Source: Bacteroidota bacterium (GTDB lineage: Bacteria > Bacteroidota > Bacteroidia > Palsa-948). Taken from it: a DNA stretch of 37,341 nt. A program made the translations under genes and the position numbers. Numbering within the stretch: position 1 is the first letter of the stretch; each line of letters starts with the position of its first letter. The notes under the pieces were generated by a model. The model saw only the letters and a list, made by a program, of their open reading frames with translations. It did no database searches and was not told the DNA's origin. Shown piece after piece: positions 1 through 37,341 of the stretch. The DNA lies in contig SCSP01000045.1 of assembly GCA_004297845.1 (NCBI GenBank), positions 1 through 37,341 of the forward strand, read 5' to 3'.

Positions 1-136
1 AAAAGATCGTTATACGGAAATAACATGAGGGCACCTCTGAAAACTAATAATGGAACATAAATGACACAGATGATTATGATAAACTTATGACGCTCGCAAC
101 TTTTTGGCTAAAGCCGATTCTTATGCTGTTTCAATA

Positions 137-158
137 GCCACGACCTTAAGGTCGTGGC
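137..158. repeat. Perfect 22-nt palindrome (REP-like)
   Basis: The half-site GCCACGACCTT is followed directly by its reverse complement. It would form an 11-bp cruciform or hairpin with no loop. Similar palindromes are dispersed in Bacteroidota genomes (from memory). It lies in non-coding DNA inside the 31-304 segment. Confidence 0.6.
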
Positions 159-175
159 AAATAATTTAAACAACA

Positions 176-204
176 AGGACTTTAGTCCAGACTACGAAAG
201 TCCT
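176..204. repeat. Hairpin repeat, 8-bp stem
   Basis: AGGACTTT at 176-183 pairs with AAAGTCCT at 197-204 across a 13-nt loop. A smaller competing hairpin, GGACT/AGTCC at 177-188, lies inside it. It sits 17 bp after the 137-158 palindrome, so the two may belong to one composite repeat. Confidence 0.5.
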
Positions 205-227
205 AAAATTGTGATTTTATCAGCGAA

Positions 228-245
228 CCCCGGTAGCTACCGGGG
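228..245. repeat. Perfect 18-nt palindrome
   Basis: CCCCGGTAG is followed directly by its reverse complement CTACCGGGG. It is the third palindrome within 110 bp of non-coding DNA. It could be a recombination or transposase-recognition site, or a transcription stop; none of these roles can be shown from the sequence. Confidence 0.5.
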
Positions 246-324
246 CCGCCCAATCAGTGTCATCAGCGTTCTATTTGTATTTATTCGTGAGTTATTAGAG
301 GTGCTCTAAATGTAAATATGTGTC

Positions 325-648
325 TTGCAAAGATGCCATGCTAATTTTTACCAATACTGCCGAACTTTGAACAACAATAATAATAAGTTGAGCGATCCGA
401 ACAAAGTTACAACCCCCCGGCATCGGTCGGGAAAGAAGAAGAAACGCGTAGCCCGCGAACTCATTCAGAAGGTGGCGGGCAATGTGAAAATCCATCGCAT
501 GAAAAGGAGAATGACAAAAGAAAAACTTGAAGATGAGACCGGCTTAACCATCGCGCGTTACGAATCAGGAAAAAACGATATGACCTTAACCACCTTGAGC
601 ATTCTGAGCAAACATTTGAATATAGAACCGTATCAACTGCTGAAATGA
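325..648 (+). CDS. Small XRE-family helix-turn-helix protein
   Basis: A 107-residue protein whose C-terminal half (about residues 45-107) fits an XRE/Cro-type helix-turn-helix: a helix rich in basic residues, then TKEKLEDETGLTIARYESG and TLTTLSILSKHLNIEPYQLL, the usual five-helix layout. The N-terminal 45 residues are basic, low in complexity (five asparagines in a row) and match nothing I recognise. The start at 325 is uncertain, because a later GTG near 472 would still keep the whole DNA-binding domain. The gene begins 21 bp after the MITE-like segment. It is convergent with a toxin-antitoxin pair but is separated from it by the 82-bp element, so I do not assign it as that pair's regulator. 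Likely a DNA-binding transcriptional regulator; target unknown. Confidence 0.65.
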   Translation: MQRCHANFYQYCRTLNNNNNKLSDPNKVTTPRHRSGKKKKRVARELIQKVAGNVKIHRMKRRMTKEKLEDETGLTIARYESGKNDMTLTTLSILSKHLNIEPYQLLK

Positions 649-708
649 TGAATATTTTTTTACGAAGGTAAATATAAATACAACAGTGGTGCAGGCAACA
701 CAATCAAA

Positions 709-790
709 GGGTGTATAACAAAACTCACAACCCCTCTCCTGAGGAGAGGGGCAGGGGTGAGGCGATAAAAGTGAGTTTTGTTATACACCC
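709..790. mobile_element. 82-bp MITE-like element with perfect terminal inverted repeats and 8-bp duplication
   Basis: The 20 bases at 709-728 are the exact reverse complement of 771-790 (core GTGTATAACAAAACTCAC at 711-728). The element is flanked directly by CAATCAAA at 701-708 and 791-798, a likely target-site duplication. The 42-bp interior carries a second hairpin (CCCCTCTCCT at 731-740 with AGGAGAGGGG at 742-751) of the same family as the in-frame repeats elsewhere in this window. Because it lies between two convergent genes it may also work as a bidirectional transcription stop. Confidence 0.7.
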
Positions 791-814
791 CAATCAAAAA
801 TCAATGGATAACAA

Positions 815-1228
815 TCAGGATTTTTTCAGAAACCCGGCAGGAGTAATGATAGAAATGTTTTTAAAAGGATTTAATATCAGCAGGTCAGGATCACCGGTAA
901 TGATGGATTTTGCTTTTGCCGACACCGCAAGAGAAAGAAATTTATCATCTTTAGGGTCACGGCAAACGGCAATGATTTCGGTTATCTCCATCACCGCAGC
1001 AAGTATTTCAAATTTTTGTACGAATGCCTGCCGTATTTCTTTTGGAAGATACTTATCAAATTTATCCCTTAATAATACCTCTTGCAATTCTTCAAGGGTT
1101 TCTTCCGATAGAATAAGTGTGCCGGTGGCAAGCCCCTTATTAAATGCTTTTGCAACAAACGAGTCAGGAAAAAGAAATGCGCTCACCACCACATTGGTGT
1201 CAAACACAAAACGATCAGCCCTTTTCAT
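815..1228 (-). CDS. PIN-domain toxin (VapC-like, putative toxin-antitoxin toxin)
   Basis: A 137-residue PIN-domain protein of the 'putative toxin-antitoxin system toxin component' type. PIN toxins are Mg-dependent ribonucleases that cut tRNA or other RNAs. The acidic active-site residues can be seen: FDTN with Asp10, glutamates in SEETLEEL (41-48), DPKDDKFL at 91-98, and GDPDLL at 112-117. The length is normal for a single PIN domain. Its start codon lies inside the 3' end of the upstream gene (14-nt overlap, 1215-1228), so translation is probably coupled and the two form one operon. The exact RNA target is unknown. The domain assignment is secure; the toxin role follows from the family and the arrangement. 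Confidence 0.85.
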   Translation of the reverse strand: MKRADRFVFDTNVVVSAFLFPDSFVAKAFNKGLATGTLILSEETLEELQEVLLRDKFDKYLPKEIRQAFVQKFEILAAVMEITEIIAVCRDPKDDKFLSLAVSAKAKSIITGDPDLLILNPFKNISIITPAGFLKKS

Positions 1229-1451
1229 TCAATATCTTTTGCAATTTTTCGGGAGTGAGTCCGTTCGCTTGTGCAATTTTTCCGGCAGTTTGCATTATTT
1301 CAAAAAGTTCTTTCCGGGCATTTGCCTTTTTCACAAAGAGGTCTTTAAGCCAGAGATTCACCAGTGTTTCCGCCTTTTTCCGCATTTGTGGCTTAGCTTT
1401 AAGAAAAGCCGAAGCAACATCTGTTTCAAGTGTAATTGCCACTTGCGTCAT
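1215..1451 (-). CDS. Putative antitoxin partner of the PIN toxin
   Basis: A 78-residue protein directly upstream of the PIN toxin and overlapping it by 14 nt, the standard antitoxin-first order. The sequence starts MTQVAITLE, continues with a basic, alanine-rich helical stretch (FLKAKPQMRKKAETLVNLWL) and ends in LTPEKLQKILNEKG. The short N-terminal strand could be a ribbon-helix-helix-like or dimerisation element, but I do not recognise a named family. The function is inferred from size, position and overlap. A TATCTTTG box 15 nt upstream of its ATG on the same strand is a good promoter for the pair. Confidence 0.7.
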   Translation of the reverse strand: MTQVAITLETDVASAFLKAKPQMRKKAETLVNLWLKDLFVKKANARKELFEIMQTAGKIAQANGLTPEKLQKILNEKG

Positions 1452-1466
1452 AGTTTATTTTTCTTA

Positions 1467-1474
1467 CAAAGATA
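1467..1474 (-). promoter_or_regulatory. Bacteroidota -7 box (TATCTTTG) for the toxin-antitoxin operon
   Basis: An exact TAnnTTTG match on the minus strand, 15 nt before the antitoxin ATG at 1451. No convincing -33 TTTG at the right spacing was seen. The plus-strand surface-protein gene starts divergently at 1490. Confidence 0.5.
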
Positions 1475-1489
1475 GTTAAACCAATCAAC

Positions 1490-3706
1490 ATGAAACATAG
1501 TAGAACCAAACGAATTATCAAAAAACAAAAGGAACAACCGACCCCGATAGCTATCAAATCGCCCCAACCCCTAAAGGAAGTTAAGGAATTTTTCTCCGTC
1601 TTTTCACCCTTTAGGGTCGGGGCAAAACGGAGGGCTGCCCTTCTCCTCCTCCTTCTCCCTTTAGGGCTGGGGCAGGAGGGGCTTCTGCTTGCCCAACTCC
1701 CGCAATGGCCTTTCAGCGCAGGCGTAGATTACGGCAATGATGCTGGACGGGCTGTTGCGCTTGATGCGGCAGGCAGCAATGTATATATCACTGGAGGACT
1801 TGAATGGGACTTTGGGAGCGGACCTGCTGATTTTGACCCGGGCACAGGCACAGCGAATTTAGCGGCAATTGGTATTGTAGATATGTTTCTTGCCAAATAC
1901 TCATCGGGTAATCCCGTTTATCAGTGGGCGTTTCAGATTGGCGCAGCATCCCAAAGTTGCGTTGGTTACGGTATTGCAGTGGATGGCAGCGGCAATGTGT
2001 ATGTAACCGGCACGTTTACCGGCACGATGGATTTTGACCCGAGTGTTGGCGGCATAAACAACCTCACAGGCAATGGTATGTTTTTTGCCAAATACAACTC
2101 GTCAGGAGTCCATCAATGGGCTTTTTCCGTACCCTCAACAGCCAGTAACACAGGCAGGCGTATCCGGGTTGACGGCAGCTATGTGTATATAACAGGTACG
2201 TTTAACGGCACAGCCGATTTTGATCCGAGTGTTGGCGGCATAAACAACCTGACTTCTGCAGGCTCCGATGCTTTTGTTGCCAAGTATTCCACCGCAACAG
2301 GCGCTTACCAGTGGGCTTTAAATGCGGGTGATGATGGAATGGATATTGCAGTTGACGGCAGCGCCAATGTGTATGTATGCGGCAATTTTAACGGCATAGT
2401 CGATTTTAATCCATTGGGCGCTGCCTACAACCTTACTTCTGATGGTGCAGCAGGTGGTTTTGTTGCCAAATATAACTCATCAGGCGTATGCCAGTGGGCA
2501 TTCACATTTGGCAATACACTTCCGGCTTCATGTCCGGGGGGTAATGGCCTTGAATATTGCAGGGCATTGGCTGTTGATGCCAGCGCGAATGTGTATGTAA
2601 GCGGCAACTTTTGGAACTGTGTTGATTTTGACCCCAATCCCGCAACCGAGAAACCTCTCGACTCAGGTGCGCCTGGACCACAGCATCTTTTCGTTGCCAA
2701 ATATAACTCGGCAGGAGATTATCAATGGGCTTTTAGCGTAAATGATAATGATTATAGCAGTGGTATGACAACGGATGCAGCCAATGTTTACATAACGGGA
2801 AAGCTTCCAGGTACGAGCGATTTTGATCCTGATATCGGTAATGCAGTTTTATTAACTTCTGCCGGAGCCATGGACATATTTGTGGCAAAATATACTTTAG
2901 CCGGGAATTATGTATGCGCCTTCAGGGTGGGCCACACACGTGATCAATTAAGCGAGGATATTGTTGTTGACGCAAGCGGCAATATGTATATAACAGGCAG
3001 TTTTTTCAATGCCACATCATTAGCCCCCGTGGATTTTGACCCCGGTTCCGGCACAGCTTTTCTCACTACTACCGGTTTCCTCGGCAGCAGCGATATCTTT
3101 GTTGCAAAATATAACAGTGTTTGCAACATTGTTCTTCCGGTTGAACTGATTTCCTTTTCAGGAAAATGTGAAAACAACAATGTAGTTGAATTGCAATGGC
3201 AAACTGCCACCGAAATCAACAACGATTATTTTACTATAGAAACAGGGCCCAAGGGGCAGGGGACGAGTGAGTTACAATGGAAAGAAATCGGAATGGTAAA
3301 AGGCGCAGGAAATTCTTCTGCTATTCGCAAGTATGAATTTGTGGATTCTCAACTTGAAACTTTCAACCAGAAACTTGAAACTCTTTTTTACCGTCTCAAA
3401 CAAACCGATTACAACGGCAAGTATGAATACTACGGACCGATTTCAGTTAATCTCACTGACTGCGATGCAAATCCCATAAATGTTTTTCCGACAATTTCGA
3501 GTAATGGTTATTTTACAATTACAGGAGGAAAAGAAAAAGCAGACGTAACAGTATATACGCTGCTTGGACAAAAAATATTAGCAGCAAACAACACGATGCT
3601 CCCGTTCACATTTTTTCTGGGAGAAGAAACAGGCGCTGGCATTTATCTTCTGCAAGTAAAAATACGGAAAGAATCATATAATCAAAAATTAATCATGCAG
3701 AAATGA
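1490..3706 (+). CDS. Seven-repeat beta-propeller (SBBP) surface protein with T9SS type A sorting domain
   Basis: A 738-residue exported protein. Residues about 70-545 hold seven copies of a roughly 65-residue repeat of the form VDGSGNVYVTGxFxGTxDFDP...FVAKYNSxGxYQWAF, the SBBP (beta-propeller) repeat; seven DFDP/DFNP motifs fit a seven-bladed propeller. After LPVELISFSG comes a beta-sandwich linker common in Bacteroidota secreted proteins (FYRLKQTDYNGKYEYYGP). The last ~75 residues (INVFPTISSNGYFTI... to KLIMQK) are a type A T9SS sorting domain, so the protein should pass through type IX secretion to the cell surface. The N-terminus is odd: about 48 basic or mixed residues precede a hydrophobic core (ALLLLLLPLGLG, then LLLAQ), and that core is encoded by palindromic repeat DNA (1562-1692). 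The next gene's start lies close to this stop, implying co-transcription. The binding target is unknown. Confidence 0.85.
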   Translation: MKHSRTKRIIKKQKEQPTPIAIKSPQPLKEVKEFFSVFSPFRVGAKRRAALLLLLLPLGLGQEGLLLAQLPQWPFSAGVDYGNDAGRAVALDAAGSNVYITGGLEWDFGSGPADFDPGTGTANLAAIGIVDMFLAKYSSGNPVYQWAFQIGAASQSCVGYGIAVDGSGNVYVTGTFTGTMDFDPSVGGINNLTGNGMFFAKYNSSGVHQWAFSVPSTASNTGRRIRVDGSYVYITGTFNGTADFDPSVGGINNLTSAGSDAFVAKYSTATGAYQWALNAGDDGMDIAVDGSANVYVCGNFNGIVDFNPLGAAYNLTSDGAAGGFVAKYNSSGVCQWAFTFGNTLPASCPGGNGLEYCRALAVDASANVYVSGNFWNCVDFDPNPATEKPLDSGAPGPQHLFVAKYNSAGDYQWAFSVNDNDYSSGMTTDAANVYITGKLPGTSDFDPDIGNAVLLTSAGAMDIFVAKYTLAGNYVCAFRVGHTRDQLSEDIVVDASGNMYITGSFFNATSLAPVDFDPGSGTAFLTTTGFLGSSDIFVAKYNSVCNIVLPVELISFSGKCENNNVVELQWQTATEINNDYFTIETGPKGQGTSELQWKEIGMVKGAGNSSAIRKYEFVDSQLETFNQKLETLFYRLKQTDYNGKYEYYGPISVNLTDCDANPINVFPTISSNGYFTITGGKEKADVTVYTLLGQKILAANNTMLPFTFFLGEETGAGIYLLQVKIRKESYNQKLIMQK
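1562..1692. repeat. Cluster of palindromic repeats inside a signal peptide
   Basis: Three hairpin-like centres (CCCCTAAAGG near 1568-1577, CACCCTTTAGGG near 1606-1616, CTCCCTTTAGGG near 1656-1667), each with C-rich and G-rich arms, lie within the 5' end of the propeller gene. The last one is read CTC CCT TTA GGG and encodes LPLGLGQEG, in the same codon phase as the repeat in AlaS. Together they encode most of residues 25-67, including the hydrophobic core of the signal peptide. Confidence 0.6.
3350..3382. repeat. Short ACTTGAAAC-type tandem repeat within coding sequence
   Basis: AACTTGAAAC, TTTCAACCAG and AAACTTGAAAC follow each other and encode QLETFNQKLET in the linker before the sorting domain of the first propeller protein. 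A related sequence in the opposite sense lies at 20925-20950. It appears to be a small in-frame insertion. Confidence 0.4.
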
Positions 3707-3711
3707 TAGGC

Positions 3712-5319
3712 ATGAAAAGCACTGTTATATTCACATCGGCCCTGCTTTCAATTTCTTCTGCTTTTGGGCAAAACCAAAATATATCAGGGGGAGTAGTGTT
3801 TGATGGTGAACCGTATCTGGCGGTAAATCCAAATAATTCACAACACATGGTTGTGGCCTGGATGGGCTATGTCCCATTTCAGTATGCTGCTATAAAAACA
3901 CGGGTGAGTTTTAATGGGGGGCAATCATGGAGTAGCACAGCAACTATTTCGCATGAATACACAGCATTCGGCACCTCAGGGGCAGACCCTTCATTGGAAT
4001 TTGATAATTCAGGAAATGTATTTTTATGTTACATTGATTTTAACACAGGTATCGATTCCGGTTCGGTATCCGTGAGAAAGTCAACTGATGGTGGTCTGAG
4101 TTGGGGTTCTCCTGCAGAAGTTATTAATATTTATTCAGACCCTGGCAAATACCCCATTGACCGACCTTGGATAGTCATCGATCGTTCAGGCGGTGTTAAT
4201 GATGGAAATATCTATGTTACTACAATGCCCCCCAGCGTATTTGGGCCTATACCGCCACCCTATCATCCTTATTTCATCCGTTCTACAGATGGGGGTGTTT
4301 CATTCGATCAGTGGAGATATATGGACACCACTAATTGGCTTGCAGGATCAATTATTCCTCAACCAACGCCTTTTTCTGCAATTTCCAGCAATGGGACTTT
4401 TCATTGTGTTTATCCCAGTTGGGTTTTTTCACAAAATATTAATCCTCAATTTATATTTGCTTCGTCTGATAATGCGGGCAACAGTTTTTCCTATAATTCT
4501 ATGGCATTGCCTTTTAATATACTCTTTGGCAACAGTATAGATACACTTGCCAAAATAGGCCTCCCGTTACTTGCAGATCCTGCTGATGCAAACCACCTTG
4601 CTTTTTTTATTCTCATGGTTCCTCATGGAGACGCTGATGTGTATATGTGGGAAAGTTTTGACGGAGGAGCAACCTGGGCAGATTCTGTTCGGATAAATGA
4701 TGATCCCATAGGCAATAACAGGATGCAGGATTTAATCTGGGCTGATTTTGATACTGATGGAGACTTGGTTGTATCATGGAGAGACAGGCGCAATGCGTCC
4801 GATTCCACCTATACAACTTCATCTGAAATATGGGGTGCAGTAAGGCATAAAGATTCGACAAATTTTTATCCTAATTTCAGAATTTCTGATACAATTGTTG
4901 CTTATAATACTGTTTTGGCGCTCTCCGGCAATGACTTCATGTGCATTAAACTGAGAAATGATACGCTTAATGCCGTTTGGGGAGACACAAGAAACGGGAA
5001 ACTGAATATTTGGTTTCAACGGATGTCTTTATCCGGAACTTTGCTCTCAATTCAGCAATTATCATCAGAAGCAATCCCATCGGTGGAAATTTATCCGAAT
5101 CCATTTTCTTCGCAGACGACTATTCATTCCGGTATTCCTATAAAGAATGCAACGCTCACAGTTTTCAACTCTTTCGGGCAGACAGTAAAAGAAATAAAAA
5201 ACATAAACGGACAGACAGTTGTTTTATCGCGAGACAATCTCCCAAATGGACTGTATTTCCTTCGGTTGACACAATACGGCAAAGTAATTGCAGAAGACAA
5301 ATTAGTAATCACCGGCTGA
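3712..5319 (+). CDS. Asp-box (BNR/sialidase-like) exported protein with T9SS type A sorting domain
   Basis: A 535-residue protein from the chosen start. An in-frame ATG at 3703 overlaps the previous stop (ATGA), but MKSTVIFTSALLSISSAFGQ from 3712 is a better signal peptide. At least five Asp-box motifs (S/T-x-D-x-G-x-S/T-W-like) are visible: SFNGGQSW, STDGGLSW, STDGGVSF, SSDNAGNSF, SFDGGATW. These turns mark sialidase-type beta-propellers, which include glycosidases and non-catalytic binding proteins. I cannot pick out the arginine triad of true sialidases, so catalysis is unproven. The last ~80 residues (VEIYPNPFSSQTTI... to EDKLVITG) are a type A T9SS sorting domain. The tight spacing to the upstream gene implies an operon of co-exported surface proteins. 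Confidence 0.8.
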   Translation: MKSTVIFTSALLSISSAFGQNQNISGGVVFDGEPYLAVNPNNSQHMVVAWMGYVPFQYAAIKTRVSFNGGQSWSSTATISHEYTAFGTSGADPSLEFDNSGNVFLCYIDFNTGIDSGSVSVRKSTDGGLSWGSPAEVINIYSDPGKYPIDRPWIVIDRSGGVNDGNIYVTTMPPSVFGPIPPPYHPYFIRSTDGGVSFDQWRYMDTTNWLAGSIIPQPTPFSAISSNGTFHCVYPSWVFSQNINPQFIFASSDNAGNSFSYNSMALPFNILFGNSIDTLAKIGLPLLADPADANHLAFFILMVPHGDADVYMWESFDGGATWADSVRINDDPIGNNRMQDLIWADFDTDGDLVVSWRDRRNASDSTYTTSSEIWGAVRHKDSTNFYPNFRISDTIVAYNTVLALSGNDFMCIKLRNDTLNAVWGDTRNGKLNIWFQRMSLSGTLLSIQQLSSEAIPSVEIYPNPFSSQTTIHSGIPIKNATLTVFNSFGQTVKEIKNINGQTVVLSRDNLPNGLYFLRLTQYGKVIAEDKLVITG

Positions 5320-5353
5320 CACGGATGACAAAAAGAAAGCAACGAAACGCTGA

Positions 5354-5368
5354 CGGCAAAACTTGCCG
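5354..5368 (+). terminator. Small hairpin after the Asp-box gene
   Basis: CGGCAA at 5354-5359 pairs with TTGCCG at 5363-5368 over a 3-nt loop, 35 nt after the stop. The following GCACTAAAAATG is not a clear U-tract, so termination is only a possibility. Confidence 0.25.
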
Positions 5369-5416
5369 GCACTAAAAATGTTGCGCCTCATGTTATACGT
5401 CAAATTGAAAAACAAC

Positions 5417-6202
5417 ATGAAAAAAACATCTTTATTTTTCGCAGCGGCAATATCCGTCTGCATCGGCTTTAATCCGTTTGAAGCGGCTTTCAGCCAGAAC
5501 ATCGTCATCAACACCACCGGCTCCGCAGCCAACTCTTCCGCACTGCTTGAAGTGGGCGAAGCCGCCAACCTTACCGCAGGGGGTGACACCAAAGGGCTGC
5601 TCTGCCCGCACGTGGCATTAACGAACATCACCGATGTGGCAACCATTACCACCCCTGCCAACGGACTCATTGTGTACAACACCAATGCCGCCATGACCAA
5701 CGGCAACGGAGTGGGCTTGTATTACTACTGCTCCAGCGGCTGCACAACAACCGGCTGGAAGTTTATGGCGGCAGCCGATAACGGGCCCGGCACCAACGGG
5801 CAGGTGCTCACCAGCCAGGGCGCAGCAGCGCAACTGAAATGGCAAACGCCAACAACGAGCAGCACGGGCACCAATCCCCTTACTACAGTTACCAATGAAT
5901 TTACTGCCGTAAACGGCAGCCCCTGCATAGGCGCAGCATGCACAGGGGCTTTAATGACTTTACGCGATTGCATCAACACCTGCGATAACTATAATGACGG
6001 CACGTATTCCGATTACGAAGTGCCGCTTACCGAGGATTTGCTTCGCGCCATTGACATTGCGCCAAACAACACTAATGCAGGAAGTTGGGTGTGGACGGTC
6101 TCGCCCGTGGCCACGAACTTTTACTCTATTGTGCAACTATGGGACGCTGGCAGGATAAACAGTACTGCGACTAATACGCTCTGGTGCCGTTGCGTTCGTT
6201 AG
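5417..6202 (+). CDS. Exported protein of unknown function with CVR-type C-terminus
   Basis: A 261-residue protein starting MKKTSLFFAAAISVCIG with a signal peptide ending near AAFSQ. An upstream start at 5363 would add 18 residues before the signal peptide and is rejected. The middle (ALLEVGEAANLTAGGDTKGL, then TTPANGLIVYNTNAA and VGLYYYCSSG) resembles the N-terminal parts of Bacteroidota surface proteins that mimic phage tail-fibre layout. The ending LWCRCVR resembles the CVR ending of DUF1566/Lcl-like and FISUMP domains, but the rest of those domains is not obvious. No sorting domain is visible. Its DNA is richer in G+C than the flanking genes, which may indicate separate origin. Role unknown; probably surface or periplasmic. 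Confidence 0.65.
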   Translation: MKKTSLFFAAAISVCIGFNPFEAAFSQNIVINTTGSAANSSALLEVGEAANLTAGGDTKGLLCPHVALTNITDVATITTPANGLIVYNTNAAMTNGNGVGLYYYCSSGCTTTGWKFMAAADNGPGTNGQVLTSQGAAAQLKWQTPTTSSTGTNPLTTVTNEFTAVNGSPCIGAACTGALMTLRDCINTCDNYNDGTYSDYEVPLTEDLLRAIDIAPNNTNAGSWVWTVSPVATNFYSIVQLWDAGRINSTATNTLWCRCVR

Positions 6203-6253
6203 AATAACAACCGAACAAGGCGCTGTAAAAAAACATTCAAAAAGTAAACAGAT

Positions 6254-9200
6254 ATGAAAACAAAAAATCTACTCCTTGCAGTTTGTTTTACTGCCAACTG
6301 CCTATTGCCTGCCTGCTCTTTTTCCCAAGGCGTCTGGCCTTGGGCAAAGGCATCTCAGGGTACAGATAGCGATGGTTGTCTGGGCATGTGCACGGATGCA
6401 GCGGGCAATGTTTACATTACAGGACGTTTTCTTTCTCCAACCATCAGCTTTGGATCCGTCACTCTTACCAAATCAGCGGGCGGCAATGTGGATTTTTTTA
6501 TTGCCAAATACGATGCATCGGGTAATGCGCTCTGGGCAAGAGGCGCAGGAGGTCCTGGAACGGGTGTCGGTGGGTACAATGTGGCTACGGATGCTTCCGG
6601 AAATGTTTATGCGGCAGGAGATTATGTTGGCGGTACAGTCACCTTTGGAACCTCCACTCTTCCGTATGTGAATGGAAGTGAGATTTTCCTTGTTAAATAC
6701 GATGCTTCCGGAAATATTCTTTGGGCAACTGGTGCGGCAGGTTCAGGGGTCGAAGACAAGGTATTTAGGGGTGTAGCAACAGACCCCTCAGGCAATGTTT
6801 ATCTGACGGGAACTTTTGATTCTCCCACCCTTACTTTTGGCTCCTACACACTCACCAATGTCAATGCTGGTCCTGGGGGCCATGATATGTTTCTTGCTAA
6901 ATACGATGCATCAGGTAATGTGCTCTGGGCTATAAGAGAGGGTGGGGTGGCTTCAGATGGATCGGCCAACATCACTACCGATGGATCGGGAAATGTTTAC
7001 ATTGTCGGAAGTTTTTCATCGCCCACCCTTACCTTTGGCTCAACTACGCTTACCGTAGGAGCAGGAGGGTTTAACAATGCTTTTCTTGTCAAATACGATG
7101 GAAACGGCAATGTGCTTTGGGCAAAACAATCGGTTCAGAATTGGAAATGCAGCGGTCATGCGGTGGCTGTCAACCCTTCCGGAACGGCTGTTTACATAAT
7201 TGGAAATCACCATCTCTCCCCAGTCAGTTTCGGCAGTTTCACCCTGCCTCAACAAGGATTTTGGGATGGGTATTTTGTCAAGTACGATGCCTCATCGGGC
7301 AATGAACTTTGTGCCCTGAACATAGGCGAGCCGGGTGGTAGTTCAAATGTTAATGGATGGGGCTTGGCTGTAGATGCTTCAGGAGATGTGTTTATAGCAT
7401 CAGATGCCAGTGTTAATAATTCCGTCCTTATCGGCTCCTATACATTACCAATTCCTGGAGGTCTGACACCTTGTTTTGTAGCCGTTATTGACAATAATTG
7501 CAATGTGATTTGTGCCGATGCCCTCTCAGAAGGAGGAGAATTGGCTTTTATTTCCGTGGTCGCTGATGTATTGGGCAATGTATATGTGGGAGGCACATTT
7601 TGGAATACTTTTAATGTTGGGGCAACCACCTTGGTGCAAACCCCACAGTGGGAGGATGCCTGGGTTGCCAAATATGTAAAATGCACCAGCAGCACACTCA
7701 ATGTCAGCGCAACCTCAACTAATATTTTATGCAATGGGCAATGCACCGGCACAGGCACCGCTTCGCCATCAGGAGGCACCAGTCCCTTCACCTATTCATG
7801 GAATACTTCTCCCGTACAAAACACGCAGACCGCCACAGGGCTTTGCGCGGGTAATTATAACGTAACCGTAACCGATGCTGTAGGCAGCACAGGCACCGCC
7901 CCTGTTACCATCACACAGCCAGCGGCAATCACCACCAGCACAACGGTAACACCGGTAAACTGCGGGAGCAATAACGGAAGCGCAACCGTAACCGCCAGCG
8001 GAGGAACGCCCGGTTATACTTATAGTTGGAATACATCTCCTGTTCAAACCACGCAAACCGCCACAGGGCTTGGCGCAGGAACATATACTGCAACCATTAC
8101 TGATGTAAACGGCTGTACAAAAACACAAACAATAACAATAACAAATTCAAACGGGCCAAATGCTACAATGTCGCAAACAAATATTTTGTGCAATGGTCAA
8201 TGCACGGGTTCAGCCATTGCAACAGTAACAGGAGGAACATTGCCTTATACTTATTTGTGGACGAGCGGACAAACGACATCCAGTGCCAGCAACCTATGCA
8301 CGGGAAGTTACACACTCACCGTTACTGATGCCGGTGGATGCACCACACCGCAAACTGTTACCATTACTCAACCCGCAACAGCATTGTCGACAACCACCAC
8401 TTCCACAGCAGCAAGTTGCGGAAATAACATTGGAAGCGCAACAGTGAATGTAAGCGGAGGAACAGGTTCTTTCACCTACGCGTGGAATCCTTCAGGACAA
8501 ACAACTTCAACTGCCACAGGGCTTAGCGCTGGAAATTATACTACCACAGTAACCGATGCCAATGGATGTTCAACCACTCAAACTGTTTCAGTAACATCAG
8601 GCAGCACATTAACGCTGAACACATCTTCCACTGCAACCGGTTGTACTGTGAATAACGGCACAGCAACTGCTAATCCATCCGGAGGAACTGCGCCTTACAC
8701 TTACTTGTGGAGCAATAACTCAACAACTCAACAAATCTCTAACTTGAGCGCAGGCAACTATTCAGTTACTGTTACAGATGTTAATGGCTGCACGCAAACG
8801 GCAGCAACAAATGTAACTTCAACAGGCGGTCCCTCTGCTGTGGTTACTGCCACCGCCATCAACCTCTCGCTGGGTGGTAGCAGCCAACTCAGCGCCACCG
8901 GAGGCGGAACTTATTCATGGTCGCTCGCAAGCGGATTAAGTTGTACGAATTGTCAGAATCCTGTCGCCTCGCCAAATCAAACCACCACTTATTGCGTGTT
9001 TGTTACCGATGCAAACAATTGCACCGACAGCGCGTGTATAAAAATAACCGTAGATGTTCCCTGTGGAAATCTTTTTATTCCTAATGCTTTTTCTCCGAAC
9101 AGCGATTATGAGAATGATATTTTCTATGTGCGCGGAAACTGCATAACAGAACTTACATTGATTATTTATAATCGATGGGGAGAAAAGGTCTTTGAAACCG

Positions 9201-9337
9201 CAAATCCCACAGAAGGATGGGATGGATATTATAAAGGAAAGATGGAGGATACGGCAGTGTTTGCATATTACATGAAAGCTACGCTTATTACAGGAGAAGA
9301 AATTATTAAAAAAGGAAACATCAGTTTACTGCGGTAG
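6254..9337 (+). CDS. Large surface protein: SBBP propeller, five SprB-type repeats, T9SS type B sorting domain
   Basis: A 1027-residue exported protein. After a signal peptide (about residues 1-25, MKTKNLLLAVCFTANCLLPA then CSFSQ) seven repeats of the form F-[IL]-[AV]-KYDASGN-x-LWA...TFGSxTLT fill residues ~30-475, a second predicted seven-bladed propeller. Residues ~480-860 hold five SprB-like repeats of ~75 residues (C-N/G...SGGTxPYTYxW...TATGLxAGNYxxTVTDxNGC). A PKD/Ig-like domain (~860-935) follows, then a gliding-motility-associated C-terminal domain (CGNLFIPNAFSPNSD ... IYNRWGEKVFE ... WDGYYKG), the type B T9SS signal. SprB is the known mobile adhesin of gliding Flavobacterium; these repeats suggest a surface adhesin, but motility is not shown here. 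The signal peptide contains a dispersed ACTGCC-type repeat (6290-6314). Confidence 0.88.
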   Translation: MKTKNLLLAVCFTANCLLPACSFSQGVWPWAKASQGTDSDGCLGMCTDAAGNVYITGRFLSPTISFGSVTLTKSAGGNVDFFIAKYDASGNALWARGAGGPGTGVGGYNVATDASGNVYAAGDYVGGTVTFGTSTLPYVNGSEIFLVKYDASGNILWATGAAGSGVEDKVFRGVATDPSGNVYLTGTFDSPTLTFGSYTLTNVNAGPGGHDMFLAKYDASGNVLWAIREGGVASDGSANITTDGSGNVYIVGSFSSPTLTFGSTTLTVGAGGFNNAFLVKYDGNGNVLWAKQSVQNWKCSGHAVAVNPSGTAVYIIGNHHLSPVSFGSFTLPQQGFWDGYFVKYDASSGNELCALNIGEPGGSSNVNGWGLAVDASGDVFIASDASVNNSVLIGSYTLPIPGGLTPCFVAVIDNNCNVICADALSEGGELAFISVVADVLGNVYVGGTFWNTFNVGATTLVQTPQWEDAWVAKYVKCTSSTLNVSATSTNILCNGQCTGTGTASPSGGTSPFTYSWNTSPVQNTQTATGLCAGNYNVTVTDAVGSTGTAPVTITQPAAITTSTTVTPVNCGSNNGSATVTASGGTPGYTYSWNTSPVQTTQTATGLGAGTYTATITDVNGCTKTQTITITNSNGPNATMSQTNILCNGQCTGSAIATVTGGTLPYTYLWTSGQTTSSASNLCTGSYTLTVTDAGGCTTPQTVTITQPATALSTTTTSTAASCGNNIGSATVNVSGGTGSFTYAWNPSGQTTSTATGLSAGNYTTTVTDANGCSTTQTVSVTSGSTLTLNTSSTATGCTVNNGTATANPSGGTAPYTYLWSNNSTTQQISNLSAGNYSVTVTDVNGCTQTAATNVTSTGGPSAVVTATAINLSLGGSSQLSATGGGTYSWSLASGLSCTNCQNPVASPNQTTTYCVFVTDANNCTDSACIKITVDVPCGNLFIPNAFSPNSDYENDIFYVRGNCITELTLIIYNRWGEKVFETANPTEGWDGYYKGKMEDTAVFAYYMKATLITGEEIIKKGNISLLR
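6290..6314. repeat. ACTGCC-type interspersed repeat inside a signal peptide
   Basis: ACTGCCAACTGCCTATTGCC, followed by TGCCT, is built of 7-8 bp near-tandem units. From memory it matches a low-complexity repeat found between genes in many Bacteroidota. Here it encodes TANCLLPAC, the hydrophobic part of the signal peptide of the 1027-residue surface protein. Confidence 0.45.
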
Positions 9338-9351
9338 GCACATCAAAAAAA

Positions 9352-10491
9352 TCAGGCAAGCAGCGCACGTGAGATCACGATCTTCTGCACTTCGGTAGTG
9401 CCTTCGTAAATTTGAGTGATCTTGGCATCGCGCATCAAACGTTCCACATGATATTCTTTTACATATCCATATCCTCCATGAACCTGAACCGCCTCAATAG
9501 TGGTTTCCATGGCAACTCGTGAAGCAAATACCTTTGCCATAGCGCTGGCAGTTCCATAATCCAGATGCTGGTCTTTCATCCAGGCTGCTTTGAAACAAAG
9601 CAGACGGGCTGCTTCAATTTCGGTGGCCATATCGGCCAGTTTGAATTGTATCGCCTGATGTTGCGAAATTTCTTTTCCGAATGCTTTCCGCTCTTTTGAA
9701 TAGGCGAGTGCAAGTTCGTATGCGCCCGATGCAATTCCTAATGCCTGGGCGGCAATTCCTATTCTTCCTCCGGCTAAAGTTTTCATAGCGAATTTAAAAC
9801 CGAAACCATCCTCCCCAATTCGGTTGGCCTTGGGAACTTTTACATCGGTGAACATCAGGGAGTGTGTATCACTTCCGCGTATCCCCAGCTTATCTTCTTT
9901 TCTTCCGACTTGAAATCCATGCATGTCTTTTTCCACAATCAGGCAATTGATCCCCTTATGCCCTTTTTCAGGATTGGTCTGTGCCATTACCAGATAAACG
10001 GAGGCAGAGTTCCCGTTTGTGATCCAGTTTTTTGTGCCGTTCAAAAGGTAGTAGTCGCCTTTATCAATGGCGGTTGTTCTCTGAGATGTTGCATCACTGC
10101 CTGCTTCCGGCTCGCTCAGGCAAAACGCGCCTATGATCTCGCCTTTGGCAAGAGGTACAAGATATTTTTTCTTTTGAGCTTCTGTCCCAAAAGTTTCAAG
10201 CCCCCAGCAAACAAGAGAGTTATTCACGCTCATAACCACCGAGCAGGAGGCATCCACTTTTGAAATTTCTTCCATGGCAAGCACGTAGGAAATGGTATCC
10301 ATGCCGCCACCCCCGTATTTCGGGTCAACCATCATGCCGAGAAATCCTAACTGTCCGAGTTGCTTGATTTCTGCGGCAGGAAATTTCTGGTGGTTATCGC
10401 GTTCAATGACACCCGACTTAAGCACATCCTGTGCAAAATTACGCGCTGCTTTTTGTACGGAAAGGTGCTCTTCGGAAAGTTCAAATTTCAT
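9352..10491 (-). CDS. Acyl-CoA dehydrogenase (short-chain type)
   Basis: A 379-residue FAD-dependent acyl-CoA dehydrogenase that makes the alpha-beta double bond in the first step of fatty acid or branched-chain acyl-CoA breakdown and passes electrons to ETF. The family's three domains are complete: N-terminal helices, middle beta domain (CLSEPEAGSDA, WITNGNSASVYLV) and C-terminal helices (FGKEISQHQAIQFKLADMA, VHGGYGYVKEYHVERLMRDA). The catalytic base is Glu363 in QIYEGTTEVQ, as in short-chain and butyryl-CoA dehydrogenases. The length is typical. It is convergent with the surface-protein cluster (14-bp gap) and divergent from anmK. The substrate chain length cannot be decided from sequence alone; butyryl- or short branched-chain acyl-CoA is most likely. 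Confidence 0.93.
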   Translation of the reverse strand: MKFELSEEHLSVQKAARNFAQDVLKSGVIERDNHQKFPAAEIKQLGQLGFLGMMVDPKYGGGGMDTISYVLAMEEISKVDASCSVVMSVNNSLVCWGLETFGTEAQKKKYLVPLAKGEIIGAFCLSEPEAGSDATSQRTTAIDKGDYYLLNGTKNWITNGNSASVYLVMAQTNPEKGHKGINCLIVEKDMHGFQVGRKEDKLGIRGSDTHSLMFTDVKVPKANRIGEDGFGFKFAMKTLAGGRIGIAAQALGIASGAYELALAYSKERKAFGKEISQHQAIQFKLADMATEIEAARLLCFKAAWMKDQHLDYGTASAMAKVFASRVAMETTIEAVQVHGGYGYVKEYHVERLMRDAKITQIYEGTTEVQKIVISRALLA

Positions 10492-10539
10492 ATACCTTTA
10501 TGCCTTTCAAATTTCCCACTAAATTAGAAAAATCATTCA

Positions 10540-11628
10540 ATGGGTAAGTACAAAGTAATAGGAATAATGTCGGGGACTTCTCTTGACGGGCTGGATATCG
10601 CCTGCTGTGAGTTCAAAAAGTTAAAAACATGGCGCTATAAGATCAAGTATGCTGTAACGATAAAATATAACAAGGAGTGGAGAAAAAAACTGAGATCAGC
10701 GATCATGATGAAAAAACCTGAACTACAGGCATTGGACCTGGAATATGGCAGGTTCATTGGCGCTGAAATCCGGAAGCTGATCAGACACAAAAATATATCT
10801 GCCGATCTGATCGCTTCGCATGGGCATACTGTTTTTCACCAGCCGGAGAAGAAGCTCACCCTGCAGATTGGCAACGGCTGTGAAATAGCTTCTTTTACAG
10901 CGCTTCCTGTGGTTTGTGATTTCAGATCGGGCGATGTAGCCCTTGGAGGGCAGGGGGCTCCTTTGGTTCCACTGGCAGATAAAATGCTTTTCTCTGAATA
11001 TGCGTTCTGCCTGAACCTCGGTGGTTTTGCGAATATATCGTTCGATAAAAACAAGCAACGCATTGCCTTTGATATTTGCCCCGCTAATATTGTACTGAAT
11101 GAGTTGGCAGGCAAACTTGGAAAAGAGTTTGACGAGGGTGGAAAATTAGCATCGAAGGGAATAATTCACGAAAAACTGCTGAAAAATTTAAATACTCTCC
11201 CGTTCTACAAGAACAAACCGCCCAAATCCTTGGGGAGGGAATGGGTGGAAAATAAATTTTTACCTGCACTGGGTTCTTTCGATATTTCCATTCAAGATAA
11301 ACTCAGAACAGTGGTTGAGCATATTGCGCTTCAAATATCTTCGGTTCTTAACTCCGAACCCCGAACTCCACACCCCGAACTATTATTTACAGGAGGTGGG
11401 GCATACAACAAATTTCTGATCGGGAGAATTTCACATCATGCAAAGTGTAAGATCGTTTTACCCGATGATAAAACAATACAATTCAAGGAAGCAATGGCTT
11501 TTGCATTCTTAGGACTGCTCAAAATGAGGGGCGAAATAAATATTCTGAAAAGTGTAACCGGAGCTAAAAGAGACAGTTCAGGAGGAGTAATCTGTTTTCA
11601 GGATCAGAATGAAGAGTCTTCATCGTGA
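10540..11628 (+). CDS. anmK: Anhydro-N-acetylmuramic acid kinase
   Basis: A 362-residue AnmK, which cleaves the 1,6-anhydro bond of anhydro-MurNAc and phosphorylates it to MurNAc-6-phosphate in peptidoglycan recycling in the cytoplasm. Diagnostic motifs are GIMSGTSLDG (residues 8-17, ATP site), ASHGHTVFHQP, LQIGNGCEIA, VVCDFRSGDVALGGQGAPLVP and the C-terminal LLFTGGGAYN. The length is as expected for Bacteroidota AnmK. Residues ~271-281 (NSEPRTPHPE) come from a short CCGAAC-type repeat at 11350-11382, just before the glycine motif, and look like a small in-frame insertion. The 3' end overlaps the last 25 bases of a gene on the opposite strand. Confidence 0.95.
   Translation: MGKYKVIGIMSGTSLDGLDIACCEFKKLKTWRYKIKYAVTIKYNKEWRKKLRSAIMMKKPELQALDLEYGRFIGAEIRKLIRHKNISADLIASHGHTVFHQPEKKLTLQIGNGCEIASFTALPVVCDFRSGDVALGGQGAPLVPLADKMLFSEYAFCLNLGGFANISFDKNKQRIAFDICPANIVLNELAGKLGKEFDEGGKLASKGIIHEKLLKNLNTLPFYKNKPPKSLGREWVENKFLPALGSFDISIQDKLRTVVEHIALQISSVLNSEPRTPHPELLFTGGGAYNKFLIGRISHHAKCKIVLPDDKTIQFKEAMAFAFLGLLKMRGEINILKSVTGAKRDSSGGVICFQDQNEESSS
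11350..11382. repeat. Short CCGAAC-type repeat in anmK
   Basis: AACTCCGAAC, CCCGAACTCC and ACACCCCGAAC form three near-tandem units. They encode NSEPRTPHPE immediately before LLFTGGGAYN. The run is proline- and glutamate-rich, unlike the rest of the enzyme, so a repeat-derived in-frame insertion is likely. Confidence 0.4.
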
Positions 11629-11885
11629 AACTTCTCGTCCTCCTCCTCCTCCTCTCCATCATCCAGGATGCTGTCATCCAAATTCTCTATCTTCGGCTCT
11701 TCTTCAGCGAAAGCATCATCTTCGCCAAGCTTTTCTTCCTCCTCAAGTTCAGATTCGTCCTGCCAATCTTTTTTCAATTTTGGTTTAGTGGCCGCAGAAG
11801 ATTTAGATTTTTTTTTGACCGTTGCTTTAGGCTTTGCAACTTTTTTTGAAGGAGTAGTTTTTTTTGTTGACTTAGTGTTCTTCAT
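11604..11885 (-). CDS. Small bipolar protein with basic N-terminus and acidic C-terminus
   Basis: A 93-residue protein of two halves: residues 1-40 are lysine/threonine/serine-rich (MKNTKSTKKTTPSKKVAKPK...), like histone H1-type tails, and residues 41-93 are strongly acidic (ELEEEEKLGEDDAFAEEE, DDGEEEEEDEK). There is no signal peptide, membrane segment or known domain. It overlaps the 3' end of anmK by 25 bp on the opposite strand. The charge layout could suit nucleic-acid binding or a disordered chaperone-like role, but that is a guess. The composition is coherent and unlike an antisense shadow, which supports it being real. Confidence 0.6.
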   Translation of the reverse strand: MKNTKSTKKTTPSKKVAKPKATVKKKSKSSAATKPKLKKDWQDESELEEEEKLGEDDAFAEEEPKIENLDDSILDDGEEEEEDEKFHDEDSSF

Positions 11886-12006
11886 AAATGAAGGCTTTTT
11901 AAACCCGCCTGCCGACAGGTTCTTATCTATTCTATATTATGATTATAGTGCAAAATTATAAATTTTTAATATAAATATATTTATAAGGTATTTTTTTTTG
12001 ACCGGT

Positions 12007-14691
12007 TCAATCGGGGGTATTTAGAGAATCATAAAGAGAATTCAGCTTCTGCTCCTGACTTTTTACCTTTGCCAGTTGTTGCTCAAGTGTTGTTAATTCG
12101 GGAGGAGTATTTTTCCTCGATCTCAGTTTGGTGATTTGTTCCGTTATCTTCTGTTCTCGGTCTGTATACATCTGTGCCAGGTCCTTTATTCCCTTTTTGC
12201 CAAAGTGTCTTACCCATCGGTTATCTTCGTTTCGGGCAATTTTTTCCAAGATAGGTATTCCGGAATTGATGGTATCATCGCTGCATTTTTTCAGAAACTC
12301 TGTATAAATATTGGCAAAGGAAACATTCTCCCATCCGCTCATTTTTTGTGAAAGGGCGGCAAAGAAAGCATGATTTTCATCCGAACCGTGCTCGGCATAG
12401 ATATGTGCAATGGCCATTTGCATATCCGTACTTTTTTCCGATTCAAATTCTTTGGCAGCCGTAAGGGCACTCTTTTTATCCTTTTTAGCAAATGCGGAAA
12501 GGGATGTTCCCGCAACAGAATAGGATCGGTCATTAACAGATTGCCGGTAAAGGGAAGAAAGTTCATCCCCTTCAAAATTTTTGCTAAGCTGGTCAATGGA
12601 AAGCGCTCGTACGGAAGATTTCGGGTCGTTCTTAGCTAGTTCGATGAGTCTTTCCTTCACAGCATTTTTATGTTCAGCGGCAAGTTTTTCACTCATAATG
12701 ATTGCCCTTTCCCGGAGGTCCGGGGAAACATCGTTGAGAGCTGCGATAAGTACATCGGCTGCTTCCTGTACGCTTGCAAATACAGCACATTCTTTCAGCG
12801 CTTCGAGGCGGTCGGCATACAGCGGGCAGTTCTTATACTGAAACGCCCATTCGGGGATTGATTTTTTCTCCTCTTTTATGCAGAGGAGCGATTTTTCCGC
12901 ATCTACATTCACCAGACTGGGTTTATGTGCAACGGGAAAAGTGAAAAATTCACTTGTGTTATTCACCCAAACACGTTTGCGTTCTTTCTTTCCGTCCATG
13001 TAAATATCAATATCAAGAGGGAACTTAAAAGCCGGAAATGTTTTTGTATCCTGCGTCTGGTATATGTCAACAAAGTAATTTTTCAGTGAATCGCTGTAGT
13101 TGTGGCGTATGACTATTTTCGGATGACCCATGCCGAAAAACCACTGATCAAAAAACCAGTGAAGATCTTCTCCGGTTACTTGTTCAAAAACAAGTCGCAG
13201 GTTATCTGCTTCAACAGAGGTGAATTTATATTTATCAAGATAGTCCCTGAGTGCGGAAAAGAACGCTTCATCGCCCACATATTTGCGCAGCATGTGCAGA
13301 ATAGCGCCTCCTTTGTTGTAGGAATGTGCGTCAAACATGTCATCAGGGGCATCGTACCGGTATCTGACAAGGTGTTTTGTGGTTTTAACAGCGGAGGAAA
13401 AATATCCCTGCATGGATTCGCGTGCAAGCACGTCCGCGGCATCACGTCCGTATTTATATTCCTTCCAGAGATATTCACCGTAAGTGGCAAATCCTTCGTT
13501 GAGTGTGAGGTTTGACCATTGCTCGCAGGTTACATAATCTCCGAACCAATGATGAAACAACTCATGGGAGATCACATCTTCGTAGCTGTTATCAAGCATT
13601 TCCCGGTCGGTTTGATTCAGGAAACTTCCGTGAATTACGGCAGTGGTATTTTCCATGGCTCCTGAAACATAATCGCGCACAACTACCTGTGAATACTTTT
13701 CCCATGGATAAGGCGTTCCAAGTCTTGTGGAGAAAAATTCAAGCATCTCCGGGGTTTTTCCGAAGATATCTTTTGCATAGCGTTCATATTCGTGCTCCAC
13801 GTAGTAATTCACTTCCATGTTTTTCCACTTATCTTTTACAACGGAAAAATCCCCGACTGCCATCATTACAAGATAAGGAGCGGAAGGCAGAGACTGTTTC
13901 CAATGATCGGTACGCGTACCGTCCGCATTATTTTTGGACGAAATGAGCAAGCCATTAGAGAGGGTAACAAATTTTTTATGGGTTGAATCAATGGTGATAG
14001 AAATTTCATGAGTCATTCTTTCGTTGGGCTTATCCACCGTAGGGAACCAGTAGGAATTGGATTCCGGTTCACCCTGGGTCCAGAGTTGAGTGGGTTTGTC
14101 TTTTTCTTTCCCGATCGGATTGATGAAATATAGCCCCTTATCGGAAGTAATGGCATTTCCTGTGTTTGTTGCGCGCTCATTGGGTTTTGCAACGTAGTCA
14201 ATATAGATGTTCAGCGTATCGTTGCGGGTATATTCCTTATCAAGCGAAATAGTGAGTTGCTCTTTGTTATAAGTGAAGAGAAGTTCGTTTTTTTCGGTTT
14301 TTTTCTGAACATTTGCTTCATACGAACCATCCGGACTTTTTTTGTGATCGTACATGGTTTTTACATAAACATCACCAACGAGCGATACTCTTTTTACCTC
14401 AAAGTTCTTCGCATCCAACGTAATTTCTTTTACAGGGTAGAAATAGGGCTTTAATGTAATGGTTGCCTGTCCATACAAGTATTGTTTTTCCCAGTCAAAG
14501 CGAACATCTAATTTTGTATGGATAATGTCAACAATACGGGAAGGGGTGGGGTGGTGTGCCGCCCGTTTCGTATCCACAAGAGTATCGAATATTTTAACCT
14601 CTGGTTTTTGCGCGGAGGTACGGGAGCTTTTAGATGTAGAACAGCCTGCAACAAGGAAAAGGGCAGGAATAACGATGAGTAGTTTTTTCAT
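12007..14691 (-). CDS. M1-family metallopeptidase lipoprotein
   Basis: An 894-residue zinc aminopeptidase of the M1 family. The start at 14691 gives MKKLLIVIPALFLVAGCSTS, a lipoprotein signal with the lipobox LVAGC; a further-upstream start at 14712 would spoil it. The exopeptidase motif GAMENTTAVI and the zinc motif HELFHHW (near residue 376) with a downstream Glu in NEGFATYGEYLW are intact. A helical C-terminal part (about 640-860) resembles HEAT-like repeats seen in this family, and the end is coiled-coil-like (REQKITEQITKLRSRK). It is expected to be lipid-anchored on the outer membrane or in the periplasm and to trim N-terminal residues from peptides. It follows alaS by 79 bp on the same strand. 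Confidence 0.92.
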   Translation of the reverse strand: MKKLLIVIPALFLVAGCSTSKSSRTSAQKPEVKIFDTLVDTKRAAHHPTPSRIVDIIHTKLDVRFDWEKQYLYGQATITLKPYFYPVKEITLDAKNFEVKRVSLVGDVYVKTMYDHKKSPDGSYEANVQKKTEKNELLFTYNKEQLTISLDKEYTRNDTLNIYIDYVAKPNERATNTGNAITSDKGLYFINPIGKEKDKPTQLWTQGEPESNSYWFPTVDKPNERMTHEISITIDSTHKKFVTLSNGLLISSKNNADGTRTDHWKQSLPSAPYLVMMAVGDFSVVKDKWKNMEVNYYVEHEYERYAKDIFGKTPEMLEFFSTRLGTPYPWEKYSQVVVRDYVSGAMENTTAVIHGSFLNQTDREMLDNSYEDVISHELFHHWFGDYVTCEQWSNLTLNEGFATYGEYLWKEYKYGRDAADVLARESMQGYFSSAVKTTKHLVRYRYDAPDDMFDAHSYNKGGAILHMLRKYVGDEAFFSALRDYLDKYKFTSVEADNLRLVFEQVTGEDLHWFFDQWFFGMGHPKIVIRHNYSDSLKNYFVDIYQTQDTKTFPAFKFPLDIDIYMDGKKERKRVWVNNTSEFFTFPVAHKPSLVNVDAEKSLLCIKEEKKSIPEWAFQYKNCPLYADRLEALKECAVFASVQEAADVLIAALNDVSPDLRERAIIMSEKLAAEHKNAVKERLIELAKNDPKSSVRALSIDQLSKNFEGDELSSLYRQSVNDRSYSVAGTSLSAFAKKDKKSALTAAKEFESEKSTDMQMAIAHIYAEHGSDENHAFFAALSQKMSGWENVSFANIYTEFLKKCSDDTINSGIPILEKIARNEDNRWVRHFGKKGIKDLAQMYTDREQKITEQITKLRSRKNTPPELTTLEQQLAKVKSQEQKLNSLYDSLNTPD

Positions 14692-14770
14692 AAGCCTTTC
14701 AAAGAGATGCAAAGATGTATAAAAACGCAGAATGGAAGAAATTATTTACAGCAAGTATAAGCATGATTTG

Positions 14771-17485
14771 TTAAACTACAAATTTCTTCGCAGATTCGAT
14801 CGCTTTATTCAATCCTTCCGGATTGCTGCCTCCTGCAGTAGCATAAAAAGGTTGCCCGCCACCTCCACCGTTAATTTCTTTGGCAAGTTCTTTTACAATA
14901 TTCCCCGCATGAAGCTTTTTATCTTTCACGAGATTATCGGAGAGCATTACGGTCAGGATCGGCTTGCTGTTCACACTGGCTCCAAGAACGAGAAAAAGAT
15001 TCTCTATTTTATTTTTTAATTCGAAGGAAAGGTTTTTTATTGCTTCAGAAGAGTTCAGTTCAATCTTTTCTGCAATGAAATTAATGCCGTTCTGCTTTTG
15101 AATTTTGCTAATCAATTCCGTTTGGAGGAATTTTGCTTTTTCATTTAGCAAAGAAGCTACCTGTTTTGACAGAGCTGTATTTTGCATCTGCAGTTCCTGT
15201 ATATTTTTTATCAGATCTTTCGGTTGTTTCAGGAGATCCTTCAATTGGTTTAAAGTTCCGGTTTGATCATTGATAAGTTCCTCTGCTTTGATGGCTGTAA
15301 CAGCTTCAATCCTGCGAATGCCTGCAGCCACTGCACTTTCGGAAGTAATTTTAAAATAACCAATCTGCCCGGTTGCCGGAACGTGCGTACCTCCGCAAAG
15401 TTCAATAGAATAATTTTTATCCCCTCCCGACTGCCTGTCAGCCGGGAAAGTTACCACGCGCACCGTATCCCCGTATTTTTCACCGAATAGAGCCATCGCG
15501 CCTAATTTTTTTGCCTGTTCAATAGGCATTTCTTGTATGTCGCTTTTTATATTCTCGCGTATCTTTTCATTCACCCTTGCCTCAATCTTGGCAAGTTCTC
15601 CCTCCGTTACTTTTGAGAAATGCGAAAAGTCAAACCGCAAATGCTCCTCATTAACCAAAGAACCTTTTTGTTCCACCTGCTTTCCAAGTACGTGCCTTAA
15701 AGCAGCATGCAATAAATGAGTTGCGGTGTGATTATTCATCGTGAGCAAACGTTTTCTGCTATCTACGCTTGCTTTAAATTCTACAGATAAATTTTTAGGG
15801 AGTGTTTCGGAGAAATGAACAATAAGGTTATTCTCCTTTTTCGTATCTGTAATAATTATTTTTTCACTTCCGGATTCTAAAATGCCGGTATCTCCAACCT
15901 GTCCTCCGCTCTCAGCATAAAATGGAGTCTGGTTTAGAATGATTTGGTAGAGTTCTTTTCCTTTCGTCTTTACTTTTCTGTATTTCACAATTTTGGAAAT
16001 TGCTTCAAGCGAATCATAGCCAACGAATGCAGACCCCTCTCCACCTCTCCCCAAAGGGGAGAGTGTAGCAGCCCCAAGTCCTCCCCTTTGGGTATGGGGT
16101 GTAATCCAATCCGCAGTATCCACTTTTGCATCATCCTTTGAACGGGATTTTTGTTTTGTCATTTCTTCATTAAATCCATCTTCCTCAATGCTCAAACCGT
16201 ATTGCCGGGCGATAAGCGAGGTAAGATCGACAGGAAATCCATACGTATCGTAAAGTTCAAAAACCACTTTTCCGTCAACTACCTTATTTGTCTTGGAATT
16301 GGAAACGCTGATGCAAACCGCATCAATTTTTTTCAGGCCCTGCTCTAACGTGTGGAAGAAGGAGGTCTCTTCTTCTTTCACAACTTTCTGCACAAAAAGT
16401 TTTTCTTTTTCTATCTCAGGAAAAAATTCTCCCATCTGGTTGGCAAGCACGGGAACAAGACGGTGTAAAAAAGGTTCTTTGATCCCAAGCGACTGGTATC
16501 CGTACCGGACTGCTCTACGCAAAATTCTGCGTATCACATATCCGGCTCCTGTGTTTGATGGGAGTTGCCCGTCTGCTATGGCGAAAGAAATCGCACGAAT
16601 GTGATCCGCTATTACGCGTATGCCTATGTTGGTGATTTCCGCCTGCTTATTCCTGTCTTCCGGCTTGTATCGAAGGCCGCACAGGTCTTCTATTTTGCGG
16701 ATGATGGGCTGAAAAACATCCGTGTCGTAAGTAGATTTTTTATCCTGCAGAGCCATGCACAGTCTTTCAAAGCCCATTCCTGTATCTACGTGCCGGGCAG
16801 GTAATTTTTCAAGCACTCCGTTGGCTTTCCGGTTGAACTCCATGAAAACCAGATTCCATATTTCGATTACTTCCGGATTGCCGGTGTTCACCAAGGTTTT
16901 TCCATCCACTTTTTCGCGTTCACGTTCATCGCGCAGGTCAACGTGTACTTCCGAGCAGGGACCACAGGGTCCGGTATCTCCCATCTCCCAGAAATTATCT
17001 TTTTTGTTTCCGTTGATAATCCGAGAAGGGTTTATGTATTTTTTCCAGGTGTCGGCTGATTCCTGATCAAATGCGATATTATCTTCTTTGCTTCCTTCAA
17101 AAACCGTAACATATAATCTATCGGGAGATATTTTGTAAACACCTGTGAGAAGTTCCCATGCCCATTTGATAGCTTCTTTCTTAAAGTAATTTCCAAAACT
17201 CCAGTTGCCCAGCATCTCGAATAGGGTGTGGTGATAGGTGTCAATTCCTACTTCTTCCAGGTCATTGTGTTTTCCGGAAACACGCAGACATTTTTGCGTA
17301 TCGGCAACACGGGGATGTTTGATGGCAGCATTCCCCAGAAACAGGTCTTTAAATTGGTTCATCCCTGCATTGGTAAACATTAGGGTGGGGTCGTCTTTAA
17401 TGACAAGAGGAGCCGAAGGCGCAATCTCGTGATCTTTACCGCGGAAATATTCTAAAAACTTCTCTCTTACCTTAGCTGATTTCAT
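14771..17485 (-). CDS. alaS: Alanyl-tRNA synthetase carrying repeat-derived insertions
   Basis: A 904-residue AlaRS that charges tRNA-Ala. It has the class II catalytic domain (FLEYFRGKDHEIAPSAPLV, MFTNAGMNQFKD), the editing domain with HTATHLLHAALRHVLG and CGGTHVPATG (zinc and editing residues present), and the C-terminal DHHA1/C-Ala region ending INGGGGGQPFYATAGGSN. Bacterial AlaRS is usually ~875-880 residues. The excess is explained by residues ~462-484 (GGLGAATLSPLGRGGEGS), encoded by a palindromic repeat at 16033-16101, between the central helical part and the FVGYD strand of the editing/beta-barrel region. A second smaller insert (PADRQSGGDK, 15425-15447) lies before YSIELCGGTHV. The reading frame is open throughout, so the enzyme should be functional. 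Confidence 0.97.
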   Translation of the reverse strand: MKSAKVREKFLEYFRGKDHEIAPSAPLVIKDDPTLMFTNAGMNQFKDLFLGNAAIKHPRVADTQKCLRVSGKHNDLEEVGIDTYHHTLFEMLGNWSFGNYFKKEAIKWAWELLTGVYKISPDRLYVTVFEGSKEDNIAFDQESADTWKKYINPSRIINGNKKDNFWEMGDTGPCGPCSEVHVDLRDEREREKVDGKTLVNTGNPEVIEIWNLVFMEFNRKANGVLEKLPARHVDTGMGFERLCMALQDKKSTYDTDVFQPIIRKIEDLCGLRYKPEDRNKQAEITNIGIRVIADHIRAISFAIADGQLPSNTGAGYVIRRILRRAVRYGYQSLGIKEPFLHRLVPVLANQMGEFFPEIEKEKLFVQKVVKEEETSFFHTLEQGLKKIDAVCISVSNSKTNKVVDGKVVFELYDTYGFPVDLTSLIARQYGLSIEEDGFNEEMTKQKSRSKDDAKVDTADWITPHTQRGGLGAATLSPLGRGGEGSAFVGYDSLEAISKIVKYRKVKTKGKELYQIILNQTPFYAESGGQVGDTGILESGSEKIIITDTKKENNLIVHFSETLPKNLSVEFKASVDSRKRLLTMNNHTATHLLHAALRHVLGKQVEQKGSLVNEEHLRFDFSHFSKVTEGELAKIEARVNEKIRENIKSDIQEMPIEQAKKLGAMALFGEKYGDTVRVVTFPADRQSGGDKNYSIELCGGTHVPATGQIGYFKITSESAVAAGIRRIEAVTAIKAEELINDQTGTLNQLKDLLKQPKDLIKNIQELQMQNTALSKQVASLLNEKAKFLQTELISKIQKQNGINFIAEKIELNSSEAIKNLSFELKNKIENLFLVLGASVNSKPILTVMLSDNLVKDKKLHAGNIVKELAKEINGGGGGQPFYATAGGSNPEGLNKAIESAKKFVV
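15425..15447. repeat. Second, smaller palindromic insert in alaS
   Basis: An imperfect 23-nt palindrome (TCCCG...CGGGA arms with CTGCCTGTCAG centre) encodes ADRQSGG just before the YSIELCGGTHV motif, where most bacterial AlaRS proteins have only a few residues. A similar core (CCCGCCTGCCGACAGG) occurs between genes at 11904-11919. Confidence 0.45.
16033..16101. repeat. Palindromic repeat inserted in frame in alaS
   Basis: C-rich and G-rich arms bound two hairpins (CTCTCCCC AAA GGGGAGAG at about 16045-16063; CTCCCC TTTGGG near 16081-16092). Read on the coding strand the last part is CTC TCC CCT TTG GGG AGA GGT GGA GAG GGG, giving LSPLGRGGEG, closely matching LSPKGRVGEG in the second GatB insert. 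Confidence 0.75.
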
Positions 17486-17572
17486 GGATGTCTAAGATAT
17501 TGATTTACCTGTATTAGGTCGTTTCTGATATTCTTAACAATTTGCTGTTGATTCATGTTCTTCTCTATGCTG

Positions 17573-17580
17573 CAAAATTA
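17573..17580 (-). promoter_or_regulatory. Possible -7 box (TAATTTTG) for alaS
   Basis: An exact TAnnTTTG match on the minus strand, 87 nt before the alaS ATG. It lies back to back with the box for the divergent M23 gene at 17592-17599. No -33 element was recognised. Confidence 0.4.
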
Positions 17581-17591
17581 GATTTTTTATC

Positions 17592-17599
17592 TACCTTTG
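17592..17599 (+). promoter_or_regulatory. -7 box (TACCTTTG) for the M23 peptidase gene
   Basis: An exact TAnnTTTG match 60 nt upstream of the ATG at 17660. Only 11 bp separate it from the divergent box on the other strand, so the two promoters may influence each other. Confidence 0.55.
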
Positions 17600-17659
17600 C
17601 GTCTCCTTATTTAATTCAGATTTGTACATTGGTACGGATTCGTAAATTAGCAGATAAAA

Positions 17660-18628
17660 ATGTCGAAAATCAAATATCGTTTTAACACTCACTCACTTAC
17701 TTACGAAAAAGTAGGGTTTAGCTGGAGGAAGATTGTGCTGAAAGTGTTATCTTACCTGGCTATTGGGACTGTATTTGCTGGAGTGACGGTATTTATCGCA
17801 TTTACCTACTTTGATTCTCCCAAAGAAAAAATGCAGAAAAGGGAAATCGCGTGGATGAGCTATCAATACGACATTTTGAATAAAAAACTTAGCGAAGTTC
17901 AAACTGTTTTGGGCGATCTGGAAAAGCGCGATGATAATATTTACCGTATGATTTTTGAAGCGGACCCTATTGCGGATGAAATACGAAAAGCCGGTTTTGG
18001 AGGCGTGGATAGGTATAAAGAGCTGGAAGGTTATGAGAATTCCCGCTTGATCGTTGAGAGCACTAAAAAACTTGACCAGGTCTCCAAGCAGTTGTATATA
18101 CAATCAAAATCATTTGACGAAGTGATCAAGATGGCAGAGAAAAAAGAATTTATGCTATCCAGCATCCCTGCTATTCAGCCTATTTCCAACAAAGATCTGA
18201 AACATGAGCCATCCGGATATGGTATGAGAATGCATCCTATTTATAAATATTCAAAATTCCATGCAGGAATGGATTTTACAGCAAACATTGGAACCAAGAT
18301 ATATGCTACAGGGGATGGGGTGGTTTCAACCGCTGAATATGGTTCAGGTTACGGAAACCACGTTGTAATTAATCACGGTTATGGGTATCAAACCCTTTAC
18401 GGACACATGGAAAAAATTGCAGTTCTTTCTGGACACAAGGTAAAACGGGGCGAACTGATCGGGTATGTCGGTAACACAGGGCTTTCTGCTGGACCGCACG
18501 TGCATTATGAAGTTCAGAAGAATGGCAATCCTGTTAACCCGGTCAACTTCTATTACAACGACCTCACCCCGGCCGAGTACAAGCAGATGATCGAGGTTTC
18601 TTCCCGCGCTTCCCAGTCGTTTGACTAA
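17660..18628 (+). CDS. Membrane-anchored M23 (LytM-type) peptidase
   Basis: A 322-residue protein with one N-terminal transmembrane segment (about residues 28-50, VLSYLAIGTVFAGVTVFIAF), a coiled-coil-rich middle (55-170) and a C-terminal M23/LytM domain (about 185-300). The zinc and catalytic residues are intact: His201 and Asp205 in HAGMDF, GYQTLYGH, and His280/His282 in GPHVHYE. M23 peptidases cut peptidoglycan cross-bridges or stem peptides; with a coiled coil and membrane anchor it is probably a periplasmic cell-wall hydrolase. It is divergent from alaS and followed by a MerR regulator, an order also seen in other Bacteroidota (from memory). Confidence 0.93.
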   Translation: MSKIKYRFNTHSLTYEKVGFSWRKIVLKVLSYLAIGTVFAGVTVFIAFTYFDSPKEKMQKREIAWMSYQYDILNKKLSEVQTVLGDLEKRDDNIYRMIFEADPIADEIRKAGFGGVDRYKELEGYENSRLIVESTKKLDQVSKQLYIQSKSFDEVIKMAEKKEFMLSSIPAIQPISNKDLKHEPSGYGMRMHPIYKYSKFHAGMDFTANIGTKIYATGDGVVSTAEYGSGYGNHVVINHGYGYQTLYGHMEKIAVLSGHKVKRGELIGYVGNTGLSAGPHVHYEVQKNGNPVNPVNFYYNDLTPAEYKQMIEVSSRASQSFD

Positions 18629-18682
18629 CCGGTCTGCTAATTTAGTAGATAAAAATTGCTTGTTGGGTTCAAATCCCTTTTT

Positions 18683-18690
18683 TACATTTG
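18683..18690 (+). promoter_or_regulatory. -7 box (TACATTTG) for the MerR-type gene
   Basis: An exact TAnnTTTG match with a TTG 17 bp upstream (18663-18665) as a possible -33 element. The ATG of the MerR-type gene follows 21 nt after the box. Confidence 0.55.
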
Positions 18691-18711
18691 CGGGACAGAA
18701 AAAACCAGCAC

Positions 18712-19047
18712 ATGCCCTACAAAGAAAAAGAACCTGAAAAAATATTATTCTCCATTGGAGAAGTAGCCAAAAAATTCAAGGTGAACACTTCCCTGATCCG
18801 TTTCTGGGAAAAGGAGTTTGACATTCTTCAGCCAAAGAAGAATAAAAAAGGCAACCGTCTTTTCACCAGACAGGACATGGACAATCTCCACATCATATAC
18901 CACCTGGTAAAGGAGCGCGGCTTCAAATTAGATGGTGCCAAGAGAAAACTCAAACAGAACAAAGATGAGGTTGTTAATTCTGTTGAGATGGTGAAATCCC
19001 TGAAGAACATCAGGAGTTTTTTAGTGGAGATGAAGGAGTCGCTCTGA
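18712..19047 (+). CDS. MerR-family transcriptional regulator
   Basis: A 111-residue protein with a MerR winged helix-turn-helix at residues ~12-80: FSIGEVAKKFKVNTSLIRFW, then EKEFDILQPKKNKKGNRLFT and a helix with DMDNLHIIYHLVKERGFKLDGAKRKL. The C-terminal part is a short helix for dimerisation with no metal- or ligand-binding extension, so no effector is predicted. A TTG in frame at 18688 lies inside the -7 box and is rejected; the ATG at 18712 is used. It has its own promoter after the M23 gene and is convergent with hldD. MerR proteins usually activate promoters by twisting spacer DNA; the target here is unknown. Confidence 0.88.
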   Translation: MPYKEKEPEKILFSIGEVAKKFKVNTSLIRFWEKEFDILQPKKNKKGNRLFTRQDMDNLHIIYHLVKERGFKLDGAKRKLKQNKDEVVNSVEMVKSLKNIRSFLVEMKESL

Positions 19048-19072
19048 TTTTGATCAAAAAGAGAAATTGCAC

Positions 19073-20044
19073 TCAAAAATACCTAGTTCCTGTAAGAAAA
19101 TTTCCTGTATAATCTCTGATGTTTTCTTCGAGCGAATGGAATTTTACATCGCATCCTGCGTTTCGGAGTTTTTCCATAGTAGCCTCTGTGAAATATTGAT
19201 ATTTGTCGCGAATGTCGGCAGGAGTATCAATAAATTCTATTTCCGGTTTTTTATCGAGGGCGCTGAAAACATTTTTGGCAAGATCCAAAAAAGTTCTGGC
19301 TTTTCCGGATCCGATGTTGTAAATAGAAGAAGTTGCCGGCTTACGTGAACGTAAAAGCCAGAGGCAGACTTCAGTAACATCTTTCACATAAATAAAATCG
19401 CGTAGCTGATCTCCGTCCTTGAATTTCGGATTGTGCGAACGAAATAATTTCACTTTCCCTGTCTGCTGTATTTGATTGAACGCGTGAAAAACTACCGAGG
19501 CCATCCTCCCTTTGTGGTATTCATTGGGGCCGTACACATTGAAAAATTTCAGTCCGGCCCAGAATCCGGGTTTTCTTTCCTGTTTCAACACCCATTTATC
19601 AAAATCATTTTTTGATTCTCCGTAGGGGTTCAGCGGATGAAGTTTTTCAATCAACTCGTGACTGTCCTCATAACCGAATTCACCTCCTCCATACGTTGCG
19701 GCAGAGGATGCATATACGAGCGGAATTCCGAATTCAACACAAATGTTCCACACATTTTTGGAATAGTTCAGGTTCAGCCTGTCAAATATTTTTTTGTCGA
19801 ACTCAGTGGTGTCGGTCCTGGCGCCAATATGAAAAACAAACTGTACCAAACGCTGATTTTCCCTCAGCCAACTGGGGAAAACATCACGGTGAACTTCTTT
19901 CGAATAGGTTTTCCCTGTGAGGTTTTTATTTTTCTCCGATCTGGAAAAATCATCTACCGCCACAATGTCCTTGAAGCCTTCATGGTTCAGTTTGCTCACC
20001 AAACAGCTTCCTATAAATCCAGCGGCTCCGGTAACTACAATCAT
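19073..20044 (-). CDS. hldD: ADP-L-glycero-D-manno-heptose 6-epimerase
   Basis: A 323-residue short-chain dehydrogenase/epimerase. The start at 20044 places MIVVTGAAGFIGS at the N-terminus with the GxxGxxG NAD(P) site at 6-12; the longer frame to 20101 has no family support. ARTDTTE, SSAATYG, the catalytic YGESK and FFNVYGPNEYHKGRMASV are diagnostic of HldD (RfaD), which converts ADP-D,D-heptose to ADP-L,D-heptose for the lipopolysaccharide inner core. It works in the cytoplasm. No other heptose genes are beside it. It is convergent with the MerR gene (25-bp gap) and lies downstream of a lipoprotein gene on the same strand. Confidence 0.93.
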   Translation of the reverse strand: MIVVTGAAGFIGSCLVSKLNHEGFKDIVAVDDFSRSEKNKNLTGKTYSKEVHRDVFPSWLRENQRLVQFVFHIGARTDTTEFDKKIFDRLNLNYSKNVWNICVEFGIPLVYASSAATYGGGEFGYEDSHELIEKLHPLNPYGESKNDFDKWVLKQERKPGFWAGLKFFNVYGPNEYHKGRMASVVFHAFNQIQQTGKVKLFRSHNPKFKDGDQLRDFIYVKDVTEVCLWLLRSRKPATSSIYNIGSGKARTFLDLAKNVFSALDKKPEIEFIDTPADIRDKYQYFTEATMEKLRNAGCDVKFHSLEENIRDYTGNFLTGTRYF

Positions 20045-20100
20045 CGAAAAACGATTTTTTACGAAATTACGAAATGGGAACTGTCTGTTCCCCAAATACA

Positions 20101-20529
20101 TTAATTAAAAACATGCAATACAGTTCCATCAAAAGCAGTTTGATACTGCTTCAACAAATTTACTGCCGGTCCCTGGTTGGGAGATCCGTCTGTAATCAGA
20201 AATTTGGAACCGCAGGCAGCATCTTCAACCAGTAATCCGCTTGCATCAACTGTTACAAAATTTCCATCGGGTACTTTGTAGGTGCAGTGCCGGTCGTATG
20301 CCACGAATTCGGTCTGCGATTTTCGGAATAGGAGAATGCCTTTTGACCCTCCGGCAACGTAGGCGTATCCACTGGTTGCGTTCAAGGGCGCAAAGGCAGG
20401 ATCGGTCGTGTACAGGTACACATCCACATACACGTCCGGAATTTCGTTGGCATCTTTTTTGCAGCTTAAAAAAGTGATTAACAGTAAAACAATAATGTAC
20501 AGAAAAGGGTATCTAAAAATTTTGTTCAT
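20101..20529 (-). CDS. Lipoprotein with Rieske-like fold but missing cluster ligands
   Basis: A 142-residue protein starting MNKIFRYPFLYIIVLLLITF and then LSCKKD, a lipoprotein signal with lipidated cysteine; an upstream start at 20640 is rejected because the signal would be internal. The body (GYVYV-like GYAYVAGGSKGILLFRKSQT, AYDRHCTYKVPD, AACGSKFLITDGSPNQGPA, LKQY, GTVLHVFN) has the strand pattern and the GSxF/GPA signature of Rieske [2Fe-2S] domains. The ligand motifs C-x-H and C-x-x-H are not intact: HCT and DAACGS replace CTH and CPCHGS. An iron-sulfur cluster is therefore unlikely. The family is common in Bacteroidota (from memory); its function is unknown. It has a good promoter at 20551-20558. 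Confidence 0.7.
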   Translation of the reverse strand: MNKIFRYPFLYIIVLLLITFLSCKKDANEIPDVYVDVYLYTTDPAFAPLNATSGYAYVAGGSKGILLFRKSQTEFVAYDRHCTYKVPDGNFVTVDASGLLVEDAACGSKFLITDGSPNQGPAVNLLKQYQTAFDGTVLHVFN

Positions 20530-20550
20530 TAATCGTGTTGAAATGTAAAA

Positions 20551-20558
20551 CAAAGTTA
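20551..20558 (-). promoter_or_regulatory. -7 box (TAACTTTG) for the Rieske-like lipoprotein gene
   Basis: An exact TAnnTTTG match on the minus strand, 21 nt before the ATG at 20529. It is divergent from the box at 20572-20579. Confidence 0.5.
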
Positions 20559-20571
20559 CGCTATTTTTATC

Positions 20572-20579
20572 TAAACTTG
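20572..20579 (+). promoter_or_regulatory. -7-like box (TAAACTTG) five bases before a start codon
   Basis: Seven of eight positions match TAnnTTTG. Only CTTGT lies between it and the ATG at 20585, so the transcript should have almost no leader. Confidence 0.4.
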
Positions 20580-20584
20580 CTTGT

Positions 20585-20920
20585 ATGAAGAAGATTCTCC
20601 TGAAATTATTGTTGTTCTGCTTTCTCTTTGTTTCTGCCATGGCATTTTCTCAGGCAAATACAGAAAAAGAGAAGAAAAAAAATGATGTGGAAAACCGGAA
20701 AATGAAAAGAAAAAAAGCCAAGGCGGAGTGGAAAGAAAAACGACAAAAGGAGCGAGGTGAAAAGAGGGCTGTGAAATCGCACGAGAAACGACTTCAGACC
20801 AAAGAAACGCGCAAACGCATGAAAAAGAACCGGCAAAAAGCAGCCCGCACCAATGCGAACAAAAAACAATTTTTCCTTATTCGATTATTCAAGCCAAAGC
20901 CAAGGACGGGAGCCTGGTAA
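20585..20920 (+). CDS. Small exported, lysine/arginine-rich protein
   Basis: A 111-residue protein with a clear signal peptide (MKKILLKLLLFCFLFVSAMA, then FSQ) and a mature part that is almost entirely K, R and E (EKEKKKNDVENRKMKRKKAK...), probably one long charged helix, ending FFLIRLFKPKPRTGAW. I recognise no domain. A strongly basic exported helix could bind lipopolysaccharide, DNA or peptidoglycan, but that is conjecture. Similar short exported basic proteins are frequent in Bacteroidota (from memory). It is divergent from the Rieske-like lipoprotein, and its -7 box is only five bases from the ATG. Confidence 0.65.
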   Translation: MKKILLKLLLFCFLFVSAMAFSQANTEKEKKKNDVENRKMKRKKAKAEWKEKRQKERGEKRAVKSHEKRLQTKETRKRMKKNRQKAARTNANKKQFFLIRLFKPKPRTGAW

Positions 20921-20924
20921 AATA

Positions 20925-20980
20925 GTTTCAGGTTCCAAGTTTCAGGTTTTGATACTTCATCAATCACCGATCACGGATTA
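20925..20980. repeat. Repeat tract between convergent genes that supplies a stop codon
   Basis: GTTTCAGGTTCCAAGTTTCA is a two-unit repeat related to 3350-3382. It is followed by CAATCACCGATCACGG, another repeat-like unit. The TGA stop of the thioredoxin-like lipoprotein (20971-20973, minus strand) lies within the second unit, so that protein's last residues may be repeat-derived. Confidence 0.4.
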
Positions 20981-22152
20981 CCATCTAACAGTTCCTTGAT
21001 TTTCTCTTCCAGAGCCGGTCCTCTCAGGTTTTTTTCGGCAATGTTTCCCTCTCTGTCAAGTAAAACAGCAAAAGGAATCCCGGTGAAGCCGTATTGCGCG
21101 ACTACCGGTGATTGCCACATTTTAAAATCGCACACATGATCTTTCCATGCCAGGTTGTCGTGTTTTATCGCCTCCAACCAATCCCCTTTATCCTGGTCAA
21201 GCGATACGCTGAAAATACCGAGACCTTTATTTTTGTATTTATTATAGATTGAAACAACAAAAGGATTTTCAGCTCTGCAGGGTTTGCACCACGATGCCCA
21301 GAAATCCACGATCACCACTTTTCCCTTCATGGAGGAAAGAGAAAGCGGGGTGCCGTCCTTATCGTTCATTGTAATACCGGGAGCGGGCATGCCCTGCGCT
21401 AGTTTCTTTTCCTTATCCACGTATGTTTTGAAATCTTTAAGTGTTTCGATGTCGGGATATTTTGCCGAGAGCGCATCGGCTACTTTTATGAAATAGGCAA
21501 TGTCCTTATTCGGGCTCAGCATCTGTATTGCGGCTAGTGATACAAATGAGTGGGTGTTTTCATCAATAAATTTTTTGATAAAGGCAGCAACATCATCAGC
21601 CTGCTTCCGGTAATTGGCAGAGTAGGCATTGAACACAGGCTCCAAAGATCTTGAAAGCGAATCAATCCTCAGGGTATCGCGGATGTTATTCATATAGGCT
21701 TCAAATACTTTGCGAATGGAATCCTGCTGGATGCGTACTGCTTCCATCGCTTTGAATTTTTTTTTGGTGGTCTCGTTAAACTTAAAGAACAGTTCTGTAT
21801 CCGGAGAGCCGCTCACTTTGCTGGAGTCGTTCAGGTTTTGTGCATTTCCTTCGAGCGTAATATTTTCTGTACTGTCCGCAATGATGGTGGTGAAATTGGA
21901 AGAAGAAATCCGGATGCTGTAAAACCCTTTTTCCGGAACTTTTTTAGTGAATATAAATTCTCCCCGTTCGTTCATCTGTACGGAGTCGATCGTTTTTACC
22001 TCGGAAGAGTTTTCGTTCACCAGCGTAACGAATTCGCCCTTGCTGTTGCTGAGTTTTCCTTTTACCTGGAAATTTTCGTTTTCAATATTTCCGCAGGAAT
22101 ACAGCGACAGTGAGAATGAAATAAGACGCAGAAAATATTTTTTATTTTTCAT
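20971..22152 (-). CDS. TlpA-like thioredoxin lipoprotein with N-terminal DUF4369-type domain
   Basis: A 393-residue lipoprotein (MKNKKYFLRLISFSLSLYSC, lipidated Cys20). Residues ~28-120 (FQVKGKLSNSKGEFVTLVNE... IIADSTENITLEG) fit the DUF4369 domain that precedes thioredoxin domains in Bacteroidota. A helical middle (125-245) follows, then a redoxin/TlpA domain (about 255-390) with FWASWCKPCRAE (WCxxC near residue 287), a cis-proline region FTGIPFAVLLDREG and a C-terminal helix. It probably reduces or exchanges disulfides in the periplasm, for instance in cytochrome maturation or envelope repair. It follows gatB by 35 bp on the same strand; that gap contains half of a palindromic repeat. Confidence 0.9.
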   Translation of the reverse strand: MKNKKYFLRLISFSLSLYSCGNIENENFQVKGKLSNSKGEFVTLVNENSSEVKTIDSVQMNERGEFIFTKKVPEKGFYSIRISSSNFTTIIADSTENITLEGNAQNLNDSSKVSGSPDTELFFKFNETTKKKFKAMEAVRIQQDSIRKVFEAYMNNIRDTLRIDSLSRSLEPVFNAYSANYRKQADDVAAFIKKFIDENTHSFVSLAAIQMLSPNKDIAYFIKVADALSAKYPDIETLKDFKTYVDKEKKLAQGMPAPGITMNDKDGTPLSLSSMKGKVVIVDFWASWCKPCRAENPFVVSIYNKYKNKGLGIFSVSLDQDKGDWLEAIKHDNLAWKDHVCDFKMWQSPVVAQYGFTGIPFAVLLDREGNIAEKNLRGPALEEKIKELLDGNP

Positions 22153-22182
22153 AGGATGTAGTTTATTCCAGCTTCTGAAGAA

Positions 22183-22199
22183 GAGGGTTAGGGTGAGGT
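22183..22199. repeat. Half-copy of the palindromic repeat providing the gatB stop codon
   Basis: On the coding strand ACC TCA CCC TAA CCC TCT TC contains the TAA stop of gatB. The CCTCACCCTAACCCTCTTC string matches the arm that begins the in-frame insert at 22617-22684, but is read here in a different frame, which gives a stop. Confidence 0.6.
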
Positions 22200-23762
22200 A
22201 TCCAATATTTCTTTTACCAGTTGATTTGCAATTTTAGGATCCGCTTTTCCTTTGGAGAGTTTCATCACTTCGCCCATAAATAAGCCTATCAATCCCGTTT
22301 TCCCGCTTTTGTATTCTGCAACTTTCTCCGGATATTTTTCAATGGCCTGTTTTGCGAATTCTTTTAGTGAACCGGTGTTGCTTTCCTGTATCAGATTCAA
22401 CTCTTCGGCAATTTTCATAGGGGATTTAGCTGGGTTCAAAACCAATGCGGGGAATATTTTCTGAGAAGCAACCGAATGACTTACTTTTCCTTCTTCCACA
22501 ATTTTTATCAGTTCGGAAAGTTTTTCAGCGGTAAGGGGGAACTTATCGATCTCCACCGCATTTTCATTGAGGTAAGATTTCACAGAGCCTGTTACCCAGT
22601 TGCAGGCAGCTTTATACCACCCCTCTCCAACTCTTCCCTTCGGGGAGAGAGCTCCCTCTCCTTCGAAGAGGGTAGGGGTGAGGCCGGCTGTTAGTTTCTC
22701 AAAGTACAATGCGATCTCCTTTGTATCCGTCAGCACCCCTGCATCGTAATCGGATAAACCGAACTCCCGGGTGTATTTTTTGAAAAGCTGATCAGGCAGG
22801 GGAGGCAGTGTCTTTTTTATTTCTGAAATATATTCCTGCTCCACCACCACGGGCTGTAGATCCGGCTCCGGAAAATACCGGTAATCATGCGCGAATTCTT
22901 TGGAACGTAAAGAAAAAGTGGTTCCGGTAGTTGCATCAAATCCCCTGGTTTCCTGCTCAAAGATTTCTCCTTTTTTGATCAGGTCAATCTGTCTTTTTAT
23001 TTCGTGGTCTATGGCTTTTTGTACATTCCGGATGGAGTTCATGTTCTTCACCTCCGTTCTCTTTCCGAAGGTTTTTACGCCCTTGAGTCGTACTGAGATA
23101 TTCGCATCGCATCGCAGATTTCCTTCTTCCATGTTTCCGTCACAAATATCGAGGTATCGCACCAATTTACGAACTTCCGTTAAATATTTATAGGCCTCTT
23201 CTCCTGATGCAATTTCCGGTTCGCTCACCATTTCCAGCAGAGGAACTCCGGCACGGTTCAGGTCAATGAGCGTATCATACGGATCCTGGTCATGAATGCT
23301 TTTCCCGGCATCTTCTTCCCAGTGAATCCGGGTGAGGTTGATGCGTTTGGAAGCCCCCCCACCCCCCGAAGGGGGGATTTTGGAGGATGTATCACCCGGG
23401 TGCCCCCCTTTGGGGGGAGGGGGGGCTTTGATTGTGATATAACCGCCTGTGCAGATAGGTGTTTTGTCCTGGGTGATCTGGTACCCCTTCGGCAGATCGG
23501 GATAAAAATAATTTTTGCGAGCGTACTGATTTTCCCTTGTGATGTTGCAGTTGCAGGCAATGCCCAGGCGCACTGCGAATTCCAGCACTTTTTTATTTGC
23601 CTTCGGCAGCGTACCCGGGTGCCCCAGTGTGATCACGCTCACATTCGTGTTTGGAAGATCTCCAAACTCGGTGGAATCCGATGAATAGGCCTTGCTCTTG
23701 GTGAGCAATTGAATATGCACCTCAAGACCAATAACAGATTCGTATTTATCGTAGACGGACAT
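22188..23762 (-). CDS. gatB: Asp-tRNA(Asn)/Glu-tRNA(Gln) amidotransferase subunit B with two repeat-derived insertions
   Basis: A 524-residue GatB, the kinase/amide-transfer subunit of GatCAB, which converts Glu-tRNA(Gln) or Asp-tRNA(Asn) to the amide form. The core is complete: VIGLEVHIQL at 10-19, YFYPDLPKGYQI, ITRIHWEEDAGKS-type (LTRIHWEEDAG), SVRLKGVKTFGKRTEVKNMNS-type region, DYRYFPEPDLQP and the C-terminal YqeY-like tail (GLFMGEVMKLSKGKADP). GatB is usually ~475 residues. Residues ~112-138 (APPPPKGGHPGD... IPPSGGGGASK) and ~360-382 (LTPTLFEGEGA, LSPKGRVGEGW) are encoded by palindromic repeats; removing both gives ~474. The stop codon also lies within a repeat arm. A TACATTTG box is 13 nt upstream of the ATG. 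Confidence 0.96.
   Translation of the reverse strand: MSVYDKYESVIGLEVHIQLLTKSKAYSSDSTEFGDLPNTNVSVITLGHPGTLPKANKKVLEFAVRLGIACNCNITRENQYARKNYFYPDLPKGYQITQDKTPICTGGYITIKAPPPPKGGHPGDTSSKIPPSGGGGASKRINLTRIHWEEDAGKSIHDQDPYDTLIDLNRAGVPLLEMVSEPEIASGEEAYKYLTEVRKLVRYLDICDGNMEEGNLRCDANISVRLKGVKTFGKRTEVKNMNSIRNVQKAIDHEIKRQIDLIKKGEIFEQETRGFDATTGTTFSLRSKEFAHDYRYFPEPDLQPVVVEQEYISEIKKTLPPLPDQLFKKYTREFGLSDYDAGVLTDTKEIALYFEKLTAGLTPTLFEGEGALSPKGRVGEGWYKAACNWVTGSVKSYLNENAVEIDKFPLTAEKLSELIKIVEEGKVSHSVASQKIFPALVLNPAKSPMKIAEELNLIQESNTGSLKEFAKQAIEKYPEKVAEYKSGKTGLIGLFMGEVMKLSKGKADPKIANQLVKEILDTSP
22617..22684. repeat. Palindromic repeat inserted in frame in gatB (second insert)
   Basis: CTCACCCCTACCCTCTTC-GAAG-GAGAGGGAG and CTCTCC-CCGAAGGG-AGAGTTGGAGAGGGGTGG form two hairpins. 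On the coding strand they read LTPTLFEGEGA and LSPKGRVGEGW, the same frame as the copy in the LpxH-like gene (LTPTLSKGEGA). Confidence 0.75.
23349..23429. repeat. Palindromic repeat inserted in frame in gatB (first insert)
   Basis: An 81-bp insert whose outer arms AAGCCCCCCC (23351-23360) and GGGGGGGCTT (23419-23428) pair, with inner hairpins CCCCCCGAAGGGGGG and CCCCCCTTTGGGGGG. It encodes APPPPKGG, then a short spacer, then IPPSGGGGA, with palindrome centres in the same codon phase as the other coding copies. Confidence 0.75.
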
Positions 23763-23775
23763 TTTTTATGAGGAG

Positions 23776-23783
23776 CAAATGTA
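23776..23783 (-). promoter_or_regulatory. -7 box (TACATTTG) for gatB
   Basis: An exact TAnnTTTG match on the minus strand, 13 nt before the gatB ATG. It is divergent from the box at 23829-23836. Confidence 0.55.
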
Positions 23784-23828
23784 GGAAACATTATTTAACT
23801 CTTATTCCATGATTCTCGTATTTACATT

Positions 23829-23836
23829 TACATTTG
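23829..23836 (+). promoter_or_regulatory. -7 box (TACATTTG) for the long M1 peptidase operon
   Basis: An exact TAnnTTTG match 21 nt before the chosen ATG at 23858. A TTG codon overlapping this box opens the same frame earlier and is rejected as a start for that reason. Confidence 0.55.
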
Positions 23837-23857
23837 TCCCTTGTAAAATACACTGGC

Positions 23858-26800
23858 ATGAAAAAATGGTTTCAGATATTTTTTGTCTTTGTATTGGCTG
23901 TCGTGCTGAGCAGAGTCGAAGCATCGTTTGCTCAGGACTCAAAACAATATTTTCAGCAAGAAGTCAATTATAAGATTACGGTTTCCCTCGATGACAAAAA
24001 ACACGAATTTTCAGGCGATGAATCCATCGAGTACATCAACAATTCTTCTGATGAGTTAACCTTCATTTGGTTTCATATCTGGCCGAATGCCTATAAGAAT
24101 AACAAGACTGCGCTGGCAAAACAATTAATTGCTGACGGCAACAAGAAATTTTATTTTGCTTCGGAGAACGACCGGGGATATATCAGTCAGCTGGATTTTA
24201 AAGTGAACGGACAGGCGGTAAAGACCGAAAAACATCCAGAACACATCGACATCATTAAAATAATTTTGAATGAACCGCTAAAATCCGGAGGAAAGATCAC
24301 GATCACCACTCCTTTTCATGTCAAGATCCCGATCGGAGTTTTTTCCCGTCTCGGACATATCGGCCAGCAATACCAGATCACACAGTGGTATCCCAAGCCT
24401 GCGGTGTATGACAGATACGGATGGCATCCCATGCCTTATCTCAATCAGGGAGAGTTTTATTCTGAGTTTGGCAGTTTTGATGTGTCTGTCACCCTTCCCA
24501 AGAATTATGTGGTGGGCGCCACCGGCACTCTTGTGAACGGAGAGGAAGAAACTGCCTGGCTGATGCACAAGGTGGAAGAAACAAAAGCCATTGAAAAATA
24601 TAAAAAGAACGATACGCTTACTCCTGCTTCTGCTTCCGAAATGAAAACATTGAATTATCAGGCATCCAACGTGCATGATTTTGCCTGGTTTGCGGATAAG
24701 CGCTACCATGTGCTGCACGATGTGGTGGAACTTCCGCATTCAAAACGTAAAGTGGATACATGGGTGATGTACACCAACATGGAAGGGGAGCTTTGGAAAA
24801 AAGGGGCGAAGTATGTGAGCGATGCTGTCTATTATTACTCGCTTTGGAATGGGGACTATCCTTACCCTCACGCTACTGCAGTGGACGGATCTTTGAGTGC
24901 AGGTGGTGGAATGGAATATCCAATGATTACGGTTATTGGAGTTGGAGGAGCAGGAAGCCCGGAAAATCTTGACAGAGTGATCGCACACGAAGTAGGACAC
25001 AACTGGTTTTACGGGATCCTCGGCTCCAACGAACGCGACCATGCATGGATGGATGAGGGCGTGAATTCGTTCAACGAGCAGCGCTACATGGCAAAAAAAT
25101 ACCCGGAGGATTCTACGAAGGCCGGCATGAGTGTAAATATCGGAGGAATGAAAGTAGATATGGGAAAGCTGCTCGGCATTCCTGATCTCAGTGAAGAAAC
25201 TTTTTTTGATCTTGGTTATCGTTTTAATGCAGTGAAGAAAGAAGACCAGCCTGTTGATTTGACATCAGGAGAGTATACGCAGATCAATTATGGAACTATT
25301 GTCTATGGAAAAACGGCAGTTATTCTAACTTATCTTCAAGCATATTTGGGTGTGGAGCTTTACGATAAGTGTGCCCAAGTCTATTTTGAAACATGGAAGT
25401 TTAAACATCCTTATCCTGAGGATATAAAGAAAGTGTATGAAGAAGTTTCGGAGAAAGACCTGAGTTGGTTTTTTGACGAGTTAATTCCAACAAGAAAACA
25501 AATTGATTATAAAATTTATTCTGTAAAGCCTGCCAAATGTGTTATTGCCGACAATGCCGTAACCGAGTGGAGAGTTACGGTAAAAAATAAAGGAGCAATA
25601 AACTCCCCTTTTAATATTTCTACTTTGGTAGAAGAAGGGAAAGTGGTATCCACTCAGTGGTTTGATGGTTTTGCAGGGAAGAATACGGTTCTTATCAATG
25701 CTCTTTATTTCGATCATTTGAAAATTGACGCTCAAAATATTATGCCTGACATCAACCGCCAGAATAACACGCTGAAGATGCACGGGCTTTGCAAAAAGAC
25801 AGAACTATTCAACCTCAGAATGTTCGGGGTGGTGCATAATACCGACAAAACCCAACTCTTCTGGGCTCCCGTGATGGGATGGAACTACTACAACAAATTT
25901 ATGCTGGGAGCAGCTATTTATAATAACCTTCTTCCTGAAAAGAAATTCGAATATGTTCTGATGCCCATGTATGGTTTCGGAAATAAAGACATGGCCGGGG
26001 GAGCAAGCATTCATTATAATATACATCCCAATAAAGTATTTCAAACCATTCGTTTTGGGGTGAATGCGGAGCGGTATTGTTATGGGACAACATTCCTTCC
26101 GAACACAAACTTCAATAAGATAGCTCCTGAGTTGATTTTGGAAATAAAAAAGAAACATCTCAATAATCCCATTAAGCAGACAATTAATATCCGTCAGGTG
26201 AATATTTTTAAGGAGCTTGCTATTGGAGATTATGGATTTGCGCCCGTTGTATATCACTACGACACGGTAAACATTGCTGTTAATGACATCACCTACAAAC
26301 TTGACAACGCCCGGAAAATAAACCCCTATAACATAGTTGCGAATATTCAGGTAGATAACTATTATCTCAAAACCGCGCTCACCGCCAATTATCGCATTAC
26401 CATGAAGGGAAAGAAAAAGGCAGTTGACCTCAGAGGATACCTGGGTCATGTGGCGTTCCCTTTCAGTGGCAGCAGCAATTATTTTGACGGCAACTGGTAT
26501 CTGCACGCGAGTGGGGGAACAGGTGTGCAGGATTACCTGTATGATAATGTCTTTTTGGGAAGAAGCGAACGAGACGGAGTTCTTTCGCATCAATTTGCCG
26601 AAACAGATGGAGGGATGAAAGTATACACTCCGCTTGGCAGGTCATCGGATTGGCTTTTTGCTTTTAATATTAAAAGTCCCATGCCCGGCAAGTTCCCCAT
26701 AAAATTGTTTGCGGATATAAGTTTTATGCCGGTAGGCGCTGCGCTCAATCAAACCATGATCTACGATGCAGGTATTTACATTCCGATGATCAAGGACATG

Positions 26801-26995
26801 GTCGAGATCTATTGTCCGATCCTTGTTTCACGGGATATTAAAGACGTCTTTTATCTGAACAACACCGATCTGAAGGATCCAACGCCCGACAAGAACGACC
26901 CTGACAAATTCAGGCGCATGGCAAGAATGATTCGCTTTACATTCAATATTCATAAGCTTAATCCGTTCGAGTTAGTAAGAAACTTATCTTTGTAG
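23858..26995 (+). CDS. Long exported M1-family metallopeptidase with large C-terminal extension
   Basis: A 1045-residue protein with signal peptide MKKWFQIFFVFVLAVVLSRV, then EASFAQ. Residues ~30-560 are an M1 aminopeptidase-type domain: GGGMEYPMITVIG (equivalent of GAMEN), HEVGHNWFYG at ~377 with a downstream Glu in AWMDEGVNSFNEQRY, and the tail FDELI. From ~640 to the end the sequence alternates short aromatic-rich strands (FWAPVMGWNYYNKFMLGAAI, YVLMPMYGFGNKDMAGGASI, IRFGVNAERYCYG, FNIKSPMPGKFPIKLFADIS), which looks like an outer-membrane beta-barrel. A protease fused to a barrel would be anchored at the outer membrane; this is inference from pattern only. The signal peptide holds a dispersed repeat (23900-23923). 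It leads an operon with the LpxH-like and TMTC-like genes (24-bp gap). Confidence 0.88.
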   Translation: MKKWFQIFFVFVLAVVLSRVEASFAQDSKQYFQQEVNYKITVSLDDKKHEFSGDESIEYINNSSDELTFIWFHIWPNAYKNNKTALAKQLIADGNKKFYFASENDRGYISQLDFKVNGQAVKTEKHPEHIDIIKIILNEPLKSGGKITITTPFHVKIPIGVFSRLGHIGQQYQITQWYPKPAVYDRYGWHPMPYLNQGEFYSEFGSFDVSVTLPKNYVVGATGTLVNGEEETAWLMHKVEETKAIEKYKKNDTLTPASASEMKTLNYQASNVHDFAWFADKRYHVLHDVVELPHSKRKVDTWVMYTNMEGELWKKGAKYVSDAVYYYSLWNGDYPYPHATAVDGSLSAGGGMEYPMITVIGVGGAGSPENLDRVIAHEVGHNWFYGILGSNERDHAWMDEGVNSFNEQRYMAKKYPEDSTKAGMSVNIGGMKVDMGKLLGIPDLSEETFFDLGYRFNAVKKEDQPVDLTSGEYTQINYGTIVYGKTAVILTYLQAYLGVELYDKCAQVYFETWKFKHPYPEDIKKVYEEVSEKDLSWFFDELIPTRKQIDYKIYSVKPAKCVIADNAVTEWRVTVKNKGAINSPFNISTLVEEGKVVSTQWFDGFAGKNTVLINALYFDHLKIDAQNIMPDINRQNNTLKMHGLCKKTELFNLRMFGVVHNTDKTQLFWAPVMGWNYYNKFMLGAAIYNNLLPEKKFEYVLMPMYGFGNKDMAGGASIHYNIHPNKVFQTIRFGVNAERYCYGTTFLPNTNFNKIAPELILEIKKKHLNNPIKQTINIRQVNIFKELAIGDYGFAPVVYHYDTVNIAVNDITYKLDNARKINPYNIVANIQVDNYYLKTALTANYRITMKGKKKAVDLRGYLGHVAFPFSGSSNYFDGNWYLHASGGTGVQDYLYDNVFLGRSERDGVLSHQFAETDGGMKVYTPLGRSSDWLFAFNIKSPMPGKFPIKLFADISFMPVGAALNQTMIYDAGIYIPMIKDMVEIYCPILVSRDIKDVFYLNNTDLKDPTPDKNDPDKFRRMARMIRFTFNIHKLNPFELVRNLSL
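23900..23923. repeat. CTGAGC..AGTCGAAG-type repeat inside a signal peptide
   Basis: GTCGTGCTGAGCAGAGTCGA, followed by AGCA, encodes VVLSRVEA at the C-terminal end of the M1 peptidase signal sequence. Its reverse complement (TTCGACTCTGCTCAGCACGA) aligns with the repeat in GAPDH at 30625-30647. From memory such TTCGAC..CTCAG units are dispersed in many Bacteroidota genomes. Confidence 0.5.
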
Positions 26996-27019
26996 CTTCT
27001 GTGCTAATCTGTGTAATTT

Positions 27020-27808
27020 GTGGCAAACATTTACTTTCTTTCCGATTTTCACTTAGGCGCCCCCGACTATGAACAAAGCCTGATCCGCGAGAAGAAGATT
27101 GTTTCATTTCTCGCCTCAATTAAAAACGATGCCTCCGAAATTTATTTGATGGGCGATGTTTTCGACTTTTGGTTCGAATATCGAAAAGCGATCCCCAAAG
27201 GATATGTTCGCCTGATCGGAAAACTGGCCGAGCTTAGCGATTCGGGAATAAAACTGCATTATTTCACAGGTAATCACGATATGTGGGTGTTTGATTACCT
27301 GCCTATGGAACTCAATCTGGAAATTTACCGTAAGCCGGTTACACGAGAGATTAACGGAAAGAAATTTTATCTCGCACATGGTGATGGACTGGGTCCGGGA
27401 GACTATGGTTATAAATTCATCAAAGCAGTTTTTGCAAGCAAAGTATGCCAGTGGTTGTTCGCACGCATACACCCCAACCTGGGCATTTCCATAGCAGAGT
27501 TCTGGTCCGGACAAAGCCGGAAGCTCACCGAAGAAAAACATTTTCACGGGGAAAAAGAATGGTTAGTTATTTATTCCAGGGAAGTATTGAAGAAAGAATA
27601 TTTTGACTATTTGATCTTCGGTCATCGTCATCTTCCGGTTGATTATCGCCTCACCCCAACTCTCTCCAAAGGAGAGGGGGCTTTTCCCCCTTCGGGGGAA
27701 ACGGGAAAGGGGGTGGCTCGCTACCTCAATCTCGGTGAATGGGTTACCCACTTTTCCTATGCGGTATTTGACGGCAAGGACGTTTCACTAAAATATTTCC
27801 GTGACTAA
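27020..27808 (+). CDS. LpxH-like UDP-2,3-diacylglucosamine diphosphatase with repeat insert
   Basis: A 262-residue calcineurin-type phosphoesterase with a GTG start (no ATG fits the N-terminus ANIYFLSDFHLG). All metal-binding motifs are present: DFH (Asp9, His11), GDVFDFW with Asp46, GNHD 84-87, HGD 120-122 and GHRH 201-204. LpxH hydrolyses UDP-2,3-diacylglucosamine to lipid X in lipid A synthesis at the inner membrane face. Bacteroidota members with this layout are normally annotated so, but substrate is not proven by sequence. Residues ~211-233 (LTPTLSKGEGA, FPPSGETGKGVA) are a palindromic-repeat insert, only seven residues after the GHRH motif; the family resumes at RYLNLGEW. It overlaps the next gene by 8 nt. 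Confidence 0.88.
   Translation: MANIYFLSDFHLGAPDYEQSLIREKKIVSFLASIKNDASEIYLMGDVFDFWFEYRKAIPKGYVRLIGKLAELSDSGIKLHYFTGNHDMWVFDYLPMELNLEIYRKPVTREINGKKFYLAHGDGLGPGDYGYKFIKAVFASKVCQWLFARIHPNLGISIAEFWSGQSRKLTEEKHFHGEKEWLVIYSREVLKKEYFDYLIFGHRHLPVDYRLTPTLSKGEGAFPPSGETGKGVARYLNLGEWVTHFSYAVFDGKDVSLKYFRD
27649..27718. repeat. Palindromic repeat inserted in frame in the LpxH-like gene
   Basis: CTCTCC-AAA-GGAGAG (about 27661-27676) and CCCCC-TTC-GGGGG (about 27686-27698) hairpins follow the CCTCACCCCAA arm. The insert reads LTPTLSKGEGA and FPPSGETGKG, matching the frame and sequence of the second gatB insert. Confidence 0.75.
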
Positions 27809-29714
27809 AGTAAAGGCGAAGCAACAAACCAACAACTGGTTTGATAAAATCCTGACACGCCCTTATCAAACTCTTTTTCTTGTCTGCGTTTTACTTTATG
27901 CCCGGATACTCACTTTTGGTCTTGTCCACTTTGACGACCACGGCTTTGTACTCATGGCTTCCGATACGTTGAAGATTTCAAACATCCCGGCATTTTTCAG
28001 ACACAGCGTGTTTTGGGTGCTGGGTGATACCACGCAGGATACGGATGTGTTTTACCGTCCCCTTCAGAATGTGGTGTATGCTGTTTGCAACACCATTGCT
28101 CCGAAGCAAGCCTGGATATATCATTTTTTCGGGTTGATGCTCCACGCGCTCACTTCCTGCGTTTTGTTCCGGTTTTTCAGGGAATTAAAATTCCATGTTT
28201 CTGTTTCTTTTGTATTTGCCTTGATCTATTCCGTTCATCCTGTTCTCGTGCAGGGCGTTGCCTGGATTGCAGGAATTGGTGATCAGATGGCAGCATTGTT
28301 TTCATTGCTATCAGCTATTTATTTTTTCAGATATATTTCAGCTGAACAAAAGACCAACATTAAATATTTTTTTGTTCACCTACTTTGTCTTGCTTGCGCC
28401 TTATTTTCAAAGGAAGTTTCCATAATGCTGATCCCTCTTTTACTGTTTTGGTTTTTCTTCATCAATAAGAATAGATCAAACCGTAAAATGCTGCTGACCG
28501 CATTCTTCGCATGGATTGGAATTGCTGTTGCCTATTTTATTTTAAGGAACAAGGCCATTCACTTGCCCAAAACGAACCTTCTCACAACCGCTTTCGAATC
28601 TTTCAAAGTAAATGGACCGCTCTTGTTCGAATATTTTGAAAAAATATTTTTACCATATCGCTTAAGTCCTATCCCTTCCCGCGAGGATGCGCAGTTGCCG
28701 GTCGGATTACTTATTTTTGCCGCGTTAATTTTCTTTCTGGTCTATAAAAAACGATTCACACGAATGGCTTTATTCGGGGCGACATGGTTTATTGTTTTTC
28801 TTTTCCCCACTTTCATTCAGCAGAATCCACAGGCGCATTTCTTTGCGTTTGAACACCGCCTTTATTTGCCGCTCATCGGTCTTGTAATTGTAGTAATAGA
28901 ATTTCTGAATTTAAGTCAGATAGATTTCCGGTCCGCCCCGCAGAAATATGGTTTTGCGCTGATCCTGATCCTGTTTTTTGTTTTAACTTTTTCCCACAGC
29001 CGCACGTTCAGCGACCCCTACACATTTTATGCCAAAGCGCTTGCATCTTCTCCTAAATCTGTAATAGCCTATAACGGATACGGAAAACTTTTGCTGGAAG
29101 ACAAAAAATATGCAGAAGCAATTCAAGCGTTCATGAAAAGTTATGAATTTAAATCAGACGATTTGCAGACCACGGGAAAAATCGCAGAGATATATCTGAA
29201 AGATATGAACAACCCGCAGGAGGCAATTGGTTGGTTCAAAAAAACATTCGACATAGAGCCTAATTCCATTGAAGCGGCTGTGAGCATAGGCGATGCCTAT
29301 TTTAATTTTCTGCACGATACGGCAAATGCCATTGTATGGTACGATAATGCTTTGAAAATAAACCCGCAGAATGAATTTGCCTTGGCGAATCTTGGTGTGA
29401 TTTATGCCGGCAAAGGAAAAAACGAGGAAGCGAGAAAGTTTTTGACACAATCCTTAAATGCAAATTCGAAAAATCTTTCAGCACTCAAGTGGATGGCGAT
29501 TACATATTTCAATGAAGGAGAAATTTCTAAAGCCGTAGTTTATCTGAACAAGGGGTATGAAAATTCCCCGGAGGATATTGATCTGAAACGTAATCTGATG
29601 GTGTGCTATTACAAACTGAACGACTTTGCAAAGACAGAGAAATATGCTTTAGAATATTCAAAAGCAGGGAATCAAGTTCCCGAAGAAATAGAAACGTATC
29701 TGAAAAATAATTAG
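27801..29714 (+). CDS. TMTC-like multi-pass membrane glycosyltransferase with C-terminal TPRs
   Basis: A 637-residue protein starting with GTG inside the stop region of the previous gene (GTGACTAA overlap), so translation is coupled. About ten to eleven hydrophobic segments occupy residues ~20-400. The first loop holds FDDHGF (Asp45-Asp46) and, later, DVFYRPLQ, which resemble the acidic motif and YRPL motif of TMTC/GT-C O-mannosyltransferases. Residues ~410-620 are five or so tetratricopeptide repeats (AYNGYGKLLLEDKKYAEAIQ, EAIGWFKKTFDIEPNS, ALANLGVIYAGKGKNEEA). GT-C enzymes move sugars from lipid carriers to protein or lipid in the periplasm. Its neighbour acts in lipid A synthesis, so an envelope glycosylation role is plausible; donor and acceptor are unknown. 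It ends in a 4-bp stop-to-stop overlap with GAPDH. Confidence 0.78.
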   Translation: MTKVKAKQQTNNWFDKILTRPYQTLFLVCVLLYARILTFGLVHFDDHGFVLMASDTLKISNIPAFFRHSVFWVLGDTTQDTDVFYRPLQNVVYAVCNTIAPKQAWIYHFFGLMLHALTSCVLFRFFRELKFHVSVSFVFALIYSVHPVLVQGVAWIAGIGDQMAALFSLLSAIYFFRYISAEQKTNIKYFFVHLLCLACALFSKEVSIMLIPLLLFWFFFINKNRSNRKMLLTAFFAWIGIAVAYFILRNKAIHLPKTNLLTTAFESFKVNGPLLFEYFEKIFLPYRLSPIPSREDAQLPVGLLIFAALIFFLVYKKRFTRMALFGATWFIVFLFPTFIQQNPQAHFFAFEHRLYLPLIGLVIVVIEFLNLSQIDFRSAPQKYGFALILILFFVLTFSHSRTFSDPYTFYAKALASSPKSVIAYNGYGKLLLEDKKYAEAIQAFMKSYEFKSDDLQTTGKIAEIYLKDMNNPQEAIGWFKKTFDIEPNSIEAAVSIGDAYFNFLHDTANAIVWYDNALKINPQNEFALANLGVIYAGKGKNEEARKFLTQSLNANSKNLSALKWMAITYFNEGEISKAVVYLNKGYENSPEDIDLKRNLMVCYYKLNDFAKTEKYALEYSKAGNQVPEEIETYLKNN

Positions 29715-30727
29715 GATATTTTTTCAACTAAATCGGCAAGCCGGTTCGAATACCCCATCTCATTATCGTACCAGCCGATTACTTTCACCATTCTTCCCAC
29801 CACAGAGGTAAACTCCGCATCCAACACGCAAGAGTAGGGGTTTCCGATAATATCAACCGAAACAAGAGGTTCTTCGGTGTATTGCAAAATTCCTTTCAGA
29901 GAAGTTTCTGCTGCCTTTCGGAACGCATCGTTGATCTGTTTAGTAGTTGTATTCTTTTTCAGGATACAAGAAATATCCGTCAGCGATCCATTTGGAACAG
30001 GAACGCGCATTCCGCATCCGCCCATCCTTCCTTCAAGATGTGGAAATATTTTTGTAATGGCTTTTGCTGCTCCTGTTGAAGTTGGAATGATGCTCAGCGC
30101 TGCGGCTCTTGCCCTGCGCAGATCTTTGTGCGGTGCATCGTGCAGTCGCTGGTCGCCCGTGTAAGAATGTATGGTAGAGATATACGCATCTTCAATCCCC
30201 CAATTCTCATCCAGCACTTTTATCATCGGTGCCGCGCAGTTGGTGGTGCAGGAGGCGTTTGATATAATTGTATCGTCTTTGGAAAGTATGCTGTCGTTCA
30301 CACCCAGCACAATACTTTTCACATCACCCTTTGCCGGTGCGGAGATGATCACCTTTTTGGCTCCCGCTTTCAGATGTTTGCCGGCACTTTCCTTGTCAAG
30401 AAAATGCCCGGTAGATTCAATGACCACATCTACACCTAATTTTCTCCATGGAAGTTCTCCGGGATCTTTTTCTGCAGTAACATTTATTTTACTCCCATCA
30501 ATGGAAATAAAGTTTTCTCCGTGCTTTACTTCTCCCTGAAAAATCCGATGAACTGAATCGTATTTGAAAAGATGTGACAGCGTTTTGCTGTCGGCCAGAT
30601 CATTGATGCCAACAATCTCAATAACTTGTCCTGCGCCTGTCGAATGGTTAGGTTTGCTAAGCGCAACACGGCAAAAAGTTCTGCCAATTCTCCCAAAACC
30701 ATTTATGGCAACTCTGATCTTTTTCAT
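29711..30727 (-). CDS. gapA: Glyceraldehyde-3-phosphate dehydrogenase
   Basis: A 338-residue GAPDH catalysing the NAD-dependent oxidative phosphorylation of glyceraldehyde-3-phosphate in glycolysis. The start is fixed by MKKIRVAINGFGRIG; the frame extends upstream to 30874 but without family resemblance. The catalytic Cys160 is in SNASCTTNCAAP, and HSYTGDQRLHDAPHKD and WYDNEMGYSNR are present. Residues 27-34 (NHSTGAGQ) are an eight-residue excess relative to typical bacterial GapA between the first helix and the strand VIEIVGINDL; they are encoded by a TTCGAC..CAGGACAAG-type repeat. An exact -7 box (TACTTTTG) lies only five bases before the ATG, suggesting a leaderless mRNA. Bacteroidota may carry more than one gap gene, so the symbol is assigned by family. 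Confidence 0.95.
   Translation of the reverse strand: MKKIRVAINGFGRIGRTFCRVALSKPNHSTGAGQVIEIVGINDLADSKTLSHLFKYDSVHRIFQGEVKHGENFISIDGSKINVTAEKDPGELPWRKLGVDVVIESTGHFLDKESAGKHLKAGAKKVIISAPAKGDVKSIVLGVNDSILSKDDTIISNASCTTNCAAPMIKVLDENWGIEDAYISTIHSYTGDQRLHDAPHKDLRRARAAALSIIPTSTGAAKAITKIFPHLEGRMGGCGMRVPVPNGSLTDISCILKKNTTTKQINDAFRKAAETSLKGILQYTEEPLVSVDIIGNPYSCVLDAEFTSVVGRMVKVIGWYDNEMGYSNRLADLVEKIS
30625..30647. repeat. TTCGAC..CAGGACAAG-type repeat in GAPDH
   Basis: On the coding strand CCATTCGACAGGCGCAGGAC, followed by AAG, encodes the extra residues HSTGAGQ near the NAD-binding strand. It aligns with the reverse complement of the repeat in the M1 peptidase signal peptide (23900-23923). Confidence 0.5.
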
Positions 30728-30732
30728 AGTCG

Positions 30733-30740
30733 CAAAAGTA
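30733..30740 (-). promoter_or_regulatory. -7 box (TACTTTTG) five bases before the GAPDH start
   Basis: An exact TAnnTTTG match on the minus strand. Only CGACT separates it from the ATG at 30727. The expected transcription start would fall at or next to the start codon, which implies a leaderless transcript. Confidence 0.55.
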
Positions 30741-30818
30741 TAAAAATAAGCCCCATAATGGAAATGGCTGTTTGGCTGTAAATTCGTATTTTCGTACCAA
30801 TCCGTTTTTCGTAGATTC

Positions 30819-31850
30819 ATGGCTAAGGTTGCCGAACAGAAGAAAACCACACCAAAATCCTCCTCGAAATTCACAAAGGAAACTTATTCCTTGTGGTACG
30901 GGCAGATTCTTTTGATGCGCAGGTTTGAGGAGAAGGTTGGACAGCTCTACATTCAGCAAAAAATTCGGGGATTTTGTCACTTATACATCGGACAGGAAGC
31001 AATTGCTGCCGGAGGAGAATCAGCGATACGGAAAACAGACAAGATTATTACCGCTTACCGTGATCATGCACATCCAATGGTTCGTGGTCTGCACCCAAAA
31101 TATGTGATGGCAGAACTTTTTGGCAAAGCTACCGGATGCTCCAAAGGAAAGGGAGGTTCTATGCACATGTTCTCCAAAGAGTTTAACTTTTTTGGCGGGC
31201 ACGGCATTGTGGGCGGACAAATTCCCATGGGAGCAGGAATCGCTTTTGCAGATAAATACAATGGCAACGACAATGTTACGCTTTGCCTGATGGGCGATGG
31301 CGCTGTTCGCCAGGGTGCCTTGCACGAAACATTTAACATGGCAATGACATGGAAACTTCCTGTCATTTTTATCATTGAAAATAACAATTACGCAATGGGA
31401 ACTTCTGTAGAAAGAACTTCCAATGTGCACGATCTTTATAAACTTGGTTCTGCGTATGAGATGCCTTCTTTTCAGGTGGATGGAATGAGATGCGAAATGG
31501 TTCATGGAGCAGTTGCTTCTGCAGCAGAAAGAGCCAGAAAAGGAGAGGGTCCAACTTTACTCGAAGTAAAAACGTACCGCTACCGCGGGCATTCCATGAG
31601 TGATCCCGCCACCTATCGTTCCAAAGACGAAGTGGAACAGTACAAAAAACTCGATCCGCTCGAACAGGTTCTGGCTACTATGAAAGAAAACAAATGGATC
31701 GATGATAAAGGTATTGAGGCAGCAGAAGCGAAAGTGAAAGCTGTAGTAGAGGAGAGCGTGAAGTTTGCTGAAGAATCTCCTTATCCAAATCCGGGAGAAA
31801 TTTACAAAGATGTTTATGTTCAAACAGATTATCCTTATATAAAAGAATAA
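30819..31850 (+). CDS. pdhA: Pyruvate dehydrogenase E1 component, alpha subunit
   Basis: A 343-residue thiamine diphosphate-dependent E1-alpha that decarboxylates pyruvate with the beta subunit. The thiamine diphosphate motif runs from GDGAVRQGALHETFNMA to ENNNYAMGTS. YRDHAHPMVRG, KGGSMHMF, GGHGIVGGQIPMGAG and YRYRGHSMSDPATYR (phosphorylation-loop region) are all typical. The first ~20 residues (AKVAEQKKTTPKSSSKF) are a charged extension. The gene for E2 follows 102 bp downstream in the same direction; the beta subunit is not here, as is common in Bacteroidota where it lies elsewhere (from memory). A branched-chain oxoacid specificity is less likely given the E2 partner and overall motifs. 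Confidence 0.93.
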   Translation: MAKVAEQKKTTPKSSSKFTKETYSLWYGQILLMRRFEEKVGQLYIQQKIRGFCHLYIGQEAIAAGGESAIRKTDKIITAYRDHAHPMVRGLHPKYVMAELFGKATGCSKGKGGSMHMFSKEFNFFGGHGIVGGQIPMGAGIAFADKYNGNDNVTLCLMGDGAVRQGALHETFNMAMTWKLPVIFIIENNNYAMGTSVERTSNVHDLYKLGSAYEMPSFQVDGMRCEMVHGAVASAAERARKGEGPTLLEVKTYRYRGHSMSDPATYRSKDEVEQYKKLDPLEQVLATMKENKWIDDKGIEAAEAKVKAVVEESVKFAEESPYPNPGEIYKDVYVQTDYPYIKE

Positions 31851-31854
31851 TACA

Positions 31855-31945
31855 CACTCCTCCCTGCCTCCCCAAAGGGGAGGAGATAAAATAAATATTT
31901 AGTAAAACCCCTCTCCCCTTGGGGGAGAGAAGGAGAGGGGTGATA
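31855..31945. repeat. Two palindromic repeats between pdhA and pdhC
   Basis: CTCCCTGCCTCCCCAAAGGG-GAGGAG and CCCCTCTCCCCTTGGGGGAG with AGAAGGAGAGGGGTGA fill most of the 102-bp gap. They form two strong hairpins of the main family. They end 7 bp before the pdhC ATG, so they may hide its ribosome binding site or set the ratio of E1-alpha to E2. Confidence 0.65.
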
Positions 31946-31952
31946 AATCAAA

Positions 31953-33278
31953 ATGGCCGAAATAGTTAGAATGCCCAAGCTCAGCGACACAATGACGGAA
32001 GGAACCGTTTCCCGTTGGCTGAAAAAAGTTGGCGATAAAGTTAAATCCGGTGAAATCCTTGCCGAGATCGACAGCGACAAAGCCACTATGGAGTTTGAAA
32101 GTTTTTATGATGGTACGTTGCTTCACATCGGCATCCCCGACAAAAAAGGAGCTCCCGTAAACGCAATTCTTGCCATCATTGGAAAACCGGGAGAAGACAT
32201 TTCTAAAATATTGGAAGCAGAAAAGGCATCAAGTCAGAAGTCAGAAGTCAAAAGTCAGAAGGAAACAGCCGGTGCATCCAAAGCAGAATCACAAGTACAA
32301 GCTGCAGTTGAAAGAAAAACTGAGGTTGCGGCTGTTCATCAGTCTGCTGCCCTCCCCCCTTCGGGGACAACCGGAGGTTGGGAACAAAGCTCGGGAGGGG
32401 GGCTTCGCATCAAGGCTTCTCCTCTTGCAAAAAAACTGGCGAAAGATCAGAACCTTCGTATCTCTCTCATTGGCGGAAGCGGTGGCGGAGGCAGAGTAGT
32501 CAAGAAGGATATTGAAAATTTTCTGCACTTCTCCAACGGAAAGTCTTCTTTCTCCATGAAAGAAAGTTTTACAGAAGAACCGGTTTCTCAAATGCGCAAG
32601 ACCATTGCAAAACATTTGAGCGAAAGCAAATTCACGTCCCCGCATTTTTATCTCACCATGGAGATCAATGCGGAAGAGTTGGTAAAAATGCGCGCAACCA
32701 TTAATGAAGTTTCTTCAACCCGGCTTTCCTATAACGATTTTATCATTAAAGCTACAGCGGCTGCTTTGCGCGAGCACCCGAAAGTAAACGCATCCTGGCT
32801 GGGTGAATCTTCGGCAGGATCAGGGCAAGTTGTAATTCGATACAACAATCATATTCACATCGGTGTTGCTGTTTCGGTGGACGAGGGACTGCTTGTTCCT
32901 GTGGTGAAATTTGCTGATGGAAAAACACTTTCTCAGATTGCCGCTGAAGTAAAAAGCTTTGCACAGAAAGCAAAAGATAAAAAGCTTCAGCCCAAGGATT
33001 GGGAAGGCAATACGTTCACGATTTCAAATCTCGGAATGTACGGTATTGAGGAATTTACAGCTATCATAAATCCTCCGGATGCCTGTATTCTCGCAGTGGG
33101 AGGAATTAAAGAAGTTCCTGTGGTGAAAGAGGGTAAGGTGCTTCCAGGAGTAACCATGAAAATGACACTATCCTGCGATCATCGCGTGGTGGATGGAGCG
33201 CTGGGAGCCGATTTTTTACAAACACTAAAGACACTACTTGAGAACCCCGTTTTATTTTTAGGTGCAAGTTCCATTTAG
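31953..33278 (+). CDS. pdhC: Pyruvate dehydrogenase E2 (dihydrolipoamide acetyltransferase)
   Basis: A 441-residue E2 with one N-terminal lipoyl domain (residues ~1-80; lipoyl lysine Lys43 in DSDKATME), a long linker (85-155), a peripheral subunit-binding domain (about 152-190, KASPLAKKLAKDQNLRISLI... GRVVKKDIENFL) and a C-terminal acetyltransferase domain with the catalytic histidine at ~410 in SCDHRVVDGALGADF. It transfers the acetyl group from lipoamide to CoA. The linker carries two repeat-derived pieces: SSQKSEVKSQKE from an AGTCAGA tandem repeat (32229-32262) and SAALPPSGTTGGW plus EQSSGGGL from a palindromic repeat (32349-32403). Linkers tolerate such insertions, so function should be kept. 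Confidence 0.94.
   Translation: MAEIVRMPKLSDTMTEGTVSRWLKKVGDKVKSGEILAEIDSDKATMEFESFYDGTLLHIGIPDKKGAPVNAILAIIGKPGEDISKILEAEKASSQKSEVKSQKETAGASKAESQVQAAVERKTEVAAVHQSAALPPSGTTGGWEQSSGGGLRIKASPLAKKLAKDQNLRISLIGGSGGGGRVVKKDIENFLHFSNGKSSFSMKESFTEEPVSQMRKTIAKHLSESKFTSPHFYLTMEINAEELVKMRATINEVSSTRLSYNDFIIKATAAALREHPKVNASWLGESSAGSGQVVIRYNNHIHIGVAVSVDEGLLVPVVKFADGKTLSQIAAEVKSFAQKAKDKKLQPKDWEGNTFTISNLGMYGIEEFTAIINPPDACILAVGGIKEVPVVKEGKVLPGVTMKMTLSCDHRVVDGALGADFLQTLKTLLENPVLFLGASSI
32229..32262. repeat. AGTCAGA tandem repeat in the pdhC linker
   Basis: Near-identical AAGTCAGA units (AAGTCAGAAGTCAGAAGTCA then AAAGTCAGAAG) encode SQKSEVKSQKE. This type of short tandem unit is usually found between genes; here it lengthens the flexible E2 linker. 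Confidence 0.5.
32349..32403. repeat. Palindromic repeat inserted in frame in the pdhC linker
   Basis: Outer arms GCCCTCCC and GGGAGGGGGG surround the inner hairpin CCCC-TTC-GGGG. It reads LPPSGTTGGW, the same codon phase as FPPSGETGKG in the LpxH-like protein and IPPSGGGGA in GatB. Confidence 0.7.
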
Positions 33279-33362
33279 GGTTAAATCCGCAAGTTCGTAT
33301 GTTCGTAATAAATTCGTACTTCGTTGCAATAATAATTTTAATTTTATCAAAACATTAATAAT

Positions 33363-33545
33363 ATGGAATCACACGGAGAACACAAAAGAGACAAAGCCCT
33401 TCTTATTTACTGGATGGTAATCGGCATCGGTCTTGGAATTATTATCGGGGCTTCTACAAAAGAATGGGGTATTGGTCTTCCTGCTGGTCTTGTAATGGGA
33501 GCACTTATGGCTTATTTCGCCACAAAGCCGGGAGTGGATCAATAG
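33363..33545 (+). CDS. Small two-helix membrane protein
   Basis: A 60-residue protein with a charged N-terminus (MESHGEHKRDKALL) and two glycine-rich hydrophobic segments (IYWMVIGIGLGIIIGAS and IGLPAGLVMGALMAYFA), joined by a short loop TKEWG. The GxxxG-like spacing suggests tight helix packing or oligomers. It sits 84 bp after pdhC on the same strand. I recognise no named family. The function is unknown; an inner-membrane location is likely. Confidence 0.65.
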   Translation: MESHGEHKRDKALLIYWMVIGIGLGIIIGASTKEWGIGLPAGLVMGALMAYFATKPGVDQ

Positions 33546-33636
33546 GCCCTCTCCAACTCCCCCAAAGAGGGAGAGCCTGAGTAACTCTACACGTACTACA
33601 AGTCCTCCCCTTCGGGGAGGATTTAGGTGGGGTCGT
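33545..33636. repeat. Palindromic repeats between convergent genes
   Basis: GGCCCTCTCC-AACTCCCCCAAA-GAGGGAGAGCC and CCTCCCCTTCGGGGAGG are two hairpins of the main family. They occupy the gap between the small membrane protein and the LRR gene, where they could act as a bidirectional terminator. Confidence 0.6.
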
Positions 33637-33640
33637 TGTT

Positions 33641-34990
33641 CTACCTCCTCACCTCACACCCGGGCACCGCCTTCTGAAACTCTTTTACAGAAAGTTTTGT
33701 TCCTGTAATATCCAGTATTTTCAGTTTTGTTAGTTTTTTAAATTCCTTTGGAAGAGATTTCAGTTTCAGGCAGTTTGAAAGGTCGAGTGTTTCAAGATTG
33801 GTGAGTTCTCCTATCTCAACAGGAAGCGTTACAAGATCAAAACAACCTGCGAGGTTTAATTCGTGCAGATTTTTCAAGGCATTAATTGTTGTTGGAAGAA
33901 TGTGAATGGGATTGCTTTCAAAATTTAGAATTTCAAGAGAAGAATATTTTGTGATGAGGTCGGGAAATGTATGAAAATCATTTTTTCCAAGGTTCAGTGT
34001 TTTCAGGTTCTTCAGATTTTCCATTTCGTCCGGAAGGGCGCTTAGTTTGTTCAGGTTCGCGCTTAGCGTAGTGAGTTTGCTGAGTTTTCCGATCTCAGCA
34101 GGAAGAAGACTGATAAGGTTGATATCTATTGAAAGTGATTCAAGATTTGTGAACTCTTCGATTTTTGGACTTAATTTTTTGGATCCATCTGTTCCGATGA
34201 TCAGGTTTTTTTCCGCCACATCGTGCTGAAGGCTGTTTAGATTAAGAGTATAAACATTTTTCTTGTTCGCAAGGGCATCCTCGATGCTGGTATAGCTATT
34301 CTCAATCCAGTTCATGCTTCCGTCTTCGATCTGAAAATGCAAATTGTTTTTCGAAGGATTAAGAACATTTAAGTTGATGACATCAGCCGTAGTATTATCA
34401 ACCCCGGTGAAATCAATCCAGACGTAATAATTGCTCATAGATAGATTTTTGAACTCAAAATCCCCGAAAACATTTGTGGAAGTAACTGCAATCGGATTTT
34501 TGTCTTTATCGCCAAGAAATACTGTGAATTTTGGTGTGCTACCAAGGGTTTTTCCAAGAGAAATAATCCCGCCAATGGAACCGATACCCGAGTTGCTGAA
34601 TGCTTTTTTTGTGGTTGCAAAATCCGCAATTACAGCATCTCCGAAATTCATGGAAACCGGAGTTGCTTGCTGTGAGAACAACGTATTGCCATAGTAGGTG
34701 GGAAGTTCATTGGCGAATGACGCATCCGGTTTAGCGAGAATGAAATATTTCTGTGAGCCGTCAAATTTATAGTTGCCGTTTTCGTCCGTAAGGGAAGAAT
34801 CAACTACAGAGTAGGATTTTGCGGATGGATTGTATAGAATCAGCATCACAGCAGAGTGGCGCATTGGAGATCCGTCACTTTGTTTTACCTGTCCCTGAAG
34901 AATTGTTTTTTCTTGGGAAAAGCAAAACGAGATTGCGTTTATATAAATAAAAACGAATAAAACAACTGTGTTGAAAAATTTTCCTTTCAT
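33641..34990 (-). CDS. Exported leucine-rich-repeat protein with carboxypeptidase-regulatory-like domains
   Basis: A 449-residue protein with signal peptide (MKGKFFNTVVLFVFIYINAI, then SFCFSQ). Residues ~28-125 and ~135-215 look like two beta-sandwich domains of the carboxypeptidase-regulatory/SdrD B-like kind (LQGQVKQSDGSPMRHSAVML with DENGNYKFDG; FTVFLGDKDKNPIAVTSTNV with FGDFEFKNL). From ~255 to 440 six or seven leucine-rich repeats follow (LSKLTTLSANLNKLSALPDE, NLKTLNLGKNDFHTFPD, LETLDLSNCLKLKSLPKEF). LRR domains bind proteins. No T9SS sorting domain or lipobox is visible, so it may be periplasmic or surface-associated by other means. A TATGTTTG box lies 26 nt upstream. Confidence 0.82.
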   Translation of the reverse strand: MKGKFFNTVVLFVFIYINAISFCFSQEKTILQGQVKQSDGSPMRHSAVMLILYNPSAKSYSVVDSSLTDENGNYKFDGSQKYFILAKPDASFANELPTYYGNTLFSQQATPVSMNFGDAVIADFATTKKAFSNSGIGSIGGIISLGKTLGSTPKFTVFLGDKDKNPIAVTSTNVFGDFEFKNLSMSNYYVWIDFTGVDNTTADVINLNVLNPSKNNLHFQIEDGSMNWIENSYTSIEDALANKKNVYTLNLNSLQHDVAEKNLIIGTDGSKKLSPKIEEFTNLESLSIDINLISLLPAEIGKLSKLTTLSANLNKLSALPDEMENLKNLKTLNLGKNDFHTFPDLITKYSSLEILNFESNPIHILPTTINALKNLHELNLAGCFDLVTLPVEIGELTNLETLDLSNCLKLKSLPKEFKKLTKLKILDITGTKLSVKEFQKAVPGCEVRR

Positions 34991-35016
34991 GATTAGGTTT
35001 GGTTAAATTGTCATAG

Positions 35017-35024
35017 CAAACATA
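35017..35024 (-). promoter_or_regulatory. -7 box (TATGTTTG) for the LRR gene
   Basis: An exact TAnnTTTG match on the minus strand with a TTG 22 bp upstream (35047-35049) as a possible -33 element. The ATG at 34990 follows after 26 nt. Confidence 0.5.
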
Positions 35025-35116
35025 AGCAGTTTCGTGTTTCCTTGCCCAATTATTTTGATGTTTAGTTCGTGTTAGTTGGTGTTAGAATCTTCTTTGGATT
35101 GTCGGAATTATTTTTT

Positions 35117-35124
35117 TACCTTTG
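35117..35124 (+). promoter_or_regulatory. -7 box (TACCTTTG) for dnaB with -33 TTTG
   Basis: An exact TAnnTTTG match; TTTG at 35093-35096 lies 20 bp upstream, close to the Bacteroidota consensus spacing. The leader to the dnaB ATG at 35191 is about 60 nt. Confidence 0.6.
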
Positions 35125-35190
35125 TCCTGAATCTGCTAACTTACTAAATAGCATTTAGGATAATATTCAAATCTCAATCAGCAATTAGAA

Positions 35191-36690
35191 ATGGACCAGA
35201 ACAAAGATACCCGCGACACTCGTAAAAGAACCAAGAACACCATAACTCCCCAGCAGTTAATCGAACTCGGAAAACTTCCTCCGCAGGCGGTGGACCTTGA
35301 GTCTGCCGTGTTGGGCGCCTTGATGCTTGATAAAGACGCGCTCTCAAATGTAGTAGACATTTTAAAGCCGGAAGCATTTTATAAAGAAGCTCACCAGCGG
35401 ATATTTGCTGCCATACAGAGTTTGTTTGCAAAAGCAGAACCGGTAGATATCCTTACCGTTACCCAAGAGCTTAAAAGAACGGGGGAGTTGGAGATAGCTG
35501 GCGGTGCATTTTATGTAACTCAGCTCACCAACCGAATCGCTTCTGCAGCAAATGTGCAGTTGCACGCCCGTATTGTTCTGGAAAAGCACCTTCAGCGTGA
35601 GCTGATTCGTATTTCAACAGATACACTTCAGCATGCTTATGAAGACACCTCTGATGTTTTTGAACTGCTGAATAAAGCGGAACAGAATTTATTTTCCATC
35701 AGCCAGACAAACATCCGGAAAGACTTCGAGCACATTCGCCCGCTTTTGGGAAAAACAATTCAGGAAATTGAAGCGGCACGCAATCACGAACTCATGGGAG
35801 TGCAAAGCGGATTCACCGGACTAGACAGGATTACAGGCGGATGGCAGCGTGCCGATCTTATCATTCTTGCAGCACGACCAGGTACAGGAAAAACTGCATT
35901 TGTAGTTACTGTGGCGAGAAATGCGGCCGTTGAATTTAAAAAACCCGTTGCAATTTTCTCTCTCGAAATGACCGCCAATCAGTTGGTAAGTCGTTTTATT
36001 TCGGGCGAAACAGAACTCCCTGCAGATAAACTCAGAAAAGGTGAACTCCGCGAACACGAATACCAGCAATTGAACAGCAAAATATCCCGACTGGTAGATG
36101 CGCCAATATATATTGACGATACCCCCGCGCTTTCCATTTTTGAATTTCGCGCTAAAGCAAGAAGATTAAAAGCGCAACACAATGTTTCAATGGTGATCGT
36201 GGATTATCTTCAGCTGATGGTTTCCGGTCAGGAGGGAAAATTTAACCGTGAGCAGGAAGTGAGTATGATCTCCCGATCGCTCAAGGCAATTGCCAAGGAA
36301 TTGGACGTGCCGATCATTGCACTTTCCCAGCTCAGCCGTGCCGTTGAACAGCGCGGAGGCAGCAAACGCCCTCAGCTTTCAGATCTGCGTGAATCAGGCG
36401 CCATCGAGCAGGATGCGGATATCGTAATGTTCATCTATCGTCCCGATATGGCCGGCATCACTCAGGATGAGAACGGAATGTCCACCGATGGCATGGCAGA
36501 AATTATTATTGCAAAACACCGTAACGGAAGAATTGACTCAGCAAACCTGATGTTCATCCCGCACCTTGCGAAATTTGTAGAACCTTCGACTTCTATTACA
36601 CCCCTCTCCGAACAGCGGGCAGATGAGTTTAACGCAGATAACACCATCATCCGCGGTTCTAAGATGAATGATATTGAGGAGGATCTGTAA
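35191..36690 (+). CDS. dnaB: Replicative DNA helicase
   Basis: A 499-residue DnaB, the hexameric 5'-3' helicase of the replication fork. The N-terminal domain (about residues 28-135, LPPQAVDLESAVLGALMLD) binds primase. The linker is followed by the RecA-like domain, with Walker A ARPGTGKTAF (~228-237), Walker B SMVIVDYLQLM, QLSRAVEQRGGSKRPQLSDL and the arginine-finger region RESGAIEQDAD. IIAKHRNGR near the C-terminus is conserved. There is no intein, and the length is normal. The C-terminal tail (EPSTSITPLSEQRADEFNAD) is variable. It has its own promoter and stands alone, with a repeat cluster after it. Confidence 0.97.
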   Translation: MDQNKDTRDTRKRTKNTITPQQLIELGKLPPQAVDLESAVLGALMLDKDALSNVVDILKPEAFYKEAHQRIFAAIQSLFAKAEPVDILTVTQELKRTGELEIAGGAFYVTQLTNRIASAANVQLHARIVLEKHLQRELIRISTDTLQHAYEDTSDVFELLNKAEQNLFSISQTNIRKDFEHIRPLLGKTIQEIEAARNHELMGVQSGFTGLDRITGGWQRADLIILAARPGTGKTAFVVTVARNAAVEFKKPVAIFSLEMTANQLVSRFISGETELPADKLRKGELREHEYQQLNSKISRLVDAPIYIDDTPALSIFEFRAKARRLKAQHNVSMVIVDYLQLMVSGQEGKFNREQEVSMISRSLKAIAKELDVPIIALSQLSRAVEQRGGSKRPQLSDLRESGAIEQDADIVMFIYRPDMAGITQDENGMSTDGMAEIIIAKHRNGRIDSANLMFIPHLAKFVEPSTSITPLSEQRADEFNADNTIIRGSKMNDIEEDL

Positions 36691-36905
36691 CGGCTGTTGG
36701 CTGCTTGTCCCCTGCGGGGGCGGACAGGGGGAGGTGTTGGCTGTTGGTTCCCCCTTGCAAAGGGGCAAGTTTCGGCTCTGCGAAACTGGGGGATTTGTAT
36801 TTGGACGCGCCCCTCGCAAAGCCTCGAGTCGGGCTATTGCTGCAAGTCCTCGCTGCGCTGCGGGCTTTCCGCTACTATCCCTCACGCAAATACAATCTTC
36901 GATTG
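36691..36905. repeat. Repeat cluster after dnaB
   Basis: Non-coding DNA between dnaB and the next gene. It contains GGCTGTTGGCTGCTTG and GTTGGCTGTTGG units (36691-36755), CCCCTGCGGGG (36709-36719), CCCCCTTGCAAAGGGG (about 36751-36766), GTTTCG..CGAAAC (36768-36784), and a long GC-rich stretch (about 36810-36893) with GCAAGTCCTCGCTGCGCTGC that resembles REP-like units dispersed in Bacteroidota (from memory). Some hairpins may end dnaB transcription. No credible gene lies here. Confidence 0.55.
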
Positions 36906-36919
36906 AAGCCGAGTCTTAT

Positions 36920-37228
36920 TTAAAAAACTTTTCTCTCTCCTAAATTTCCATCCGGTCCATAAGTGTTCTCCTCTATTTTATTTCTCATTTCATCGTATTT
37001 ATACGTTACTCTTGACACTAAATCGCCTTCTGAGTCATAATTTTTTTCTTCGATTTTATTTCCCATACGATCATATTCAGAGGTAGCTTGTAGATTAGTA
37101 TTCTCTTCAATAGAATAACTCCTTTCATTAATTTTTATCCCCTTTTCATCATATTCATAAATTGTACTGTAATCTAATTGATCATAGCTATTCCCCCCTT
37201 TTGTAGTGCGCGAGGTAAACATATTCAT
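36920..37228 (-). pseudogene. YD-repeat-like protein, probably N-terminally truncated
   Basis: A 102-residue reading frame with three copies of a ~25-residue YD/RHS-like unit (YEYDEKGIKINERSY, EYDRMGNKIEEKNYDSEGDL, KYDEMRNKIEENTYGPDGNL). There is no start with a signal peptide; ATG 37228 and 37222 and TTG 37237 are all possible. Upstream of them the same frame stays open to a TAA at 37289-37291 and still reads like the repeat (YYETVNIYNLKNN), so the coding pattern extends beyond any good start codon. This suggests the 5' end of a larger exported repeat protein has been lost. The alternative is an intact small protein with weak initiation. Function unknown. Confidence 0.5.
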
Positions 37229-37301
37229 TTCAACCAAATTATTTTTTAAATTGTATATATTAACCGTCTCATAATAGTATAGACATAATTAAAATTATTT
37301 G

Positions 37302-37309
37302 TATTTTTG
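37302..37309 (+). promoter_or_regulatory. -7 box (TATTTTTG) five bases before a start codon
   Basis: An exact TAnnTTTG match. CGTTC separates it from the ATG at 37315, the same five-base spacing as for GAPDH and the small basic protein. Confidence 0.45.
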
Positions 37310-37314
37310 CGTTC

Positions 37315-37341
37315 ATGAAAAAACATGACGCATGTAAACTT
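37315..37341 (+). CDS. Start of a gene cut by the window edge
   Basis: Nine codons (MKKHDACKL) run open to the end of the window behind a good -7 box. Too short to identify. It is called only because promoter and ATG are placed as at other genes in this window. Confidence 0.35.

Follow-up and report, generated by a model that had tools for sequence, protein, structure and literature searches.

A genus-restricted palindromic repeat in the signal peptides of uncultured Bacteroidota

Signal peptides diverge fast, and the raw material from which they are built is seldom traceable. Nearly any sequence that is first basic, then hydrophobic and then cleavable is accepted, and it is thrown away after export. 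The locus described here, on a contig of 37,341 nucleotides (C131, hereafter the window, i.e. the whole stretch of DNA analysed) from a 3.47 Mb genome that is 98% complete and assembled in 412 contigs, raises the question of whether repetitive DNA can supply such material. A sequence-only reading had proposed that repeats encoding the leader of a propeller protein could create or extend export signals, and that new secreted proteins could readily arise in this way.

The leader of the propeller protein

The gene at 1490-3706 (+) encodes a 738-aa protein (translation starting with MKHSRTKRIIKKQKEQPTPIAIKSPQPLKEVKEFFSVFSPFRVGAKRRAALLLLLLPLGLGQEGLLLAQLPQW) in which profile matches identified SBBP beta-propeller repeats (PF06739, E = 1.1e-10) and the type A C-terminal sorting domain by which T9SS cargo is recognised (TIGR04183, 25.7 bits for a cut-off of 23). 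The upstream in-frame stop is at 1451, and ATG 1490 is the sole canonical in-frame start between it and the propeller; the next one (ATG 1883) falls within the mature protein, so that a search for a canonical start downstream of the repeats, between 1490 and 1883, returned none. Because this single start precedes the hydrophobic core, the leader is translated if the propeller gene is.

Residues 1-68 (1490-1693, +) form a putative signal peptide, as judged by sequence, hydropathy and homology to paralogues, which begins just past the proposed cleavage site. They show the features of a Sec signal peptide: a basic n-region (net charge +11 ahead of the core), a hydrophobic core (h-region AALLLLLLPLGLG; KD12 2.67) and a small residue ahead of the cleavage, which is probably made at LLLA/QLPQW. 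The n-region counts 48 residues, as had first been noticed, versus a median of 8 in the arm-free signal peptides used for comparison.

A repeat arm, CTCCCTTTAGGGNNGGGGC, occurs three times within this 68-residue leader. A degenerate minus arm of the CCCTTTAGGG family (1561-1580, -) encodes SPQPLKE, and a plus arm (1605-1624, +) reads SPFRVGA, both in the n-region; together they make up one (-)(+) inverted-pair element, and in the RNA fold of 1558-1626 the two arms pair (-26.5 kcal/mol). The third, a plus arm (CTCCCTTTAGGGCTGGGGC; 1655-1673, +), reads LPLGLG(Q) within the core. The motif CCCTTTAGGGNNGGGG is matched without mismatch at 1607-1622 (+) and 1657-1672 (+) and with two mismatches at 1563-1578 (-), and the whole window holds 5 matches at <=2 mismatches versus 0.21 expected from shuffles. 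Upstream of the arms, 1542-1555 (no strand assigned) encodes TPIAI of the n-region and is part of a second palindromic family (CCCGATAGCTATCGGG; here the palindrome CCCCGATAGCTATC), for which 42 matches at <=2 mismatches were counted in 711 kb and none for the reversed control. The inverted pair and this palindrome partly account for the length of the n-region. The proposal that the core itself is made of repeat arms holds for LPLGLGQ, i.e. for just 7 of the 20 residues of the h- and c-regions: ALLLLL, which precedes it, stems from a CTC/CTT run immediately outside the conserved arm, and the DNA that encodes EGLLLA is not repeat sequence. Folding of 1556-1692 as single-stranded DNA gave a weak result (z = -1.68), and Rfam at the gathering threshold gave no match in window positions 1400-1900.

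A REP/REPIN-like repeat confined to one genus

The arm belongs to a genus-restricted, REP/REPIN-like palindromic repeat of an uncultured Bacteroidota genus. Its unit of 19 nt (CTCCCTTTAGGGNNGGGGC), which aligned copies stretch to about TTTCTCCCTTTAGGGYYGGGGCAA, was searched for by 14 specified bases and at most one mismatch, and CCCTTTAGGGNNGGGG has 159 copies at this threshold in the genome (reversed control, 4). An 18-nt form is present in all 7 genus genomes (5-126 copies per genome), and 53 other members of the class hold 0-1 copies (once 2). A (-)(+) partner lies within 200 nt for 252 of 386 arms (65%), at a median spacing of 41 nt, and the opposite (+)(-) order was seen for a single arm. 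From its copy number, its restriction to the genus and its presence or absence between orthologues, we infer that the repeat is mobile.

By occurring as singlets and as inverted doublets of fixed order, it resembles the REP/REPIN repeats (intragenic GTAG and CGTC REPs included), whose arms of ~20 nt are found as singles and inverted dimers and in some cases within reading frames (uvrA, for example; Di Nocera et al. 2013, PMC3733652). Unlike these, it showed no GTAG or CGTC tag at the arm end in the consensus of arm and flanks. Y1 (RAYT-type) transposases are encoded in 6 of the 7 genus genomes and are missing from the one with the fewest arms, an observation that is suggestive only; as movers of the arm they were rejected, since in the 27 Y1 loci examined the hairpins common to both flanks were other palindromes.

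Many arms also lie in-frame within conserved genes, among them the housekeeping genes for MnmG, biotin carboxylase and Ffh, where, by comparison with PDB homologues, the inserts fall at a gap or break: two in MnmG, one at residues 264-299 of biotin carboxylase (36 aa) and one at residues 161-187 of Ffh (27 aa). Ffh is the SRP protein and binds signal peptides; in this case (L083:2132-3550) the repeat insert sits in the NG domain. On the coding strand an arm reads LPLGxG or SPFRxGA, the third frame being closed by a TAG stop except in the TTC variant (SLQGRG), and on the opposite strand it reads AP(T)LKG or PDPKG; among these stop-free readings LPLGxG alone has a clearly positive mean hydropathy (+1.04).

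Rickettsia and Wolbachia are known to carry palindromic elements in-frame, and REPs occur inside genes of several species (PMC10969869, PMC3733652, PMC2229807). The RPE and WPE, as related in two later accounts of Ogata et al. 2000 (PMC10969869, PMC2229807), are short palindromes placed in-frame in unrelated genes, housekeeping genes included, and apparently tolerated there. The arm repeat shares with them its in-frame position in conserved genes and thereby extends such insertions to Bacteroidota; whereas RPEs are described as ~105-150 nt long and from other hosts, its unit is an arm of 19 nt, frequently paired in inverted orientation across a spacer of variable length and frequently located in signal-peptide cores.

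Arms in signal-peptide cores across the genus

Twenty of 299 distinct arms (from genomes G000, G004, G005 and G006) lie in the core or at the end of a signal peptide or lipoprotein signal, a count obtained by manual reading of the arm lists, with crude gene calls (codon score) and signal-peptide calls (hydropathy). Seventeen are read in the coding-strand LPLG/LPSG frame (the propeller gene, L064, L069, L071, L104, L107, L156, L169, two in L173, L180, L183, L194, L196, L209, L212 and L215). Of the other three, in L161, L091 and L197, two read SLQGRG and one reads PFRAGAQ; none is antisense. A core arm in L347 of G002 brings the genus-wide number to ~21 N-termini. The proteins concerned include a TonB receptor (L064, LLLLLPLGSGLLLAQTQTVSG), LptC (L180, L215), a PstS-like lipoprotein (L107) and a protein named BatD-like by resemblance, without a family match (L091). 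Antisense arms at N-termini are found within n-regions or ahead of the start.

An automatic rule gave a comparable picture of the frames: 16 of 28 arms at hydrophobic N-termini are in the coding-strand LPLG frame, versus 13 of 75 internal arms (Fisher p = 1.5e-4), a bias that we ascribe, tentatively, to selection. It might be argued that Leu/Pro/Gly-rich signal peptides, whose DNA is C/T-rich and Leu-rich anyway, chanced upon codons resembling the arm. We find such convergence hardly credible, as 14 specified bases are matched at <=1 mismatch while the reversed control stays near zero, LPLG is unused in the arm-free orthologues of the genus, and elsewhere the same arm DNA is read in different frames and from the opposite strand.

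As signal peptides make up ~1.2% of the DNA surveyed (a crude estimate), 20 core arms out of 299 are well above expectation (p = 1e-9). The pooled excess over all genomes is ~4.5-fold and uneven between genomes; the held-out genomes G002 and G003 yielded a single core arm among 86 (L347, in the predicted frame), i.e. no enrichment was seen there, in numbers too few for statistics. We take the excess to reflect tolerance of the arms, not their targeting to signal peptides.

Arms in cores more often stand alone: a partner was found for 8 of 21, versus 244 of 365 other arms (p = 0.0095), which would follow if cores did not accept the hydrophilic (-) arm. These figures also bear on a regulatory role, by which inverted pairs around start codons would form mRNA hairpins controlling translation, the coding effect being incidental. 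Many arms do lie in 5' leaders, and for some signal-peptide arms (L212, L347) the partner is located just upstream of the ATG; nevertheless, just 8 of the 21 core arms have an upstream partner, both partners in the propeller gene are downstream of the start, and arms occur deep within genes as well, all of which makes this explanation very improbable.

The arm-bearing leaders do not differ from arm-free ones in core hydropathy (median 2.47 vs 2.63, p = 0.39), and their n-regions are longer (16 vs 8, p = 0.003).

L212 (G005) and L347 are orthologous LysM-type exported proteins (63% identity), and in both a minus arm immediately precedes the ATG while a plus arm lies within the signal-peptide core, a shared layout that suggests an old common insertion. 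This pair and the LptC cases of G005 and G006, which also share their layout, may each represent one ancestral insertion. Odd leaders were also observed in two other T9SS-type or propeller proteins of G000 (L068 on C51 and L035 on C102): one reads SPFGGAGGG...LSPFWGVGGGNCFAQ, and in the other PLHWKGLYAQ comes after a long stretch of Phe, a hint that palindromes of further families enter signal peptides too.

Rewriting or creation of signals

In all four families for which arm-free orthologues were compared (M23 peptidase, LptC, an outer-membrane-type protein and the BatD-like protein), these show an ordinary signal peptide or a lipobox at the corresponding place. As the signals were already there, the repeat rewrote existing ones. 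The DNA of signal-peptide leaders diverges too fast for insertion to be separated from replacement. A strict repeat-free orthologue of the propeller gene was not found, its paralogues reaching <=57% identity, and a search among the contigs of the named genomes gave a single distant relative (Bacteroidetes MAG nzgw125). Together with the T9SS tails, this nearest relative with a name places the genome in the Bacteroidota. The paralogues are exported-type proteins with signal peptides and, where seen, T9SS tails; a paralogue sharing the same N-terminus without the repeat was looked for, and the closest one (C356, 57% identity) has a different, ordinary leader free of repeats (MKKNQSYFQSVISVCFIIQILCFTSAFAQPWPF).

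That the repeat created new export signals, by which formerly cytosolic proteins became secreted, draws on the mild hydrophobicity of the LPLGxG reading by itself and on a precedent, the 168-nt RU-2/YPAL MITE proposed to form a signal peptide in Yersinia YPO1552 (Delihas 2007, PMC2759123). The YPO1552 relatives, however, have unrelated signal sequences according to the same author, and no newly created signal was found among the four orthologue families and the propeller paralogues. We thus consider creation a remote prospect, and the suggested simple route to new secreted proteins finds no support in the orthologues or, at the propeller gene, in its exported-type paralogues. What survives of the proposal is extension: the repeat supplied part of the core and lengthened the n-region, both in this protein and in ~20 more from the genus. 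The Yersinia MITE, likewise proposed to lie in a signal peptide, concerns one or two cases, whereas ~21 cases from several species are seen for the arm repeat, together with orthologues that lack it and a bias in reading frame.

Our preferred reading, to which we assign a probability of roughly 85%, is that a genus-restricted palindrome spreads, is kept in-frame where harmless and has rewritten existing signal peptides, that of the propeller protein included. The 19-nt arm, mainly as (-)(+) inverted pairs, would spread through the genome and be kept in coding sequence when in-frame and harmless, in the manner of the Rickettsia palindromic elements. Within signal-peptide cores purifying selection would let through essentially the coding-strand LPLGxG reading alone, and the hydrophilic readings (APTLKG, PDPKG, SPFRxGA) could persist in n-regions, upstream of starts or in loops of cytosolic proteins. 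In the propeller gene, three arms and the second palindrome would have entered an existing signal peptide, the core gaining LPLGLGQ and the n-region becoming longer, and the exported part of the protein would be unaffected. The rebuilt signal peptide is, judging from its sequence, presumably functional.

Precedents exist for the in-frame insertion of REPs and RPEs and, as a proposal of 2007, for a repeat within a signal peptide of Yersinia. The novelty lies in the Bacteroidota repeat family, in its repeated occurrence in signal-peptide cores and T9SS tails, and in the bias towards one reading frame. Comparing orthologues that carry the repeat with those that lack it shows a selfish-looking DNA element being turned into signal-peptide sequence that looks functional, and a filter on the reading frame can be seen in different genes and species. 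The case is a natural experiment on the minimum of sequence information that a signal peptide requires. It does not document the origin of new secreted proteins.

Arms in sorting tails and further repeats of the window

Arms were also observed at the other end of exported proteins, in the T9SS C-terminal sorting domains of L167, L168, L172, L179, L185, L186 (G006), L203 (G004) and L354 (G002). They always use one frame, LP[SL]GxGxGIYF, and arm-free tails read, for example, LSAQPSGIYF. One could imagine that the element favours and persists in export signals at both ends (Sec cores and the LPxGxGxGIYF turn of T9SS tails), its sequence having perhaps been shaped to be export-compatible (LPLGxG) as a portable module, a speculation that we hold to be unlikely.

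The window contains further palindromic DNA ahead of the propeller gene. A perfect 20-bp inverted repeat (GGGTGTATAACAAAACTCAC / GTGAGTTTTGTTATACACCC, 709-790) surrounds the palindrome CCCCTCTCCTGAGGAGAGGGG (731-751), which is related to a family with 137 matches in 711 kb, and a perfect palindrome (CCCCGGTAGCTACCGGGG) is located at 228-245. The hairpin CCACGACCTTAAGGTCGTGG (138-157) nearly matches the one flanking the Y1 transposase genes L297 and L300 and is likely the REP of a similar transposase. Divergent from the propeller gene, 815-1228 (-) encodes a PIN-domain protein (PF13470); a short ORF lies upstream of it on that strand, and the two are probably a VapBC-like toxin-antitoxin pair.
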